NCBI GenBank assembly: GCA_000525025.1
Contig: JCKJ01000001.1
Location: 248,001-312,000, forward strand
Source: Methylophilaceae bacterium 11
Lineage (GTDB): Bacteria; Pseudomonadota; Gammaproteobacteria; Burkholderiales; Methylophilaceae
DNA: 64,000 bases
Reading direction: 5' to 3'
Position numbers and translations under genes: made by a program. Below are positions 1-64,000 of the stretch, in pieces. The stretch's first letter is position 1. Every line of letters starts with the position of its first letter. The notes under the pieces were generated by a model, which searched no databases, was not told where the DNA came from, and worked only from the letters and a program-made list of their open reading frames with translations.

Positions 1-75
1 GTGGATGCGATTAGTTCTGAAAATTGGAACCTAGCATCTCCTATTTATTCTTGGCCGGTCAAAGACCTCAAGTAG
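1..75 (+). CDS. DUF4390 domain protein, 3' end only (partial)
   Basis: An open frame enters from the left edge and stops with TAG at 73-75. The last residues (ENWNLASPIYSWPVKD) resemble the usual C-terminus of DUF4390 proteins, where a W-x-L-x-S motif is followed by an aromatic-rich end. In many betaproteobacteria a DUF4390 gene lies directly upstream of ntrY, and here only 6 bases separate the two, so they are probably co-transcribed. The function of DUF4390 is unknown. With only 24 codons visible, the assignment leans on position as much as on sequence. Confidence 0.6.
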   Translation: MDAISSENWNLASPIYSWPVKDLK

Positions 76-81
76 GGCGCC

Positions 82-2214
82 ATGCGGTTTATTATTTTTA
101 TTAGCATCGGCATGAGTTTAGTGCTGTTGTACTTGCTTTCTGTTGCAAGTTCTAATACCTCCATCTCTGGGGATTACTACAAATACCTGCTTTACATTAA
201 TATCGCGCTGGCCATATTGCTGGTGGGTGTGATTGGTTTTCAAGTGTGGCATTTGTATAAAAATGCTAAAGCGAAGGTGGTAGGTAGTCGACTGAACTTA
301 AGATTGCTTACGGCATTTGCGTTGATGGCTATTTTGCCTGGGATGGTGGTGTATTTAGTCTCGGTAAATTTTCTTACGCGTTCTATTGAGTCTTGGTTTA
401 ATGTAAAAGTTGAGTCTGCACTCGACGGCGGCCTGAGTTTAGGGCAGCGCGCTTTGGATATTATGTTGGTCGATATCGAAGAAAAAGCAGAGAACATGGC
501 AACCAGCCTTGCGTTTCAGCCCACGCGCGCGCATTACGCGGTGCTGAACGATTTGCGCGAAAAATCTGGGATTCAGGAGGCCGCGTTATTGACACCGCAA
601 GGTGGCATTTTGTCTGTCTCGAGTGGGGATCCTAGTAGCTTCTTACCGGAGCTGCCGAGTATTCCCCAGCTTAGACAGGCGCAGCGTCGCATCTACGGCA
701 AGATTGAGCCTATCCCAGGTAAAGGCTTGTATATGCGCGTGCTCGCCCCTGTGGAATTGCAGGGGATGACCAGCGAAACGCGTATTCTGCAGTTATTGCA
801 GCCGGTGCCGAAAGCTTTATCAAATACTGCAGAAGCGGTGCAAGAGGTTTATCAGGATTACCAAGAGCTGTCTTATAGCCGTGGCTCGCTTAAAGATGTG
901 TTTGCACTGACCTTGACCATGGTGTTGATGCTGGCCATGTTATCCGCTTTGGCCATTGCCTTTTTGCTGAGTCGGCGCTTGTCCCAACCAATCAGTGTGC
1001 TGGCAGAAGGTACACGTGCCATTGCCAGTGGGGATTACAGCAATGTACTCCCGCAATTTGGTAACGATGAGCTAGGGGTGTTGGTGAAATCATTCAACAG
1101 CATGACGCGCCAATTAGACGATGCCACTAAGGCCACCGAGCAGAACCGTATTCGGGTAGAGGCGGCGCGTGCCTACTTAGAAACCATTTTGGCGCATTTG
1201 TCCTCCGGCGTATTGGCCATTAATGCACAGTTTGAACTGCGCACTTTTAATCACACCGCTACCAATATTTTGGGCATTGATTTAGTCCCCTTTGAGAATC
1301 GCGCCTTTTCGGAAATCACCGCGCAACACCCATTTCTGCAAGAGTTTGTAGAGATGGTCAGCGTGCACTTTGAAGACACAAAACAAAAAGAGTTGGCCAG
1401 ATTAGAGCTGAATCGCCAAATTGAAGTCACCGGTAATCACGGCAAGCAATATATTCTGGTGCGTGCAACACGCTTGCCAGCCGGTACCGGAAACGGGTTT
1501 GTAGTGGTATTTGATGATGTGACGACCATGGCGCAAGCGCAGCGTGACGCAGCTTGGGCAGAGGTGGCACGTAGATTAGCACATGAAATTAAAAACCCAC
1601 TCACGCCCATTCAACTGTCTGCAGAGCGGTTACAGCACAAACTGCATAGTAAATTAGATGAAACAGATGCCGCCATGCTGAAGCGGGCTACAGATACCAT
1701 CGTGAATCAAGTGGGCGCCATGAAATCGATGGTGAATGAGTTTAGTGAGTATGCGCGTACGCCGGCGCTGAATTTGGTCAGTGTAAAACTGAATAGTTTG
1801 ATTAAAGATGTTTCGAGTTTATACGGTGAAGAACGTGTGCAACTGACGTTAACGCTTACGCCTAAACTGCCTGCGGTGATGGGGGATGCCACCATGTTAA
1901 GGCAGGTGCTGCACAACCTGATTCAAAATGCACAAGATGCGCTGGTGCAACAGGCGCAGCCTATTATCGAGGTCACCACAGAATTGGAGGGTGATAAAGT
2001 CAAACTCACCGTGTCCGATAATGGACAAGGCTTTCCGGTGGAATTGCTGACGCATGCGTTTGAGCCTTATGTCACCACCAAAGCGCATGGCACGGGGCTA
2101 GGACTTGCCATTGTCAAGAAATTGATAGAAGAGCAGCGTGGACAGATTAAAATAGAAAACAGAGAATCGGGTGGAGCTTGTATAATCATTTTATTGCCCG
2201 TTGAAAAACGCTAG
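82..2214 (+). CDS. ntrY: NtrY-type membrane sensor histidine kinase
   Basis: This is a sensor kinase that autophosphorylates and passes phosphate to the response regulator encoded next (NtrX). The 710-residue protein has two N-terminal membrane helices, an extended sensor segment, a further helix near residue 280 and a HAMP linker ([11 protein letters not shown] onward). A PAS-like region follows. The HisKA domain carries the H-box [17 protein letters not shown], with phospho-acceptor His near residue 501. The ATPase domain has N-box [10 protein letters not shown]1 DNGQGF and G2 [11 protein letters not shown]. Length and domain order fit NtrY. The NtrYX pair is linked to nitrogen metabolism in alphaproteobacteria and to respiratory or redox control in Neisseria; which applies here cannot be told from sequence. 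Confidence 0.93.
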
Positions 2215-2267
2215 CAATATCGTGAAACAAACACCACGCACAGAAGCAAGTTGAGGGAAGTATAACA

Positions 2268-3530
2268 ATGGCATCACGTAGCATTTTGGTAGTAGATGAT
2301 GAAATCGGGATTCGTGAACTCTTAAGTGATATTTTGCTGGATGAAGGGCACCATGTGCGTTTGGCAGAAAATGCGCACATTGCGCGTGAAGAGCGTCTGA
2401 AAGAACGCCCGGATTTGGTGTTGCTAGATATCTGGATGCCAGACTGCGATGGCATTAGCTTGCTAAAAGAATGGGGTAACTCTGGCTTGCTGACGATGCC
2501 AGTCGTCATGATGTCTGGACATGGCACCATTGATACTGCGGTGGAAGCTACCCGCATAGGCGCCTTTGATTTTTTAGAGAAGCCTATCGCGCTACAAAAA
2601 TTACTTAAAACAGTCTCTGCTGCCTTAAAGCATGGTGAAACACTCCCACACACTGAAATGAATCTGGCCAGTTTTGGTAAGAGCATTGTTATCAATGAGT
2701 TAAAACAACGGTTAGAGCAAATATCGCGCAGTAAAAACACTTTACTGTTGGTAGGCAAAAAAGGCGGTAGTGTTGAGCTATGTGCACAGTTTTTACGCGC
2801 ACCTGGCACGCCTTGGATAGCGTTAAATGAATATGAAAAACTAGCGACCTCGCCACTGGAAGTGCTGGATCAAGTACGTGATGGCGTATTGTTTATAGAC
2901 GAGGTCACAGCGCTTAGTAAGACAGAGCAAAAAGGGCTGAGCCTGATTATAGCCAAAGCCGAGAAATTGGGTACGCGTGTGGTCTGTGCCACCACGTTTG
3001 GTATTCCGCAACTGATTGAAAATGGTGCACTGGAGCAGGGCTTATTACAAGTGCTCGCCAGCGGTGCCATTCGTGTGCCTTGCTTGAATGAGCATCGTGA
3101 AGACATTCCCGACTTGGTGAATGCCATGGCTACCCTGTTGGTCGAGACCATGAGTCTAGGTTATAAATCGTTTGATATAGCTGCACTCAATGCACTGAGA
3201 AATGCTGAGTGGCATGGCGATTTATCTGAGTTGGAAGCGGTAGTGCAAAACCTGATGTTATCTACCTTGGGTGAGGTCATCACCTTGGAAGATGTGCAAC
3301 GCGTGTTAGACCAGTTTAAGCAGGCGCCGCAACATGCAGCACTTGCGCCGTTACCGATAGATTTAACGCGTTCTTTGCGTGAGGCGCGAGATGATTTCGA
3401 GCGCTTTTATTTTCAGCATCATATGAAGCTGATTCACAACAATATGAGTAAACTCGCTGAGATTTCTGGCTTGGAACGCACGCACCTTTACCGGAAGCTG
3501 AAGCAGCTAGGTATTAAAATCAAGGGCTAA
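2268..3530 (+). CDS. ntrX: NtrX-type response regulator with degenerate AAA+ domain
   Basis: This is the partner regulator of the preceding kinase, 53 bases downstream with a good ribosome site (GAGGGAAG). The 420-residue protein has a receiver domain (residues 1-120; acceptor Asp54 in LVLLDIWMPD), a central domain in the position of a sigma-54 activator AAA+ module, and a C-terminal Fis-type helix-turn-helix (MSKLAEISGLERTHLYRKL). The central domain is degenerate: the Walker A place reads LVGKKGGSVE, without a GxxxxGK[ST] loop. No GAFTGA sigma-54 contact motif is present, although a Walker B-like GVLFIDEV remains. It therefore probably binds DNA without driving sigma-54 open-complex formation. 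Confidence 0.9.
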   Translation: MASRSILVVDDEIGIRELLSDILLDEGHHVRLAENAHIAREERLKERPDLVLLDIWMPDCDGISLLKEWGNSGLLTMPVVMMSGHGTIDTAVEATRIGAFDFLEKPIALQKLLKTVSAALKHGETLPHTEMNLASFGKSIVINELKQRLEQISRSKNTLLLVGKKGGSVELCAQFLRAPGTPWIALNEYEKLATSPLEVLDQVRDGVLFIDEVTALSKTEQKGLSLIIAKAEKLGTRVVCATTFGIPQLIENGALEQGLLQVLASGAIRVPCLNEHREDIPDLVNAMATLLVETMSLGYKSFDIAALNALRNAEWHGDLSELEAVVQNLMLSTLGEVITLEDVQRVLDQFKQAPQHAALAPLPIDLTRSLREARDDFERFYFQHHMKLIHNNMSKLAEISGLERTHLYRKLKQLGIKIKG

Positions 3531-3534
3531 CAGT

Positions 3535-4302
3535 TTAGACGTTTAGCTCAAGCACGACTGGTGTATGGTCGCTTGGGCGCTCCAGTTTTCTCGGTGCTTT
3601 ATCAATCACACATGTGGTGCAGGCAGATGTTAACGGTGTGCTCACCAAAATATGATCTATCCGCATACCTAAGTTGCGTCTAAACCCGGCCATGCGGTAA
3701 TCCCACCAAGTAAACTGTCCATCTTCATTATTCAATAACCTAAAGCTGTCGTGCAGGCCTAGCGAGAGCAATTGGTTAAATGCCTCTCGCTCGGGCGGGC
3801 TGACTAGTACTTGCCCTAGCCAAGCTGCCGGATCATGGCAATCCCGATCTTGCGGGGCAATGTTGTAGTCCCCCAGCACAGCTAGGTTAGCATGCTGTTT
3901 TAACTCATCGATCAACCATGCATGAAACGCTTGTAGCCAGCGTAGCTTGTATTGATATTTATCAGAATCCACGGCTTGCCCGTTGACCACATACGCACAA
4001 ATCACGCGTACCCCTTGAATCGTGGCAGCAATCACACGTCTTTGTTCGTCTGCAAAGTTTGGCATATCACGCTGCACATTTTCCAACGCATGGGGGCTTA
4101 GAATCGCCACGCCGTTATAGGTTTTTTGCCCATTATGGATTGCGTTATAGCCGATTTCTTTTAAAGCCTCGTATGGAAATTTGCTGTCCTCTTGTTTGGT
4201 TTCTTGCAAACACAACGCATCTGGTTGGTTGGTATTAAGCCAATCCAACACATGAGGCAACCGTACGTTTAAAGAGTTAACATTCCAAGTGGCGAGTTTC
4301 AA
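3535..4302 (-). CDS. xth: Exodeoxyribonuclease III
   Basis: This is an Mg-dependent AP endonuclease and 3'-5' exonuclease of base excision repair, in the cytoplasm. The 255-residue protein has the family motifs in order: KLATWNVNSLNVR at the N-terminus, LCLQETK (metal-binding Glu34), GDYNIAP, the WWDYR loop, IDHILVS and the C-terminal SDHTPVV with the catalytic Asp-His pair. The length is typical. It converges on ntrX with only four bases between the stop codons and has its own leftward transcription. Confidence 0.95.
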   Translation of the reverse strand: MKLATWNVNSLNVRLPHVLDWLNTNQPDALCLQETKQEDSKFPYEALKEIGYNAIHNGQKTYNGVAILSPHALENVQRDMPNFADEQRRVIAATIQGVRVICAYVVNGQAVDSDKYQYKLRWLQAFHAWLIDELKQHANLAVLGDYNIAPQDRDCHDPAAWLGQVLVSPPEREAFNQLLSLGLHDSFRLLNNEDGQFTWWDYRMAGFRRNLGMRIDHILVSTPLTSACTTCVIDKAPRKLERPSDHTPVVLELNV

Positions 4303-4436
4303 GGTGCGGTCTCGTAAAAAATAAGGTTGATTTTAGCATGGTTGACTTCGTCAATCAGCCTGAGCCAAGCAGTGATGGGGTGGTAGAAGCCTTGTGTGAT
4401 TAGGTCTTGTGCTGCTAAGTAAATGATTGCTATCGC

Positions 4437-4751
4437 TTACCAGCCTTTGCCACCACGCGAGCCGTGCTTGAGTGCCGGATCGTCGTTAGCAATGCAGCGG
4501 CCTATACCAAAAAAGCTTGCACGTGTGCCACGTGGGCAGCCTTCTTCACGTGCGATTTTCTCTACCTGGGTTTTGGCCACAGCTGCTTTCTGTGCATCAA
4601 CAAACTCCCAATAACCGTTTGGATGCAAAATAACTTCATCACCATTGGCCGTTTTGGCCACAATATCCTCCGCACTGGTTTCCTCTGCATGTACAACAGT
4701 GCTTAAACTTATGCAGGTGAAACAGAAAAATAAGATGAAATAATGCCGCAT
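4437..4751 (-). CDS. Small exported protein of unknown function
   Basis: The 104-residue protein starts with a clear Sec signal peptide (hydrophobic stretch to about residue 22, likely cleavage after VHA). The mature part begins with a short beta-type segment, TANGDEVILHPNGYWEFVDA. That pattern of polar-G-x-x-V-x-L followed by dG-x-W-x-x-V recurs in small periplasmic proteins of unknown role. The C-terminal half has two Cys residues (EEGCPRG and GRCIAND) that could form a disulfide. It stands alone between xth and a rightward phosphatase gene. I do not recognise a function; export is the only firm statement. Confidence 0.65.
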   Translation of the reverse strand: MRHYFILFFCFTCISLSTVVHAEETSAEDIVAKTANGDEVILHPNGYWEFVDAQKAAVAKTQVEKIAREEGCPRGTRASFFGIGRCIANDDPALKHGSRGGKGW

Positions 4752-4863
4752 GGTGACCTCAAAAAATGGTTGCTAGAGAATACGTTTAGATTAAGCCAAC
4801 GCACAAAAAAAGTATAGGCTTAAGCGCGTGAATCGAACGGTTGCACGCTATGTATACGGCAGA

Positions 4864-4893
4864 TTGTCGGTGTGTGCACTATGTGCTTATAAT
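4864..4893 (+). promoter_or_regulatory. Candidate sigma-70 promoter for the PAP2 phosphatase gene
   Basis: A perfect -10 hexamer TATAAT (4888-4893) lies 18 bases after TTGTCG (4864-4869), about 40 bases before the ATG at 4935. The spacing and the orphan position of the gene support it. Confidence 0.5.
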
Positions 4894-4934
4894 GCCGATA
4901 CTTAGAATAATATTATTTAATATGATAATGATAT

Positions 4935-5654
4935 ATGCGTAACTTTGTTGATAACCAGATTGCTTATTTCTTCAACCAATTTGTGCACCGCACGCCAGTG
5001 GTAGATGCCTTGGTTTTTCAAGTGTCGCACAACCATTTGTTTAAAGGGGCAGTGTTACTCAGCATCATTTGTTATGCCTGGTTCAAAAGCAATATTGAAG
5101 ATTTAATCAGTAAGAAAAAAGGCTTTCTGCTGATTTTTATTGTGGCAGTATTTGCAGAGTTTATCGCGCGCGCGATTGCGCTACTCTCTCCCTTCAGATA
5201 CAGGCCGATTTATGACCCTGAGCTCCATTTACAAGCGCCGTATAGCGTGAATGAATGGATACTGAATGGATGGAGCTCTTTTCCGAGTGATCACGCCTCT
5301 CTGTTTTTCGCAATTTCATTGTCCATCTACTTTTTACACAAACGCTCTGGAATGGCTGCGCTGGCATACACTATTCTGTTTATTGCTCTGCCTAGGTTAT
5401 GGCTGGGCTTTCACTTTCTGACTGATGAGTTGGTGGGTGCGGCCATTGGCTGTTTCTCTGCTTGGGTGGGCTACACCTATCTCATTCATACGCAAGCCGT
5501 AGATAAATTGGTGGCTTTCTCTGAACGAAAACCAGAGTATTTTTACCCGCTATTGATGTTGTTTGCTGGTCAACTATATGAGATGTTTGAGAGTGCGCGC
5601 GACTTTTTCCCAATTTTCCGCTGGGCCATCAAAGTACTGCTATTTCAGTCCTAG
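4935..5654 (+). CDS. PAP2-superfamily membrane phosphatase (undecaprenyl-diphosphatase-like)
   Basis: This is an integral-membrane acid phosphatase that probably acts on a lipid pyrophosphate such as undecaprenyl diphosphate on the outer face of the inner membrane. The 239-residue protein has about five or six hydrophobic helices and the three PAP2 motifs: an Arg-Pro motif in SPFRYRPIYDPE, SFPSDHAS (catalytic His), and R-x5-H-x3-D in RLWLGFHFLTDELVG. The C-terminal tail after residue 190 is longer than in the minimal family. The substrate cannot be settled from sequence; PgpB, BacA-independent UppP and BcrC-like roles all remain possible. Confidence 0.8.
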   Translation: MRNFVDNQIAYFFNQFVHRTPVVDALVFQVSHNHLFKGAVLLSIICYAWFKSNIEDLISKKKGFLLIFIVAVFAEFIARAIALLSPFRYRPIYDPELHLQAPYSVNEWILNGWSSFPSDHASLFFAISLSIYFLHKRSGMAALAYTILFIALPRLWLGFHFLTDELVGAAIGCFSAWVGYTYLIHTQAVDKLVAFSERKPEYFYPLLMLFAGQLYEMFESARDFFPIFRWAIKVLLFQS

Positions 5655-5736
5655 TTTCTAATGACATTAGCGTAGGCATATTGTAGATAAGCGCTCGCTA
5701 CACCAAACACCTGCCTTTGCGAAAAAGATAATCAAC

Positions 5737-6393
5737 GTGATAAAAGCTGCAATATTTGATATGGATGGCCTGCTGATTGATTCAGAGCGCATCATCATGC
5801 AAGCCTGCATCCAGGCTGCAGCGCAAGTGGGGATTACTTATACGCAAGCCGAATATGTGGAACTGATTGGCCGCGCAGGGCCTGATTCCACACGCATTAT
5901 GGTGGAGCAGTTAAATGGGGTGGAAAATTTTAACCTTGTGATGCAGGGGTTAGATGCGCTGCTGGCACAACGCAATCATATGTTTCCGCTCAAGACAGGC
6001 GCACAGGCTTTGCTGGAGTACTATCAAGCCAATCAGATCATCTGCAGCGTAGCCTCTTCCTCACCCATGCATCACATTACACACCGTTTAAATCATGTGG
6101 GCGTGCTCAATCACTTTAGCCATCTTACCAGCGGGCAAGAGGTTGAACGCGGTAAGCCCAATCCTGATATTTATTTGCTGGCGGTTAACAAGCTAGGGCT
6201 AAGTCCGCAAGCATGTATTGCGTTTGAGGATAGTGAGATGGGTGCGCGCGCTGCTATTGCAGCTGGGTTAAAGGTAGTGGTAGTACCAGATTTATTGCAA
6301 CCGAGCGATTACGTACGTGCACATTGCCATCAAGTGGTAGAGAGTCTGCAAGATTGGCTCAATGCGATTGCGCCGCTTAACACAATGGCCTAA
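5737..6393 (+). CDS. HAD-superfamily hydrolase (phosphatase, beta-PGM/GPH-like)
   Basis: This is a cytoplasmic 218-residue HAD subfamily IA protein. Motif I is FDMDGLLIDSE, with nucleophile and acid Asp residues at DMD. Motif II is VASSS, the Lys motif is GKPNPD, and motif IV is AFEDSEMGARAA. A four-helix cap lies between motifs I and II. It starts with GTG at 5737. The stop overlaps the end of the convergent tpm gene by four bases. The substrate is unknown; phosphoglycolate, beta-phosphoglucomutase-like or sugar phosphate specificity cannot be separated by eye. Confidence 0.85.
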   Translation: MIKAAIFDMDGLLIDSERIIMQACIQAAAQVGITYTQAEYVELIGRAGPDSTRIMVEQLNGVENFNLVMQGLDALLAQRNHMFPLKTGAQALLEYYQANQIICSVASSSPMHHITHRLNHVGVLNHFSHLTSGQEVERGKPNPDIYLLAVNKLGLSPQACIAFEDSEMGARAAIAAGLKVVVVPDLLQPSDYVRAHCHQVVESLQDWLNAIAPLNTMA

Positions 6394-7034
6394 TGGCGCA
6401 GCGGTTTAAGCAGCCACACTTGTTCGGTGGCCGGGCATACGCCTTTTAAGCCACCATCCACTTGCTCGGTGGCTAAGAGCATTAAGTCGTAAAGATTGTG
6501 GTAATGCAGCTTTGCTTCTTCAGCACTTACAGAAAACGGCGGGCCAGCTTGTAGGCTTTGATCATACACAAAGCAAATCAGCAACTGCGGTGCATGTTGC
6601 GTAATCGCGCCTATGTGCGTGGTGTAATTGCCACGTATCTCATTCGGTAGCGCTACCAAAGCTGCACGGTCATACACCGCATCTACTTTACCCAGCATCG
6701 CAGGGGTGACTTTAAATATATCGCCTACAAATACATCTATATTCGGCGCACTGTAATGCATGATTTCACCGTGGGTGGTGATGGTGGGTATTAAATTCAG
6801 ACTGTTAAATAAATCCTCAATCGCAATTTGGCTGAGTTCCGCACCTGCTACGCAGTAACCTTGCGTTAGCAGCCAAGCAATATCCACGGTTTTGCCGCAC
6901 AATGGTAAAAATACACGTGCACCTTGCTGCAAATTCAGGCTGGAAAAATGTTTAACCAGTAGCGGATTGGCTTCGGCTAAGTGAAAGCCAATTTGGTTGT
7001 TTTGCCACCGTTCGTGCCAAAAGTCGTGTTGCAT
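6390..7034 (-). CDS. tpm: Thiopurine S-methyltransferase
   Basis: This is an SAM-dependent class I methyltransferase of the bacterial TPMT family, which methylates thiopurines and, in bacteria, selenium or tellurium oxyanions. The 214-residue protein has the characteristic N-terminus FWHERWQNNQIGFHLAEANP, then VFLPLCGKTVDIAWL (SAM-binding motif I), GAELSQIAIEDLF, and YDRAALVALP. The length is typical. It is monocistronic and overlaps the 3' end of the HAD gene. Confidence 0.93.
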   Translation of the reverse strand: MQHDFWHERWQNNQIGFHLAEANPLLVKHFSSLNLQQGARVFLPLCGKTVDIAWLLTQGYCVAGAELSQIAIEDLFNSLNLIPTITTHGEIMHYSAPNIDVFVGDIFKVTPAMLGKVDAVYDRAALVALPNEIRGNYTTHIGAITQHAPQLLICFVYDQSLQAGPPFSVSAEEAKLHYHNLYDLMLLATEQVDGGLKGVCPATEQVWLLKPLRH

Positions 7035-7072
7035 ATTTTTTCATCTTAAGTAGCGTTTATGGATAGTGCAGT

Positions 7073-7101
7073 AAAAAAGCCAAGCTACAGCAACTTGGCT
7101 T
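7073..7101 (-). terminator. Rho-independent terminator after prlC
   Basis: An 8-bp stem AAGCCAAG (7077-7084) pairs with CTTGGCTT (7094-7101). On the minus strand it is followed by a run of six T (7073-7078 on the plus strand are A). It lies 28 bases after the prlC stop. Confidence 0.75.
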
Positions 7102-7128
7102 TCCTCGTCAAATTAAAGTAACGATTCT

Positions 7129-9162
<2,034 letters not shown>

Positions 9163-9297
9163 GTTGTTTCCTTAAAACGCTATATGTATCAGTAGATGGT
9201 GATTATCGCCTAAACGTTCTGCGCGTTGGATTGAAGTTTTTAATCGCGCCAATCAATTTTTATTATCAGGACGACTAAAAACGGATTGGGCTTGCGG

Positions 9298-9636
9298 CTA
9301 ATTCATCAAACGTAAGCAGAATGGGTAGCGATAAGTTTCACCCTTACTACTAGAGATGGCGGCAACAATGCAAAAAACAATATTCAATAACCAGATAATG
9401 CCCATTAAGACAAAACCAATCAGTATTATCGCCAATATGCCTGCTACAAACTGAGCAATCAAAACCGTAATTTGGAAATTCAGCGCTTCTTTGGCTTGAT
9501 CTGCAATAAATGCGTTGTCATCTTTTTTGAGTGCCCATACCAGCAAGCCTGGGATAAATGAGAATACGGTACCGCCCAGATGGGTGATGGTGGCAATGTT
9601 TTTGTCGTCATTATTGGGGATAGTAATTTCTGCCAT
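9298..9636 (-). CDS. DUF4870 (Tic20-like) small membrane protein
   Basis: The 112-residue protein shows the DUF4870 pattern. A short polar N-terminus precedes a first helix (THLGGTVFSFIPGLLVWAL), a conserved DQAKEALNFQ motif at residues 44-53 and two further helices, with a short basic C-terminus. The function is unknown; the fold is related to the Tic20 family of membrane proteins. It lies between ptsI and prlC on the same strand but with gaps of 48 and 135 bases on its two sides, so it is likely a separate unit. Confidence 0.8.
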   Translation of the reverse strand: MAEITIPNNDDKNIATITHLGGTVFSFIPGLLVWALKKDDNAFIADQAKEALNFQITVLIAQFVAGILAIILIGFVLMGIIWLLNIVFCIVAAISSSKGETYRYPFCLRLMN

Positions 9637-9684
9637 GGATGTCTCCTGTGCGATAAAAATAAAAGCGTGCTTAATTGACAGACG

Positions 9685-11433
9685 TTAGAACTCGGCGTGC
9701 AGTTCCATCACTTGTAACTCAATCTTTTCGATTTCTCTTAAATTCAGTAATTTCTTTACCTGCTTATTCAGGCGTTCAATTTGGCTATGCAAGATTTGCT
9801 GCTTCACACTCAAAATATTGGAAGGGTGCATAGAAAGCTGGCGCATGCCCATGCCAATCAGTAGCCGAGTCAGTTTGATATCACCCGCCATTTCGCCACA
9901 GATTGAGAGGCCGATGTTGTATTTTTCGGCAGCTTGAATCGTCATTTGGATGAGTTTAAGCACAGCCGGATGCAATGGATTATATAAATGTGCCACGGCG
10001 TCATCGGTACGGTCGATGGCCAATGTGTACTGAATCAGGTCGTTGGTACCAATCGATAGAAAATCCAGTTCTCTGGCAAACGCATCGGCATTAATAGCAG
10101 CTGCAGGCACTTCAATCATGCCGCCGAGCGTGATTTGCTCATTAAACGGCGTGCCTTCTTTGCGCAGAGACTCTTTTGCACGTTCAAGCAGTATTTTGCT
10201 TTGGCGTAGCTCAGTCAAGTTAGAGAGCATGGGAATCAGAATCTTAATATTGCCATAGTGCGAAGCGCGTAATAGCGCGCGGAACTGGGTATGAAACACT
10301 TGTGGCTCAGACAAACAGAAACGCACAGCACGCAAGCCAAGTGCAGGGTTTGCACAGTTAGAAACGGTGTCCGGGTTCATCTGTTTATCTGCACCTAGGT
10401 CCAGTGTACGGATCGTCACCGGCATGCCTTGCATGGCTTCTGCCACATGCTTGTAGGCGGTAAACTGCTCTTCCTCGTCCGGCATTTCGCGACGGTTCAT
10501 AAACAAAAACTCGGTACGGTATAAGCCAATGCCAGTAGCGCCAGATGCTTTGACTGTAATCACGTCCTCCGGTACTTCAATATTGGCATACAGATCAATA
10601 CCAGTGCCGTCCATGGTCACCGCTTTGGTGGATTTGATGCGTTGTAATTTTTGTTGCTCAAGCTGCCACTGGTCTTGCTTGAGTTCGTATTCCGCCAGTA
10701 TTTCTTTGCTCGGGCTGACGATGACAACACCTAAGGTGCCATCGACAATGATGATTTCACCATCGTTAATCAGATCACGTGCGCGTTGCAGCGCTACAAT
10801 GGATGGGATGTTCAGGCTACGTGCCAAAATGGCGGTATGCGAGGTAACGCCGCCTACATCGGTAATAAAAGCAGCAAATTGGTGTTGCTTAAATTGAATG
10901 GCATCTGCCGGTGAAATATCATGTGCTACTAAAATAGTCGCATTTTCCTGCTGTTGCTTTTCTTTGCTCTGGCTAGGCGATTGGCTAGGGTGACCCAACA
11001 ATACCTTGATAATGCGCTCAACTACTTGCACCACATCGTGTTTACGTTCACGTAAGTACGCGTCTTCGATGGCATCAAATTGCTCAACAATGTCATCCAT
11101 TTGTTGTTTGATGGCCCATTCCGCATTGCATTGCTCGTTACGGATAATGTCTTTGGGCGCTTCGGACAGGGATTTGTCATTGAGCATGGCCAAGTGTGTG
11201 CTGATGAATGCGGCCAACTCTGCCGGTGCATTTTTGGGTAACTGCGCGCGCACCTGCTCTAAATCGTGCTTAACTGTTTGAATAGCTTCGCTAAAGCGTT
11301 TAATCTCATCGTCGATCAGATTGGGTGTGAGCTGATAGTGCACCACTTCCAGCAGTGCGTTGGAAACCAAATGAGCGCGACCAATCGCTATCCCACTGGA
11401 AACACCAACACCGTGTATGCTAAAGCTAGGCAA
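9685..11433 (-). CDS. ptsI: PEP-protein phosphotransferase, PTS enzyme I
   Basis: This enzyme takes phosphate from phosphoenolpyruvate onto a His and passes it to HPr. The 582-residue cytoplasmic protein has the N-terminal HPr-binding helices, the phospho-His motif GGVTSHTAILARS and a C-terminal TIM-barrel PEP-binding domain. That domain shows GIGLYRTEFLFM, RTLDLGADKQ, GTNDLIQYTLA and the active-site Cys in SICGEMAGD. The start abuts ptsH with no gap. No EIIB or EIIC sugar permease is encoded here, so this PTS looks regulatory. Confidence 0.95.
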   Translation of the reverse strand: MPSFSIHGVGVSSGIAIGRAHLVSNALLEVVHYQLTPNLIDDEIKRFSEAIQTVKHDLEQVRAQLPKNAPAELAAFISTHLAMLNDKSLSEAPKDIIRNEQCNAEWAIKQQMDDIVEQFDAIEDAYLRERKHDVVQVVERIIKVLLGHPSQSPSQSKEKQQQENATILVAHDISPADAIQFKQHQFAAFITDVGGVTSHTAILARSLNIPSIVALQRARDLINDGEIIIVDGTLGVVIVSPSKEILAEYELKQDQWQLEQQKLQRIKSTKAVTMDGTGIDLYANIEVPEDVITVKASGATGIGLYRTEFLFMNRREMPDEEEQFTAYKHVAEAMQGMPVTIRTLDLGADKQMNPDTVSNCANPALGLRAVRFCLSEPQVFHTQFRALLRASHYGNIKILIPMLSNLTELRQSKILLERAKESLRKEGTPFNEQITLGGMIEVPAAAINADAFARELDFLSIGTNDLIQYTLAIDRTDDAVAHLYNPLHPAVLKLIQMTIQAAEKYNIGLSICGEMAGDIKLTRLLIGMGMRQLSMHPSNILSVKQQILHSQIERLNKQVKKLLNLREIEKIELQVMELHAEF

Positions 11434-11703
11434 TTACTCACCCTCTCCAAAGTAGTTGTTAATCAATGTTTTAATGGCGTTAATCGCTGCCACTTCATCC
11501 TCACCATTGGCTTCAATTTGAATAATAGTCCCTTTAGCCGCTGCAAGCATCATCACGCCCATGATGCTTTTTGCATTTACACGGCGGCCATTTTTTTCTA
11601 CCCATACTTCGCTTTTAAATTGGCTGGCGGTTTGGGTAAATTTGGTAGAGGCGCGCGCATGCAGGCCAAGTTTGTTAATAATCTCTATGGATTCTTTGAT
11701 CAT
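11434..11703 (-). CDS. ptsH: HPr phosphocarrier protein
   Basis: This is the small PTS carrier (89 residues). It has the enzyme I phosphorylation site His15 in LGLHARAS and the regulatory Ser46 in AKSIMGVMML, the site used by HPr kinase. The kinase gene hprK is in the same run, so Ser46 phosphorylation is plausible. ptsH sits between the EIIA gene (18 bases upstream) and ptsI (directly adjacent). Confidence 0.95.
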   Translation of the reverse strand: MIKESIEIINKLGLHARASTKFTQTASQFKSEVWVEKNGRRVNAKSIMGVMMLAAAKGTIIQIEANGEDEVAAINAIKTLINNYFGEGE

Positions 11704-11721
11704 AAATGCATGTTTTCTTTG

Positions 11722-12141
11722 TTATGTTTTTGGTTTGGTAAGATGGTTACAGCCTTCTTTAGTAAAGTGCACAACGCCTTCTCGTCCGCCTGAAATGGCT
11801 TTGTCTATGCACACTTCTAAAGACTCTTGCCGGTAGTTCAGTACGCGCACTAGCATCGGTAGGTTAACCCCAGCTACGCCAGCCACGCCTTCTTGGTTGA
11901 CCAATTTGGTGACCATATTGCAAGGTGTTGCGCCGTAAATATCAGACAATACCAATACGCCTTGGCCTTCATCCAGCTTGGTTACCATGGCTTGCGCCGT
12001 GAAAAATAATGAGGATGGGTCATCCTGTATGGAAACCGCAAGGTATTCAAGTTGTTGAGGGCGTTTGCCCATCACATGGCTTGCGCATTGAATTAAACTC
12101 TCACCCAGTGAGCCGTGCGCAATAATCAAAATTCCAATCAT
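11722..12141 (-). CDS. PTS EIIA domain protein, mannose/fructose (ManX) family
   Basis: The 139-residue single-domain protein begins MIGILIIAHGSLGESL, with the phosphorylatable His9. It continues with DDPSSLFFTAQAM and the conserved LSDIYGATPCN motif of mannose-type EIIA. Such stand-alone EIIA proteins in proteobacteria usually end a regulatory phosphorelay (EI to HPr to EIIA), because no transport partner is encoded. The gene lies between rapZ and ptsH. Confidence 0.9.
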   Translation of the reverse strand: MIGILIIAHGSLGESLIQCASHVMGKRPQQLEYLAVSIQDDPSSLFFTAQAMVTKLDEGQGVLVLSDIYGATPCNMVTKLVNQEGVAGVAGVNLPMLVRVLNYRQESLEVCIDKAISGGREGVVHFTKEGCNHLTKPKT

Positions 12142-12168
12142 GTTGCAGCCTTCAAAAAAATATTTCCG

Positions 12169-13032
12169 TTAACTGAGCTCACGATGGCGCACGATGACTT
12201 TGTACTCTTGCTTAAAGTGTGCGCTGAGTTGCTCTACAAAATAGACCGAACGATGCTGACCACCGGTGCAACCAATACCAATCGTGAGATAGCTGCGATT
12301 GTCCTGATTAAAGCTAGGTAGCCATTTTTCTAAATACTGCTGAATATCGCCTAACATATCAACCACCATGCGTTCTTTTTCAAGAAATGCCTGAATTGGT
12401 TTATCTTTTCCGGTCAGTGGTCTTAATTCCGGATCGTAATGCGGATTGGGTAAGCTGCGTACATCAAACACAAAATCTGCATCCAGCGGAATGCCGTGCT
12501 TAAACCCAAATGAAACAAACAGCACCACCACACTATTGTTGATGTCACTGTTGGGTTCGGCAATCCAATCACGGATATGGTTGCGTAGCGCATTGGCACT
12601 TAAACTGCTGGTGTCGATATGGTGACCCAAACTGGCGAGGCCCGCCAATAACTCACGCTCTTCCAGAATGCTTTCTGCAAGCGTTGCTTTTTCATTGCTG
12701 AGAGGGTGTTTGCGTCTGGTTTCAGAAAAGCGCTTTACCAAGCTTTCTAAGGTGGAGTCTAAATACAAGACGCTGACGTCGATGCCCTCGGATTTCAACT
12801 GTGTAATGGCGTTGGGTAACGCTTTTAATGCGGCGCTGCGGCTATCAATGCTGATCGCCACTTTCACTTTCTTGTTGGCTTTGCGCAGGCTGTCAGTATC
12901 TAAATGTTGCGCGATTTGTGGCAGCAAGGTTGCAGGTAAATTATCAATGCAATAAAACCCGCTGTCTTCGAGCACGCGCAAAGCGATGGTTTTGCCGGAG
13001 CCAGATAGCCCAGTGACAATAATCAGTTGCAT
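12169..13032 (-). CDS. rapZ: RNase adapter protein RapZ
   Basis: This is a nucleotide-binding adapter. In Escherichia coli RapZ guides RNase E to the small RNA GlmZ and so tunes glucosamine-6-phosphate synthase. The 287-residue protein has the N-terminal P-loop GLSGSGKT (residues 8-15) and the D-x-x-x-P segment SGFYCIDNLP. The C-terminal RNA-binding region shows FGFKHGIPLDADFVFDVR, NPHYDPELR and IGCTGGQHRSVY. The gene abuts hprK with no spacer. Whether a GlmZ-type RNA exists in this lineage is unknown. Confidence 0.95.
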   Translation of the reverse strand: MQLIIVTGLSGSGKTIALRVLEDSGFYCIDNLPATLLPQIAQHLDTDSLRKANKKVKVAISIDSRSAALKALPNAITQLKSEGIDVSVLYLDSTLESLVKRFSETRRKHPLSNEKATLAESILEERELLAGLASLGHHIDTSSLSANALRNHIRDWIAEPNSDINNSVVVLFVSFGFKHGIPLDADFVFDVRSLPNPHYDPELRPLTGKDKPIQAFLEKERMVVDMLGDIQQYLEKWLPSFNQDNRSYLTIGIGCTGGQHRSVYFVEQLSAHFKQEYKVIVRHRELS

Positions 13033-13983
13033 TTATGATTTCTTGCTTTCTTTTAGCATGATTTGCTTTTGACGCTTGGTAAATTGCTGCGTTGCATTAA
13101 TACCGCGTAATAATAGCATGTGATTGCGCACGGCTACCTCCACCAAAACCGCAATGTTGCGGCCTGCCGCAATGGGAATCACCACTTTGCTGATATCTAC
13201 TTCCAATACGCGCTCATATTGGGTTTTAGCATTTAGGCGGTCTAGCGCAAGTGGGTTAAGCGTATCAGCCAATTCCAATTGAATCATCAAATCTAAGGGC
13301 TTGGTAGGCTTGACTGCATTATCGCCAAATAATGCCCGAATATTGAGTATGCCTAAACCGCGTACTTCTAAAAAGTCTTGCAACAGTTCTGGGCAGCGAC
13401 CTTCTACCCGCTCTGGGGAAATACGATAAAAATCTACAATGTCATCGGCCACTAAGCGATGCCCGCGCGAAATCAATTCGAGCGCTAACTCGCTCTTACC
13501 AATGGCAGCATTGCCTTTAATCAGTACACCAAAGCCTTGCACCTCCATAAACACGCCGTGCAAGCTGGTCGATTCTGCGGTCGCAATGGCCAAATAGTGG
13601 CCGAGCAACTCCATCAACTGTGGGCTGGGCAGGGGGGAGGTGAACAGCGGAGTTTGTGAACGATCAGCTGCTTTTAATAATTCCTCTGGTGCTTTTTCGC
13701 CATTGGCCACTATCACGGCGGCAAGGTCAGTCGCAAATAAATTGCTGACCGCCTGTTGCATGGCAATTATGCTGAGATTGTGTAAATAGTCCATCTCAGC
13801 ACAGCCTAATACCTGTACCCGGTTAGGGTGCACAAAATTTAAGTGGCCAACAAGTGCTAGGGATGGTTTGGTAACAGTACCGGAGGTGAGTATTTTATTG
13901 CCGCCTTCAAGCCCTGCTACCCATTGTAGTTTGAGCTTGCGGCGGATTTGTGTGAATAGCTCGTCAACGTTAATTTGAGCCAT
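13033..13983 (-). CDS. hprK: HPr kinase/phosphorylase
   Basis: This is a bifunctional enzyme that phosphorylates or dephosphorylates Ser46 of HPr. The 316-residue protein has an N-terminal HprK domain, the catalytic His142 in LHGVFMEVQG, a P-loop at residues 157-164 and SRGHRLVADD. The signature segment VRGLGILNIRALFG and the C-terminal helix region follow. The P-loop reads GNAAIGKS, whereas most family members have GDSGxGKS; the Gly-Lys-Ser core is intact. It sits in one run with rapZ, ptsH and ptsI. Confidence 0.93.
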   Translation of the reverse strand: MAQINVDELFTQIRRKLKLQWVAGLEGGNKILTSGTVTKPSLALVGHLNFVHPNRVQVLGCAEMDYLHNLSIIAMQQAVSNLFATDLAAVIVANGEKAPEELLKAADRSQTPLFTSPLPSPQLMELLGHYLAIATAESTSLHGVFMEVQGFGVLIKGNAAIGKSELALELISRGHRLVADDIVDFYRISPERVEGRCPELLQDFLEVRGLGILNIRALFGDNAVKPTKPLDLMIQLELADTLNPLALDRLNAKTQYERVLEVDISKVVIPIAAGRNIAVLVEVAVRNHMLLLRGINATQQFTKRQKQIMLKESKKS

Positions 13984-13997
13984 AGATTAAAGAAAGA

Positions 13998-14342
13998 TTA
14001 ATTAGGAAGCTGGTGTTGGTCAACATTCTGATGTTTCACAGCACCATTGGTTTTGTGATGATCACCATGTTTCTCTTTGTGTTTTACCACTTGACGGTCC
14101 AGTTTGTCCGTCAGCATATCAATGGCGCTATACATATTCTCATCGGCACAAGCAGCGTGTAGATCGTTGCCTGGCACATGCAGTGTAGCCTCAACCTTTT
14201 GGGCGAGCTTTTCTACAGACATCGTAACCTTTACATCAATCACATGATCGAAGTGATTGCTGATTCGCGTGAGTTTACTTTGCACGTACTCACGTAACGC
14301 AGGTGTAATTTCTAAGTGATGCCCAGTTAATTGTAAATTCAT
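13998..14342 (-). CDS. hpf: Ribosome hibernation promoting factor (HPF/YhbH)
   Basis: This protein binds the 30S subunit and helps form inactive ribosomes in stationary phase. The older name is sigma-54 modulation protein, from its position beside rpoN. I place the start at the ATG at 14342 (MNLQLTGHHLEITPALREYV), because AAGGAG lies just upstream and because this is where the family begins; the open frame extends 17 codons further. The 114-residue product is the short form, with the beta-alpha-beta ribosome-binding fold and a His-rich tail (KHKEKHGDHHK). Confidence 0.92.
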   Translation of the reverse strand: MNLQLTGHHLEITPALREYVQSKLTRISNHFDHVIDVKVTMSVEKLAQKVEATLHVPGNDLHAACADENMYSAIDMLTDKLDRQVVKHKEKHGDHHKTNGAVKHQNVDQHQLPN

Positions 14343-14514
14343 GACTTGCTCCTTTTTGAAATTGCTCCAAGAAGAAAAAGCATCTCGGAACAATTTCAGT
14401 TTACTACTTTGGCGTTGGCTTGCAACTATCCAATTGCACTATTCGGTAAGAAAATTTCCTGTATGGGAATTTAGTTGAGGAAATCTTGCGCTAAATCAAA
14501 TCGTTAGCGTGACC

Positions 14515-16059
14515 CTACAGTGATTTCCTCAAATTTGCAGGCGGGATATTGAGCGATTCACGATATTTGGCAATGGTACGGCGTGCCACCACAATGCCTT
14601 GGTTGGCCAGCGTATCCGTAATTTGATTGTCGGAAAGCGGTTTTCTGGGGTTTTCTTCGGCCACCATTTGTTTAATCAACGCACGAATCGCAGTGGCAGA
14701 ACACGTGCCGCCCACATCAGTAGCTACCGAGCTACCAAAGAAATATTTAAGCTCATATACACCACGTGGAGTGAGCATATACTTATGCGTAGTCACGCGT
14801 GAAATGGTGGATTCATGCAATTCTAACTCTTCAGCAATCTCGCGCAGCACCAATGGGCGCATGGCAATATCACCATGCTCAAAAAAGTTGCGTTGTCTAT
14901 CTACAATAGCTTGCGAGACGCGCAAAATAGTAGAGAAGCGCTGCTGAATGTTTTTAATCATCCATTTGGCTTCTTGCATTTGGCTCTGTAAATATTGCCC
15001 GGAATTTTCGCGGTTGCGTTTTAAAATATCCGCATATAGTTGGTTAATACGTAATTTTGGAATAACGCCATCATTCAGTGTGGCGACCCAAATGCCTTTG
15101 ATCTTCTTCACAATCACATCATGTTGAATGTAATGATCGTGCGACAAAGTCACAAATTGGCTACCCGGTTTTGGGTTTTGTTGTTTGATAAGCGTCTGCG
15201 CGCCTTTTAAGGTAGCTTCATCGCAACTCAGTAGTTTGCGCAGCTTGCCAAAATCTTTGTTAGCCAATACCGGTAAATGGTCTTGAATAATGGCGATGGC
15301 TTGTTTCAGGTAGGGCGTGTCTGTATCTAGTGCATTGAGTTGCAAATACAGGCACTCTTGCAAGTTACGTGCGCCTACGCCAATTGGATCCAAGTTTTGA
15401 ATCAGCTTGAGCACCGTTTCAAGCTCAAGCATATCAATTTCAAGCTCGAGCGGCAGGCTATCTGCCAGCTCATCTAACGACTGCTCAAAGTAACCATCAT
15501 CATTGATACAATCAATCATAATAGAGACCAGCGTTTGGTCACGTTCAGACAGCGGTACTAATTTCAGTTGACCCACAAGGTGATCGCGCAGGCTGATGCT
15601 AACGGTGTCTTGTCTGGTAAAGTCGCCGTCATCATCGTCCGAATTGTTTTGGCGTCCACCTTCATCCCAGTTGCTGGTGCTGCCGTACTCATCAAACTCA
15701 TCTTCAAATTCTGGTGCTGAGAACTCTTCTGAAGTGGGCGCTAACTCATCATCACGTTCAGCCGTGCTCTCAGCAGGTGCGCTAATTTCAGAGGTGGTGG
15801 CGTTATCAAATACATTGGCATCTTGCTCTTGCTCAGAAGCTTCGCTAGAGGCCTGGCTGTTATCAGCGCTGGGGGCTTCTGCACTGCCGCCACCATCGTC
15901 ATCACCATCGACTAACTCCAACAATGGGTTGTCTTGTAAGATGGTTTCTAGCTCTTGGTTGAGCTCCAGTGTAGACAGCTGCAATAACCGGATGGATTGT
16001 TGCAGCTGCGGGGTGAGCGCTAGGTTTTGAGAGATGCGGAGTTGTAAGTTTTGTTTCAT
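14515..16059 (-). CDS. rpoN: RNA polymerase sigma-54 factor
   Basis: This sigma factor serves -24/-12 promoters and needs AAA+ activators. The protein is about 514 residues from the ATG at 16059 (MKQNLQLRISQNLALTPQLQ); a TTG start three codons earlier is also open. Region I is Gln/Leu-rich. Region II is a long acidic linker (residues about 55-150, many D, E and S). The core-binding and helix-turn-helix regions follow, then the C-terminal RpoN box ARRTIAKYRE. PilR, encoded at 49577-50974, is a likely client activator; NtrX in this window is probably not. Confidence 0.95.
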   Translation of the reverse strand: MKQNLQLRISQNLALTPQLQQSIRLLQLSTLELNQELETILQDNPLLELVDGDDDGGGSAEAPSADNSQASSEASEQEQDANVFDNATTSEISAPAESTAERDDELAPTSEEFSAPEFEDEFDEYGSTSNWDEGGRQNNSDDDDGDFTRQDTVSISLRDHLVGQLKLVPLSERDQTLVSIMIDCINDDGYFEQSLDELADSLPLELEIDMLELETVLKLIQNLDPIGVGARNLQECLYLQLNALDTDTPYLKQAIAIIQDHLPVLANKDFGKLRKLLSCDEATLKGAQTLIKQQNPKPGSQFVTLSHDHYIQHDVIVKKIKGIWVATLNDGVIPKLRINQLYADILKRNRENSGQYLQSQMQEAKWMIKNIQQRFSTILRVSQAIVDRQRNFFEHGDIAMRPLVLREIAEELELHESTISRVTTHKYMLTPRGVYELKYFFGSSVATDVGGTCSATAIRALIKQMVAEENPRKPLSDNQITDTLANQGIVVARRTIAKYRESLNIPPANLRKSL

Positions 16060-16073
16060 AGCATTCAAAGTGG

Positions 16074-16796
16074 TTAAAGTCTAAAGTCCCGGCCTAAATA
16101 CACTTCGCGTACGGCTTCATCTTTTACAATTTCATCTGGGCTACCTGAGGCAAATACAGTCCCATCGTTCACAATATAGGCACGATCACAAATGCCTAAA
16201 GTCTCACGCACATTGTGGTCTGTAATGAGAATGCCAATATTTTTACTGCTTAAAAAGCGGATAATTTTCTGAATATCCAGTACCGCAATCGGGTCAATCC
16301 CAGCAAATGGTTCATCTAACAAAATAAAGCTTGGGTTGGTGGCTAGGCAACGTGCAATTTCTACACGTCTGCGTTCACCGCCAGACAAGCTGACGGCCAT
16401 GCTGTTGCGAATATGCACAATGTGCAGTTCTTGCAATAGAGATTCTAATTGTGCCTCGCGCTCTTCTTCGGTCAGGTCTTGTAGCTCTAGCACCGCCATG
16501 ATGTTCTCAGTGACGGTCATTTTTCTGAAAATAGAAGGTTCTTGCGGCAAATAAGACAGCCCCATACGCGCACGGCTATGGATAGGCAGGCGGCTTAAAT
16601 CTTTGTTGTTCAGCAAAATGCGGCCAGCATCTAATGGTACTAATCCTACCATCATATAAAAGCTGGTGGTTTTGCCGGCGCCATTGGGGCCAAGTAAGCC
16701 GATGATTTCACCGCTTTGGATGTTTAACGAAATATCTTGCACTACGGTACGCGTGCTATACGATTTTCTTAAATTTTCGACGATTAATTCACTCAT
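16074..16796 (-). CDS. lptB: LPS export ABC transporter ATP-binding protein LptB
   Basis: This is the cytoplasmic ATPase of the LptB2FG complex, which pulls LPS from the inner membrane onto the Lpt bridge. The 240-residue protein has Walker [12 protein letters not shown], the Q-loop in [10 protein letters not shown], the ABC signature [13 protein letters not shown], Walker [12 protein letters not shown] and the switch His in ITDHNVRE. It is the third gene of an lptC-lptA-lptB run. Its partners LptF and LptG are encoded 40 kb away at 55-57 kb. Confidence 0.96.
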
Positions 16797-16808
16797 AAAT
16801 ACTCAATA

Positions 16809-17438
16809 CTATTGATTCTCTTCTTTAGGTTGCAACCCAAGCTGAAGTGTCTTGTTGAGTCTTAAGTTATTCACCGGTACTGTGTTCGTGCTATTTTTTG
16901 CAGGGGCCGTGGCCGCAGGTTGTTTGTTTTTGGGTTGAATAATGGCTTTAACACGCCCAGTATTGCCGCCTTCGGTGTTGGATTTTACCCCGCCAATCAC
17001 TTCTGCATATTCGGCATTGGCGTCGTAACTAATAAAATCACCATGCACAATGTCTTCGCCACGCTTGACCCAGGCTTTGGTATAAAGCTGTACTTTGTCC
17101 ATACGGCCATCGTACTCAATGCGCTGCGCGCTACCTTCCATGTATTCATCTTTGCCCTCACGTTTTTGTTTAAACGTGGTGGGGTTGCCGGTGGATGTGC
17201 TGTGCTGAAAGCCCTCTTTGTCTTCGCGTACCACTAGTTTATCGGCATGGATGATCAATGTGCCTTGGGTCAAAATCACGTTGCCGGTATAGGTGCTGGT
17301 TTTTTTTGCATCATTCACAGTGACCGTGTCCGCTTCCAACTCAATGGGCTTATCGCGGTCTGCCGCCTCTGACCAAGCCTGTAAAGGCAGGCACAGTAAG
17401 CCAAGTAAATATGCGCTGGTGTAAATGCGTTTCAACAT
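16809..17438 (-). CDS. lptA: LPS transport periplasmic protein LptA
   Basis: This is the periplasmic bridge protein that carries LPS from LptC to LptD. The 209-residue protein has a signal peptide (cleavage near QAWSEA). The OstA/LptA jellyroll begins PIELEADTVTVNDAKKTSTYTGNV and continues with repeated short beta strands. The C-terminal tail is rich in N, T and P and probably disordered. It lies directly between lptC and lptB. Confidence 0.92.
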   Translation of the reverse strand: MLKRIYTSAYLLGLLCLPLQAWSEAADRDKPIELEADTVTVNDAKKTSTYTGNVILTQGTLIIHADKLVVREDKEGFQHSTSTGNPTTFKQKREGKDEYMEGSAQRIEYDGRMDKVQLYTKAWVKRGEDIVHGDFISYDANAEYAEVIGGVKSNTEGGNTGRVKAIIQPKNKQPAATAPAKNSTNTVPVNNLRLNKTLQLGLQPKEENQ

Positions 17439-17447
17439 TGAATCTCC

Positions 17448-18170
17448 CTACGGTTTCTTATTCACACCCGCTGGTTTGGTACGTGCGGTGCTGGTTTTAC
17501 TATTCGTTTTGCTGTTAATACGTTTGTCGATATTCGGCTTAACTGCTTGGTTTGGCTTAACTGCTTGGTTTGACTTTACCAAGGGGTTGTTTTTTGGCAC
17601 AGGCCGTTCATAGTGCACGCGTACTTTATTCAGTAAAGTCATGGTTTGGTTTTTTTTATCAAACACCATGCCTACTGCAGTGACTTTGGTTTTAGGCGCC
17701 TGCGTAATCACGACCGGACTTTGTGTAGTAGCTAAATCTTTGTCCGGTTCTATGGTTAATTTTTCTGTGGTGAGTTGCATTTCGCCTTTGTCTGCTGTGG
17801 CTTGGCGCACTACTTTTACATTGTCTACAAACTCTACAGTTTCACCGTTGCTAGAGACATACCCGCGCAAGCCCTGAATTTGCGTGTAAGGCTTGTTCAC
17901 GGCAAATTGTGTAAAGCGTGGGCGCTGTAACACGGTGGTGTCGTCATCCGGAAAGTGGGACATCTCTGCCGCCGCCAATACATAGCGTAATTTACCGCCA
18001 ACGTCGGTTTGCGTTGTAACAAAGTTATGTAGTTTATAGTCAGGATCATGTCGATTGCTGCCATCAATGCTCGGGCCTTGTTCTTGCACGGTCTGGTTAA
18101 TCCAAAACGTAATCACCGCTAGCATGAATGCAAGCGTGAGAGGGAACAAAATAGCATGGCGGTTGTACAT
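17448..18170 (-). CDS. lptC: LPS export system protein LptC
   Basis: This bitopic inner-membrane protein hands LPS from LptB2FG to LptA. The 240-residue protein has one N-terminal membrane helix (HAILFPLTLAFMLAVITFWI) and a periplasmic beta-jellyroll (DPDYKLHNFVTTQTDVGGKLRYVL). The basic, Asn/Lys/Pro-rich C-terminal tail contains a short direct repeat, NQAVKPNQAVKPN, encoded near 17541-17575. The tail goes beyond the usual LptC length of about 190. Confidence 0.9.
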   Translation of the reverse strand: MYNRHAILFPLTLAFMLAVITFWINQTVQEQGPSIDGSNRHDPDYKLHNFVTTQTDVGGKLRYVLAAAEMSHFPDDDTTVLQRPRFTQFAVNKPYTQIQGLRGYVSSNGETVEFVDNVKVVRQATADKGEMQLTTEKLTIEPDKDLATTQSPVVITQAPKTKVTAVGMVFDKKNQTMTLLNKVRVHYERPVPKNNPLVKSNQAVKPNQAVKPNIDKRINSKTNSKTSTARTKPAGVNKKP

Positions 18171-18182
18171 GAATCCGTGGCT

Positions 18183-18713
18183 TTAGCATTGAAAAAAAGG
18201 CGCCATTTGTGCCTCTAATGTATTTTGGGCCTGCATAATCAACTCACACACTTCGCGCACTGCGCCGCGACCACCTTCTTTTGTGGTGACATAGTGCGCG
18301 CGTGCCTGTACTGATTTTGGTGCGGCGGGGACGGTAATGCTGAGGCCACAACGCAACATAGGTGGCATGTCTACAACGTCATCACCCATAAAAGCAGTTT
18401 CCTCTGGGCGTAAGTTAAGTTTGGCAATCAGCTCGTTAAATGCCACTAATTTGTCTTCTACCCCTTGGTAGAAATGTGCAACGCCCGTGCTTTCTGCGCG
18501 CTGTGTCACCACTTTAGAAGTGCGCCCGGTAATGATGGCCATTTGCACGCCGCTGTTTTTGAGTAGTTTCATGCCCAAGCCATCTTGGGAGTTGAATGTT
18601 TTGTATTCTAGGCCATCGTCACCAATGGTCAGGCCGCCATCCGTCATGACGCCATCTACATCAAAAATCACCAATTTAATTTGCTTGGCACGTTGGAGTA
18701 CGTCTTGATTCAT
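18183..18713 (-). CDS. kdsC: 3-deoxy-D-manno-octulosonate 8-phosphate phosphatase
   Basis: This enzyme removes phosphate from Kdo-8-phosphate to give Kdo for LPS inner core synthesis. The 176-residue HAD C0-type protein has motif I IFDVDGVMTDG, motif II ITGRTS, the Lys of the VEDKL segment and motif IV AFMGDDVVDMP. It has no cap domain, which suits the tetrameric KdsC family. Its start codon overlaps the kdsD stop by one base, which implies translational coupling. Confidence 0.95.
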   Translation of the reverse strand: MNQDVLQRAKQIKLVIFDVDGVMTDGGLTIGDDGLEYKTFNSQDGLGMKLLKNSGVQMAIITGRTSKVVTQRAESTGVAHFYQGVEDKLVAFNELIAKLNLRPEETAFMGDDVVDMPPMLRCGLSITVPAAPKSVQARAHYVTTKEGGRGAVREVCELIMQAQNTLEAQMAPFFQC

Positions 18714-19720
18714 TAAACAACTTTCGCTTTGAGTAAATCGTGCATATTAAATGCGCCGACTAGTTCGCCCTGACGATTTATGACCATCAGTGCATTGATT
18801 TTAAAATTTTCCATCAGCTCGACTGCTTCAACCGCCATCTGATCCAAGTAGATGGTTTTGGGTGGCGTGTGCATGACTTGTGCGATGGTGGTATCGCTAG
18901 GTGACACGTTATTGCAGAAGGCACGGCGCAAATCCCCATCGGTAAATATGCCAACAGGGTGTTGCTGCGCATTGGTAATTGCAGTAAACCCTAGGCCTTT
19001 TTTGGTGATTTCCAATAGCGCATCGGTCAACATGGCGTTGTCTTTTACACTGGGGATAGCATCGCCCGTACGCATCACGTCTTTTACACGGGTGAGTAGT
19101 TTTCTACCCAAATTACCGCCAGGGTGGGAGCGGGCAAAATCTTCTGCGGTAAATTCACGCAAATCTAATACGCATAGCGCAAGGGCGTCACCCAAAGCCA
19201 ATGCCGCTGTGGTGCTGGCCGTAGGCGATAAGCCCAATGGGCAAGCCTCTTGAGATACTTTTGCGCTTAAATGCACATGAGATTCTTTGGCTAGCGTAGA
19301 CGTATCGGTGCCGGTAATGCTGATGATTTTGGCACCTAAGCGTTTGATGGTGGGCAAAATGGTGAGGATTTCTTCACTTTCGCCAGAGTTGGAGAGCGTA
19401 ATCACCACATCTTCACCGGTAATCATGCCTAAATCGCCATGGCTAGCCTCGGCCGGATGCATAAAAAAAGCGGGTGTGCCGGTGCTGGCAAGTGTTGCCG
19501 CAATTTTTCGGCCGATGTGCCCGGATTTTCCCATGCCGCTCACCACAACACGACCATGGCATTGTAGAATGAGGCTAACAGCGCGCTCAAACTCTGCATC
19601 TAGGCGCCCTGCAATCATTTCAATTTCATTCGCCTCGAGCAGCAGCACTTTTTTAGCCAAGGCTAAAGAAGGTAACTTCTCGCTGATGGCTGGCTGAATG
19701 TGTAGGTTGGGTGTTGACAT
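18713..19720 (-). CDS. kdsD: D-arabinose 5-phosphate isomerase
   Basis: This enzyme converts ribulose 5-phosphate to arabinose 5-phosphate, the first step to Kdo. The 335-residue protein has an N-terminal SIS domain (VVSGMGKSGHIGRKIAATLASTGTPAFF, NSGESEE) and two C-terminal CBS domains. The open frame continues 62 codons upstream, but that segment is not family-like. The ATG at 19720 (MSTPNLHIQP) gives the normal length. The gene starts the leftward run that includes kdsC and lptC. Confidence 0.95.
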   Translation of the reverse strand: MSTPNLHIQPAISEKLPSLALAKKVLLLEANEIEMIAGRLDAEFERAVSLILQCHGRVVVSGMGKSGHIGRKIAATLASTGTPAFFMHPAEASHGDLGMITGEDVVITLSNSGESEEILTILPTIKRLGAKIISITGTDTSTLAKESHVHLSAKVSQEACPLGLSPTASTTAALALGDALALCVLDLREFTAEDFARSHPGGNLGRKLLTRVKDVMRTGDAIPSVKDNAMLTDALLEITKKGLGFTAITNAQQHPVGIFTDGDLRRAFCNNVSPSDTTIAQVMHTPPKTIYLDQMAVEAVELMENFKINALMVINRQGELVGAFNMHDLLKAKVV

Positions 19721-19859
19721 AGAAGTTAGTATAACAAGGTAGTCTGCTCTGAATAAAGTAAAAAACGTAGATTCAGGGTAAAATTTTAAAAGTAGGCACA
19801 TTTTTTGCCTTGCTTGCGTTTTAATCAAGGCAATTTCTAAAAATAAAAAGAAAGCGTTG

Positions 19860-19880
19860 TACCAGCAAAATTTGCTAGTA
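19860..19880. promoter_or_regulatory. 21-bp near-perfect palindrome between kdsD and the antiporter gene
   Basis: The arms TACCAGCAAA (19860-19869) and TTTGCTAGTA (19871-19880) are inverted repeats with one mismatch around a single central A. The site lies in the 185-bp divergent gap, 25 bases before the antiporter ATG. The symmetry suits a dimeric DNA-binding protein, but no regulator can be named. Confidence 0.4.
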
Positions 19881-19905
19881 CACCATATTGAATGTAGAGA
19901 GGCCA

Positions 19906-21882
19906 ATGTTTAACTCACTTACCACCGTCTTGCTATTACTCATCGGCTCTGTGTTTGCCGTTGGTATCTTTCGTGCGTTGCGATTGCCTGCGATGCTGGC
20001 CTATTTTTTGGTAGGCGTCTTGCTGGGGCCATCTGCCTTTGGTTTGATTCAGAATACGGAGTCTAGCCGTCACTTTGCCGAGTTTGGTATTGTGTTTTTA
20101 ATGTTTAGTATCGGCCTGGAATTTAGCTTGCCCAAGTTATACGGCATGCGTAAAACCTTGTTTGGCTTGGGCGGTTCACAAGTAGCCATTAGCATGGCCG
20201 CTGCAATGTTGATTGGGTGGCTATTTGGTCTATCGCCCGCCAGCGCATTTGTGATTGGTGGCGCACTGACCATGTCTTCTACAGCGATTGTGTCCAAAAT
20301 ACTGATGGAGCGGGTGGATTTAAATTCCAGACATGGTCGGTTGAGTATCGGGATTTTGCTATTTCAAGATTTGGCGGTCATCCCTATTTTGGTGTTGATT
20401 CCTACGTTGGGCTCACATACCGAAAACTGGCAAACCGTACTTGGCTTGTCGTTAATCAAGTCGGCAGTGCTGCTATTTATACTATTTAAGTTCGGCAAAA
20501 ATTTGCTTAACCATTGGTTTGATTTAGTCGCCAAACAACGCTCACGCGAGTTGTTTGTAATGAATGTGTTGATGGTGACATTGTTGTTGGCCTATGCCAC
20601 CAATACCGCCGGGTTATCTTACGCATTGGGCGCGTTTATTGCAGGCATGCTGATTTCTGAAACACGCTACCGTTATCAGGTGGAATCAGACATTGCCCCT
20701 TTCCGTGACATTTTGTTGGGCTTGTTCTTTATTAGTGTGGGCATGTTGCTCAATATCGCACAACTGTTCGATCATATTGGGCTAGTACTGGTGTTGCTGA
20801 CAGGCTTTGTTTTATTTAAAGCGCTGGTGATTGCAGTGTTAACTCGCTATTTTGGCTTTGAGACCGGCGTGGGCATTCGTACCGGTGTGATTCTGGCGCA
20901 AGCGGGCGAGTTCAGCTTTGTGATTCTGGCTTTGGGCTTACAAAACGGCCTGATTAACGATGCCGACTTGCAATTAGTGCTTGGGGTGTCATTGCTCTCC
21001 ATGATTGTGGCACCGTTCATCATTCAATATAACGGCAAAATTGCACGTGGCTTGGTCAAAAGTTATACCCGCAATAGTAGTCAAGTGGTGGAATCTATTG
21101 GCAATGTAGGTAAAGAGCTTTCAGAGCATGTGATCATTTGTGGTTACGGACGTAGTGGCCAATATTTAGGCCGCTTTTTAAAAGAAGAAAGTATCCCATT
21201 CATTGCGCTAGATAATGACTCCGCCCGTGTCAATGAGGCCGCAGTGGCGGGTGAGCATGTGATGTATGGCGATGCTGGTCGTAGCGTGGTGCTGGAAGCC
21301 GCTGGCGCAGCGCGCGCAAAAGCGCTGATTGTCAGTTATTCCGATACGCGTGCATCAATGAAAGTGCTACATATTGTGCATGAGCGCTACCCTAATTTGC
21401 CGGTGATTGTGCGCACCTATGACGATATCGATATGGATGCGTTTAGAGAAGCCGGCGCGACCGAAGTGGTGCCGGAAGTGCTGGAAGGCAGTTTAATGCT
21501 GGCCTCACATGCGTTGGTGTTGTTGGGCGTGCCGTTGAATCGGGTAGTTAAACGGATTCGTTTGTTCCGCGAAGAGCGCTATAAAATGTTTAAAGGTTTT
21601 TTCCGTGGTATCTCCGACTCGGACGCTGAAACCACGGTATCTCGTCAGCAACGCTTACATTCGATTGAAATCAGCTCTAATTCGTTTGCGCATGGCATGC
21701 GCTTGGATACGATTCCATTTGAAAAACTGAAGGTAGAACTGAAAAAAATACGTCGCCCGAATATGTTGGAAGCCATTACACCAAGGCCGGATATTGTGAT
21801 TGGCGAAGGGGATGTACTGGTGTTGTTAGGCAATAACGAGAGCCTAGTAGCAACCGAAGTATTTTTGGTTTCTGGCAAGTAG
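19906..21882 (+). CDS. CPA2 family monovalent cation:H+ antiporter (KefB/C type)
   Basis: This inner-membrane exchanger is about 658 residues from the ATG at 19906, preceded by AGAGAGG; a TTG start six codons earlier is also open. The first roughly 390 residues form about 12 membrane helices of the Na+/H+ exchanger fold (LPAMLAYFLVGVLLGP, MFSIGLEFSL, LFQDLAVIP, GLFFISVGM). A cytoplasmic TrkA-N domain follows (HVIICGYGRSGQYLGRFL, with the GxGxxG nucleotide site) and then a TrkA-C domain. This is the KefB/KefC/YbaL layout. The ion (K+ or Na+) is not determined. Confidence 0.92.
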   Translation: MFNSLTTVLLLLIGSVFAVGIFRALRLPAMLAYFLVGVLLGPSAFGLIQNTESSRHFAEFGIVFLMFSIGLEFSLPKLYGMRKTLFGLGGSQVAISMAAAMLIGWLFGLSPASAFVIGGALTMSSTAIVSKILMERVDLNSRHGRLSIGILLFQDLAVIPILVLIPTLGSHTENWQTVLGLSLIKSAVLLFILFKFGKNLLNHWFDLVAKQRSRELFVMNVLMVTLLLAYATNTAGLSYALGAFIAGMLISETRYRYQVESDIAPFRDILLGLFFISVGMLLNIAQLFDHIGLVLVLLTGFVLFKALVIAVLTRYFGFETGVGIRTGVILAQAGEFSFVILALGLQNGLINDADLQLVLGVSLLSMIVAPFIIQYNGKIARGLVKSYTRNSSQVVESIGNVGKELSEHVIICGYGRSGQYLGRFLKEESIPFIALDNDSARVNEAAVAGEHVMYGDAGRSVVLEAAGAARAKALIVSYSDTRASMKVLHIVHERYPNLPVIVRTYDDIDMDAFREAGATEVVPEVLEGSLMLASHALVLLGVPLNRVVKRIRLFREERYKMFKGFFRGISDSDAETTVSRQQRLHSIEISSNSFAHGMRLDTIPFEKLKVELKKIRRPNMLEAITPRPDIVIGEGDVLVLLGNNESLVATEVFLVSGK

Positions 21883-21894
21883 AAGGGCGCGCAT

Positions 21895-22917
21895 TTGTCT
21901 GGCAATCATGTCGTTGTTGTAGGCGGTGGCATTGTAGGCTGCACCACTGCCATGCTGCTTAGGCAACAGGGGTGGCAAGTCACAGTGGTGGAGCGTAACG
22001 TCATTGCCGCCCAAACCTCCGGTGAGGCTTCTTGGGCCGGTGCCGGTATTATCTTTCCGTTATTGCCTTGGTTTTATCAAGATGCTGTTAACGCACTTGC
22101 TATGGAAGGCGCCAGCCTGTATCCAGCATTGGCCGATCAGTTGCACCGTGAAACCGGCATAGACCCAGAATGTATACGTAGTGGCATGATGATTCAACCG
22201 CCGTTTGATTTAGAGGCCGCACTGGCATGGTGTAGTGCCAATCACGTGCAAGCTGATCTCAATGGCGAAAATCTATGGTTGCCAGAGGTGCTGCAAGTGC
22301 GCAACCCTAGATTGCTGCAAGCACTCAAAGCATGGCTAATACAGCATCAAGTTGAGCTTAAAGAACAAACGCAACTAATGCCGTTGCCAGAGCCAGAATT
22401 TGGCGAGCAGGGCGTGCTTAAACGTTGGCAAACCACAAGCGGGGAAACGCTAGAAGCCGATATTTTTATTGTCACCTCTGGCGCGTGGAGTTTCGATTTA
22501 CTCAAACAGACTGCGCTGAGCCTAGAAATCAAACCCATGCGCGGACAAATGCTGCTCTATCAACTTAGCCAGCCTGTTTTAGATCATATTATTTACCGGG
22601 ATGGTTTTTATATGGTGCCACGCAAAGATGGCTACCTGCTGGCGGGCAGTACGCTGGAAGATGTGGGGTTTGATACGGGCGTGACTGAAGCCATGCGTGT
22701 GGAAATGCAGGCCAAAGCAGAAGCGATATTGCCGCAACTCAAAGATGCGCCAATGGTTAAACACTGGAGCGGCTTGCGGCCGGGTACACCGCACAATATT
22801 CCTACAATTGGACAACACCCGCATATCAGTAATTTATATCTGAATACTGGCCATTTTCGTTATGGCGTCACCATGGCACCGGCAAGTGCGAAAAGGCTGG
22901 TAGCGTTAGTTTCTTAG
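21895..22917 (+). CDS. thiO: FAD-dependent glycine oxidase-like enzyme
   Basis: This is a DAAO-fold flavoenzyme that probably oxidises glycine to iminoglyoxylate for thiazole synthesis of thiamine. The 340-residue protein has an N-terminal Rossmann motif VVVVGGGIVGCTTAMLL, the ThiO-type GEASWAGAGIIFPLLPW, GFYMVPRKDGYLLAGSTLE and the C-terminal LNTGHFRYGVTMAPASAKRL. The start is TTG at 21895 with a GAAGGG site. It follows the antiporter gene after 12 bases. Its 3' end marks the left border of the integron array. No other thi gene is visible, so a D-amino acid oxidase role remains open. Confidence 0.85.
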   Translation: MSGNHVVVVGGGIVGCTTAMLLRQQGWQVTVVERNVIAAQTSGEASWAGAGIIFPLLPWFYQDAVNALAMEGASLYPALADQLHRETGIDPECIRSGMMIQPPFDLEAALAWCSANHVQADLNGENLWLPEVLQVRNPRLLQALKAWLIQHQVELKEQTQLMPLPEPEFGEQGVLKRWQTTSGETLEADIFIVTSGAWSFDLLKQTALSLEIKPMRGQMLLYQLSQPVLDHIIYRDGFYMVPRKDGYLLAGSTLEDVGFDTGVTEAMRVEMQAKAEAILPQLKDAPMVKHWSGLRPGTPHNIPTIGQHPHISNLYLNTGHFRYGVTMAPASAKRLVALVS

Positions 22918-22932
22918 TTCGCTCAATAGATC

Positions 22933-22990
22933 TTCCAACGTTTGACATAAGGGGCGCCGTTAGGCGTCCTGCTTGAATGATGGGTTGGGC
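22933..22990 (-). repeat. attC site of cassette 11 (distal end)
   Basis: The plus strand reads TTCCAAC (22933-22939), then the stem arm AAGGGGCGCC, tip GTTA, arm GGCG, and closes with GTTGGGC (22984-22990). The tip is the CGCC/GGCG type. This copy has diverged more than the others (GACATAA for GAATTAA, and CCTGC for CCCGC), as expected for an old terminal cassette. It begins 16 bases after the thiO stop. Confidence 0.88.
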
Positions 22991-22991
22991 G

Positions 22992-23453
22992 TTATTTCCA
23001 AAACTGCCACGACTTATTTGGAGGCTTAATAGCCTTGGCCTTACTTTGCAGAAATAGTAGATATTTTGGGTCTTGGTCTTCAAAAATCTCTGTCCCGGCA
23101 CCCATATACGCACGCATTAACTCGTCGGCTGCGCGATCAATGACTTGTAATTCAAATTGGCATTGGCCAAGACGTAGGTGAAGGAATGGATTTCCGATTG
23201 CGTTAGGACAGTGCATGGCTTGTGAAAGATTGTCACGGCCTGCGACATAATCACCGCTTAGAAAATTTGCATCTCCAACTGCGGCAAGTATCCATGTAGC
23301 GGCTTCCCATTCGGTTTTGGGTTCAGGCAACAAATCCCATGCTGCCCAATATGACTGCAAAGCATCAGGGTACTGCTTTGCTTTAGCAGATTTGTCGCCT
23401 GTAGCGCAAAGGCGTTGAATATCCTCATGGGTTCCGTCCGATAGCTCTGCCAT
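22992..23453 (-). CDS. Cassette 11: TPR-like cytoplasmic protein of unknown function
   Basis: The 153-residue product has no signal peptide. It is helical, with tetratricopeptide-like spacing: KQYPDALQSYWAAWDLLPEP, an ANFLSGDYVAGRDNLSQAM helix pair and a third around LRLGQCQFELQVIDRAADEL. TPRs mediate protein contacts, so an adaptor or inhibitor role is possible but not shown. The start at 23453 has a clear AAGGAG site. The TAA stop falls directly against the attC. The gap to the upstream cassette gene is only 33 bases and lacks a complete attC, so this gene now travels with cassette 10. Confidence 0.75.
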   Translation of the reverse strand: MAELSDGTHEDIQRLCATGDKSAKAKQYPDALQSYWAAWDLLPEPKTEWEAATWILAAVGDANFLSGDYVAGRDNLSQAMHCPNAIGNPFLHLRLGQCQFELQVIDRAADELMRAYMGAGTEIFEDQDPKYLLFLQSKAKAIKPPNKSWQFWK

Positions 23454-23472
23454 TGATACTCCTTAGCGTAAG

Positions 23473-23490
23473 GCCCAACGCCTGAATTAT
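23473..23490 (-). repeat. attC half-site (truncated) of cassette 10
   Basis: The plus strand reads GCCCAAC (23473-23479), then GCCTGAATTA. This matches the start of the full sites here (YYYAAC-G-TTTGAATTA), but the stem, tip and second boundary box are gone. Coding sequence of the cassette 10 gene begins at once, and its stop TAA lies inside the TGAATTA element. It is most simply a deletion product of a full attC. Confidence 0.7.
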
Positions 23491-23897
23491 GCGGATTCAT
23501 TTTTCTGTTTCATTGCCTTAATGCTTGCTTTCACCAGCTTCTTAACTAATATCTTTGGTATCGCCCTGTCCACTGGAAAGCTGACAATGGCTTTTGTAGA
23601 AGCGTAGCCTCCAAGGTCTTCCTTATTGTCTTCCAGCACTGGAGGTCGAACATGCAAGCGCACATGGGGTTTCTTAAAACTAAACCACGCGAACATTCCG
23701 TTGTAATCGTATCCTTCATAGAAATATCCAGGCATCTGAAAATAGCTGACTGTTTCAGTGGAACCAGGAGCCGCCGCCTGTATCGCAATCCGAATGTCCG
23801 TCAATCGGACCTGTACGTCCTTCGGGCATTTTTCTATGTATTCGTCAACACCACCGGGTAGGACGTCATTGGATTTGCTGTTCGCATTTCGTAGCAT
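23487..23897 (-). CDS. Cassette 10: DUF1801 (YdhG-like) protein
   Basis: The product is about 136 residues from the ATG at 23897 (MLRNANSKSND), which has GGAG six bases upstream; the open frame continues to a TTG at 23909. It matches the DUF1801 pattern: VDEYIEKCPKDVQVRLTDIRIAIQAAAPGSTETVSYFQMPGYFY, an aromatic core AWFSFKKPHVRLHVRPP, and a final KILVKKLVKASIKAM helix. DUF1801/YdhG proteins have a compact fold of unknown function that is common on mobile DNA. The protein seems complete although its attC is truncated. Confidence 0.8.
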   Translation of the reverse strand: MLRNANSKSNDVLPGGVDEYIEKCPKDVQVRLTDIRIAIQAAAPGSTETVSYFQMPGYFYEGYDYNGMFAWFSFKKPHVRLHVRPPVLEDNKEDLGGYASTKAIVSFPVDRAIPKILVKKLVKASIKAMKQKNESA

Positions 23898-23931
23898 GTT
23901 CATCTCCAAAATCTAAGATTGGCTTCAAGCA

Positions 23932-23989
23932 GCATAACGTTTGAATTAAGGGGCGCCGTTAGGCGTCCCGCTTGAATGATGGGTTAGGC
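23932..23989 (-). repeat. attC site of cassette 9
   Basis: The boundary boxes are GCATAAC (23932-23938) and GTTAGGC (23983-23989). The stem is AAGGGGCGCC with tip GTTA and return arm GGCG-T-CCC-G-CTT-G-AA, giving three unpaired bases T, G and G on the plus strand. The tip is the CGCC/GGCG type. The stop codon of the cassette 9 gene is the TAA inside GTTAGGC read on the minus strand. Confidence 0.92.
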
Positions 23990-24313
23990 TGATACACGTA
24001 AGGGTCCGTTTCTTTCTTGGATATATTGCGCATAACCACTGAAATGCTTTTGCCGGGACAAGTAGTGTGGGTAATGCTCAAGATGCCAAGAACAACCTTG
24101 AATGAATTTATCATGTTCGATACCCAGCTCATTGGAAAGAGCCTCAAATTGATAAAGGTCATTCAGTAGCTCAGCGCATTGTTTTGTAGTTGCTGCGTTT
24201 GGATTCCATATAACTCCTGCGGGTAGCTCATGCATTGAATACTTTAAAACCTCGAATAGTCTTTCGTATTCTTTAAGCAATACTTGTTTAGATTGTTTTC
24301 CATCAATACTCAT
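23984..24313 (-). CDS. Cassette 9: unknown cytoplasmic protein
   Basis: The 109-residue, mainly helical product has no signal peptide or membrane segment. It starts MSIDGKQSKQVLLKEYERLF and contains a Trp/His/Tyr-rich stretch, GCSWHLEHYPHYLSRQKHF (residues about 73-91). I do not recognise the family. The ATG at 24313 has no convincing ribosome site. The TAA stop is supplied by the attC boundary box, so the last codons (RVSA) are set by the cassette end. Confidence 0.65.
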   Translation of the reverse strand: MSIDGKQSKQVLLKEYERLFEVLKYSMHELPAGVIWNPNAATTKQCAELLNDLYQFEALSNELGIEHDKFIQGCSWHLEHYPHYLSRQKHFSGYAQYIQERNGPLRVSA

Positions 24314-24325
24314 ACTGGCTTTTCT

Positions 24326-24385
24326 GTCTAACGTTTTAATTAAGGGGCTGGCTTTAGCCAGTCCCGCTTGAATGATGGGTTGGAC
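24326..24385 (-). repeat. attC site of cassette 8
   Basis: The boundary boxes are GTCTAAC (24326-24332) and GTTGGAC (24379-24385). The stem is AAGGGGCTGGC with tip TTTA and return arm GCCAG-T-CCC-G-CTT-G-AA. This is the CTGGC/GCCAG tip type. Confidence 0.93.
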
Positions 24386-24388
24386 GCA

Positions 24389-24844
24389 CTACTTAAGAAC
24401 ACGAGTTATCCGTATTGGGCTAAGCGTTATTAATTCCTGTTTCTCAACATTTTCTCCTTGCCAGTAAAGATTGGCGCGATTCTCAAAAATAGGGAGGTTG
24501 TCTGTATTTTGCATGTTGGCAAGTGTCCAATCTCCGATGTGACTTGGAGCCTCTGAATCAACAAGTTCGACCTCATACCCAAGGTCAAGATGGCGGTTTG
24601 TTGAGTTGCGAAATTCGTTGAGATCAGCCTCATTAAGGCAGACGTAAATGCACTCAAAACGACTGGGTTTATTTGGAAAATTCTGAACTCTGACTAATTC
24701 ATATGCCAATTCACGCGTAAGTAACCAATGGTTTGGAGATGATTGAGGTGTATAGGTGCGCAGAATGCGCCCCCAGTTTCCTGGGCGGATAATGCTACCA
24801 ACCTCTAGTGGCAGTGAGTAGCAGTAAAAGTATTTCTGGCTCAT
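24389..24844 (-). CDS. Cassette 8: DUF2441-like protein
   Basis: The product is about 151 residues from the ATG at 24844 (MSQKYFYCYSLPLEVGSIIRPGNWGRILRTY); a TTG start five codons earlier is also open. The N-terminal Y-C-Y-S-L-x-x-G-S-I-I-x-P-G-N-W-G-R-I pattern, LARELV-like TRELAYELVR and PSRFECIYVCLNEADLNEF resemble DUF2441 proteins as I remember them. That family has no established function, though its layout hints at an ADP-ribosyltransferase-like or RES-like fold (my inference). It has no signal peptide. Confidence 0.65.
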   Translation of the reverse strand: MSQKYFYCYSLPLEVGSIIRPGNWGRILRTYTPQSSPNHWLLTRELAYELVRVQNFPNKPSRFECIYVCLNEADLNEFRNSTNRHLDLGYEVELVDSEAPSHIGDWTLANMQNTDNLPIFENRANLYWQGENVEKQELITLSPIRITRVLK

Positions 24845-24853
24845 GTTTGATGC

Positions 24854-24913
24854 GTCCAACGTTTGAATTAAGGGGCTGGCTTTAGCCAGTCCCGCTTGAA
24901 TGATGGGTTAGGA
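24854..24913 (-). repeat. attC site of cassette 7
   Basis: The boundary boxes are GTCCAAC (24854-24860) and GTTAGGA (24907-24913). The CTGGC/GCCAG tip type and the same three unpaired bases are present. Confidence 0.93.
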
Positions 24914-25267
24914 GATGTTTGTAAAATCATATGTACCCCCACTTATTCTAAGGCTGGAAACCTCTACAGATAATTCAACTTCATATTCACTGAGTTGTTT
25001 AGCCATTTTAGCAAAACGTGGTTTATATTCATTTTTAGGCCAGAATTCACATGAAACTCTGAAAATAACTGCTTTGCCTTTACACTCTGGCACTTGCTCT
25101 GAAAGTTGGCCTGACAACACAAACTCTAAATATGTTTCTGCTTTATCGGCTATGTCTTCAATTGTGTAGTCCGCTCCCAATTCGCCAGAACAGTACATGA
25201 TAAGCATAGCTTTACCGTCATTTGTTAATCCGCATCTGTCGATAGTATTTTTTTCGTGAACGCTCAT
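24908..25267 (-). CDS. Cassette 7: small cytoplasmic protein, possibly DUF6572-like
   Basis: The 119-residue product begins MSVHEKNTIDRCGLTNDGKAMLIMYCSGEL. The N-I-D-x-x-G-x-x-x-x-G-K-x-x-L-x-I pattern recalls the DUF6572 family of small immunity-like or stand-alone proteins; the match is from memory and uncertain. The centre is acidic and helical, and the C-terminal half alternates beta-type residues (YEVELSVEVSSLRISGG). The start lies three bases after AGGAG, and that AGG comes from the attC box of cassette 6. The stop is the TAA of its own attC box. Confidence 0.65.
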   Translation of the reverse strand: MSVHEKNTIDRCGLTNDGKAMLIMYCSGELGADYTIEDIADKAETYLEFVLSGQLSEQVPECKGKAVIFRVSCEFWPKNEYKPRFAKMAKQLSEYEVELSVEVSSLRISGGTYDFTNIS

Positions 25268-25271
25268 AAAC

Positions 25272-25331
25272 TCCTAACGTTTGAATTAAGGGGCTGGCTT
25301 TAGCCAGTCCCGCTTGAATGATGGGTTAGCC
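25272..25331 (-). repeat. attC site between cassettes 6 and 7 (belongs to cassette 6)
   Basis: The boundary boxes are TCCTAAC (25272-25278) and GTTAGCC (25325-25331). The CTGGC/GCCAG tip type is present. Read on the minus strand, its end gives GTTAGGAG, which also serves as ribosome site for the cassette 7 gene. Confidence 0.93.
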
Positions 25332-25335
25332 ATAT

Positions 25336-25746
25336 TCACTGAGGAACCTCAAGTAGTGAGCGTAGCGTATTAATGTCTGTTTGAGAGAACGACTGAAATG
25401 CACATGGCTGATCACTCAAATTACTACCGCTTAAATGATCTGCCATCAAAGTGATTTGGGTGTTTGTGGAATTTAATTGCGACAATGAGCTGGTACTACC
25501 ATCAGCATGCTTCAGCGTAATACTGAGCGTGCGAAGTGGTGGTGTGTAGAAGCAATGCCCCCAGCCTGAGCTATTGCCGCTGAGCCATACAGAGAGGGCC
25601 TGTAATTGTGGCTGGGTTAATAGCTTTTTTACCCAAGTTTTGTCTTTAGCTTTATAGGACACCGAACCAGCAATAAGTGGCGACATTTCTTCTTGGCAAG
25701 ACGAGAGCAGTAGAATTGTGAGTGTTGCAATGAATGTGAGCTTCAT
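25336..25746 (-). CDS. Cassette 6: predicted lipoprotein
   Basis: The 136-residue product has a lipoprotein signal peptide: basic start MK, hydrophobic LTFIATLTILLL and lipobox LSSC with the modified Cys at residue 17. The mature part is Ser/Thr/Leu-rich, with two more Cys (WGHCFYTPP and QPCAFQSF) that may pair. Its core, GWGHCFYTPPLRTLSITLKHADGS, looks beta-rich. No family is recognised. The ATG follows the attC box of cassette 5 by four bases, with no clear Shine-Dalgarno sequence. Confidence 0.7.
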   Translation of the reverse strand: MKLTFIATLTILLLSSCQEEMSPLIAGSVSYKAKDKTWVKKLLTQPQLQALSVWLSGNSSGWGHCFYTPPLRTLSITLKHADGSTSSLSQLNSTNTQITLMADHLSGSNLSDQPCAFQSFSQTDINTLRSLLEVPQ

Positions 25747-25748
25747 AT

Positions 25749-25808
25749 GGCTAACGTTTGAATTAAGGGGCTGGCTTTAGCCAGTCCCGCTTGAATGATG
25801 GGTTAGGC
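25749..25808 (-). repeat. attC site of cassette 5
   Basis: The boundary boxes are GGCTAAC (25749-25755) and GTTAGGC (25802-25808). The CTGGC/GCCAG tip type and canonical three unpaired bases are present. Confidence 0.93.
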
Positions 25809-25811
25809 TGT

Positions 25812-26261
25812 TTATTTTGAACATTTAACACCCACTACTGTGTTAACCTCTTCCTCACCCCAACCTGTTTCGCGCCAACGATAAATGCCTGGAGCAACCA
25901 TAGAGAGCTCCCACTCGACTAAACTCCCATCTTTTCGCGCCCTAGTTTCATTGTCGTATCTAATTACGAGTGTTCGGTCAGTTGCACTAATAATTGTTGC
26001 TGAATAATGGTCAGTAGTTTCACCATTATCCAGTTTCCACGTTCGGTCTAGAAGTATGTTGAGTTTTTTCTCAATTGGTTTTATTTCCATCTTGAAATGC
26101 AAATTATCTGAAGAACATGCTGGTTTATTGTTGTAACTTTCTGCCCAATCTCCAGAAAGTTGCTCGGTATTAAATGGAAAGCTTTCAGAGTGAGCGGTAC
26201 ATGAAATTGCTGCAACTGCAAATAATAAGACTGCCAGTGAGTTTTTATTGTTTTTCTTCAT
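25812..26261 (-). CDS. Cassette 5: exported protein of unknown function
   Basis: The 149-residue product has a signal peptide (MKKNNKNSLAVLLFAVAAISCTAHSES). AISC could act as a lipobox with Cys21, or cleavage could follow AHS. The mature protein looks like a small beta-barrel of lipocalin-like layout: LSGDWAESYNNKPACSSDNLHFKMEI, then repeated strands, and a closing RWRETGWGEEEVNTVVGVKC. The phrase G-x-W-A at the start of the barrel and the two Cys support that picture, but it is inference. A GGA ribosome site precedes the ATG at 26261. Confidence 0.7.
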   Translation of the reverse strand: MKKNNKNSLAVLLFAVAAISCTAHSESFPFNTEQLSGDWAESYNNKPACSSDNLHFKMEIKPIEKKLNILLDRTWKLDNGETTDHYSATIISATDRTLVIRYDNETRARKDGSLVEWELSMVAPGIYRWRETGWGEEEVNTVVGVKCSK

Positions 26262-26290
26262 TTATTAATTTCCAATTCTTGTAATTTAAA

Positions 26291-26348
26291 GCCTAACGTT
26301 TGAATTAAGGGGCGCCGTTAGGCGTCCCGCTTGAATGATTGGTTAGGT
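26291..26348 (-). repeat. attC site of cassette 4
   Basis: The boundary boxes are GCCTAAC (26291-26297) and GTTAGGT (26342-26348). The tip is CGCC/GGCG. The last spacer reads GATTG instead of GATGG. Confidence 0.92.
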
Positions 26349-26349
26349 A

Positions 26350-26871
26350 TTAGATACCAGGACGAAAACATAACTCTTCACTTGCTTTCATAATTTTAAT
26401 GTCAGGAATTATGTATGGTTGGTCATTGATTATAAGTTTAGGTATTTGAAAAATTTTTGGGGTTGTTTCGAGATAATATTCTGTTTCAATCGTAGCAATA
26501 TAACCGTCATTTGGTTGAGTTGGCATAGGCGCTAACTTTGGTATATGAAAAGTGTTTGTTTGTGCATGTGTGTTTGCATCAAGCTCAATTAAGTTGTCAT
26601 TTTCGAAGTTTGTACTTATTTTTTTAGGATTTCCCCAGACGACTATCTTTAAGTTATAACTTCCGTATTTCTTACCATTTCTCCAATCAAAAGAAACTCT
26701 AGTACCATTTTCAAGCTCGATTAGATTGGCAGTAGGAACTGCTGATTGGTAAGTTTTTACATCTTTTGGAATATTTATTAGCGTTTTCTTTAGATGTGTT
26801 ACAGGCCTACAACTGGAACAACTAGCTAACAATAAACTTAATGCAATCAAAAAAATATAAGTTTTTGCCAT
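26350..26871 (-). CDS. Cassette 4: predicted lipoprotein
   Basis: The 173-residue product has a classical lipoprotein signal peptide (MAKTYIFLIALSLLLASC, lipobox LASC with Cys18) followed by another Cys (SSCRP). The mature part carries INIPKDVKTYQSAVP and then repeated beta-type segments (TRVSFDWRNGKKYGSYNLKIVVWG). It ends with a Cys near the C-terminus (LCFRPGI). No family is recognised. It shares a short IP-x-DVK...VP motif with the product of cassette 3. The region is visibly A+T-rich against the flanks. The AGG of the preceding attC box may serve as ribosome site. Confidence 0.7.
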   Translation of the reverse strand: MAKTYIFLIALSLLLASCSSCRPVTHLKKTLINIPKDVKTYQSAVPTANLIELENGTRVSFDWRNGKKYGSYNLKIVVWGNPKKISTNFENDNLIELDANTHAQTNTFHIPKLAPMPTQPNDGYIATIETEYYLETTPKIFQIPKLIINDQPYIIPDIKIMKASEELCFRPGI

Positions 26872-26876
26872 TTGCT

Positions 26877-26936
26877 ACCTAACGTATGACATAAGGGGCG
26901 CGCTTTAGCGCGTCCCGCTTGATTGATGGGTTAGAT
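26877..26936 (-). repeat. attC site of cassette 3
   Basis: The boundary boxes are ACCTAAC (26877-26883) and GTTAGAT (26930-26936). The third tip type, CGCGC-TTTA-GCGCG, is present. The outer arm differs (GTATGACATAAGG for GTTTGAATTAAGG), with GATTGATGGG on the return arm. Confidence 0.92.
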
Positions 26937-27559
26937 TATTTGCTACATTCATACTTTTCACCACCTGACTTACATAGTTCTATTGGGCTAAAATCTGAAA
27001 AGAAGCTATCAACGTTTGCGCTTGTGAGCGTGTTGCCCACTTCAGACCTAATGGCTTTCTGAACTACATAAATATCTTTAGAGCCCTGAATAACCAGCCA
27101 GTAAGCAACCTCACTAAAGTTTTGGCTGGGTACTTTTGAGCAACCCAGAATAGCACGGTGTGCTTTAAACCCATCAACGGTTGTTGCTCCAAGGTCATCG
27201 AAAACAAGATCCTTCCCACAAATTGTCTTGAAACGATTTGCGGTGTCAGTTAAAAATCGTTCAGGTGTTACTCTGTTGGCTAAACTTTCAAATCCCTGAA
27301 TTGTTAAAAGATTTTTCCAAGAATCAATATTTTCATTTTGAGGGGTAAATTCCATCATGAATATATTTGGTTTTTGATCTTGGAATGCATTTTTCCAAGA
27401 AGTTGGTAAACGAAAAGCTAATTTTTGACTGTAAATTGGAACGACAGCTTTGGCAGATTTAACGTCAGCTGGAATGCTCGGTACTTTTTTGAAATCAGTG
27501 TCAGCTACACACTGCTGAGAAATAAATAAAAACGTAACCAAAAATAATTGCTTTGTCAC
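26936..27559 (-). CDS. Cassette 3: exported protein of unknown function
   Basis: The 207-residue product starts with GTG at 27559; GGAG lies seven bases upstream and supports that start. A signal peptide (MTKQLFLVTFLFISQQCVADT) is followed by VPSIPADVKSAKAVVP. The mixed alpha/beta body contains LAFRLPTSWKNAF, a FESLANRVTPERFLTDTANRFKTIC helix and a final SFFSDFSPIELC. The layout (short strand, membrane-binding-type helix, then V-D-G-F-K-A-H-R-A-I) recalls PsbP/Mog1-like or stress-response exported folds, but I do not claim membership. It is the longest gene of the array. Confidence 0.7.
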   Translation of the reverse strand: MTKQLFLVTFLFISQQCVADTDFKKVPSIPADVKSAKAVVPIYSQKLAFRLPTSWKNAFQDQKPNIFMMEFTPQNENIDSWKNLLTIQGFESLANRVTPERFLTDTANRFKTICGKDLVFDDLGATTVDGFKAHRAILGCSKVPSQNFSEVAYWLVIQGSKDIYVVQKAIRSEVGNTLTSANVDSFFSDFSPIELCKSGGEKYECSK

Positions 27560-27584
27560 GAAATAACTCCATTCATAATTAATT

Positions 27585-27644
27585 ATCTAACGTTTGAATT
27601 AAGGGGCTGGCTTTAGCCAGTCCCGCTTGAATGATGGGTTAGGT
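27585..27644 (-). repeat. attC site of cassette 2
   Basis: The boundary boxes are ATCTAAC (27585-27591) and GTTAGGT (27638-27644). The CTGGC/GCCAG tip type is present. Confidence 0.93.
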
Positions 27645-27905
27645 TGCATTTGGTTGTACAGGTAGTGTGTTAGCAACAAGCATAATGATTACCCAAATGA
27701 CAATTGCGACCCAAATAATGCCAAAAATTCTTATAAGGTATGGTTGTACATGAATCTTCAAATCTTTGGGGGCCATTTTAAATTTCTTCATAAGTCCAAA
27801 CTGAAAATTTAGGAAATTCTGAAATCCATTTGGTTTAAACAAAAGCCATAAGCCGAAAAACAAAGGTAGAAATAATGAAAGATGATTTGTCAAATTAACA
27901 TTCAT
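27639..27905 (-). CDS. Cassette 2: small two-helix membrane protein
   Basis: The 88-residue product has two strongly hydrophobic segments (HLSLFLPLFFGLWLLF, residues 8-23, and IRIFGIIWVAIVIWVIIMLVA, residues 58-78). A basic amphipathic linker joins them (GLMKKFKMAPKDLKIH). It is probably an inner-membrane hairpin with both ends on one side. The layout resembles small DUF-type membrane proteins with an F-x-P-x-G-F-Q motif, but no family is claimed. The stop TAA is within its attC box. Confidence 0.65.
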   Translation of the reverse strand: MNVNLTNHLSLFLPLFFGLWLLFKPNGFQNFLNFQFGLMKKFKMAPKDLKIHVQPYLIRIFGIIWVAIVIWVIIMLVANTLPVQPNAT

Positions 27906-27911
27906 TGAAAA

Positions 27912-27971
27912 ACCTAACGTTTGAATTAAGGGGCGCGCTTTAGCGCGTCCCGCTTGAATGATGGGTTAGGC
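27912..27971 (-). repeat. attC site of cassette 1
   Basis: The boundary boxes are ACCTAAC (27912-27918) and GTTAGGC (27965-27971). The CGCGC-TTTA-GCGCG tip type, as in cassette 3, is present. Confidence 0.92.
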
Positions 27972-28241
27972 TGGTGAAACAACAGTGCCGCGTGAAGCTG
28001 AATAAATGGTGACATAGCAAGCGACCCCAAACCGTGAATAACCAAAACAGTAACTGAAAAGCACCGCACTGCCAACAATAGCAAGCGCACAAACTAAGCG
28101 GAAATTAACGTGCTTAGCCCAACAAAACCAAAACCCACAAAAGCCACAAACTTAACTAAACCAAGCGCCAAGCAAGACAACAAAAGCAGACAATTTAAAC
28201 GAAAGCAACGCTGGCAAAAACGAGAAGGTTTTAAGAATAGC
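27966..28241 (-). pseudogene. Cassette 1: no intact gene; open frame without ATG and with one internal stop
   Basis: Between the attC of cassette 1 and the junction box at 28240-28246 there is no ORF with a normal start. On the minus strand one frame stays open for 92 codons from 28241 to the attC stop at 27966-27968, broken only by a TAA at 28152-28154. The conceptual product is very hydrophobic and aromatic (for example KLSAFVVLLGAWF and GSAVLFSYCFGYSRFG). The strand bias is strong: the plus strand is A/C-rich and poor in G and T. It could be a decayed gene, a non-coding cassette or one acting as RNA. Confidence 0.5.
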
Positions 28242-28294
28242 CTAACGTAAAGTAGACACCAAATCCGTCCCTAAAAATTTAGTTGGACAGGTGC
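28240..28294 (-). other. Candidate relic attI / array boundary with imperfect hairpin
   Basis: GCCTAAC (28240-28246) is the last boundary box of the array. On the minus strand the end reads GTCTACTTTACGTTAGGC. A degenerate box (GTCTACT) thus lies just before GTTAGGC, as in the simple site of an attI. Beyond it an imperfect hairpin forms from CACC, GTCC and CTAAA (28257-28275) with TTTAG, GGAC and GGTG (28278-28293). A GTTGGAC box lies at 28282-28288. No complete attC can be folded here. Confidence 0.3.
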
Positions 28295-28436
28295 CTAATC
28301 TGTTGTGAAGTAAGAAATTTATCATTAAATCAATGCGCTATTCATTTTTATTACACCTTAATAATCGGTTGTTGTAATCACAAACACACCTTGTATATAG
28401 CGCAGGTTTTGTTGAGTTATCTTGGCATGGATGTGA
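28295..28436. other. Non-coding gap between array and moaC
   Basis: This stretch should hold intI if an integron platform were still present. I see no open frame with integrase motifs on either strand. A short rightward frame from 28283 runs into the antisense of moaC and is not a gene. With cassette 1 it makes about 330 bases without an intact gene. Nothing else is recognised. Confidence 0.6.
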
Positions 28437-28913
28437 TTACTTGGCAACCCAGTCCCCACTCTTGCCGCCATGCTTTTCCAGCAATTTGATATGGTGCATG
28501 ACCATGCCTCTATCCACCGCTTTACACATATCGTAAATCGTTAGCAGCGCCACTTGTACTGCAGTCAGTGCTTCCATTTCTACGCCAGTGGGCCCCACCG
28601 TTTCACAGGTCACTTGGCAGCGGATGCTGGATTCGGCTTGGAATACATCAAAATGTACTTTGACGCTGGTGAGGGCAATGGGGTGGCAGAGTGGAATTAA
28701 GTCAGATGTTTTTTTACTGGCTTGAATCGCGGCAATGCGGGCAATGCCTAGTACATCGCCTTTTTTGGCATCGCCTTGGGTAATGAGTTGTAGCGTGGCC
28801 GGTAGCATGGAGATGTCTCCGCTCGCCACCGCAATACGTTTGGTAGAAGCTTTGTCGCCAATATCTACCATATGGGCTTGCCCCTGTGCATTCAGGTGCG
28901 TTAACTTGCTCAT
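28437..28913 (-). CDS. moaC: Cyclic pyranopterin monophosphate synthase MoaC
   Basis: This enzyme works with MoaA in the first step of molybdenum cofactor synthesis, forming cPMP. The 158-residue protein has the family motifs [70 protein letters not shown] and a final [12 protein letters not shown]. The length and catalytic Lys and Asp regions are normal. It stands alone and marks the right border of the integron array. Confidence 0.96.
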
Positions 28914-28975
28914 GGATTACTTTCTATTATGAAATGTGCGTGAACTTGCTGATTAAAGTCATTATCATAATAACA

Positions 28976-30526
28976 ATGAGTAGATATATTTCAAATACAA
29001 GATTACGCCACACGGCTTGGGTATGTATGTTAGCGGCGGGGTTGACTGCCCCAGCAGTACAGACGGCAGAGCAAAGCAAGCAACCCACACTTACAGGCAA
29101 GCCTTATCAGCCGCCTAGTACGCTGGATACCAACTTGCCACGTGATTACACTAGCGACCTGCCAGACTTGGGTGATGTTTCGCAAACTGTGCTTTCGCCG
29201 CAAGATGAGCAGCGGATTGCTGATCAAATCATGCGAGAGGTGTATGTGAGTGATGAGGTGCTGCAAGATTCAGAAATCACCGACTACTTGCAGGCCTTAG
29301 GCAATAAACTGGCCGCAGCCAGCCCAGATAAAAGACAAGTATTTAACTTTTTTGTGGTGAATGACAACAGCATTAATGCGTTTGCGATGCCGGGCGGTGT
29401 GATTGGTGTGCACACTGGTTTGTTTATCGCTGCCAATAATGAATCTGAACTGGCCAGTGTGCTGGGACATGAGATTGGGCATGTGACACAACGTCATCTG
29501 GCACGTATGCTGGCCTCGCAAAAGTACGATACCTTTAAAAATATTGCAGCCACTGCGTTGGCTTTACTGGTAGCGAGATCAAATCCGCAATTGGCAACAG
29601 GTGCCATGGTCACTGCGTCTGCGTCTACGATGCAACGTCAATTGGACTATACACGCGAACATGAGCGTGAAGCTGATAGGGTGGGCTTAGCCATTTTGGA
29701 TGGCGCTGGGTTTGATGTGCGTGCGATGCCTGCTTTTTTTACCACCATGCAACGTGGTACACGCTTTGTGGAGGGCAGTGCGCCTAGCTTTTTACGTACG
29801 CACCCGTTAACCGCTGAACGTATTGCCGATGTCTCGAATCGTGTACAGAACTTGTCTTACAAGCAAGCAAAAGATAGTCTGGATTTTTATCTGGCGCGTG
29901 CAAAAATTCGTGCAGGTTTGGGGTTTCCCCAATCCGCGATTGACGAGTTTGAAGAGAATATTCGTGAGCGGCGCTTTAATAGCGAGGTAGCCGAGCACTA
30001 TGGTTTAGCCTATGCCTATCTGCGCAAAAACGATGGCGTGAACAGCGCGCGCGAAATGCAATGGTTAAAAACCAATGCGCCGGCGCACCCCAATTTTGAA
30101 ACCTTAGCCGCAGCCATTGAGATAAACAATAAGCAGTTGGCAAAAGCACAAGCTATTTATGCACAAGCACTCATTAAGTATCCGCAGCATCGTGCGTTGG
30201 TGTATGGTTATGCAGATAGCTATTTGGAGAGCAGGCAGCCCGATAAAGCAGTAAAGTTGATTAACGAAAAGCTGCGTTTATTTCCGAATGATGCGCATTT
30301 TTACGATATGCTGGCCAAAGCCTACACCATGAAAGGCCAAGTGCTGTTAAAGCATCAGGCTCAAGCCGAGGCGTATTATCGTCAATATGATGTGAACCGC
30401 GCCGTGGAGCAAATGGAGCTTGCCGCTAAAGCAAAAGATGGCAATTTTTATGAACGCTCTATTGTGGAAGCAAGGCTCAAAGAGCTGCGCCGTCAACAAA
30501 ATATTGAGAAAGAGGCAAAAGGATAA
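28976..30526 (+). CDS. M48 family metalloprotease with TPR domain (BepA-like)
   Basis: This periplasmic zinc protease/chaperone is probably involved in outer-membrane protein quality control, as BepA is in E. coli. It is about 516 residues from the ATG at 28976 (MSRYISNTRLRHTAW), with a signal peptide ending near VQTAEQ; the frame is open upstream but lacks family features. The M48 domain has HEIGHVTQRH (zinc ligands His165 and His169), the third ligand in REHEREADRVG and a TEXP-like RTHPLTAERIAD segment. The C-terminal half is a set of TPR-like helices (YAYLRKNDGVNSAREMQ onward). Confidence 0.92.
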   Translation: MSRYISNTRLRHTAWVCMLAAGLTAPAVQTAEQSKQPTLTGKPYQPPSTLDTNLPRDYTSDLPDLGDVSQTVLSPQDEQRIADQIMREVYVSDEVLQDSEITDYLQALGNKLAAASPDKRQVFNFFVVNDNSINAFAMPGGVIGVHTGLFIAANNESELASVLGHEIGHVTQRHLARMLASQKYDTFKNIAATALALLVARSNPQLATGAMVTASASTMQRQLDYTREHEREADRVGLAILDGAGFDVRAMPAFFTTMQRGTRFVEGSAPSFLRTHPLTAERIADVSNRVQNLSYKQAKDSLDFYLARAKIRAGLGFPQSAIDEFEENIRERRFNSEVAEHYGLAYAYLRKNDGVNSAREMQWLKTNAPAHPNFETLAAAIEINNKQLAKAQAIYAQALIKYPQHRALVYGYADSYLESRQPDKAVKLINEKLRLFPNDAHFYDMLAKAYTMKGQVLLKHQAQAEAYYRQYDVNRAVEQMELAAKAKDGNFYERSIVEARLKELRRQQNIEKEAKG

Positions 30527-30528
30527 CC

Positions 30529-31293
30529 ATGCAACGTCGTGCGTTTCTGCAATCACTGTTTGGTTTAATGCTCTTGCCCGTGAATGCCATAGCCGCAGCT
30601 TGGGATAAGGCTGCTTTTGAAGCGAGCACGTTACAGCAAGCCACAGCAGGGCTCTCTATTCAGACGGAAGTACCCAGTGACCAGATATCACTGCTTGCGC
30701 CCGATAAAGCTGAAAATGGTGCCGTGGTGCAAATCGAAATGGTAAGTCGTATTCCTAACACCGAAGCAATGGCATTGTTTGTGGCTGACAACCCCACCCC
30801 GCTGATTGCCAATGTGATGTTTGCCGCTGGTACGCAGCCCAAGTTGGTCACACGGATTAAAATGGCGCAAACTTCACAAGTAAAAGTGGTGGCCAAAGTA
30901 GGTGATCGCTATTTCACGACAAGCAAGCAAGTAATTGTGCTAGAAGATGGCTGTGGCGGAACGGACACCGATGCAAAGTTTGAACCTAGCATGAAAATGC
31001 GCGCTAGGCTGGTGGGGGAGGTGACAGAAGTGAAGCTGATTATTGTGCACCCCATGACCACCGGGCGCAGTAAGAATGCCGCAGGAGAAATCATCCCAGC
31101 GCATTTTATGCAAACCATTACGGCCACCTTACATGACAAAGTGGTGCTTGAAGCGCATTGCAGTACAGCGATATCCAAAAACCCCTATTTTACGTTTTAT
31201 GTGACGGGTGCCAAGCTAGGTGACCAAATCATGGTGAAATGGCAGGATAATATGGGGTATGCAGGTCAGGGGCAGATAGCGGTCGCTGTTTAA
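30529..31293 (+). CDS. Fused SoxYZ-like carrier protein
   Basis: The 254-residue exported protein joins a SoxY-like and a SoxZ-like domain. It has a Tat-type signal (QRRAFLQSLFGLMLLP). Residues about 30-145 form the SoxY-type sandwich, whose end reads VIVLEDGCGGTD, a variant of the Cys-bearing GGCGG swinging arm that in true SoxY is the very C-terminus. It runs directly into a SoxZ-type domain (residues 155-254, MKMRARLVGEVTEVKLIIVHPM, YFTFYVTGAKLGDQIMVKW). It starts two bases after the protease stop. This fits the quinoprotein-dehydrogenase-associated SoxYZ-like carrier family known in methylotrophs. No other sox gene is present. Confidence 0.85.
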   Translation: MQRRAFLQSLFGLMLLPVNAIAAAWDKAAFEASTLQQATAGLSIQTEVPSDQISLLAPDKAENGAVVQIEMVSRIPNTEAMALFVADNPTPLIANVMFAAGTQPKLVTRIKMAQTSQVKVVAKVGDRYFTTSKQVIVLEDGCGGTDTDAKFEPSMKMRARLVGEVTEVKLIIVHPMTTGRSKNAAGEIIPAHFMQTITATLHDKVVLEAHCSTAISKNPYFTFYVTGAKLGDQIMVKWQDNMGYAGQGQIAVAV

Positions 31294-31406
31294 CTCACTA
31301 GCCGAGCTTGGGCAGTTCGAGCTTCGGGGGTGTAAAACTGCCATGTCGAGCAGCGTGTATTTGTTTTTAATAAATTAAATTTATCATACCAATTAATACA
31401 ATCAAT

Positions 31407-31439
31407 TTTACTTAACTATCACGCATCATTACAATGCGT
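31407..31439 (+). promoter_or_regulatory. Candidate ahpC promoter with overlapping inverted repeat
   Basis: TTTACT (31407-31412) and TACAAT (31430-31435) are spaced by 17 bases. A perfect inverted repeat ACGCAT (31421-31426) and ATGCGT (31434-31439), seven bases apart, overlaps the -10 element, the place where a repressor would bind. It lies 40 bases before the ahpC ATG. Confidence 0.45.
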
Positions 31440-31478
31440 ACATAGATTTTATAAACCACTAGAAAAAAGGAAATAACC

Positions 31479-32042
31479 ATGTCACTGATCAACACACAAG
31501 TACAACCATTTAAAGCGCAAGCGTTTCATAACGGTAAATTTATTGAAGTGACGGAAGCTAGCCTAAAAGGCAAATGGTCTGTGATTATTTTTATGCCTGC
31601 AGCGTTTACATTTAACTGCCCTACAGAAGTAGAAGATGCAGCGGACAACTATGCTGAATTCCAAAAAGCGGGTGCAGAAGTATACATTGTTACAACCGAT
31701 ACACACTTCTCACACAAAGTGTGGCATGAGACTTCACCAGCTGTGGGCAAAGCAAAATTCCCACTGGTAGGTGACCCTACACACCAATTAACACGTGCAT
31801 TTGACGTGCATATTGAAGAAGAGGGTTTGGCACTACGTGGTACGTTTGTGATTAACCCAGAAGGCGTGATTAAAACACTGGAAATCCATAGCAATGAAAT
31901 CGCACGTGATGTAAAAGAAACATTACGTAAATTAAAAGCAGCGCAATTTACAGCTAGCCATCCAGGTCAAGTATGCCCGGCTAAATGGCAAGAAGGCGCG
32001 CAAACATTAACGCCATCATTAGATTTGGTTGGTAAGATTTAA
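31479..32042 (+). CDS. ahpC: Alkyl hydroperoxide reductase subunit C (2-Cys peroxiredoxin)
   Basis: This enzyme reduces hydrogen peroxide, organic peroxides and peroxynitrite; AhpF regenerates it. The 187-residue cytoplasmic protein has the peroxidatic Cys47 in PAAFTFNCPTEVEDAA and the resolving Cys166 in HPGQVCPAKWQEG, near the C-terminus. The length is typical. A strong AAGGA site precedes the ATG. It is followed by a hairpin and then ahpF. Confidence 0.96.
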   Translation: MSLINTQVQPFKAQAFHNGKFIEVTEASLKGKWSVIIFMPAAFTFNCPTEVEDAADNYAEFQKAGAEVYIVTTDTHFSHKVWHETSPAVGKAKFPLVGDPTHQLTRAFDVHIEEEGLALRGTFVINPEGVIKTLEIHSNEIARDVKETLRKLKAAQFTASHPGQVCPAKWQEGAQTLTPSLDLVGKI

Positions 32043-32110
32043 GCGACTGCCTGTAAGTGAGTAATCACGGCCGCTTTAAGACACAATCTTAGAGCGGCGG
32101 CAAAAGAGAA

Positions 32111-32142
32111 GGGCATTATTCAAAAGATAATGCCTTTTATTT
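32111..32142 (+). terminator. Intergenic terminator/attenuator between ahpC and ahpF
   Basis: An 8-bp stem GGCATTAT (32112-32119) pairs with ATAATGCC (32127-32134) around a seven-base loop and is followed by TTTTATTTT. It lies 70 bases after the ahpC stop and 50 bases before ahpF. It should end part of the ahpC transcripts, giving more AhpC than AhpF. Confidence 0.7.
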
Positions 32143-32184
32143 TCCACGCACCTTTTACGGTGTTATTGATTGAAGAGAGTCATC

Positions 32185-33768
32185 ATGGCATTAGAAAACA
32201 ATATTAAAACGCAATTACAAGGTTATTTGCAGATGCTACGCGAGCCAATTGAATTGGTCGCATCATTAGACGATAGCGCTGGCGCAAAAGAAATGCAGGA
32301 GCTGTTGGAAGAGATTGCCAGCATGTCTGACAAAATTACGCTGGTGCATGAAGCAGATGCGCGCAAGCCCTCATTTGCCGTACGTCGTGCTGCCAATCAC
32401 AAAGATGCGGCGAAAGCGGTAGGCGTACGTTTTGCCGGTATTCCGATGGGGCACGAGTTTACCTCGCTAGTGTTGGCGTTGTTGCATACTGGCGGGCACC
32501 CGATGAAACTGGAGCAAGAAAAAATTGACCAGATTGCAGCGATTGAAGGGGAGTTCCATTTTGAGACTTATATCTCATTAAGCTGCCATAACTGTCCGGA
32601 TGTGGTGCAAGCGTTGAATATGATGTCTGTGATTAACCCGCATATCACCCATGTGATGATTGATGGCGCTTTGTATCAGGATGAAGTCAAAGCAAAAGAC
32701 ATTATGTCTGTACCCACCATCTTTTTAAATGGTGAGGTATTTGGTGCTGGCCGTATGGAGCTTGAGGAGATTTTGGCCAAAGTAGACACTGGTGCGGTAG
32801 CACGTGCGGCGAAAAAGTTGGATGCAAAAGCCCCTTATGATGTATTGGTCGTGGGTGGTGGTCCAGCCGGTTCGTCAGCAGCGATTTACTCTGCGCGTAA
32901 AGGCTTTAGAACTGCCATTGTGGCAGAACGCTTTGGCGGACAAGTGATGGATACGCTTGGCATTGAAAACTTTATCTCTGTCAAAGAGACCGAGGGGCCA
33001 AAACTGGTGGCTGCGTTGGAAGAGCATGTGAAATCGTATGATATTGAGATTATTAACTTGCAACGTGCCAATGCCCTGAGCGAGCCAGGTAAAGACGGTA
33101 ATAAAAATCACGATTTGATTGAGCTGAAATTAGACAGCGGTGCTACGCTCAAAAGTAAATCGGTGATCTTGGCGACCGGCGCGCGCTGGCGCGAGCTGAA
33201 TGTGCCAGGTGAAAAAGAGTACCGTGGTAAAGGTGTAGCGTACTGCCCGCACTGTGATGGTCCTTTGTTCAAAGGTAAGCCTGTAGCTGTGGTGGGTGGG
33301 GGTAACTCTGGTGTAGAAGCGGCGATTGATTTGGCTAATTTTGTCGGCCACGTTACGTTATTGCAGTTTGATACGACATTGAAGGCCGATGCGGTATTAC
33401 AGAAAAAATTGCATACACTACCTAATGTCACTGTGATTACCAGCGCCCAAACCACAGAAGTGACGGGCGACGGCACCAAAATGAATGGCTTGACCTATAC
33501 CGACCGCGTCACGGGTGAATCCAAACATTTGGCGTTGGATGGCGTGTTTGTGCAAATTGGCTTAGTGCCCAATACCGATTGGTTAAAAGGCACAATCAAT
33601 TTAAGCAAGTTTGGTGAGATTGAAGTCAATCACCATAACGCAACCTCATTGCCGGGCGTATTTGCTGCGGGCGATGTGACAACCACACCATATAAACAAA
33701 TCATCATTGCCATGGGCGAAGGCTCTAAAGCGGCACTTGGTGCGTTTGATTACATGATTAGGCAGTAG
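32185..33768 (+). CDS. ahpF: Alkyl hydroperoxide reductase subunit F
   Basis: This NADH-dependent flavoprotein re-reduces AhpC. It is about 527 residues from the ATG at 32185 ([15 protein letters not shown]); a TTG start five codons upstream is also open. The N-terminal tandem thioredoxin-like domain has the redox pair in SCHNCPDVV. The FAD domain begins with [21 protein letters not shown], the NAD domain with [18 protein letters not shown], and the second redox pair is in [13 protein letters not shown]. The end, [23 protein letters not shown], is typical. Confidence 0.96.
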
Positions 33769-33820
33769 TTAAGAAGTAGTAAAGCAGTAGTGAAGCAAGC
33801 GTAAGCGTTAAGTTCTAAAG

Positions 33821-33851
33821 AAAAAGGGTGGCGTGATGCCACCCTTTTTTT
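33821..33851. terminator. Rho-independent terminator after ahpF
   Basis: The strong stem AAAAAGGGTGGC (33821-33832) pairs with GCCACCCTTTTT (33838-33849) and ends in seven T. The A-rich left side makes it work in both directions, which suits its place between ahpF and the convergent gene at 33902. Confidence 0.85.
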
Positions 33852-33901
33852 GTTCACGGTTATCTAATTTACATAAACGTGAATAGTTGTCTGACAATAC
33901 A

Positions 33902-35554
33902 CTAAGGTTGCGTATTCATGCTTAGTGCAACGGCCTCAGCCACTTTAATCCCATCCACCCCAGCCGATAGAATGCCCCCAGCGTAGCCTGCGCCCTCACC
34001 ACATGGGAAAAGGCCCTTGGTGTTGATGCTCTGTAGGCTGTCGTCGTCACGCTTAATGCGGATAGGGGATGATGTGCGTGTTTCCACACCAGTGAGTACA
34101 GCATCGGGAAAGTCAAAGTCTTTGATCTGTTTGGCAAACGCTGGAATGGCTTCGCGCATGGCGGTAATTGCAAATTCTGGTAGCGCGGTATCTAAATTGG
34201 TCAGGTGCACGCCAGGGGTGTAAGACGGCATCACTTCGCCCAATTGGGTGGATGGGCGATTGGCCAAGAAGTCACCAATCAACTGTCCTGGCGCCTTGTA
34301 GTTGCTGCCCCCCATCACGTAGGCATTGCTTTCCAACTGACGTTGCAACGCCATGCCAGCTAACGGGCCATAGGGGCTAGATTCTGGCGGGAAATCTATC
34401 TCGGGTGTAATACCCACCACAATACCAGCGTTAGCATTACGCTCGTTGCGGCTGTACTGGCTCATGCCATTGGTAACCACACGTTCTGGCTCTGAGGCTG
34501 CCGCAACCACGGTGCCACCGGGACACATGCAGAAACTATAGACGCTACGTCCATTTTTGGCATGATGCACTAGCTTATAATCGGCTGCGCCCACCTTGCT
34601 GAGTAAGTCGGAACTCAAGCTCTTGCCATAGCGTGCTTTATCAATAAGTGATTGCGGATGCTCCATGCGAAAGCCAATAGAGAACGGCTTGGCTTCAATA
34701 TAAATACCACGCTTGTGTAGCATCTCAAACGTATCACGGGCGCTATGCCCAACTGCCAATACCACGTGTTGGGTACTAATGGTTTCGCCACTATGGAGCG
34801 TCAGTCCCTGCACTTGTCCACGTTCAATATGAATGTCGTCCACGCGGCTTTCAAAACGAATCTCCCCACCCAGCGCAATAATGCTGCGACGCATTTCTTC
34901 TACCATTCCTACTAAACGAAAGGTACCGATATGCGGATGGCTCACATATAAAATCTCTTCCGGCGCCCCAGCTTTCACAAACTCTTGAATGACCTTGCGC
35001 CCATAGTGCTTAGGGTCTTTGATTTGGCTATAGAGCTTGCCGTCAGAGAATGTACCAGCGCCACCTTCACCAAATTGCACGTTAGATTCAGGATTTAGCA
35101 CACTTTTGCGCCACAAACCCCATGTGTCTTGCGTGCGTTTGCGTACCTCTTTGCCGCGCTCCAATACAATAGGCTTAAACCCGGCTTGTGCAAGAATGAG
35201 GGCAGCAAAGATACCGGCAGGGCCAAAGCCAATCACCACGGGGCGGGGCGTGTTGACATGGCTGTCTTTGGTAATCGCTTTGTATTCTGTATCTGGCGCA
35301 GGTTTGATGTGCGGGTCTTTTTTAAACTTGGCCAGAATTTTGGCTTCGTTTTTAACTTGTACATCTAAGTTATACACATACAAAATCGCATGCGATTTAC
35401 GTGCATCTACGCCGCGTTTGAAAATAGAAAATTGGATTAAATCAGAAGCCGGGATATCCAAGCGTTTAAGCAGCGCAGCTTTGATTTGATCGTCTTGGTG
35501 TTTGAGCGTATCGGCTTGCTCAATAGGGAGTTTAATTTCTGTAATACGTAGCAT
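33902..35554 (-). CDS. FAD-dependent dehydrogenase, COG2509 type
   Basis: The 550-residue flavoprotein has an N-terminal alpha/beta domain (MLRITEIKLPIEQADTL, with FKRGVDARKSHAILYVYNLDV). A Rossmann FAD motif follows (VVIGFGPAGIFAALILAQAGFKPIVLERG) along with EGGAGTFSDGKLYSQIKD. A second glycine-rich stretch, HVVLAVGHSARDTFEML, and the C-terminal LFPCGEGAGYAGGILSAGVDGIKVAEAV complete it. The family is widespread and its reaction is not established. The gene is alone on its strand. Confidence 0.88.
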   Translation of the reverse strand: MLRITEIKLPIEQADTLKHQDDQIKAALLKRLDIPASDLIQFSIFKRGVDARKSHAILYVYNLDVQVKNEAKILAKFKKDPHIKPAPDTEYKAITKDSHVNTPRPVVIGFGPAGIFAALILAQAGFKPIVLERGKEVRKRTQDTWGLWRKSVLNPESNVQFGEGGAGTFSDGKLYSQIKDPKHYGRKVIQEFVKAGAPEEILYVSHPHIGTFRLVGMVEEMRRSIIALGGEIRFESRVDDIHIERGQVQGLTLHSGETISTQHVVLAVGHSARDTFEMLHKRGIYIEAKPFSIGFRMEHPQSLIDKARYGKSLSSDLLSKVGAADYKLVHHAKNGRSVYSFCMCPGGTVVAAASEPERVVTNGMSQYSRNERNANAGIVVGITPEIDFPPESSPYGPLAGMALQRQLESNAYVMGGSNYKAPGQLIGDFLANRPSTQLGEVMPSYTPGVHLTNLDTALPEFAITAMREAIPAFAKQIKDFDFPDAVLTGVETRTSSPIRIKRDDDSLQSINTKGLFPCGEGAGYAGGILSAGVDGIKVAEAVALSMNTQP

Positions 35555-35617
35555 GGTTAACCTTGAGGATAGTAGTTATCTATCAAAACGACATTTTACT
35601 ACAGGGCATGCAATCAG

Positions 35618-36223
35618 CTAAATACCTAAATCCAGTTGTAATAGTTTTTTAAGCATGGGGATGGTCACCGGTTTTTTTTCAGTCAATGACCATTCATCTA
35701 AAGCGTCTAGCACTGTCATCAGTGTGGGTAAATCACGTCTTAAATAGCGTAGGCAGTAATCGACTACTTCATCCGGTAGCCGCATGCCACGTTCTTGCGC
35801 ATGCGATTTCAGTGCTTGCGCTTTTTCTTCATCGGTGAGGGGGTGTAATTGGTACACCAGTCCCCACGCCAATCGGGTGGCTAAGTCATCGCGCAATCCC
35901 ATTTGTGTGGGTGCGTATAGCCCAGCCGTAATCAAGGTTTCGCCTTGCTCTTTAAGTTGATTGTAGCGGTTAAATAGTGCAATCTGCGCTGTCTCGCTTA
36001 ACAAGTGCACATCGTCCGCAATATGCGCGCCAAGCGCTTGTGCTGCTGCAAGTAAATGTGATTTACCGCTACCGGGTTCGCCCCAGATATACACAAATCG
36101 ACTCGGTGCCGTGCCTTGAATGGCTGCATATACATTGCTGATGGCTTCTTGATTATTGCCCGCCACAAAGTTGTGCAGGCTAGGCGGCGCTGGGGGTTGA
36201 ATATCCAGTAATAGTTGCTTCAT
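35618..36223 (-). CDS. hda: DnaA regulatory inactivator Hda
   Basis: This AAA+ DnaA paralogue stimulates hydrolysis of DnaA-bound ATP with the sliding clamp and so prevents re-initiation. The 201-residue protein begins MKQLLLDIQPPAPPSLHNFVAGNN. The clamp-binding QLLLDI motif is at the very N-terminus, as in Hda. Walker A is GEPGSGKSHLL, and sensor segments include RDDLATRLAWGLVYQLHPL. It lies 12 bases after the AI-2E permease gene, a common betaproteobacterial pair. Confidence 0.93.
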   Translation of the reverse strand: MKQLLLDIQPPAPPSLHNFVAGNNQEAISNVYAAIQGTAPSRFVYIWGEPGSGKSHLLAAAQALGAHIADDVHLLSETAQIALFNRYNQLKEQGETLITAGLYAPTQMGLRDDLATRLAWGLVYQLHPLTDEEKAQALKSHAQERGMRLPDEVVDYCLRYLRRDLPTLMTVLDALDEWSLTEKKPVTIPMLKKLLQLDLGI

Positions 36224-36235
36224 GGTCGTTGCAAC

Positions 36236-37342
36236 TTATTTTAGATAGGCATCGCTATTCAGGTAATTGTCTTTGGTGTGACGCAAACCGACAGCAATCG
36301 CTGCGCTGACAGGTAGCGCCAACAATACACCGGCAAAGCCAAACAGCTGACCACCGGCCAATAAAGCCAAAATCACAATCACCGGATGCAGACCGATACG
36401 CTCACCCACCAGCAGCGGTGTTAGGAAAAAGCTCTCAATAAACTGGCCTAATCCGAACACAATCAATACCGGTACAACCTCTGCAAAAGAGCTGAACTGC
36501 AAAATGGCCAATAGCACGGCCAAAATAAATGCAAGTGCAAACCCTAAATAAGGCACAAAACTGAGTAAGCCAGCAATCAAGCCAATGGAAAGCGCCATGT
36601 CTAGGCCGACCAGCCATAAACTGATGCTATAAAATACGCAAAGCGCCAACATGACAGACAGTTGCCCACGCAAAAATTCGGCCACCACTTGGTCGACCTC
36701 TTTAGCAATGGTGGTGACGCCATCAATCCAATCGCGCGGAATCAATTCACCTACATGGGAGACCAGTTCATCCCAATCGCGCAATAAATAAAAGAACACG
36801 ATAGGAAATAAAAATAAGTTAGCCAGCAAGCCAATAAAGGCCAAGCCTTGCGTGCCTGCCGTTTTTAATATTTCGCTAACGATATCCCCAGTGGTCTTCC
36901 AGTTTTTGGTGATGATATCTTGCAAATGGGAGCTGTCTATCGCCATGCTAATACCGAGCTTAGACTGTAGCCAAGGCTCTACAGAATGACGTAGGTTATC
37001 CACCATCACGGGTAAGCGTTCTACAATGAGTAACGATTGTTTTTGCAATAGAGGGACTAAAATTAAAAACAAGATAACGATCGCAAGCAAGAATCCCAAT
37101 AACACTAAGGTGGTAGCGATGGTACGCCCCATGGAATAGTTGCCCACTTTTGTGTCACTTAGCCAGTCCACCAGCGGGTCACAAATATAGGCCAAGACAG
37201 CTGCAATCAGGAATGGCGTCAGAATCGGGCTAAGCAAATAAATCACAAAAGCGATTAGCCCCATAAACACTAACCAACGGTAGTCACGTTTGTGTGGCGC
37301 GTTTTTGCTATTTTCTGCGTTGTTTTTTGGTTGATTAGCCAT
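36236..37342 (-). CDS. AI-2E family (PerM/TqsA-type) membrane permease
   Basis: The 368-residue protein has about eight membrane helices and a Lys/Asn-rich N-terminal tail. Family motifs include FLIAAVLAYICDPLVDWL, a central amphipathic region (LPVMVDNLRHSVEPWLQSKLG) and the C-terminal GERIGLHPVIVILALLAGGQLFGFAGVLLALP. Family members export autoinducer-2 or act in sodium/proton exchange; which applies is not clear. It is transcribed with hda and divergently from purM. Confidence 0.9.
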   Translation of the reverse strand: MANQPKNNAENSKNAPHKRDYRWLVFMGLIAFVIYLLSPILTPFLIAAVLAYICDPLVDWLSDTKVGNYSMGRTIATTLVLLGFLLAIVILFLILVPLLQKQSLLIVERLPVMVDNLRHSVEPWLQSKLGISMAIDSSHLQDIITKNWKTTGDIVSEILKTAGTQGLAFIGLLANLFLFPIVFFYLLRDWDELVSHVGELIPRDWIDGVTTIAKEVDQVVAEFLRGQLSVMLALCVFYSISLWLVGLDMALSIGLIAGLLSFVPYLGFALAFILAVLLAILQFSSFAEVVPVLIVFGLGQFIESFFLTPLLVGERIGLHPVIVILALLAGGQLFGFAGVLLALPVSAAIAVGLRHTKDNYLNSDAYLK

Positions 37343-37430
37343 AGTGAGTTAAAATTACGTTTTTAAAATTATACTGACATTAACTTAGTTTAATTCAAAG
37401 TTCCCGCAATAAATTGAATCGAGACGCATT

Positions 37431-38480
37431 TTGAGCACACCATCAGACCAAAACACCTCTATTACCTACCGCGATGCCGGCGTAGATATTGAAGCAGGCG
37501 ATGCTTTAGTAGAGCAAATCAAGCCCTTTGCCAAGCGCACCATGCGCCCGGAAGTATTGGGCGGTATTGGCGGGTTTGGCTCTTTGTTTGCGGTACCCAA
37601 AAAATTTAAAGAGCCGATTTTGGTGTCTGGCACAGATGGTGTGGGCACAAAACTTAAATTGGCATTTGAGTTAAATAAGCACGATACAGTTGGTATTGAT
37701 TTGGTTGCCATGAGTGTCAACGATATTTTGGTACAAGGGGCTGAGCCATTATTTTTCCTCGATTACTTTGCTTGCGGCAAACTAGAAGTAGGTACAGCAG
37801 CCTCAGTGATTAAAGGTATTGCACAAGGCTGTGAGCAAGCAGGTTGTGCTTTGGTGGGTGGTGAGACTGCAGAAATGCCTGGCATGTACCCGGCCGGTGA
37901 GTATGACTTAGCCGGTTTTGCCGTAGGCTGTGTGGATAAAGCCAACTTGATTGATGGCAGTACGATTGCCGAAGGGGACGTGGTGTTGGGCTTAGCTTCA
38001 AGCGGCGCGCACTCCAATGGCTATTCATTGATTCGTAAACTGATTGAAAAATCCGGCATTGATTTTGCGTCGGATTTTCATGGCAAACCATTTAAAGATG
38101 TGGTGATGGCGCCGACTAAGATCTATGTGAAATCTTTGCTAGCCTTGCTGGAAGCGATGCCGGTGAAGGGCATGGCGCATATCACCGGTGGTGGTATTAC
38201 GGAGAACGTGCCGCGCGTATTACCGGAAGGTTTAACGGCAGAAATTCAAGCCAGTAGCTGGACGCTGCCACCATTATTCCAATGGTTAAAAGCGCAAGGC
38301 AATATTGCAGATATTGAAATGTATAAAACCTTTAACTGCGGCATTGGCATGGTAGTAGTGCTTGCACCTGCTGATGCAGAAAAAGCTACGGAAATTCTGA
38401 CTAAGGCTGGCGAGACTGTGTATTCGATAGGCCGCATTCGCGCGCAGCACGTGGGTGAAGCACCGACAGTAGTAGTTTAA
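37431..38480 (+). CDS. purM: Phosphoribosylformylglycinamidine cyclo-ligase
   Basis: This is AIR synthetase, the fifth step of purine synthesis. The 349-residue protein has [21 protein letters not shown] at the N-terminus, [26 protein letters not shown], the ATP-grasp-like [11 protein letters not shown] and GHITGGG-type [17 protein letters not shown]. The only start that keeps the family N-terminus is TTG at 37431. The gene diverges from the AI-2E permease gene, the usual betaproteobacterial arrangement. Confidence 0.96.
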
Positions 38481-38562
38481 TCGGATGGTGGTGTAGCTTG
38501 TTGTCTAAATCGCTGGCCATGCGTTATCCATGTTCATCATGCTAAGAGTTGAGAGTGATTAA

Positions 38563-39279
38563 ATGAATAATGGAAATTTAAATATCGCAAAAAAAATGCG
38601 TATCTGGGTGTGGGTCATGGCGGTGTTGGTTGGCACGGTGCAAGCTGCGTATGCTGCGCCCAAATCGGTCAAGCTGGTTTACGAAGTAAAGCGCGATGGG
38701 CAGAGTTTTGGTCATGTGACAGAAACCTATACCCAAAGCGGCAAGCAATACAAACTGGAATCCATCACCAAAGGTAGCGGCGTCTATGCCTTACTGGGCG
38801 AGCGCAAGTTGCTAAGCCAAGGTGATGTGACCAAAGAGGGGTTGCGTCCCAAACACTTTGAATCGCTACAAAGTACCAATGCCAAGAAAACGCTGATCAA
38901 TGATTTTGACTGGCAAGCACGTATGTTAAGCATGCAAGTTAAAGGTAACAAAGAGCAGGTCGCATTGGTGCCTGGCACACAAGATTTGCTAAGCGTGATG
39001 TATCAGTTTATGTTTAAGCCGCCAGCAGTGGGTCAGCTGAAGCTGCCAGTTACCACTGGTAAGCGTTTAAGAACGCATCAATATCAGGTGAGTGCGCAGA
39101 GCGCAAAACTGGTCACGCCCGCTGGGGAATTTAAAGTATTGGAGCTGACTGAAATAGATGATGCCGATGCGAAGAAGATTTATCTAGCCACAGAGAAATA
39201 CGCGTTGCCCGTCAAAATTGTGGTGCAGGACGATGGTGCGACTATTGAGCAACTGTTGACGAAAATGACTATTGAGTAA
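38563..39279 (+). CDS. DUF3108 domain exported protein (first of a pair)
   Basis: The 238-residue product has a signal peptide (helix RIWVWVMAVLVGTVQAAYA, cleavage after AYA). The DUF3108 body begins KSVKLVYEVKRDGQSFGHVTETYTQSGKQYKLES and continues with LLSVMYQFMFKPP and KYALPVKIVVQDDGATIEQ. DUF3108 proteins are periplasmic beta-rich proteins of unknown role, often beside phosphoribosyl or methyltransferase genes. The stop overlaps the next gene by eight bases. Confidence 0.85.
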   Translation: MNNGNLNIAKKMRIWVWVMAVLVGTVQAAYAAPKSVKLVYEVKRDGQSFGHVTETYTQSGKQYKLESITKGSGVYALLGERKLLSQGDVTKEGLRPKHFESLQSTNAKKTLINDFDWQARMLSMQVKGNKEQVALVPGTQDLLSVMYQFMFKPPAVGQLKLPVTTGKRLRTHQYQVSAQSAKLVTPAGEFKVLELTEIDDADAKKIYLATEKYALPVKIVVQDDGATIEQLLTKMTIE

Positions 39280-40417
39280 ATTGAACTGGCATAGCATCAA
39301 GGCTTGGTGGTTTGATCCAACGACAAAGCGACTTGGATATGCTGTTCTGCTCTCTACGCTACTACATTTTTTATTCATAGAGCAGTCTGGCTGGGTAACG
39401 CTATCTAAATTTCCCAGCCCATTTCAGTCGATAGATGCCGAGCTAGTGGCGTTGCCTCCTCACCCAGTTGCTGCGCAGCAACAGTCGGAAACTGCACTCA
39501 ATGAGCAGGCGCAGGCTGAACCAGCAGTGAAAGAGCTGCCAGAAGCAGTGACAGAAAATGTAGCAGAACCTGTGCCGGAATCTACCACTTATGCGCCAGC
39601 ATCTTCTGAACCGCTGGTGGATGAAGCTGTGGTTGTGGAAAGTAGTCAGGAAGTAATAGCGCCGGAGGCAGCAAGTGCTGAAGCAGAGCAAGCACTCACT
39701 TTGCCGGATACGACTGCTGATGTGAAGAAGCCTCAGCCTTTTACCATGGTTGAAACAGATTTTGATGTGTTGGTGAATCACAGTCCAGAGCGGGTGGGGA
39801 CGGCTAAAATTCGCTACGCTAAAAGCAATGATCAACGCTATGAACTGACTTGGAGTGTCAGTCTGACAGGGTTAATTAGTCTGGTCTATCCGGATTTATT
39901 GCAAACCAGCCAAGGCAAAGTGACCGAGGCTGGATTATTGCCAGATTATTACCTATACAAATTTGGTGCGCGTGAAGAAAAATCCTATCAGGCCAGTTTT
40001 AATTGGGTAGATAAAGAGGTGGCGCTACAAAGCACCAAAGGTACCAAAAAAGTACCTATTGCCGACAACGTAAAAGCAGGGCATATACAAGATTTTTTAA
40101 GTTTTATGTACCAATTTATGTTTGCACCGCCATTGGAGGATATGCAAATGTATTTAACCAATGGCAGAAAATTAAGTCTGTACGACTATGGATTTGAAGG
40201 CGAGGAATTACTGGAACTGAAATTTGGCACGATAAACACTTACCATATTCAGCATGCCAAAGCAGATTCCGAAGATAAAACAGAATTATGGCTGGCCATG
40301 GATTATCAATATGTGCCGGTAAAAATTAGAAAAACCGAAAAAGATGGTACTGTGATTGAGCAGATTGCGACCAGATTGAAATTTGAAACGATAGAAAACG
40401 AAACCCCTTTACCATGA
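39272..40417 (+). CDS. DUF3108 domain protein with membrane anchor and long linker (second of a pair)
   Basis: The 381-residue product starts with TTG at 39272 (or TTG 39281). It has an N-terminal membrane helix (RLGYAVLLSTLLHFLFI). A long Ala/Glu/Pro/Val-rich linker of about 90 residues follows (residues 60-150), and then the DUF3108 domain (TDFDVLVNHSPERVGTAKIRY onward, LSFMYQFMFAPP). The TonB-like anchor plus Pro-rich linker layout would span the periplasm. It overlaps both neighbours by a few bases, so the three genes are translated together. Confidence 0.8.
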   Translation: MSKLNWHSIKAWWFDPTTKRLGYAVLLSTLLHFLFIEQSGWVTLSKFPSPFQSIDAELVALPPHPVAAQQQSETALNEQAQAEPAVKELPEAVTENVAEPVPESTTYAPASSEPLVDEAVVVESSQEVIAPEAASAEAEQALTLPDTTADVKKPQPFTMVETDFDVLVNHSPERVGTAKIRYAKSNDQRYELTWSVSLTGLISLVYPDLLQTSQGKVTEAGLLPDYYLYKFGAREEKSYQASFNWVDKEVALQSTKGTKKVPIADNVKAGHIQDFLSFMYQFMFAPPLEDMQMYLTNGRKLSLYDYGFEGEELLELKFGTINTYHIQHAKADSEDKTELWLAMDYQYVPVKIRKTEKDGTVIEQIATRLKFETIENETPLP

Positions 40418-41739
40418 CCCCGAATTTATTGCGCCAAGCGGCGATGTTACTCACCAATTTGCTGGATTTTAACAGCCCGGCCGATGCCAAGTTAGGCGAA
40501 TTTTTTCGCAACCACCGTGAGTTAGGCACTAAAGAGCGCGCCTTTGTCGCCGAGAGTGTATATGGCGTCTTGCGCCGTCTGCGTTATTTGAGTGTGGTTG
40601 CGGCTAACGAGGAAAATGACCCCGATGATGCACGTAAACTGATTTTGGCGTGGTTGTTGCGCGTACAAGGCAAAAGCCTGCGCGAGTTGGATGACATATT
40701 GACCGAACAGCAAAAAGAGTGGGCAATTGCGATTAAAGCGAAATCTACCGACAATTTGCCACTTGCCGTACAGGCCGATGTGCGCGATTGGTTCTGGGAT
40801 AAATTGGTCGCACAATATGGCGAGACTGAAGCTTTGACCATTTGTCGTAGCATGTTTGAGCAAGCCAGCTTGGATTTGCGCGTGAATACCATTAAGGCGA
40901 CACGTGAAGAGGTGCTGGCAAAAATGCAGGCCGAAAATACCGTGAAAGATAATGTGATTGCGACGACGCCATACTCTCCCATTGGTATTCGTATGGGTGC
41001 CAAATTGAATATCAGCCGCCATGTCTTGTTTACCGAGGGCAAGATTGAAGTGCAGGATGAAGGTAGCCAATTACTGAGTTATTTGGTCTCGCCTAAGCGC
41101 GGCATGATGGTGGCCGATTTTTGCGCGGGTGCTGGTGGTAAAACCTTAGCCATCGGCGCATTGATGAAAAATACAGGGCGTTTATATGCGTTCGATGTGT
41201 CAGAAAAGCGTTTGCATAACTTGGGCCAACGCCTAAAACGTTCAGGCTTGTCTAATTTGCATGCCCAAGTCATTAGTAGTGAGCAGGATCCTAAGCTCAA
41301 ACGCTTGAATGGTAAGTTTGATCGCGTGCTGGTGGATGCACCGTGTAGTGGGTTGGGTACATTGCGTCGTAATCCAGATTTGAAATGGCGTCAAACCGAG
41401 CAAGATGTGCTGGAGCTGACGCAAAAGCAATCGGCTATTTTGGCCCGTGCCGCCAAGTTAACCAAGGCGGGCGGACGTTTGATCTACGCCACATGTAGCC
41501 TATTGCGTGATGAGAATGAAGCGATTGTGGAAGCGTTTATAGAGGCGAACCCAGAGTTTAGCTTGATACCCGCTAACGAGGTGTTAGCGCATCACCATAT
41601 TGCGCTGGATACTGGCCAATATTTGAAATTACTGCCACACCTTCATCAAACCGATGGCTTTTTTGCCGCCGTGTTTGAAAAACGTGCCGCCAATCCAGAA
41701 ACAAAAGCCGATACTCAAGCAGATAAGGCGAGTGACTAA
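40414..41739 (+). CDS. RsmB/NOP-family RNA (cytosine-5) methyltransferase
   Basis: The 441-residue cytoplasmic protein starts inside the last codon of the DUF3108 gene (ATGA overlap). It has an N-terminal helical domain (NLLDFNSPADAKLGEFFRNHRELGTKERAFVAESVYGVLR). The SAM fold has motif I VADFCAGAGGKTLAIGAL, motif IV VLVDAPCSGLGTLRRNPDLKW (one catalytic Cys) and motif VI RLIYATCSLLRDENE (second Cys). It targets rRNA or tRNA cytosine. It is shorter in the N-terminal domain than E. coli RsmB. Confidence 0.92.
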   Translation: MTPNLLRQAAMLLTNLLDFNSPADAKLGEFFRNHRELGTKERAFVAESVYGVLRRLRYLSVVAANEENDPDDARKLILAWLLRVQGKSLRELDDILTEQQKEWAIAIKAKSTDNLPLAVQADVRDWFWDKLVAQYGETEALTICRSMFEQASLDLRVNTIKATREEVLAKMQAENTVKDNVIATTPYSPIGIRMGAKLNISRHVLFTEGKIEVQDEGSQLLSYLVSPKRGMMVADFCAGAGGKTLAIGALMKNTGRLYAFDVSEKRLHNLGQRLKRSGLSNLHAQVISSEQDPKLKRLNGKFDRVLVDAPCSGLGTLRRNPDLKWRQTEQDVLELTQKQSAILARAAKLTKAGGRLIYATCSLLRDENEAIVEAFIEANPEFSLIPANEVLAHHHIALDTGQYLKLLPHLHQTDGFFAAVFEKRAANPETKADTQADKASD

Positions 41740-41742
41740 GCC

Positions 41743-42984
41743 ATGCGATTCCCCAGCCTTAATATGCAAATTCTGTTGGGTGCATTATTGGGTGTTGGGG
41801 TAGGGGTCTATTTTCATGGCTTGGGTGCGCAGCACCCTACTGTAAGCACGGGCTTATATGTGTCTAATTTGGTTGGTACGCTGTTTATCGACTTACTCAA
41901 AATGGTATTGGTGCCGTTGGTGTTCTGTAGTATTGCGGTGGGTATTGCTAATTTACGCAAGCATCAGCAAATTCATAAGGTGTGGGTCAGCACACTGCTG
42001 TTTTTTACGTTCACTATGATGATTGCCATTACGTTGGGCATGGCAGCTAGTCTGTATTTCAAACCAGGTGCCGGCTTGCATATCGATATGTTTGCCAATG
42101 CGATGCAAAGCTTCGAGGCGAAGCAGATGCCTTTGTCCGAGTTCTTTACCCAATTTTTGCATGGCTTATTTGTCAATCCGTTTAAAGCGCTGGCCGATGC
42201 AAATGTGCTGGCAGTAGTGATGTTTGCGCTGATGCTAGGGGTTGCATTGATAATGGGTGGCGAGCGCTATCAACATCTGCTCAAATTGCTGGAAGAAGCG
42301 CTAGAAATTACCATGCACATTGTTGGTTGGGTCATGCGCCTTGCGCCATTTGGCATAGCTGCTTTATTAATCAAACTGGTCAGCACGCAAGATTTTGCCA
42401 TGCTCTCTACATTGCTCACTTTTGTGTTGGTGGTAGTTAGTACCACCTTGCTGCATGGCGTGGTAATTTTGCCCGGCATCATGTATGCAGTGACAAGGAA
42501 ATCGCCCTTATGGTTTTGGCGTGGCGCGCGTGAGGCATTGATTACTGCATTTGCGACCAGTTCCAGCTCTGCCACCTTGCCGGTAACCATGCGCTGCACC
42601 ACGCAGCATTTGCATGTGAAGCCTGAAATTGCTGGATTTGTAGTGCCACTGGGTGCGACCATAAATATGGATGGCACCGCATTATATGAAGCAGCAGCAG
42701 CGTTATTTATTGCCAATTTGGTGGGGGTGGAATTAACGTTTGCACAGCAACTGGTTGTGTTTTTCACCGCTATGCTGGCTTCCGTGGGGGCGCCTGGCAT
42801 TCCCAGTGCAGGCATGGTCACCATGGTCATGGTATTGCAGTCGGTCGGTTTGCCTGCGGAAGCCATCGCCATCCTGCTACCCATTGATCGTTTACTCGAT
42901 ACATTGCGCACAACGGTGAATGTAGAAGGCGATATGATTACCAGTGTGGTGGTGCAAAAAATGACAGCAGAAAAAATCACATAG
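41743..42984 (+). CDS. Dicarboxylate/amino acid:cation symporter (DAACS)
   Basis: The 413-residue inner-membrane transporter of the GltP/DctA family uses H+ or Na+ to import glutamate, aspartate or C4-dicarboxylates. Motifs are the serine-rich ATSSSSATLPVTMRC of the first hairpin, GATINMDGTALYEAAAALFIAN of helix 7 and VGAPGIPSAGMVTMVMVLQSVGLP of hairpin 2, followed by LLPIDRLLDTLRTTVNVEGD. It starts three bases after the methyltransferase stop. The substrate is not distinguishable by eye. Confidence 0.92.
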   Translation: MRFPSLNMQILLGALLGVGVGVYFHGLGAQHPTVSTGLYVSNLVGTLFIDLLKMVLVPLVFCSIAVGIANLRKHQQIHKVWVSTLLFFTFTMMIAITLGMAASLYFKPGAGLHIDMFANAMQSFEAKQMPLSEFFTQFLHGLFVNPFKALADANVLAVVMFALMLGVALIMGGERYQHLLKLLEEALEITMHIVGWVMRLAPFGIAALLIKLVSTQDFAMLSTLLTFVLVVVSTTLLHGVVILPGIMYAVTRKSPLWFWRGAREALITAFATSSSSATLPVTMRCTTQHLHVKPEIAGFVVPLGATINMDGTALYEAAAALFIANLVGVELTFAQQLVVFFTAMLASVGAPGIPSAGMVTMVMVLQSVGLPAEAIAILLPIDRLLDTLRTTVNVEGDMITSVVVQKMTAEKIT

Positions 42985-42995
42985 TAGGCATCGTT

Positions 42996-43532
42996 ATGTT
43001 AGAAATAAGACGTGCGCAGCTGGTAGATGCAGAGGCTGTTGCCCAATTAATTAATAGTGCTTATCGAGGAGAGTCCAGCCGCGCGGGGTGGACTACCGAA
43101 GCAGATTTAGTGGATGGATTACGGACGACTGCGCAAGAAATCGTGCATCTTATTCAGCAGCCCGATTTATTTATATTGGTGGGAGAGTTGGACCAACAGC
43201 TAGTTGCGACTATTTGTTGTGAGTGTATCCAAGATGCCGGCCAACAAAAAGCCAAATTAGGCATGATCGCGGTTAAACCCAACATACAGAATCAAGGCAT
43301 AGGCAAGCAAATCATTCAGGCTGCAGAAGCGCATGCGTCTGCGCAATGGTCAATCCAAGCTTATTGTATGACGGTAGTGACTGTGCGAGATGCACTCATT
43401 GCATTCTATAGGCGGCAAGGGTATCAGCCTACGGGTATAGTGCACCCGTTTCCTGAAGCCCCAGACTTATGGCAACCAAGAGTTCACGGGCTTCAGTTTG
43501 AGTATTTTGAAAAATCTATCTTACCAACCTAA
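42996..43532 (+). CDS. GNAT family N-acetyltransferase
   Basis: The 178-residue cytoplasmic protein has the GNAT fold. EIRRAQLVDAEAVAQLINSAYRGE opens it, then a beta4-beta5 segment KLGMIAVKPNIQNQGIGKQIIQAAE. There the acetyl-CoA-binding Q-x-x-G-x-G/K reads NQGIGKQ. A late TVRDALIAFYRRQGYQPTGIV closes the core. The acceptor is unknown. It follows the symporter by 11 bases, likely the same transcript. Confidence 0.9.
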   Translation: MLEIRRAQLVDAEAVAQLINSAYRGESSRAGWTTEADLVDGLRTTAQEIVHLIQQPDLFILVGELDQQLVATICCECIQDAGQQKAKLGMIAVKPNIQNQGIGKQIIQAAEAHASAQWSIQAYCMTVVTVRDALIAFYRRQGYQPTGIVHPFPEAPDLWQPRVHGLQFEYFEKSILPT

Positions 43533-43551
43533 GGCATTGCGCTAGTACGTT

Positions 43552-46500
43552 TTATGCAAAACGCTTGAATTTGGCCAAGCCACCCATCATCAGTGAGTAA
43601 GCGGCGGGTACCACAACTAAGGTCAATAATGTGGATGAAATCATCCCACCAATAATGGCGATCGAAAGCGGTTTGTTGGTTTCTGAGCCAGCCCCCAAGC
43701 CAATCGCTGCCGGTAATAATGCCAAAATAATAGTCAGTGATGTCATCAATACTGGGCGTAAACGCACTGGGCAGGCCGTACTTAACGCTTCTTGCACACT
43801 AGCACCTTCTGCACGTAATTGGTTGGTAAGGTCTACCAATAAAATAGAGTTTTTAGCTACCAAACCAATCAGCAATACCAAACCAATCATAGAGAAAATA
43901 TTGAGCGAATTGCCTGTTACTAGTAAGGCAATCAGCCCGCCAATAATGGCTAGCGGTTGCGCCAGCATGATAATGAGCGGCTGCAGAAATGAGTTGAACT
44001 GACTGGCCAATACCATGTACAACAACACAAATGCCAACACGAAGACAAATTGGAGATTTTGCATGGTTTTGCCTAGCTCTTCGGCTTGGCCGGTATATTT
44101 GAGATGGTAGCTGACCGGTATTAACTTATGCGCCGTGTCATTGACAATAGTGACCGCATCACCCAGCGATACATTGGGGTTGGCGTAAAAATTCACCGCA
44201 TATTGCAAATCATAGCGCCCAATCACCGCAGCGCCCAAGGTTGGCTTAAAGCGCGCCACTGCATCAATTCGCACCAGTTCACCATTGGCGCTGCGCAAGT
44301 AAATTTTGCTTAAATCTGCGGTCTGCTGTAACTCGCCATCAGTCGTTTTTAGACGTATATCATAGCGTTGACCATCGCTGATTTTGTCGTTGTATTTGGC
44401 TACGTTGATGCCACCCACATATAAACTCACGGCGGTGGCAATTTCGTTGGCATCCAAGCCCAGTGTGGCTGCGCGTACGCGGTCAATGTCAATTTCTACC
44501 TGTGGTAAATCCAGCTGTACATCCACATCTACTTTGCCAATACTGCCATTGGCACTTAGCGTACGTTGCAGGTTTTCAGAGAGTTTGCCTAACTCTTGTA
44601 GATTGGTGCCCGTCAGGTTGAATTGCAATTTCTCAGAGCGCTGGCCACGTACAATCCCACTGGCACCGGGAATCGCACGTACGCCAGGAATCTCATCCAT
44701 CTCCGCTTTAATTTCACGCGTGAGCTGTTGTTGGCTTTTACTACGTAATTCCTTGGGTTTTAGGCGCACATTGATATTGCCTTGATTGACCTGACCGCGT
44801 GAGCCAGCGCCAATGGTAGAGAAGTAACTATCAATCTGGTCGGTATGCCTTGCTAGCACGTCTTCCAGTAACTTCATGCGTGAGTCGGTGTAATCCAAAC
44901 TAGAACCCAGCGGTGTTTTTACGGTAACGGTAAAGCTGCCTTCATCGGTTTCCGGCACAAAGTCTTTTTTAACGTACTTGAGGGTATAAAAGCCGGAAGC
45001 GCATACAAATATTACAGTTACAATCATCACCAGACCACGGTGCAATAAGGTGTAATGCAGAATTTTCTTGTACGCTTCATCCAGACTGCTCAATACACGC
45101 CCAAAGAATCGATACAGCGCATTTTCTTTGTGCGTCACGCTTAAATAACGTGAGCACAGCATGGGTGTAAGTGTGAGCGACACAAATAAAGATACCAGCA
45201 CGCCAAATGTGACCACCACGGCAAAGGATTTAAAGAACATACCCATGATGCCGTCCATAAAAATCACAGGGGCAAAAATACACACCAGCGAGAACGAGGA
45301 CGCAAGCACCGCAAAAATCACTTCATTGGTACCAGCAAGCGTGGTTTGCCTGCGATAAGCATCGACCGCACGCGGGTCATTCAAGTTGAGGCCTTGCTGG
45401 CCTATGCCTGCTTCGCCAGACATGTGGCGCAGAATACTTTCACGCACCACAATCGCGTCATCCACCACCACGCCAATCAACAGCAATAGTGCCAGTAGGG
45501 TCATGCTATTAAAGGTATAGCCAGAAAAATACATTACGGCAATCGCGCCTAGCAATGACACTGGAATTTCTAAACAAATCATCACGGTAGAACTAAAAGA
45601 ACGCATAAAAATCAGCACAATCAGCGCAGCAAACAGCGTGCCTTCCACTAAGTGTTCTTTGAGCGAGGCCACCAGTTGATTAATGAAAATCGAGTCATTG
45701 GTAGAAATTTCCAGTGACAGACCTGGCGGTAGATTCGGGCGTACCTCAGTCTCTAATTTCTTAATCACATCATTGATAATTTCCACGGTGTTGGCGTTAG
45801 CAATTTTCACCATGCCCACACCTACTGTAGGCTTGCCGTTGTAGCGTGCAACTTGGCGGTTGTCGGTAATGCCGTCTTCAATTTCGGCAATGTCTTTCAG
45901 GTAAATAGGGATGCTGTTTTTTGTAGTGACGACCAGGTTGGCCAGCTCTTTGGTGGTGTGAAACTCCAAGTCTAACTTCAGCAACTGCTCGGCCTGTTGG
46001 CTGACCAAAAATCCACCAGGTAATTGCACGTGCTCACGTTTAAACGCATCGACCAAATCTGTGGCGGTCAGCTTGTAGGCAGCCATGCGCTCGGGGGAGA
46101 CGTTGACGCGAATCACACGATCACGACGACCACCCAAACGCACCTCACCCACGCCATTGATGGTTTCAAATTTTTTCTTCAGCACGTTATTGGCATACAG
46201 ATTCAGCTGCTGAATGGTGCGGTCGCCACTCAATGCCAGCCATATCACTGGTGAAGCGTTCGTATCTACTTTCTGCACCACCGGTGGGTCGGTATCGGTG
46301 GGCAAGTTTTTGAGTACCTGATTGACCTTGGCTTGTACTTCGTTGTACGCCACGTCCACATTTTTTTCGATATTAAACGTAATGCTGATACTGGAAACGC
46401 CAGGTGATGAGGCCGATTGAATATGCTCGATGCCAGGCGTGGTGTTGATGGATGATTCAATGACGCTGGTAATGGAAGTATCTACCACATCCGGATCGGC

Positions 46501-46659
46501 ACCACGTAAGGTAGTCGTGATCATAATGACCGGAAAATCAATCGAAGGGATGCGGTCTACGCCGATGCGGTTGTATGCGATGATGCCAAATAGCACAATG
46601 ACGCCGGATAGCATCCAGGCAAGTACGTGTCGTTTAATCGATAGTTCAGGCAAGCTCAT
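43552..46659 (-). CDS. RND-type efflux transporter, inner-membrane subunit (HAE1/AcrB family)
   Basis: The 1035-residue proton-driven pump has the usual layout of 12 membrane helices and two large periplasmic loops. Helix 4 has the proton-relay acidic pair in LLIGVVVDDAIVVRES. The first periplasmic domain starts after IAYNRIGVDRIPSIDFP. The C-terminal half contains LVGLVAKNSILLVDLTNQLRAEG and RLRPVLMTSLTIILALLPAAIGLGAGSE. The closest type is the MexK/MdtB/OqxB-like group without a dedicated outer-membrane gene nearby. It is preceded by its adaptor, 150 bases upstream. Confidence 0.93.
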   Translation of the reverse strand: MSLPELSIKRHVLAWMLSGVIVLFGIIAYNRIGVDRIPSIDFPVIMITTTLRGADPDVVDTSITSVIESSINTTPGIEHIQSASSPGVSSISITFNIEKNVDVAYNEVQAKVNQVLKNLPTDTDPPVVQKVDTNASPVIWLALSGDRTIQQLNLYANNVLKKKFETINGVGEVRLGGRRDRVIRVNVSPERMAAYKLTATDLVDAFKREHVQLPGGFLVSQQAEQLLKLDLEFHTTKELANLVVTTKNSIPIYLKDIAEIEDGITDNRQVARYNGKPTVGVGMVKIANANTVEIINDVIKKLETEVRPNLPPGLSLEISTNDSIFINQLVASLKEHLVEGTLFAALIVLIFMRSFSSTVMICLEIPVSLLGAIAVMYFSGYTFNSMTLLALLLLIGVVVDDAIVVRESILRHMSGEAGIGQQGLNLNDPRAVDAYRRQTTLAGTNEVIFAVLASSFSLVCIFAPVIFMDGIMGMFFKSFAVVVTFGVLVSLFVSLTLTPMLCSRYLSVTHKENALYRFFGRVLSSLDEAYKKILHYTLLHRGLVMIVTVIFVCASGFYTLKYVKKDFVPETDEGSFTVTVKTPLGSSLDYTDSRMKLLEDVLARHTDQIDSYFSTIGAGSRGQVNQGNINVRLKPKELRSKSQQQLTREIKAEMDEIPGVRAIPGASGIVRGQRSEKLQFNLTGTNLQELGKLSENLQRTLSANGSIGKVDVDVQLDLPQVEIDIDRVRAATLGLDANEIATAVSLYVGGINVAKYNDKISDGQRYDIRLKTTDGELQQTADLSKIYLRSANGELVRIDAVARFKPTLGAAVIGRYDLQYAVNFYANPNVSLGDAVTIVNDTAHKLIPVSYHLKYTGQAEELGKTMQNLQFVFVLAFVLLYMVLASQFNSFLQPLIIMLAQPLAIIGGLIALLVTGNSLNIFSMIGLVLLIGLVAKNSILLVDLTNQLRAEGASVQEALSTACPVRLRPVLMTSLTIILALLPAAIGLGAGSETNKPLSIAIIGGMISSTLLTLVVVPAAYSLMMGGLAKFKRFA

Positions 46660-46734
46660 TTAAAAATCCAAATGTCGTCATCATGCTGGGTTCATCACAA
46701 AAAACTGCGCCTTACCTCATTAAACATAGGCGTT

Positions 46735-46756
46735 GGCGCAATTGTTTGATTGCGCC
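46735..46756 (-). other. Stem-loop between RND adaptor and pump genes
   Basis: A perfect 8-bp hairpin GGCGCAAT (46735-46742) pairs with ATTGCGCC (46749-46756) around a six-base loop. No T-run follows in either direction. It sits in the middle of the 150-bp gap and could stabilise the adaptor mRNA end or be an RNA-processing element. Confidence 0.4.
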
Positions 46757-46809
46757 TTGCTTGATATAAGGCTTTGAATTTTTAGTGGTTATTATTTGTT
46801 GAAAAAACG

Positions 46810-47895
46810 TTATTTGCTAATCGTTACTGGTGTTTTATCGGTTAAAAAGCCTGCACCGTCAACCACAATCGTTGCATCGGGTTGCAAGCCATCAATCAAT
46901 TCAATCTGACCATTTTTTTTGTACCCCGTTTTAACCACGGCTTGGTAGGCAATACCATCGCGCACCACATAGACCACTTCGCCTGCTGGGCGCAGCACTA
47001 AGCTTTGTTCGGGGATCATCAGCGCGGCGGATTCCTCACCAAGCACCACGCTTCCATTGACGGTTGCGCCAGGTTGCCAGCCCGGTTCGTTCACAACATC
47101 AGCAATCACATCTATAGTGCGGCTACCTTCTGCAATCAAAGGTTTTAGTTCATGGATAACCGTTTCTACCGTTTTGCTACTGCTAGGCGTGATTAAGCGT
47201 ACTTTTAACCCTGGTTTGAGCTTGGCACCGATATGCTCCGGAAAAGGCAAATGGGCGCGCAATTTTTGTCTGGAGATAATTTGCATGATGGGGTCGCCCA
47301 CGCGCAAATAATCACCATCACTCACCACTCTGGTTTCTACTGTACCGTTCACCGGGGAGACAACCCGTGTTTTACTGCTATTGTGGTTGATGCTGCCCAC
47401 TCTGGCTTTGGCGGCTTCCAGCTGTTGCTTCAATACATTTTGCTGTGCTTTGTCATTATCCACCGCTGTTTGCGCAATAAAATTTTTATCTACCAACGCT
47501 TGGTTACGCGCTACAATTTTGGCTTGATTTTCCAGCAATGCCTGAATGCGATTGATTTCTGCTTGCGCCTCATTGCGCTGCATGGCGAAGTCGGCCGCAT
47601 CTATCGTCGCCAGCAATTGACCTTGTGTCACATGCTCGCCCGGGCCAACGTGTACTTTGACGACGCGTCCTGCTACTTCTGCAGCCACGGTGGGATCAAT
47701 CAAACCTTCTAGCGTACCAACGGTATCTTCTGTAAGTTCTACAGCTTGTTTTTTGATGGTAGTGACCGTCACCAAGGTCGGTTTCATGCCGTTTTTATCA
47801 GCTGCTTTTTCTTGCTGGGTGCTGTCCTGATTGCTGCATGCGCTAGACAGAATGACGATGGAGGCCAGTATCAGGCGCGAATAAAATGTGTGCAT
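46810..47895 (-). CDS. RND efflux periplasmic adaptor subunit (lipoprotein)
   Basis: This 361-residue membrane-fusion protein couples the pump to an outer-membrane channel. It has a lipoprotein signal (LILASIVILSSACSNQ, lipobox SSAC). A lipoyl half-motif is at GRVVKVHVGPGEHVTQGQLLATIDAADF. A coiled-coil hairpin, AEINRIQALLENQAKIVARNQALVDKNF, and the second lipoyl half with VSDGDYLRVGDPIMQI follow. The beta-barrel and membrane-proximal domains end at TDKTPVTISK. It is the first gene of the pump pair. Confidence 0.92.
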   Translation of the reverse strand: MHTFYSRLILASIVILSSACSNQDSTQQEKAADKNGMKPTLVTVTTIKKQAVELTEDTVGTLEGLIDPTVAAEVAGRVVKVHVGPGEHVTQGQLLATIDAADFAMQRNEAQAEINRIQALLENQAKIVARNQALVDKNFIAQTAVDNDKAQQNVLKQQLEAAKARVGSINHNSSKTRVVSPVNGTVETRVVSDGDYLRVGDPIMQIISRQKLRAHLPFPEHIGAKLKPGLKVRLITPSSSKTVETVIHELKPLIAEGSRTIDVIADVVNEPGWQPGATVNGSVVLGEESAALMIPEQSLVLRPAGEVVYVVRDGIAYQAVVKTGYKKNGQIELIDGLQPDATIVVDGAGFLTDKTPVTISK

Positions 47896-47904
47896 ATGGA
47901 TGAT

Positions 47905-48468
47905 TTAAATTTTTATTAAAGTATTCACTTTGTCCCAGTCAAAATAAGGGCCGGGGTCTGTTTTACGTCCCGGCGCAATATCTGCATGGCCTACCACATG
48001 TTGAATGGGATAACGTGCTATCAGCGCTTGGATCAATTGTACCAGTGTTGCGTATTGTTCCGCCTCAAATGGTGTAATGTCGCTGCCTTCAAGCTCTATT
48101 CCGACAGAGAAATCATTACAACGTTCCCTGTTCTGCCAAGTAGATGCACCAGCATGCCACGCCCGTGCCAAACAAGAGACGAACTGCATCAGGCTTCCAT
48201 CGCGGCGAATAAAGAAATGAGAAGAGACTTTGAGTGCCTGAATCTCAGCGTAGTAGGGGTGTTCATCAGGGTTTAGTTGGTTGGTAAACAGCTCAATCAC
48301 ACCGGTACCGCCGTATTCAAACGGCGGTAGGCTGATGTTATGAATGACAATCATGTCAATCGCACACTCTGGACGCGCATCAAAATTGGGTGAGAGAATG
48401 TGCTGTATGCCATCATCGTCATCTTCACGAACGATCCAACCAGCTTGGTCAATTTCCAGTGCTTTCAT
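47905..48468 (-). CDS. ampD: 1,6-anhydro-N-acetylmuramyl-L-alanine amidase AmpD
   Basis: This is a cytoplasmic zinc amidase of peptidoglycan recycling. The protein is about 187 residues from the ATG at 48468 (MKALEIDQAGW); a GTG three codons earlier is also open. It has the AmpD motifs SPNFDARPE, the zinc His in IVIHNISLPP, HFFIRRDGSLMQFVS, RAWHAGASTW, SVGIELEGSD and VVGHADIAPGRKTDPGPYFDW. The second zinc ligand and catalytic Lys lie in the last motif. Confidence 0.95.
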   Translation of the reverse strand: MKALEIDQAGWIVREDDDDGIQHILSPNFDARPECAIDMIVIHNISLPPFEYGGTGVIELFTNQLNPDEHPYYAEIQALKVSSHFFIRRDGSLMQFVSCLARAWHAGASTWQNRERCNDFSVGIELEGSDITPFEAEQYATLVQLIQALIARYPIQHVVGHADIAPGRKTDPGPYFDWDKVNTLIKI

Positions 48469-48549
48469 GCAGCTCACTCTATTGAAATGTTATGACATCC
48501 GTTTAATACGTTAAAATACAGCACAATTTAAAATTTAAGGTCAATTGCC

Positions 48550-49554
48550 ATGGTTTTTTTACAGTTATTTCTCATGCTCATTGTCATTTTAATCGCTGCC
48601 GAGGTGTTTACCAATGCGCTTGAACATTTAGGCGAGAAGTTGGGCATTTCCGAAGGGGTGACCGGTTCCATTTTTGCTGCCGTGGGCACCGCATTGCCGG
48701 AGACCAGCGTGCCTTTGTTGGCTATCTTTGCCGGCACATCCAATATGGAAACTAATCATGAGATTGGTGTGGGGGCGATTTTGGGCGCACCTTTAATGTT
48801 GGCCACACTCTCTTTGTTTTTAATGGGGATGTCTGTATATAAAAGCAGGACCGCGACCGGCCATTTGCGTCCGGAACGTACGGGTTTGGTACGTGATTTA
48901 AACTATTTTATCGTTGCCTTTTTACTGGCAGCCGTTGCGCTTTATATCCCACACGAGAAAGATCTGTTCCGCTACATGCTAGGCTTTGGCATGGTGATGA
49001 TTTATGTGGTGTATGTATGGCAAACCATTCGCGCCTCTAAAGGCTTGGTAGCAGAAGGGCACGCCACCGAGGCCGAGAGCGATATGTTTTTATGCAAAAT
49101 TGGATTACCTAACAATATGGTGGTGATCGTCCTGCAATTATTGTTAGGTCTGTTATTGCTACTAGCTGGTGCAAAAGGCTTTATCAACGGGGTAGAGTCT
49201 GCGGCCGAGATTCTTGGTATTTCTGCATTATTGCTGTCTTTGTTGATTATCCCAATTGCGACTGAGTTGCCGGAAAAAGTGAACAGTATTTTATGGATAC
49301 GCAAGGGTAAAGATACGCTGGCATTTGGCAACATTACCGGTGCCATGGTCTTTCAGGGCACATTGCTACCGGCCATTGGTATTATGCTCACGCCATGGGT
49401 GCCGCGTAAAGAAGTGCTGATTGGGATTGTACTAACACTATTGGCGGCCATTTGGTTGCGTATCATGGCAAGCCGCAAAGGTGGCTTACGTGTTTGGCAT
49501 TTGATGCTCAATGGTGCTTTGTACGTGACGTATTTATTTATTGTATTGAGCTAA
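48550..49554 (+). CDS. Sodium/calcium exchanger family (CaCA) membrane protein
   Basis: The 334-residue protein has about ten membrane helices in two halves. The first alpha repeat is VTGSIFAAVGTALPETSVPLLAIFAG and the second LLIIPIATELPEKVNSILW. Both contain the conserved acidic and Pro-Glu residues of the YrbG-type exchangers. The central loop is short. The ion is probably Ca2+ or Na+/H+, but not provable here. It lies divergently from ampD. Confidence 0.88.
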   Translation: MVFLQLFLMLIVILIAAEVFTNALEHLGEKLGISEGVTGSIFAAVGTALPETSVPLLAIFAGTSNMETNHEIGVGAILGAPLMLATLSLFLMGMSVYKSRTATGHLRPERTGLVRDLNYFIVAFLLAAVALYIPHEKDLFRYMLGFGMVMIYVVYVWQTIRASKGLVAEGHATEAESDMFLCKIGLPNNMVVIVLQLLLGLLLLLAGAKGFINGVESAAEILGISALLLSLLIIPIATELPEKVNSILWIRKGKDTLAFGNITGAMVFQGTLLPAIGIMLTPWVPRKEVLIGIVLTLLAAIWLRIMASRKGGLRVWHLMLNGALYVTYLFIVLS

Positions 49555-49576
49555 CCTGTAGCGTAGTGTGAGGCAG

Positions 49577-50974
49577 TTAAGACAATTCGTCTTCTGCCTC
49601 GCCGTCTTCCTCTTCTCCATCCTTGGCTAAGCCCAGTTTAGACAAACGGTAACGTAACGTACGGAAACTGATCCCCAATAGTTTGGCGGCAGCCGTTTTG
49701 TTGTTGTTGGATTTTTCCAACGCTTTCAAAATAGCATTCTTTTCAATGTCTTCCAGATAATCTGACAGGCTGATGTCGAGTGATTTTCCAGGCTCAAACC
49801 CTACTTTTTCGGTAGCGCGCATTTTCAATTCGTTGCCCATGGATAAATCATCTACGGTAATCTTTTCGCCGTCACATAAAGCCAAGGCACGCTCCAGCAT
49901 GTTTTCCAGCTCGCGCACATTACCGGCATAGTGCAGATTTTGAATGAAGGTATTAGCGCCCGCATCCACTGCTGGTACGTCTGCCCCTTGTGCGGCGCAT
50001 AGCTTATGCAATAGCTTGTGCATCAATTCAGGGATGTCTTCTGGTCGATCACGCAAGGCAGGCATTTTGAGCTGGATGACATTAAGGCGGTAATACAAGT
50101 CTTGTCTAAACTCACCTTTTTCCATCATCTCATTCAGGTTTTTGTGCGTGGCCGAGATAATGCGTACATCGACCGACTCTTCGGCAGTGCCGCCTACCGT
50201 ACGTACTTTTTTCTCTTGAATGGCGCGTAGCAATTTTACTTGCATGGCCAATGGTAAATCGGCAACTTCATCCAGAAATAATGTGCCGCCGTTAGCCGCT
50301 TGGAACAGACCTATGGTGTCTTGGGCTGCGCCGGTAAATGCGCCTTTTTTGTAACCAAAAAATTCGCTTTCCATCAGATTTTCCGGAATCGCGCCGCAGT
50401 TGACGGCAATAAACGATTTGTCTCGGCGGGAACTGTTGCTGTGAATCAGGCGTGCTGCTAACTCTTTGCCGCTACCGGATTCACCACTGATGTAGACCGG
50501 CGCTTGGCTTCTGGCCAGTTTGCTAATCATTGTCCGTACATACTGCATCGCGGGCGATACGCCAATGAGATCGACAGTATTAGTGGTTTCCGATTTAGTC
50601 GAGCTGGATAATTTAAGCGCAGACTCCACTAAGGGTCGGAGTTGGCTGAGTGAGATAGGTTTGGTTAAATAGTCAAACGCGCCTGCTTTTAACGCCGACA
50701 CTGCATTTTCTGCGCTGCCGTAGGCGGTAATCACAGCCACTGGTAGACCGGTGTGGTTGCTGGCAATGTACTCGACCAACTCTAATCCCAACCCATCTGG
50801 TAAGCGCATGTCCGTCAGGCACAAGTCATATTCTTTTTGGCCAAGCATATGCTTGGCATCGGTGATGTTGCTAGCACTGTCTGCTTGGATATTCATGCGT
50901 TCCAGCGTGAGTACCACCAATTCACGGATATCGGTTTCGTCATCTACAACTAAGCAACTATGAGGTTGTGCCAT
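49577..50974 (-). CDS. pilR: Sigma-54-dependent response regulator, PilR type
   Basis: This is an NtrC-class activator and the partner of the kinase encoded directly upstream. The 465-residue protein has a receiver domain (Asp55 in LCLTDMRLPDG) and an AAA+ domain with Walker A GESGSGKELAARLIH. The sigma-54 contact motif GAFTGA is in GYKKGAFTGAAQD, and Walker B is GTLFLDEVADLP. A Fis-like helix-turn-helix follows (AILKALEKSNNNKTAAAKLLGISFRTLRYRL). Unlike NtrX in this window it has every motif needed to drive RpoN. In type IV pilus systems PilR activates pilA; no pil structural gene is in the window. Confidence 0.93.
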   Translation of the reverse strand: MAQPHSCLVVDDETDIRELVVLTLERMNIQADSASNITDAKHMLGQKEYDLCLTDMRLPDGLGLELVEYIASNHTGLPVAVITAYGSAENAVSALKAGAFDYLTKPISLSQLRPLVESALKLSSSTKSETTNTVDLIGVSPAMQYVRTMISKLARSQAPVYISGESGSGKELAARLIHSNSSRRDKSFIAVNCGAIPENLMESEFFGYKKGAFTGAAQDTIGLFQAANGGTLFLDEVADLPLAMQVKLLRAIQEKKVRTVGGTAEESVDVRIISATHKNLNEMMEKGEFRQDLYYRLNVIQLKMPALRDRPEDIPELMHKLLHKLCAAQGADVPAVDAGANTFIQNLHYAGNVRELENMLERALALCDGEKITVDDLSMGNELKMRATEKVGFEPGKSLDISLSDYLEDIEKNAILKALEKSNNNKTAAAKLLGISFRTLRYRLSKLGLAKDGEEEDGEAEDELS

Positions 50975-50982
50975 GATGTTTA

Positions 50983-52611
50983 TTACACCTTATTAATATT
51001 GAGCGTAAACACAGTGCCTGTATTCGCTGTAGTAAAGTCAAGTTTAGCGCCATTGGCTTCGGCAAGCTCTCTGGCAATATACAATCCTAATCCTGTACCG
51101 CTTTTTTCTGTCGTCATAAATGGCTCAAATAAATGCGATTGTATGCTCGGCGCAATGCCTTCACCATCATCAATGATTTGAATATTGACAAATTGCGATT
51201 GTCGACCGGATTTAATGGCTAATACTAAGCTCCCTTTGTTTTTTTGGCAGTGCCGCCAACCATTCTTACATAAATTCCACAAAATTTGATTGATATGGCG
51301 GCGGTCAAAGAAAATGGCAGGGTCATCTTTGCCAAGTTTCAGTGTAAATGTCGCCGGATCAATTTTCTCCACGGCGCAGAATTGCTGATAAAACTCGGTG
51401 ATGAAGTGCTGCAGCTGAATGCTCTCTTGGTTGGTGCGGTCGCGTCGGTTGAGTTCCAGTACATCCTTGATGATTTGATCCAAACGCTGCACATTGTCGC
51501 TGATGATTTGCAACATTCTCAATGTGGTTGGATCAGAATTGTCTTCTTGCAGTAATTGATTGGCATGGCTAATTGCGCTGAGTGGATTACGAATTTCATG
51601 TGCGATATTGGCAGTGAGCCGGCCAAGTGCTGCCAGCTTCACTTGGTGTGCTTGTGTTTGTACCTGCGACCAGTCCTCTACAAAAATAATCGCACCACTG
51701 GCCCTTGATTGCGAGGTTGGTAAAAAACGTATGCCTAAATCCCGATGTGGCAGAGAAAACTTGATCGCATCCGCTTGTTTGTTTTCTTGGCCCTTGTTCT
51801 CTTGTTCTGCGGCAGCCCATTCGGTCAGAAGTATGGACAGCGCAGGGGTGAGTGCAGAGAGTGGTTTTTTCTGCGCAATCGCATCAGACAAATCTGCATC
51901 TGAAAGACCGGTAAGCGCAGTGAACTGTTGATTGTAATGGTTTAGCTGTTGTGCCTCTCCCACTACCAGCACGCCATTCGGCATTTCTTGGGTAATCAGT
52001 GCGTTGATTTTAGCTAAGTTAGCAATGTCCACGCCGCGCTCTGAGGCCAAGCGTTCGCTGGTTTGCATGCGTCTGGCCAGTGTATGCGCCAACCAAGCGG
52101 TAGCAAAACACGCTACTGAGAGTAACACCGCATTGGTGTAATTGCCATTGAGTGATTCATCGAGATTTAAATTGTAGGTTTGCTCCAATAACACCCCAAT
52201 ACTGGCGATGGACGCGTAAAACAAGGCATAACGCCCCTCACTGATTAGGCTGGCAAATACAATGGTGATGATAAGCAATAAACCAACACCGGTTTGGTTT
52301 TGGCCAAACAAGTGCATCATCAGTAATATAAAGCCGATATCAATAATGACTTGCGTGGTGAGACTGATTTGGAAGCCAGTTTTCTTTAGCCAGTTAAGCA
52401 CAACAAAAATCACGCTCAATACAAAATAAATCAGCAGAACTTTGGTAGTGAAGATTGGCTGCTCTAGGCTGAGGCCACCGCCACGCATGAGTATTTGCGT
52501 GAACAGTAACACTGAGGCAACCGTTAGCCGATAAAAATTAAATAGTTTGAGATTGCGTCGTTTGGACGAAGTGAGCCAATCGTTAAAGCTGGGAAGCGTT
52601 TCTAATTGCAT
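50983..52611 (-). CDS. pilS: Membrane sensor histidine kinase, PilS type
   Basis: The 542-residue kinase has six N-terminal membrane helices in a compact block (residues 25-185), the PilS arrangement. A PAS domain follows (VDIANLAKINALITQEMPNGVLVVGE). The HisKA H-box is AHEIRNPLSAISHANQLL, and the ATPase core has NLCKNGWRHC, DDGEGIAP and GTGLGLYIARELAE. It is co-transcribed with pilR, eight bases apart. Confidence 0.92.
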   Translation of the reverse strand: MQLETLPSFNDWLTSSKRRNLKLFNFYRLTVASVLLFTQILMRGGGLSLEQPIFTTKVLLIYFVLSVIFVVLNWLKKTGFQISLTTQVIIDIGFILLMMHLFGQNQTGVGLLLIITIVFASLISEGRYALFYASIASIGVLLEQTYNLNLDESLNGNYTNAVLLSVACFATAWLAHTLARRMQTSERLASERGVDIANLAKINALITQEMPNGVLVVGEAQQLNHYNQQFTALTGLSDADLSDAIAQKKPLSALTPALSILLTEWAAAEQENKGQENKQADAIKFSLPHRDLGIRFLPTSQSRASGAIIFVEDWSQVQTQAHQVKLAALGRLTANIAHEIRNPLSAISHANQLLQEDNSDPTTLRMLQIISDNVQRLDQIIKDVLELNRRDRTNQESIQLQHFITEFYQQFCAVEKIDPATFTLKLGKDDPAIFFDRRHINQILWNLCKNGWRHCQKNKGSLVLAIKSGRQSQFVNIQIIDDGEGIAPSIQSHLFEPFMTTEKSGTGLGLYIARELAEANGAKLDFTTANTGTVFTLNINKV

Positions 52612-52624
52612 ATGGATTTAAACG

Positions 52625-52852
52625 CTAGTGTTTGCAAGGCTGTTGTTTGCAAACGGTTTTTGCATCAAGCTGCGTGCTTTCACTTTCTGGGATATGTGTG
52701 CCACACAAAACGCATTGCACGATGCGCTCTTCGCCAGACTGCGTAGACTGCTTTGATTGCGGATGTTGGCTACCCCCTAAAAAGGCCGAGAACCGCTTGA
52801 TGATCACATACAACAGTACAATCAACACAATTAAAAACAAAATTCTAGCCAT
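52625..52852 (-). CDS. PP0621-family small membrane/Cys protein
   Basis: The 75-residue protein has one N-terminal helix (ARILFLIVLIVLLYVIIKRF), a short linker and a C-terminal zinc-ribbon-like part. The first Cys pair is in QCVLCGTHIPESES; a later stretch, KTVCKQQPCKH, holds two more Cys and a His. This matches the PP0621 family, which in betaproteobacteria commonly sits beside pilSR-like kinases. The function is unknown. Confidence 0.82.
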   Translation of the reverse strand: MARILFLIVLIVLLYVIIKRFSAFLGGSQHPQSKQSTQSGEERIVQCVLCGTHIPESESTQLDAKTVCKQQPCKH

Positions 52853-52916
52853 GGCATATCCCTAATCGAATGTAATGATTGTAACGAAAACCTTACAATA
52901 GAACAAAAACTAAAAC

Positions 52917-52925
52917 TGATATACT
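52917..52925 (+). promoter_or_regulatory. Extended -10 promoter of the sigma-factor operon
   Basis: TGATATACT (52917-52925) fits an extended -10 element (TG-n-TATACT). No good -35 is seen, as is common with extended -10 promoters. It lies 55 bases before the ATG and runs directly into the tandem 16-bp repeat. Confidence 0.45.
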
Positions 52926-52956
52926 AACGAACATTGCAATTAGCGAACATTGTATT
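52925..52956 (+). repeat. Two tandem 16-bp direct repeats at the sigma-factor promoter
   Basis: The units at 52925-52940 and 52941-52956 share 13 of 16 bases, including CGAACATTG in both. They span the expected transcription start and the early leader. One turn and a half of helix per unit could let two proteins bind side by side. Confidence 0.5.
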
Positions 52957-52979
52957 TAGTCCTCACACAACCAATCCCC

Positions 52980-53567
52980 ATGGCGAGCTCCCAAGAATTA
53001 TCTGATTTTCTGCGCGATGTAGAGCGCCGTGCCTATAAGCAGACGGTGTATGCCGTGCGCGACGAGCACGCAGCACTAGACATTGTGCAAGATGCCATGC
53101 TTAAATTAGCTGAAAAATACGCAGCCAAGCCGTTAGAAGAATACCCCATGTTGTTTCAGCGTATCTTGCAGAACACCATGCGCGATTTTTGGCGTAGACA
53201 AAAAGTACGTAATTTGTGGACTACGTTGCTCTCCTCTTTTGGGAGTCAAGAAGATGGTGAAGAACGTGATCCATTAGAAACGATTGATGTTGAAGACGAC
53301 ACGGATAATCCGGTAGAGCAGTTACAGCGTAGCCAGACCATTGCCATCATTGAAAAAGCGTTAGAAAAGCTTCCACCACGTCAACGCGAAGCCTTTGTGC
53401 TACGTTATTGGGAAGATATGGATGTTGCAGAAACAGCGGAAGTCATGGGCTGTTCTCAAGGCAGTGTAAAAACACACTGCTCGCGTGCCGTGCATGCGCT
53501 AGCGCAGATGCTGGAAAAGCAAGGGTTAGGAGCAAGAGTTATTATCAATTTAGGAGTAGAGTCATGA
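52980..53567 (+). CDS. ECF-like RNA polymerase sigma-70 family factor
   Basis: The protein is about 195 residues from the ATG at 52980 (MASSQELSDFLRDVERRAYKQ); the frame is open to a TTG at 52950. Region 2 is YAVRDEHAALDIVQDAMLKLAEKY...PMLFQRILQNTMRDFWRR. An acidic linker follows. Region 4 is LPPRQREAFVLRYWEDMDVAETAEVMGCSQGSVKTHCSRAVHAL. The stop overlaps the next start (ATGA), so sigma factor and downstream membrane protein are made together. The likely target promoters are unknown. Confidence 0.9.
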   Translation: MASSQELSDFLRDVERRAYKQTVYAVRDEHAALDIVQDAMLKLAEKYAAKPLEEYPMLFQRILQNTMRDFWRRQKVRNLWTTLLSSFGSQEDGEERDPLETIDVEDDTDNPVEQLQRSQTIAIIEKALEKLPPRQREAFVLRYWEDMDVAETAEVMGCSQGSVKTHCSRAVHALAQMLEKQGLGARVIINLGVES

Positions 53568-53968
53568 GCCAAATTCAAGACAATACAGATCATTCACCGT
53601 CAGAAGAGATGCAAGGCAAAGCGATAGCAGGCTTGTTAAATAGCCGTGCGCAGCAGCTAAGCATGCGTACGCTCAAGCGATTGGAAGAAGCGCGCATGGC
53701 TGCTGTACAGCAGCATGCCAGCCAGTTGTCCGGGTATTCTGTGCACCAGAATGGCACGCTCTCGACTTGGTTCTCATGGTCGCAACATCCAAGACTCATT
53801 AGCGCAGGTGTGCTGTGTGCAGCTTTAATCGTCGGGCTGACATTGACGCAACACATGAATCGACAAATTGAAAATAGCGATGCGTTTTTATTGGGATCGG
53901 AATTGCCACCGGAAGCGTTTGTAGATAGGGGATTTGAACCATGGCTCAATGCCAAAGTAGAACTTTAA
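53564..53968 (+). CDS. DUF3619 membrane protein, candidate anti-sigma factor
   Basis: The 134-residue protein has a cytoplasmic helical N-terminal part (residues 1-75, including GKAIAGLLNSRAQQLSMRTLKRLEEARMAA). One membrane helix follows (residues about 86-105, RLISAGVLCAALIVGLTLTQH), then a short periplasmic end. Topology and ATGA coupling to the sigma gene are those of many anti-sigma factors, but that role is inference. The longer frame upstream overlaps the sigma gene in another frame and is not used. Confidence 0.8.
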   Translation: MSQIQDNTDHSPSEEMQGKAIAGLLNSRAQQLSMRTLKRLEEARMAAVQQHASQLSGYSVHQNGTLSTWFSWSQHPRLISAGVLCAALIVGLTLTQHMNRQIENSDAFLLGSELPPEAFVDRGFEPWLNAKVEL

Positions 53969-54513
53969 CTATTCAACATAACCAATTAAAACCAAATAAA
54001 GCACACATCGTCGTTGGGTTGTTTGTCTCATGGTTATTGTTATCGCTGATTGCGTTTCAACACGCGCATGCTAATGATGAAGGCAAAACCTATGTGGCGA
54101 TGGGTGATATTGGTGCGATTAAAACCAATATCGCGGACAGTTCCGGCGCTAGCAAAGCGACATGGGCACAATTGACCCCAGAACAAAAGAAGGTACTGGC
54201 GCCGCTAGGCGCTGAGTGGGATACCTTGCGCCCTTGGCAACGTGAGAAAATGCTAGACATCGCACGTGATTATCCCAAAATGGATACGCAAAAACAGGAG
54301 CGGGTACAGAAGCGTTTGGTGAGTTGGAGCCGTATGACACCGTATGAGCGTGAAAATGCACGTAAACGTTACCAGCAGTTCTATAATTTGAGCCCGGAAA
54401 AAAAGGATGAGCTCAGACAGAAGTGGGCAGAGCACCAAAAATTACCAGAGGTGCAACGGGAAAAGCTTCGGCAAGGCTCATCGGAAATCGAATACGACCC
54501 AGAGTTTGATTAG
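53941..54513 (+). CDS. DUF3106 exported protein
   Basis: The 190-residue protein has a signal or anchor helix (AHIVVGLFVSWLLLSLIAFQHAHAN). The periplasmic part is highly charged and helical, with repeated short motifs: WAQLTPEQKKVLAPLGAEWDTL, LVSWSRMTPYERENARKRYQQF and FYNLSPEKKDELRQKW. The L/M-(S/T)-P-E-x-(K/R) motif is the DUF3106 signature and resembles small metal- or stress-sensing periplasmic proteins such as the CpxP/Spy group (inference). It overlaps the DUF3619 gene by 28 bases. Confidence 0.85.
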   Translation: MAQCQSRTLTIQHNQLKPNKAHIVVGLFVSWLLLSLIAFQHAHANDEGKTYVAMGDIGAIKTNIADSSGASKATWAQLTPEQKKVLAPLGAEWDTLRPWQREKMLDIARDYPKMDTQKQERVQKRLVSWSRMTPYERENARKRYQQFYNLSPEKKDELRQKWAEHQKLPEVQREKLRQGSSEIEYDPEFD

Positions 54514-54537
54514 TCCAAGTGATAACGCTAGGCGATA

Positions 54538-54560
54538 AAACCCGCATCATGCGGGTTTTT
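54538..54560 (+). terminator. Terminator after the sigma-factor operon
   Basis: The stem CCCGCA (54541-54546) and TGCGGG (54550-54555) is extended by AAA/TTT pairing around a three-base loop. It is followed by five T. Confidence 0.85.
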
Positions 54561-54596
54561 CTATTCACACTATAAATTTTTGATATACAACTCAAT

Positions 54597-55001
54597 ATGC
54601 AATTAATTCTGAAAAGACTCATGGCCTGCGTATATGAGCTCCTTATCCTTCTAGCGCTATGGATGCTACTGACGTGGCTGTTTGTCAGTGCGTTCGGTGA
54701 TGCTACACATGGCCTAAAACATCTGTTATTACAGGCTTTGTTATGGCTAATGACCGGATTGTATTTTGTAGTTTGCTGGGTAAAAACTGGGCAAACACTG
54801 GCCATGCAGGCTTGGAAAATGAAGGTCGTAGGGTCGGACGGTCAGTTATTGACCTTGCAGCAAGCCAGTGTCCGGTATCTTTTGGCTAGTCTATTGACGA
54901 TGGCATTTGGTATTGGTTTGCTCTATATGTTGTTCAATCAAAAACGCTTGTTTTTGCATGACCGCATATTACATACGCAATTTGTGCTGCTAAATAAATA
55001 G
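54597..55001 (+). CDS. RDD family membrane protein
   Basis: The 134-residue protein has three membrane helices and the RDD layout: LILKRLMACVYELLILLALWML with a conserved Arg before helix 1, then CWVKTGQTLAMQAWKMKVVGSDG between helices 2 and 3, and KRLFLHDRILHTQFVLL with the conserved Asp near the end. The true RDD motif is partly changed (Arg-x-x-A, HDR). The function is unknown. It lies after the terminator of the sigma operon, so it is likely a separate transcript. Confidence 0.82.
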   Translation: MQLILKRLMACVYELLILLALWMLLTWLFVSAFGDATHGLKHLLLQALLWLMTGLYFVVCWVKTGQTLAMQAWKMKVVGSDGQLLTLQQASVRYLLASLLTMAFGIGLLYMLFNQKRLFLHDRILHTQFVLLNK

Positions 55002-55017
55002 CTAGCAGACTGCAAGG

Positions 55018-56106
55018 TTAACGGTGTTCTATCCACACAATCATGGCGAGGCCCGCCGCCAAAAATAGTAGTGTGGGCGTAATGGCGCTGACCATTGGTG
55101 ACCAGTCATTGAGTACGCCCAAATGCACAAACACGCGGTTCATGATTTGATACAGTACACCCAATAAAATACCAATAAATATTTTGGTGCTGGTGCCGCC
55201 GGCGCGTTGCTGCAAAAAGCCAAATGGCAATGCCAAGATAACCATGACCACGCAAGCCAATGGATAGGTCATTTTTGCCCACAAGGCGACTTCGTAGCGC
55301 GTGGTTTTTTGATTATTCCTGCTTAAATGCTGGATGAACGAATACAGGTTCCACGCTGACATTTTTTCTGGCAACACCAGTAACACGTTGAGTAGTTCTG
55401 GGCGAATGAGAGACTTCCAATTGGCTTTGTCAAAAAATGCGGTTTGTACCGAATTTTCTTCAAGCTTCTTTTGATAATTAAACTGCGTTTGTGTGACTTC
55501 CTTTAAGCCCCATTTGTCGTCTCTGTAACTTCCTTGTTTGGCATTGCTGATGCTACGTAACCTAAATTTCTCATCAAATTCATAGATATGCACATTGAGC
55601 AGAGTCGCATCTGGCAACACAGTTTCTACGTTGACAAAACTTTTGCCGTCTTTAATCCATAGGCCTGACTTAAAGTCTTGTGCCACAACAGAGTCGGTCG
55701 CTTTAATGCGCATGCGCTGCGCCATTTTTTCGCTAATCGGCGCAATGAGTTCACCGACTAAAAAAGTGATGACAGTAAACAATAGGCCAATTTTAATCAG
55801 TGCATAGCCAATTTGCTGTAATGATAAGCCGCTGACACGCATGACAATGAGTTCGGAGTTGCCACCCAAAGTGCCTAGGCTATACATCATGCCAAGCAGT
55901 ACCGCGACTGGCACTACTTCGTAAATGTGGCCTGGTACGCTCAGCAATACAAACACCAGCATATTGTTAATGCCGTAATTGCCGCGCCCAAGACTATCAA
56001 GCTCTTGGATCAAGTCAAAGAATGAAAACATGGCGAGTAGCCCGAGCATAATCATCAAAATGCTGAAGCTGGTTTCTTGCCAAAAATAACGGTTAAAAAT
56101 ATTCAT
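55018..56106 (-). CDS. lptG: LPS export permease LptG
   Basis: This is one of two membrane subunits of the LptB2FG extractor. The 362-residue protein has six membrane helices with a large periplasmic beta-jellyroll between helices 3 and 4. The N-terminus is NIFNRYFWQETSFSILMIMLGLLAMFSFFDLIQEL, with the conserved segment YALIKIGLLFTVITFLVGELIAPISEKMAQRMR. The C-terminal half has AKMTYPLACVVMVILALPFGF. The gene follows lptF by eight bases. Confidence 0.94.
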   Translation of the reverse strand: MNIFNRYFWQETSFSILMIMLGLLAMFSFFDLIQELDSLGRGNYGINNMLVFVLLSVPGHIYEVVPVAVLLGMMYSLGTLGGNSELIVMRVSGLSLQQIGYALIKIGLLFTVITFLVGELIAPISEKMAQRMRIKATDSVVAQDFKSGLWIKDGKSFVNVETVLPDATLLNVHIYEFDEKFRLRSISNAKQGSYRDDKWGLKEVTQTQFNYQKKLEENSVQTAFFDKANWKSLIRPELLNVLLVLPEKMSAWNLYSFIQHLSRNNQKTTRYEVALWAKMTYPLACVVMVILALPFGFLQQRAGGTSTKIFIGILLGVLYQIMNRVFVHLGVLNDWSPMVSAITPTLLFLAAGLAMIVWIEHR

Positions 56107-56114
56107 GACATTAA

Positions 56115-57224
56115 TTAATGGGTAGAGCTAAGCGCGCGCTTTTTAAACCATTGTGGTAACAATGGCAATAAATGGTTGCGACGATAGAATAAATAAAAAG
56201 TGAGTGCCAGAAATATGAGATGCACTGGCCATAATCCAACAATGTGCGAGATTCTGTCTTGTGTAATCCAGGCTTGGAAAATACTCAGTATGTTGTTGTA
56301 TACAATAAAAATCAGCAGCGCAAACATAATGTTCAATGAGCGACCGGCGCGTGGATCTACAAAGCTCAGTGGTATGGCAAGCAATACTAAAATAAACGCA
56401 GAAATCGGGATCGCTAATCGCCACTGCAATTCTGCTTTGTCGGCAGATTTATTGTCGGTGAGCAGAGATTGCGTGGACTTGCCTTGGGTGGTGTTAGGTT
56501 CCGGTGCCGATTCTTTGGTTTCGATACGGATGGCATAGCGTTCAAATTCTGTGGTGGAGACTTCTGAGCTATTAGGCTTGCTTTCGTAGCGGCGGCCTTT
56601 TTCCAGCACTAAAAAGTTATCTCCATTTTTGTCTTTTTCGCGGTTGCCTGAGGCAGCTACAATGACCCCGGTTTTTTGATGCTGCGTGGTTTGCGCAAAA
56701 ATGTTTTTAACTTCAAATCCAAGCTTATCAAAGCTCTCGACAAAATAGATGCGGTCACCATTGCGCGATTCTTTAAACACGCCAGGGCTGACCGAAGACA
56801 GCTCATCGCGGTTTTTAAGCTGCACACGATACTCTTCCGCTTTTTGCGTGGCCCATGGCATAACCAGTAAGCTAAGCAGCGTAATAATTAAAATGACAGG
56901 CAGTGCAAAGCTGAGTATGGGGCGCACCCATTGGTTAAGCCCCAACCCGGCGCTAAACCAGATCACCATTTCGGAATCGCGATGCCAGCGCGTGAGTGTG
57001 AGCAATACGGCCAGAAAAATGGCCAATGAGAGAATCATCGGCAAGAATTTAATCATGTTAAACCCAAGCAAAGTGCCAATCGCGTCGTTAGGGATAAAGC
57101 CCTTGGCTACAGAGCGCACCAAGAATCCGGCACGTTGCGCAATCACAATGCCTAGGAGAATCAAGAAAATGCCACCGGCTGTGCTAATCAGCTCTAACGA
57201 CAATGATTTTTTAAATATTTTCAA
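56115..57224 (-). CDS. lptF: LPS export permease LptF
   Basis: This is the second membrane subunit of LptB2FG. The 369-residue protein has six helices and a periplasmic jellyroll. It begins MKIFKKSLSLELISTAGGIFLILLGIVIAQR. The motif SVSPGVFKESRNGDRIYFVESFD lies in the periplasmic domain, and QWRLAIPISAFILVLLAIPLSFVDPRAGRSLN in the C-terminal membrane part. It diverges from pepA, a common arrangement. Confidence 0.94.
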   Translation of the reverse strand: MKIFKKSLSLELISTAGGIFLILLGIVIAQRAGFLVRSVAKGFIPNDAIGTLLGFNMIKFLPMILSLAIFLAVLLTLTRWHRDSEMVIWFSAGLGLNQWVRPILSFALPVILIITLLSLLVMPWATQKAEEYRVQLKNRDELSSVSPGVFKESRNGDRIYFVESFDKLGFEVKNIFAQTTQHQKTGVIVAASGNREKDKNGDNFLVLEKGRRYESKPNSSEVSTTEFERYAIRIETKESAPEPNTTQGKSTQSLLTDNKSADKAELQWRLAIPISAFILVLLAIPLSFVDPRAGRSLNIMFALLIFIVYNNILSIFQAWITQDRISHIVGLWPVHLIFLALTFYLFYRRNHLLPLLPQWFKKRALSSTH

Positions 57225-57307
57225 TTTGAACGCCGCGCTTTGAATTCAAGTCAAAACGCTAGATAATTAAGGTTGATGATGAATAATTTAATGGATTAAG
57301 GATAGAT

Positions 57308-58795
57308 ATGGAATTTAGCATAAAAAACGGGAATCCTGAAAAACTGCGTACGGATTGTTTGGTAGTGGGGGTGTTTGAAGGGCGTAAATTATCCGACAGT
57401 GCAAAGCAGGTGGACGAAGCCGCCAACCAGGCGATTAGCACAGTGCTGAAATCCGGAGATATGGAAGGCAAGCTGGCGTCTACGCTGGTGTTGCATCAAG
57501 TACCCAATGTGGTGGCTACCCGTGTGTTGCTAGTGGGCTTGGGTAAAGCGGCAGAGTTTACAGAGCGTCATTATCGCCAAGCGGTACGTGCTGCCGTTAA
57601 GGCGTTGCCTAAAGGCGTACAAAATGTGGGTTTCACTTTAACCGAGCTCAGCATTAAAAAATCAGACATTCAAGCCAAAGTGGCGCATTTGGTAGAGACC
57701 GTGCAGGACGCGACCTATATAGTGAATGCCATTAAAGAGAAAAAGCCACAAGAGCACGCGTTGGATAAAGTGATTGTGCAGGTAGAGAAAGCGGAAACTA
57801 CAGCTGCTGAACATGCCGTGAATAATGGTCTGAGCATTGCCAAAGGTGTGCGCCTTGCCAAAGATTTAGGCAATTTGCCACCCAATATTTGTACGCCTAC
57901 CTATTTGGGTGAACAGGCCAAAAAGTTAGCCAAAGACTATGGCTTTAAGGTAGAGGTGCTGGATAAAGCGCAAATCGAAAAATTGGGCATGGGCTCATTT
58001 TTGGGTGTGGCGCAGGGTAGTTTAGAGCCGCCAAAATTAATTGTATTGCAGCATCTCAAAGGTAAAAAGAGCGAGAAGTCAGTGGCGCTAGTGGGCAAAG
58101 GCATCACCTTTGATACCGGTGGCATTTCACTCAAGCCAGGTGCGGAGATGGATGAGATGAAATATGACATGTGTGGCGCTGCCAGCGTGTTGGGTACGTT
58201 TAAAGCAATTGGCGAGCTGGATTTGCCGTTGAATGTGATCGGTATTATCCCGACTTGCGACAATATGCCGAGCGGCAATGCATTGAAGCCGGGTGATGTG
58301 CTCACTAGTATGGCTGGCCTGACCATTGAAGTGTTGAATACCGATGCCGAAGGGCGCCTGATTTTATGTGATGCATTGACCTATGCTGAGCGTTTTGAGC
58401 CGAGTGCCGTGGTGGATATTGCTACATTGACTGGCGCTTGTGTGATTGCATTGGGTAACCATGCTAGCGGTTTATTTAGCAACAATGATGGCCTTGCCAA
58501 AGAACTATTGGACGCAGGCGAGAAATCGTATGACCGTGCATGGCATATGCCGCTTTGGGATGACTACCAAAGCCAGTTGGACAGTAACTTTGCCGACATG
58601 GCAAATATTGGTGGACGTGCCGGCGGTAGCATTACTGCTGCGTGTTTCTTATCACGCTTTGCCAAAAAATACGATTGGGCGCATTTGGATATTGCTGGTA
58701 CCGCATGGAAATCAGGTAAAGAAAAAGGCGGCACCGGCCGTCCAGTACCTTTGCTGACGACTTTTTTGATGCAACGAGCACACAAAACAAAATAA
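57308..58795 (+). CDS. pepA: Leucyl aminopeptidase (cytosol aminopeptidase)
   Basis: This is a hexameric di-metal M17 aminopeptidase. The 495-residue protein has VALVGKGITFDTGGISLKPGAEMDEMKYDMCGAASV (metal Lys and Asp), the signature NTDAEGRLILCDAL and ATLTGACVIALG. The end is KYDWAHLDIAGTAWK. The length is typical. It diverges from lptF and is followed by holC, as in many proteobacteria. Confidence 0.96.
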   Translation: MEFSIKNGNPEKLRTDCLVVGVFEGRKLSDSAKQVDEAANQAISTVLKSGDMEGKLASTLVLHQVPNVVATRVLLVGLGKAAEFTERHYRQAVRAAVKALPKGVQNVGFTLTELSIKKSDIQAKVAHLVETVQDATYIVNAIKEKKPQEHALDKVIVQVEKAETTAAEHAVNNGLSIAKGVRLAKDLGNLPPNICTPTYLGEQAKKLAKDYGFKVEVLDKAQIEKLGMGSFLGVAQGSLEPPKLIVLQHLKGKKSEKSVALVGKGITFDTGGISLKPGAEMDEMKYDMCGAASVLGTFKAIGELDLPLNVIGIIPTCDNMPSGNALKPGDVLTSMAGLTIEVLNTDAEGRLILCDALTYAERFEPSAVVDIATLTGACVIALGNHASGLFSNNDGLAKELLDAGEKSYDRAWHMPLWDDYQSQLDSNFADMANIGGRAGGSITAACFLSRFAKKYDWAHLDIAGTAWKSGKEKGGTGRPVPLLTTFLMQRAHKTK

Positions 58796-58833
58796 CCGAG
58801 CACACAAAATAAATCATATAGGCAGGTAAGTGA

Positions 58834-59262
58834 ATGACGAGTATCGGGTTTTATTTTAATGTGGCGGATAAGCCCTTGCTCGTCAATCAACTGGTGCAAA
58901 AAGCGTTACGGCAACACCGTCAAGTCACGTTATTTACGGCCGATGAAGCGACCGCAAATGTGTTAAGTGATCAAGTATGGCAGTTTGAGCCAACGGCTTT
59001 TAATGCTAATGTGCTGGCAAACCATGCACTGGCACAAGCCACGCCAGTATTGGTGGAGTGGCAAGCACAGCGGGTGCAGCAAGATGACCTATTAATCAAT
59101 TTACAACCCATGCAGTTGACGATGTTCAGCCGCTTCAAACATTTATTCGAGTTGGTGGGATTGGATGAGCTGGATAAAGCTGAGGCACGTAAGCGCTTTG
59201 CTTTTTACCGTGACCGTGGATACGACATTAAATCAGTTGATATGTTGAAAAAATCCATATAA
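58834..59262 (+). CDS. holC: DNA polymerase III subunit chi
   Basis: This clamp-loader accessory binds SSB. The 142-residue protein begins TSIGFYFNVADKPLLVNQLVQKAL, with a Rossmann-like fold and TLFTADEATANVLSDQVWQFEPTAF. It ends LDELDKAEARKRFAFYRDRGYDI, where the Y-R-x-x-G-Y motif is characteristic. It follows pepA; in other bacteria valS often comes next, but here a coiled-coil gene does. Confidence 0.93.
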   Translation: MTSIGFYFNVADKPLLVNQLVQKALRQHRQVTLFTADEATANVLSDQVWQFEPTAFNANVLANHALAQATPVLVEWQAQRVQQDDLLINLQPMQLTMFSRFKHLFELVGLDELDKAEARKRFAFYRDRGYDIKSVDMLKKSI

Positions 59263-59300
59263 ATTGGGTACATTCAATGAAGTGTGTAAGAAAGTAATGT

Positions 59301-60560
59301 GTGGATACTCAAGAGATTCCCGTCTTAACGGAAGTGTATAAAACCAAATCGGTCAAATCAGTGCCAGATGTGATTGAGGTCACGCCAGAACTGCGTCAAA
59401 TGATTGCGAATGAGCTGAGGCCGCTCATTACACAAGAGGTGATTGAGACACTTACCCCTATATTAGAAGCGCGGATTACAGAAACACTTAGCCAGCAATT
59501 GTTGGCAACCTTATCAGCACAACTCAACACACAAGCAACGGCAATTACACATCAGGTGTCTGATGATGTGACGGCAGAGGTCACCAGACAAGTGGCCGAG
59601 CAGCTGCAGCAAGAAGTGATTTTGCCTATGCAAGCTACGTTATCGTCTAGCTTAAGTGAGCAACAATACGCCAGAGTTGCTTTCGAGCACACGCTCACTG
59701 AAAAGCTACAACACGACCATGACGAGTATGCACAAGCCTTGACGACGCAATCGCAAACATTGTTAGCGTCTGCAGAAGATGCGTTAAGCCATAAAGTGAC
59801 GGAGCTGAGTGAGGCAGAAATTGTGCGTGTTGAAGCAGCCTCACGTGCGCAGATTGTCGCGCTGCAAGAAGAGGCCACGGCTAAGCTGAAAACGCAGATT
59901 GCAGATAGCGAAACAGCTTCAGAAGATATTTTTAAATATGCCGTGAATGCCTATTCAGAGCAAACACAAACCCGATTGTTTGAAGAGATTGCTGCGCAAC
60001 AAGAAAAATTCACGCAAGCGCTTGAGCAGTATGTGCAGCAAGCGCAGTCTGAGATGCAAACGACATTGATGGCTGCTGTACAAACGCATGTAGGCACATT
60101 CATGCAAGAAGAGGTTTCACAGCATCGACAAAGCGCCATCAGTGAAATCAATGTGTTTTACAAAGATAAACTGGCTGAGTCGCAAGAAAGTGCCTCACAG
60201 CTAGCGCAGACTTTAGGGCAGGAGTTAGTGCAAACGCTATCGACCTATGCCAATACGCTGACTGAGGATGCCAATCAGCATTTGAAAGTTTCTCAAGAAA
60301 CACTGATTGCCGAGGCATCTGAGCGTATCCGCATACAGGTAGAGCAAGAGCTAAGACACAGTGCTGATACGGTGCGCCAAGATTTTAACCATGCGTTAAA
60401 TGCAGATTTGCCTGAGATTCAATTGCTATTGTCACAACAGGTAGAGCGCATGCTGGATGTGGAGTTGCCAGTGTTTGAAAAAGCGTTGTTGGTCAAAGCA
60501 GAGGAGGAGCTGGTCAGCATGCTGGCGCGCGTCACACTAACCCTGCCAAAACAGGGTTAA
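59301..60560 (+). CDS. Long coiled-coil protein of unknown function
   Basis: The 419-residue product starts with GTG at 59301. It has no signal or membrane segment. Almost the whole chain is predicted helix, rich in Gln, Glu, Ala, Thr and Ser, with heptad-like spacing. It has many QEE/QLQQEV/TEQLQQ-type stretches and recurring T-E-Q-L / L-S-E-A phrases, as in apolipoprotein-like or SMC-arm-like rods. The N-terminal piece (residues 1-35) is different: IPVLTEVYKTKSVKSVPDVIEVTPEL. Cys is absent or rare. It is probably a filament-forming or scaffold protein, but I do not recognise a family. It sits where valS might be expected. Confidence 0.75.
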   Translation: MDTQEIPVLTEVYKTKSVKSVPDVIEVTPELRQMIANELRPLITQEVIETLTPILEARITETLSQQLLATLSAQLNTQATAITHQVSDDVTAEVTRQVAEQLQQEVILPMQATLSSSLSEQQYARVAFEHTLTEKLQHDHDEYAQALTTQSQTLLASAEDALSHKVTELSEAEIVRVEAASRAQIVALQEEATAKLKTQIADSETASEDIFKYAVNAYSEQTQTRLFEEIAAQQEKFTQALEQYVQQAQSEMQTTLMAAVQTHVGTFMQEEVSQHRQSAISEINVFYKDKLAESQESASQLAQTLGQELVQTLSTYANTLTEDANQHLKVSQETLIAEASERIRIQVEQELRHSADTVRQDFNHALNADLPEIQLLLSQQVERMLDVELPVFEKALLVKAEEELVSMLARVTLTLPKQG

Positions 60561-60564
60561 TTCA

Positions 60565-60589
60565 AAACGGCCTGCGCACTAGGCCGTTT
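60565..60589. terminator. Bidirectional terminator between the coiled-coil gene and gcvH
   Basis: A 9-bp stem AAACGGCCT (60565-60573) pairs with AGGCCGTTT (60581-60589) around a seven-base loop. It lies in the 37-base gap between two convergent genes. Confidence 0.75.
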
Positions 60590-60597
60590 ATAAATCG

Positions 60598-60978
60598 TTA
60601 AGCGTCAACCAGTGCTTTGTAAGCGGCCGCCGAGAGTAATGTGCTGGCTTGCGTGGCATCGCTGGCCTCGAACTTAAAAATCCAATGCGTATATGGCTTG
60701 TCGTTCAGATTTTCTGGCGATTGTAGTACGCTTTCATTGATTTCAATGACTTTGCCATCTAATGGCGCATGTAGATCCGAGCCTGTTTTGACGGACTCCA
60801 CCAAGCCGCAAGGTTTGCCTGCGCTAATCGCTGTGCCTACCTTGGGTGGATCAACAAACACCACATCACCCAGCATGTCTTGCGCATAATCGCTAATACC
60901 AGCCAGCCAAGTACCATCGGGTTGTGCTTGTGTCCACATATGTTCGTTGGTGTATAGCAAATGATCAGGAAATTTCAT
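60598..60978 (-). CDS. gcvH: Glycine cleavage system H protein (lipoyl carrier)
   Basis: This lipoate-bearing carrier shuttles the aminomethyl group in the glycine cleavage system. It is 126 residues from the ATG at 60978 (MKFPDHLLYTNEHMW); a TTG five codons earlier is also open. The lipoyl Lys64 is in GLVESVKTGSDLHAP and the fold is complete. The other genes gcvT and gcvP are not in the window, so their partners must lie elsewhere, or this H protein may serve another lipoate pathway. Confidence 0.93.
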   Translation of the reverse strand: MKFPDHLLYTNEHMWTQAQPDGTWLAGISDYAQDMLGDVVFVDPPKVGTAISAGKPCGLVESVKTGSDLHAPLDGKVIEINESVLQSPENLNDKPYTHWIFKFEASDATQASTLLSAAAYKALVDA

Positions 60979-61103
60979 GAATTTATTTTTCAAATGAACG
61001 GTCTGATAATTTTGCCATAAAGCAACCTACATAAACATAGCGTTGCTAAAAAACAAAAAACACTCATTACTTAATAATAATTTTACAAATCACATGTAAA
61101 GTA

Positions 61104-61131
61104 TTGACAATAAATGAATTTTGATTAAAAT
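61104..61131 (+). promoter_or_regulatory. Sigma-70 promoter for the PBP7-type gene
   Basis: A perfect -35 TTGACA (61104-61109) and a -10 TAAAAT (61126-61131) are spaced by 16 bases, 35 bases before the ATG at 61167. It points away from gcvH. Confidence 0.65.
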
Positions 61132-61166
61132 TAGACTCAAGTTGATTGACTGTATACGGTGCCGTA

Positions 61167-62255
61167 ATGAAATATTTTCTCAAACATTTAACGTTGCTAT
61201 ACATGGTGGTTGGGCTAGCGCTCACACCGTTACAAGGTGAGGCTGCAAGTAAAAAGCACCGTAAAGCTTCTACAGTCTCTTCTGTAAAGCATAAAGTATC
61301 ATCCAAATCTTCGCGTGCTAAAGTGCAACGCGTTACCCGCTACAAAGCTTCACGCGTGAATGTGAAGTTACGTAAGTCTTATTCTATTAATCAGGCCTAT
61401 GCGTATGCGCCTGACAATTACGATGGTATTAGCCCGCTGAATTTAGCTTCAGCCAAAGCATTGGTCATTAATCAGAATACCAATGAAGTGATTTATGCCA
61501 AGAATACCAATGCGCCAACACCGATTGCTTCTGTTACCAAACTGATGACGGCAATGGTGGTATTAGATTCTGGTGCTAATTTACTGGAAGAAGTGGCCGT
61601 TACCAATGAGGATGTCGATTACTTAAAAGGCACTTCTTCAAGATTGCCTATTGGTACACGCTTGAGTCGCCATGAGTTGATGCACCTTGCCTTGATTGCT
61701 TCTGAGAACCGAGCTGCCTCTGCGCTCGCTTCTACTTACCCAGCGGGTCGCGCACAGTTTATTCGTGACATGAACCAGAAAGCCATGAGCTTGGGTATGG
61801 TCAATACACATTTTTCTGACTCAACCGGTTTGGATAGCAGTAATGTCTCTACGGCTGAGGACTTAGCGAAAATGGTCAATGCGGCTTACCATTATGATGA
61901 GATTCGTAATATCAGTACGATGTCCTCTTACGATGTGAATTTGTCCAGCCGCTTAGCGCACTTTAACAATACCAATAGTTTGGTACGCAATAGTGATTGG
62001 GTGATTGGTCTATCTAAAACTGGATTTATCAACGAGGCAGGGCGCTGTTTGGTCATGCAGGCGCAATTGGCAGGTGAGCCGGTGATTATCGTGCTACTGG
62101 ATTCTTATGGAAAATATTCCAGAATTGGTGATGCAAACCGTGTGAGAAAATGGATTGAGCATAATACCGAGACGAAGCCTACTCAGGCGCAAGATGCCGA
62201 TGTGGTGCCCGTGACTTTAGGTCAAACAGCCACTATTTCATCCGATATTAATTAG
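61167..62255 (+). CDS. pbpG: D-alanyl-D-alanine endopeptidase, PBP7 type
   Basis: This is a periplasmic low-molecular-mass penicillin-binding protein that cleaves peptidoglycan cross-links. It is 362 residues from the ATG at 61167; a TTG seven codons earlier is open too. A signal peptide (LYMVVGLALTPLQGEAA) is followed by a strongly basic stretch of Lys, Ser and Arg (residues 28-70), which may bind anionic cell wall. The catalytic motifs are complete: SVTK (Ser122, Lys125), SEN in ASENRAAS and KTG in LSKTGFINEAG. Confidence 0.93.
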   Translation: MKYFLKHLTLLYMVVGLALTPLQGEAASKKHRKASTVSSVKHKVSSKSSRAKVQRVTRYKASRVNVKLRKSYSINQAYAYAPDNYDGISPLNLASAKALVINQNTNEVIYAKNTNAPTPIASVTKLMTAMVVLDSGANLLEEVAVTNEDVDYLKGTSSRLPIGTRLSRHELMHLALIASENRAASALASTYPAGRAQFIRDMNQKAMSLGMVNTHFSDSTGLDSSNVSTAEDLAKMVNAAYHYDEIRNISTMSSYDVNLSSRLAHFNNTNSLVRNSDWVIGLSKTGFINEAGRCLVMQAQLAGEPVIIVLLDSYGKYSRIGDANRVRKWIEHNTETKPTQAQDADVVPVTLGQTATISSDIN

Positions 62256-62333
62256 AGAGAGATGCATTGGCGGCGACATTCATTTAAGTATGATTGATTA
62301 GAGTAAGCCAGTGGTATCCTCATAATAAGATGC

Positions 62334-62368
62334 ATAAAAAAACACGCTTACTAGCGTGTTTTTTTATG
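62334..62368. terminator. Bidirectional terminator between pbpG and topA
   Basis: The stem AACACGCT (62341-62348) and AGCGTGTT (62353-62360) has a four-base loop. It is flanked by a run of A on the left and of T on the right, so it can stop both convergent genes. Confidence 0.85.
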
Positions 62369-62394
62369 GGTGAAAGTGATGTGCTAGCGAACAG

Positions 62395-64000
62395 TTAAGC
62401 TGCTGCGCCCGGTTTCTTAGTGGAAGATTTCTTAGTCGCGGTTTTCTTAGCACTGACTTTTTTTGCAGTCGCTTTTTTAGCAGCCCCTGCTTTTATGATT
62501 GTTGCAGTTTCTGTTTTGGTGGTTTTAGCCGTCGTTGTTTTCTTAGCCGTAGTCTTTTTGGTACCGGTTTTCTTCGCAGGTGTTTCTTTAGCCGCTTTTT
62601 CTGTCAGCAGCGCTAATGCTTCTTCCAAGGTTAACTCTTCTGGTGTAACGCTCTTAGGCAGTGTGGCACGTACTTTGGCATGCTGTACATATGGACCATA
62701 ACGTCCTGCATATACTTCAATACGCCCCTCTCCACTTGGGTGCGGGCCTAAGTCAGCGATAGGTGCAGGGCCAGTGTTGGCTGCTGCAAGTAATGTCACA
62801 GCACCGGCTAAATCAATACTAAATACGCTTTCTGATTTTGGAATAGATTTGAATTTGCCATCATGATTCACATACGGGCCAAAGCGACCAATGTTGGCGA
62901 CAATCTTTTTACCCGTCTCCGGATGTTGTCCTAGATCACGTGGCAATGACAGAAGCATATTAGCAATATCAATATTGACGTTAGCGAGTGGCACCTCTTT
63001 AGGAATACTGACGCGTTTTGGTTTTTTCTTTTCACCTTCGACTGCAACGCCCACTTGTAAATAAGGGCCATAAGGACCATTCATTAAGTAAATCTCTTTG
63101 CCTGATTCAGCATCCGTACCAATAGTCACAGGATCAGAGCCTGCTTGTGCGGCACCATTCATGCTGCGTTTATAATCACATTTCGGTTCTGCGTTGTAGC
63201 CGGTACAGCCAATAAATGTACCAAATCGGCTAAGCTGCTTTTGTAACTGTCTGCCACATTTTGGGCAAAGCTCATCAATTAGCTCATTGCCCGGTCTGTC
63301 TACATCGGCTTTGTTGATGATTTGTTGGTTGAATCCTTGCCAGAATTTATCCATGACCGGAATCCAGTCACGATTGCCTTCGGCAATTTCATCCAGCTCA
63401 TTTTCTAGTTTGGCCGTAAAGTCGTAATCCACATATTGCGTAAAGTGTTCAGTCAAAAACTTGTTCACCACACGACCCACATCGGTGGGCGTAAAGCGTT
63501 TTTTATCCAGCAATACATATTCACGGTCTTGTAATGTGCTGATAATACTGGCGTAAGTGGAAGGGCGGCCTATGCCATACTCTTCAAGCGCTTTCACCAA
63601 GCTGGCCTCTGAGTAGCGGGGTGGTGGCTCGGTAAAATGTTGATCGCCATAGATTTTTTCGACGTTGAGTACTTCACCAGTTTCAAGATGCGGTAATTTG
63701 GCTTCACTTTCTTCTTCAGCGTCATCGGTGCCTTCCATGTACACCGCAATAAAGCCAGGGAACACTAAGGTTTGGCCAGATGCACGGAATAATGTGGCAT
63801 CGGTACCCACGGATAGGTCTACGCTCACTGCATCATACTTGGCCTGTGTCATTTGGCATGCCAACGTACGTTTCCAAATCATTTCGTACAATTTGAATTG
63901 TTCGTCATTCAAGTATTGACGCACGCTAGCTGGGCTGCGGAAGATATCAGTGGGGCGAATCGCCTCATGCGCCTCTTGTGCATTTTTGGCTTTGGTTTTG
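62395..64000 (-). CDS. topA: DNA topoisomerase I, C-terminal part (cut by window edge)
   Basis: The frame runs leftward from beyond 64000. Visible motifs are KNAQEAHEAIRPTD (63950-64000 region), GTDATLFRASGQTL, YSEASLVKALEEYGIGRPSTYASII and a Cys4-type zinc finger CPKCGRQLQ...FIGCTGYNAEPKCDYKR. Three further TopA C-terminal repeats follow (for example GRFGPYVNHDGKFKSI and GRYGPYVQHAKVRATL). The very end is a Lys/Thr/Ala-rich tail of about 60 residues. The active-site Tyr region is outside the window. The enzyme relaxes negative supercoils. Confidence 0.95.
   Translation of the reverse strand, partial: KTKAKNAQEAHEAIRPTDIFRSPASVRQYLNDEQFKLYEMIWKRTLACQMTQAKYDAVSVDLSVGTDATLFRASGQTLVFPGFIAVYMEGTDDAEEESEAKLPHLETGEVLNVEKIYGDQHFTEPPPRYSEASLVKALEEYGIGRPSTYASIISTLQDREYVLLDKKRFTPTDVGRVVNKFLTEHFTQYVDYDFTAKLENELDEIAEGNRDWIPVMDKFWQGFNQQIINKADVDRPGNELIDELCPKCGRQLQKQLSRFGTFIGCTGYNAEPKCDYKRSMNGAAQAGSDPVTIGTDAESGKEIYLMNGPYGPYLQVGVAVEGEKKKPKRVSIPKEVPLANVNIDIANMLLSLPRDLGQHPETGKKIVANIGRFGPYVNHDGKFKSIPKSESVFSIDLAGAVTLLAAANTGPAPIADLGPHPSGEGRIEVYAGRYGPYVQHAKVRATLPKSVTPEELTLEEALALLTEKAAKETPAKKTGTKKTTAKKTTTAKTTKTETATIIKAGAAKKATAKKVSAKKTATKKSSTKKPGAAA

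What the first reader, a model, noticed from the sequence alone, without database searches (positions are those of the whole stretch)
22933..28288. Integrase-less integron cassette array (CALIN) between thiO and moaC
Ten complete attC sites and one half-site separate ten small co-directional genes and one gene-less cassette. The sites have the YYYAAC ... GTTRRRY boundary boxes and an imperfect palindrome in between. The near-identity of the sites suits a sedentary chromosomal integron, but no integrase gene is in the window. Eight to nine of the gene products belong to no family I recognise, so this is the main reservoir of unknown biology here.
Basis: partly seen in the sequence, partly recalled or inferred. 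Interest (0 to 1): 0.9.

Follow-up and report, generated by a model that had tools for sequence, protein, structure and literature searches.

The report
Integron cassette platform lacking its integrase
Between two housekeeping genes this methanol-eating bacterium carries a gene-capture site with ten captured genes but no capture enzyme; relatives show that such enzyme-less sites keep exchanging genes, most likely using one enzyme encoded elsewhere in the chromosome, so an integron can be spread over several sites instead of one.

Summary
The array is real. An attC model trained only on attCs from other genomes finds exactly ten attCs in the window (66.7-88.6 bits), all in the array, minus strand. 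Its right border (28242-28391) is an attI site, homologous to the attI beside an intact integron integrase 1.37 Mb away in the same 2.79-Mb chromosome. An attI profile trained only on intI-adjacent attIs finds about fifteen such integrase-less attIs in 11 Methylophilus genomes, most at conserved sites after moaC, fabI, typA or mutL, and more in other Methylophilaceae. At orthologous integrase-less platforms, species are mostly collinear from the housekeeping gene through attI, then diverge at the attI crossover, with different cassettes. Some pairs share the same truncated intI remnant, so cassettes changed after intI was lost. One cassette is 99.6% identical between the intI array and an integrase-less array of one genome. 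Best explanation: a distributed integron, one IntI serving several attI platforms in trans. No recombination was tested experimentally.

The parts
28242..28391 (-). attI site (integrase-less): direct repeats AGGTGT at 28386-28391 and 28353-28358 (33 nt apart), AT-rich spacer, GTCTACTTTACGTTAG core; crossover in GTTAGGC at 28240-28246
   Evidence: Profile R2, trained only on intI-adjacent attIs, matches model 3-152, 68.2 bits, E 1.4e-18 in the whole genome; pairwise alignment with the genome's own intI-adjacent attI scores 120 against a shuffle maximum of 43; distance from first AGGTGT to core is 152 nt in both
27976..28240 (-). gene-less first cassette
   Evidence: 88% identical over 265 nt to the first cassette of the intI-adjacent array of another Methylophilus (G007); stops and an indel, no shared reading frame; no Rfam match in the window
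27908..27975 (-). attC 1
   Evidence: R3 88.4 bits, E 3.4e-20
27639..27905 (-). cassette gene, 88 aa, hydrophobic
   Evidence: ORF; no family over cut-off
27581..27648 (-). attC 2
   Evidence: R3 86.9 bits
26936..27559 (-). cassette gene, 207 aa, N-terminal signal-like segment
   Evidence: ORF; no family
26873..26940 (-). attC 3
   Evidence: R3 80.8 bits
26350..26871 (-). cassette gene, 173 aa, lipoprotein-like N-terminus (LLLASC)
   Evidence: ORF; no family
26287..26352 (-). attC 4
   Evidence: R3 76.8 bits
25812..26261 (-). cassette gene, 149 aa, signal-like N-terminus
   Evidence: ORF; no family over cut-off
25745..25812 (-). attC 5
   Evidence: R3 88.6 bits, E 3e-20
25336..25746 (-). cassette gene, 136 aa, lipoprotein-like N-terminus (LLLSSC)
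   Evidence: ORF; no family
25268..25335 (-). attC 6
   Evidence: R3 88.6 bits
24908..25267 (-). cassette gene, 119 aa, DUF6572
   Evidence: Pfam PF20212, 47.5 bits, cut-off 27
24850..24917 (-). attC 7
   Evidence: R3 82.4 bits
24389..24859 (-). cassette gene, 156 aa, DUF2441
   Evidence: Pfam PF10386, 33.8 bits, cut-off 25
24322..24389 (-). attC 8
   Evidence: R3 77.7 bits
23984..24313 (-). cassette gene, 109 aa
   Evidence: ORF; no family
23928..23993 (-). attC 9
   Evidence: R3 72.8 bits
23487..23909 (-). cassette gene, 140 aa, DUF1801
   Evidence: Pfam PF08818, 36.9 bits, cut-off 27.2
23470..23482 (-). remnant attC: only the GTTGGGC half is left
   Evidence: read in sequence; below both attC models
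22992..23453 (-). cassette gene, 153 aa
   Evidence: ORF; no family over cut-off
22929..22994 (-). attC 10, last of the array; its GTT end lies 16 nt beyond the thiO stop
   Evidence: R3 66.7 bits, E 1.3e-14

Best explanation
It is an integron platform that keeps its attI and cassette array but has no integrase gene of its own. The single intact IntI of the chromosome (C1:1651411-1652355, 1.37 Mb away) most likely recombines circular cassettes (bottom strand of attC, as established for integrons) with this attI in trans, adding them next to moaC, and may excise them again. [quoted passage not shown] Since then the cassettes between attI and thiO have been replaced completely. The same arrangement, one IntI and one or more integrase-less attI platforms at conserved sites after housekeeping genes, recurs in the genus and family. 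Shown: the attI and attC sites, the intact remote intI, orthology of the platforms, sequence breaks at the attI crossover, changed cassettes, intI remnants at some platforms, cassette sharing. Inferred: that IntI acts in trans on this attI, that this happens now, and that selection keeps the attI.
For: attI: profile from intI-adjacent sites only finds the window site at E 1.4e-18 and just two sites in the whole genome; the last 17 nt (GTCTACTTTACGTTAG with the preceding G) match between the two attIs of this genome, and the AGGTGT pair with fixed spacing is kept in both. IntI: TIGR02249 490 bits against a cut-off of 265, full length; matches the solved Vibrio cholerae integron integrase 2a3v over 310 residues, E 8.6e-92, catalytic segments present. 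Same attC sequences, letter for letter, in the window array and the intI array. Platform orthology: window and G011 both have attI about 43 nt after moaC and the array ending at thiO, no intI in either; collinear to offset 0 at the crossover, then no shared cassette, collinear again in thiO. Other pairs: G002/G003 fabI 96.7% up to +1 and 98.5% after the array; G179/G178 prmB 95.3% up to +1; G179/G178 second site; G007/G016 fabI; G005/G009 typA; G165/G173. At typA and at the two G178/G179 sites both genomes carry a truncated 5' intI remnant, so loss came before the split and cassette change after it. G008 has a 258-nt cassette stretch 99.6% identical in its intI array and in its mutL platform. 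The window's first cassette is 88% identical to the first cassette of the intI array of G007.
Against: No recombination was observed; all of it is comparative. At moaC itself no intI remnant was found, so an integrase there until recently, lost twice, is not strictly excluded. The two moaC attIs are only 64% identical over 150 nt (75% in the last 60), and the G011 copy resembles the intI-adjacent attI more than the window copy, so attI replacement or independent arrival at the same spot is possible. Differential loss from a larger ancestral array could explain some differences. No window cassette has a near-identical copy in the genome's other arrays, so recent exchange at this particular platform is not shown.
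Confidence: 0.83

Rival explanations
1. Dead relic: a former complete integron at moaC lost intI and is now an inert, decaying CALIN, with the attI left over by chance.
For: CALINs are usually seen as degraded integrons (PMC9024848). intI remnants and pseudogenes exist at other platforms. The window array holds one decayed attC at 23476 and some other platforms have weak attIs (G002 typA 18.5 bits).
Against: Ten intact attCs and a complete attI with the repeat spacing kept; at sister platforms with shared intI loss the cassettes nevertheless changed, starting at the crossover; near-identical cassette on both kinds of array in G008.
Confidence: 0.1
2. Off-target insertion: IntI put cassettes into a secondary (attG-like) site downstream of moaC; there is no true attI.
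For: Off-target insertion is one of the published origins of CALINs (PMC8618304), and attG insertion is known from E. coli experiments (cited in PMC12444791).
Against: A secondary site would share only the few core bases; here some 120-150 nt are homologous to the intI-adjacent attI, including repeats at fixed spacing, at several conserved positions.
Confidence: 0.02
3. Rearrangement: the array was cut off from its intI by an inversion or translocation between the moaC site and the intI site.
For: It is one of the published origins of CALINs, and the shared attC repeats could recombine.
Against: The intI locus has its own attI and array; the moaC platform has its own attI and intact flanks moaC and thiO on both sides, as in G011.
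Confidence: 0.03
4. Repeat family (REP/BIME) or assembly artefact.
For: Short palindromic repeats between genes.
Against: R and L boxes, covariation, one-strand preference, clusters of cassettes, cognate IntI; the genome is one contig, 99.99% complete.
Confidence: 0.01

Closest known systems
Sedentary chromosomal integron (Vibrio, Xanthomonas, Treponema type)
   Same: attI, attC cassettes of mostly unknown function in one direction, highly similar attCs, species-specific IntI in the chromosome
   Different: intI and this attI-array are 1.37 Mb apart; more than one attI per genome, whereas integrons are described as having one attI next to the integrase (PMC9024848, PMC3607928)
[quoted passage not shown]
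   Same: two or more attCs with no intI nearby; can be mobilised in trans according to PMC12444791
   Different: keeps a complete attI and its position; orthologous platforms change cassettes after intI loss. IntegronFinder does not look for attI outside class 1, so this type is not distinguished from decayed CALINs
CALINs at conserved chromosomal loci in Xanthomonas (PMC12444791)
   Same: integrase-less arrays at recurrent loci in genomes that also have intI elsewhere
   Different: no attI reported there; read in that paper as a sign of ancestral integron activity
delta-attI cassettes of mobile class 1 and 2 integrons (PMC12901181)
   Same: attI-derived sites away from their usual place that IntI1 can use
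   Different: those are attI pieces at cassette ends in mobile resistance integrons, not chromosomal platforms

Membership tests
CALIN | at least two attC sites | tested here: met
   ten, independent model R3
CALIN | no integron integrase nearby | tested here: met
   TIGR02249 over the whole genome: nearest true intI 1.37 Mb away; no intI trace above shuffles beside the window attI
Complete integron at this locus | intI gene next to attI | tested here: not met
Complete integron at this locus | attI at the start of the array | tested here: met
   28242-28391, E 1.4e-18
Sedentary chromosomal integron (genome as a whole) | intact IntI with the integron-specific domain | tested here: met
   TIGR02249 490 bits; 2a3v E 8.6e-92 across the full protein
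Sedentary chromosomal integron (genome as a whole) | near-identical attC sites within the genome | tested here: met
   identical attC sequences in the window array, intI array and two further clusters
Sedentary chromosomal integron (genome as a whole) | vertically inherited in the lineage | tested here: met
   intI in 20 of 22 genus genomes
Functional cassette platform | IntI recombines attC with this attI | not testable with these tools
   needs an in vivo assay; comparative evidence only
Functional cassette platform | promoter Pc driving the first cassettes | tested here: inconclusive
   no sigma-70 consensus match at 28150-28520; read-through from co-directional moaC is possible
REP/BIME repeats | dispersed palindromes without gene cassettes | tested here: not met
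   clustered with cassette genes, attC covariance

The most novel reading that the evidence does not exclude
Integrons of Methylophilaceae are distributed systems: one integrase serves several integrase-less attI platforms that are inherited at fixed places behind housekeeping genes and kept by selection, perhaps because each place gives its cassettes a different expression level through read-through or different stability. intI loss at a platform is then not decay but a stable state.
Probability: 0.5. Interest if true: 0.85.

Novelty: new variant of a known kind. Interest (0 to 1): 0.72.

Why it matters
Integrons are taught and searched for as one integrase, one attI, one array. Here the parts are spread out and still seem to work. 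If true, many CALINs filed as decayed may be live platforms, which can be recognised by their attI; counts of active integron sites per genome would rise; and questions such as what defines an attI outside class 1, and how far IntI reaches in trans in nature, become testable with natural replicates (same platform, same lost intI, different cassettes). It also gives a defined attI of about 150 nt for this family, with an AGGTGT direct repeat whose first copy lies inside the intI reading frame.

Tried and rejected
Rfam has no attC or attI family, no match in the window. Model R1 was trained on the window's own attCs and is circular for the window; R3 was built from other genomes to replace it. 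First idea, that the orphan attI boundary stops at the intI start codon because of a special excision mechanism, was dropped: the alignment shows that the unit starts at an AGGTGT repeat within the first codons of intI, and other platforms have plain intI remnants of roughly 140-215 nt. Weak orphan hits G001 C25 and G020 C32:75693 were not counted. Tests that led nowhere: promoter and terminator scan, PADLOC and NCBIfam on the cassette proteins, search for literature on integrase-less attI platforms (none found in the open library, which lacks most subscription papers).
Full report
What was checked. The window is bases 248001-312000 of a closed 2,786,829-base chromosome, 99.99% complete. Relatives place it in or next to Methylophilus: its ThiO is 83-85% identical to a Methylophilus MAG and to the MAG Betaproteobacteria Ga0077540, about 70% to named Methylophilus strains.

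The array. Between thiO (plus strand, stop at 22917) and moaC (minus strand, stop at 28437) there are ten attCs, ten small minus-strand genes and one gene-less cassette. The attC call does not rest on the window's own repeats: a covariance model from 90 attCs of other genomes finds these ten and nothing else in 64 kb, and the hairpin shows covariation. A remnant GTTGGGC at 23476 marks a decayed attC, so the last unit holds two genes.

The genome has the matching integrase. A full-length IntI (TIGR02249, 490 bits) lies at C1:1651411-1652355 with its own attI and at least eight cassettes; it matches the solved Vibrio cholerae integrase 2a3v over 310 residues. The attC sequences of the window array and of the intI array are partly identical letter by letter. 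Two more attC clusters without a recognised attI lie at 2.09 and 2.61 Mb.

The right border is an attI. The segment upstream of the first cassette aligns with the attI beside intI (score 120, best of 1000 shuffles 43). A 152-nt profile, built only from ten intI-adjacent attIs of the genus, finds two sites in this genome: the one at intI and the one in the window, E 1.4e-18. Architecture: AGGTGT, 27 nt, AGGTGT, about 115 nt, GTTAG; the whole is 149-152 nt in intI-adjacent and integrase-less sites alike where all parts are present. When intI is present the first AGGTGT lies in its first codons; integrase-less sites keep it all the same.

Integrase-less attIs are widespread and sit at fixed places. 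In 22 Methylophilus genomes the profile finds 15 intI-adjacent and about 15 clear integrase-less attIs, the latter in 11 genomes. They lie behind moaC (G000, G011), fabI (G002, G003, G005, G007, G009, G016), typA (G002, G005, G009) and mutL (G008, G017), with two singletons, and the array runs in the direction of the housekeeping gene. intI itself sits elsewhere, never at these four sites in the loci examined. Most platforms have attCs downstream on the same strand. Specificity: no attI hit in the two genus genomes without IntI, and none in 139 of 187 family genomes. Other genera of the family also have several attIs, up to five per genome, including pairs at orthologous sites (G178/G179, G165/G173).

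Cassettes change at integrase-less attIs. In pairwise comparison of orthologous platforms, homology runs from the host gene through attI, stops within a few nt of the crossover, and resumes in the host flank beyond the array. Examples: G002/G003 fabI, 96.7% up to +1, then different cassettes, then 98.5%; G179/G178 prmB, 95.3% up to +1, then 3.8 kb against 5.0 kb of different cassettes, then 96.5%; window/G011 moaC, homology to 0, then 5.3 kb against 1.7 kb with only attC repeats in common, then 79% in thiO. Exceptions: the fabI pair G005/G009 breaks about 10 nt before the end of the hit, the degraded typA site of G002 breaks before attI, and the mutL pair is too diverged for a continuous alignment. 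Distal cassettes can be shared while proximal ones differ (G007/G016), as expected when insertion is at attI. At typA (G009, G005, and in part G002) and at both sites of G178/G179 the genomes carry truncated 5' remnants of intI. There the loss of intI is most simply older than the species split and the cassette differences younger, so the integrase must have come from elsewhere. G179 still has an intact IntI in another place; in G178 the only copy found is internally deleted. In G008 a 258-nt stretch of a cassette is 99.6% identical in the intI array and the mutL platform (sequence). Cassettes at 88-96% are shared between integrase-less arrays and intI arrays of different species. The attI itself is more conserved between orthologous platforms (63-91%, apart from the degraded G002 typA site at 56-59%) than the first 150 nt behind it (42-53%, the level of shuffled sequence).

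Mechanism. Established integron biology supplies the steps: IntI recombines the folded bottom strand of a circular cassette's attC with double-stranded attI. The evidence here says that attI need not be beside intI, and that in this family several are not. For the window platform: attI, attCs, array polarity, remote intact IntI and turnover against G011 are shown; action of IntI in trans at this very site, and its timing, are inferred. How platforms first arose is shown only for some (truncation of intI); moaC, fabI and mutL have no intI trace that exceeded shuffles, where tested.

What is known. CALINs are common beside complete integrons and are described as degraded integrons, off-target insertions or products of rearrangement (PMC9024848, PMC8618304). 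They are held to be mobilisable in trans (PMC12444791). attI outside class 1 is poorly described and not searched by IntegronFinder. Xanthomonas has CALINs at recurrent loci. I found no report of inherited integrase-less attI platforms with cassette turnover, but the library lacks many journals.

Verdict. It is a new variant of a known kind: an attI-led, integrase-less integron platform within a distributed integron. The cargo is ordinary for integrons: mostly unknown, several secreted or lipoprotein-like products.

Noticed in passing
window 27976-28240: The gene-less first cassette has an 88% relative as first cassette of the intI array of G007 and weaker relatives in four other genomes; no shared reading frame. 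It may carry a promoter or an RNA.
   Followed up: partly
L127:2150-2300 (G011 moaC platform): The G011 array at the same site holds at least one attC of a quite different type next to a Methylophilus-type attC, which suggests cassettes captured from another lineage.
   Followed up: no
L018 and L019 (G000 C1:2089.7-2091.2 kb and 2610.4-2610.9 kb): Two more attC clusters of the same genome with no clear attI (one 14-bit hit at L018:1468-1595); these look like ordinary CALINs or arrays with foreign attCs upstream.
   Followed up: partly
L026:11098-18699: In Methylophilus rhizosphaerae the thiO-moaC gap is 7.5 kb and begins with a partial second copy of moaC (32 codons, 69%); something has inserted there, but no attC of this type was found.
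   Followed up: no
L224 and L225 (G078): Two attIs, each beside an intI pseudogene with stops: apparent intermediates of intI loss.
   Followed up: partly
L001 ORFs 2586-2927, 3380-3796; window 23959-24162: Reading frames that run into an attC end in the same tail (NPSFKRDA...), because the attC is read through in the same frame; annotated cassette proteins may carry this spurious tail.
   Followed up: no
attI alignments: AGGTGT direct repeats 33 nt apart, the first inside the intI coding sequence, and in the G000 group a third inverted copy (ACACCT) near the core: possible binding sites for IntI or a regulator.
   Followed up: partly
L211-L214 (G178): Five attI hits in one genome whose only detected intI is internally deleted: platforms that may now be stranded without any integrase.
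   Followed up: no
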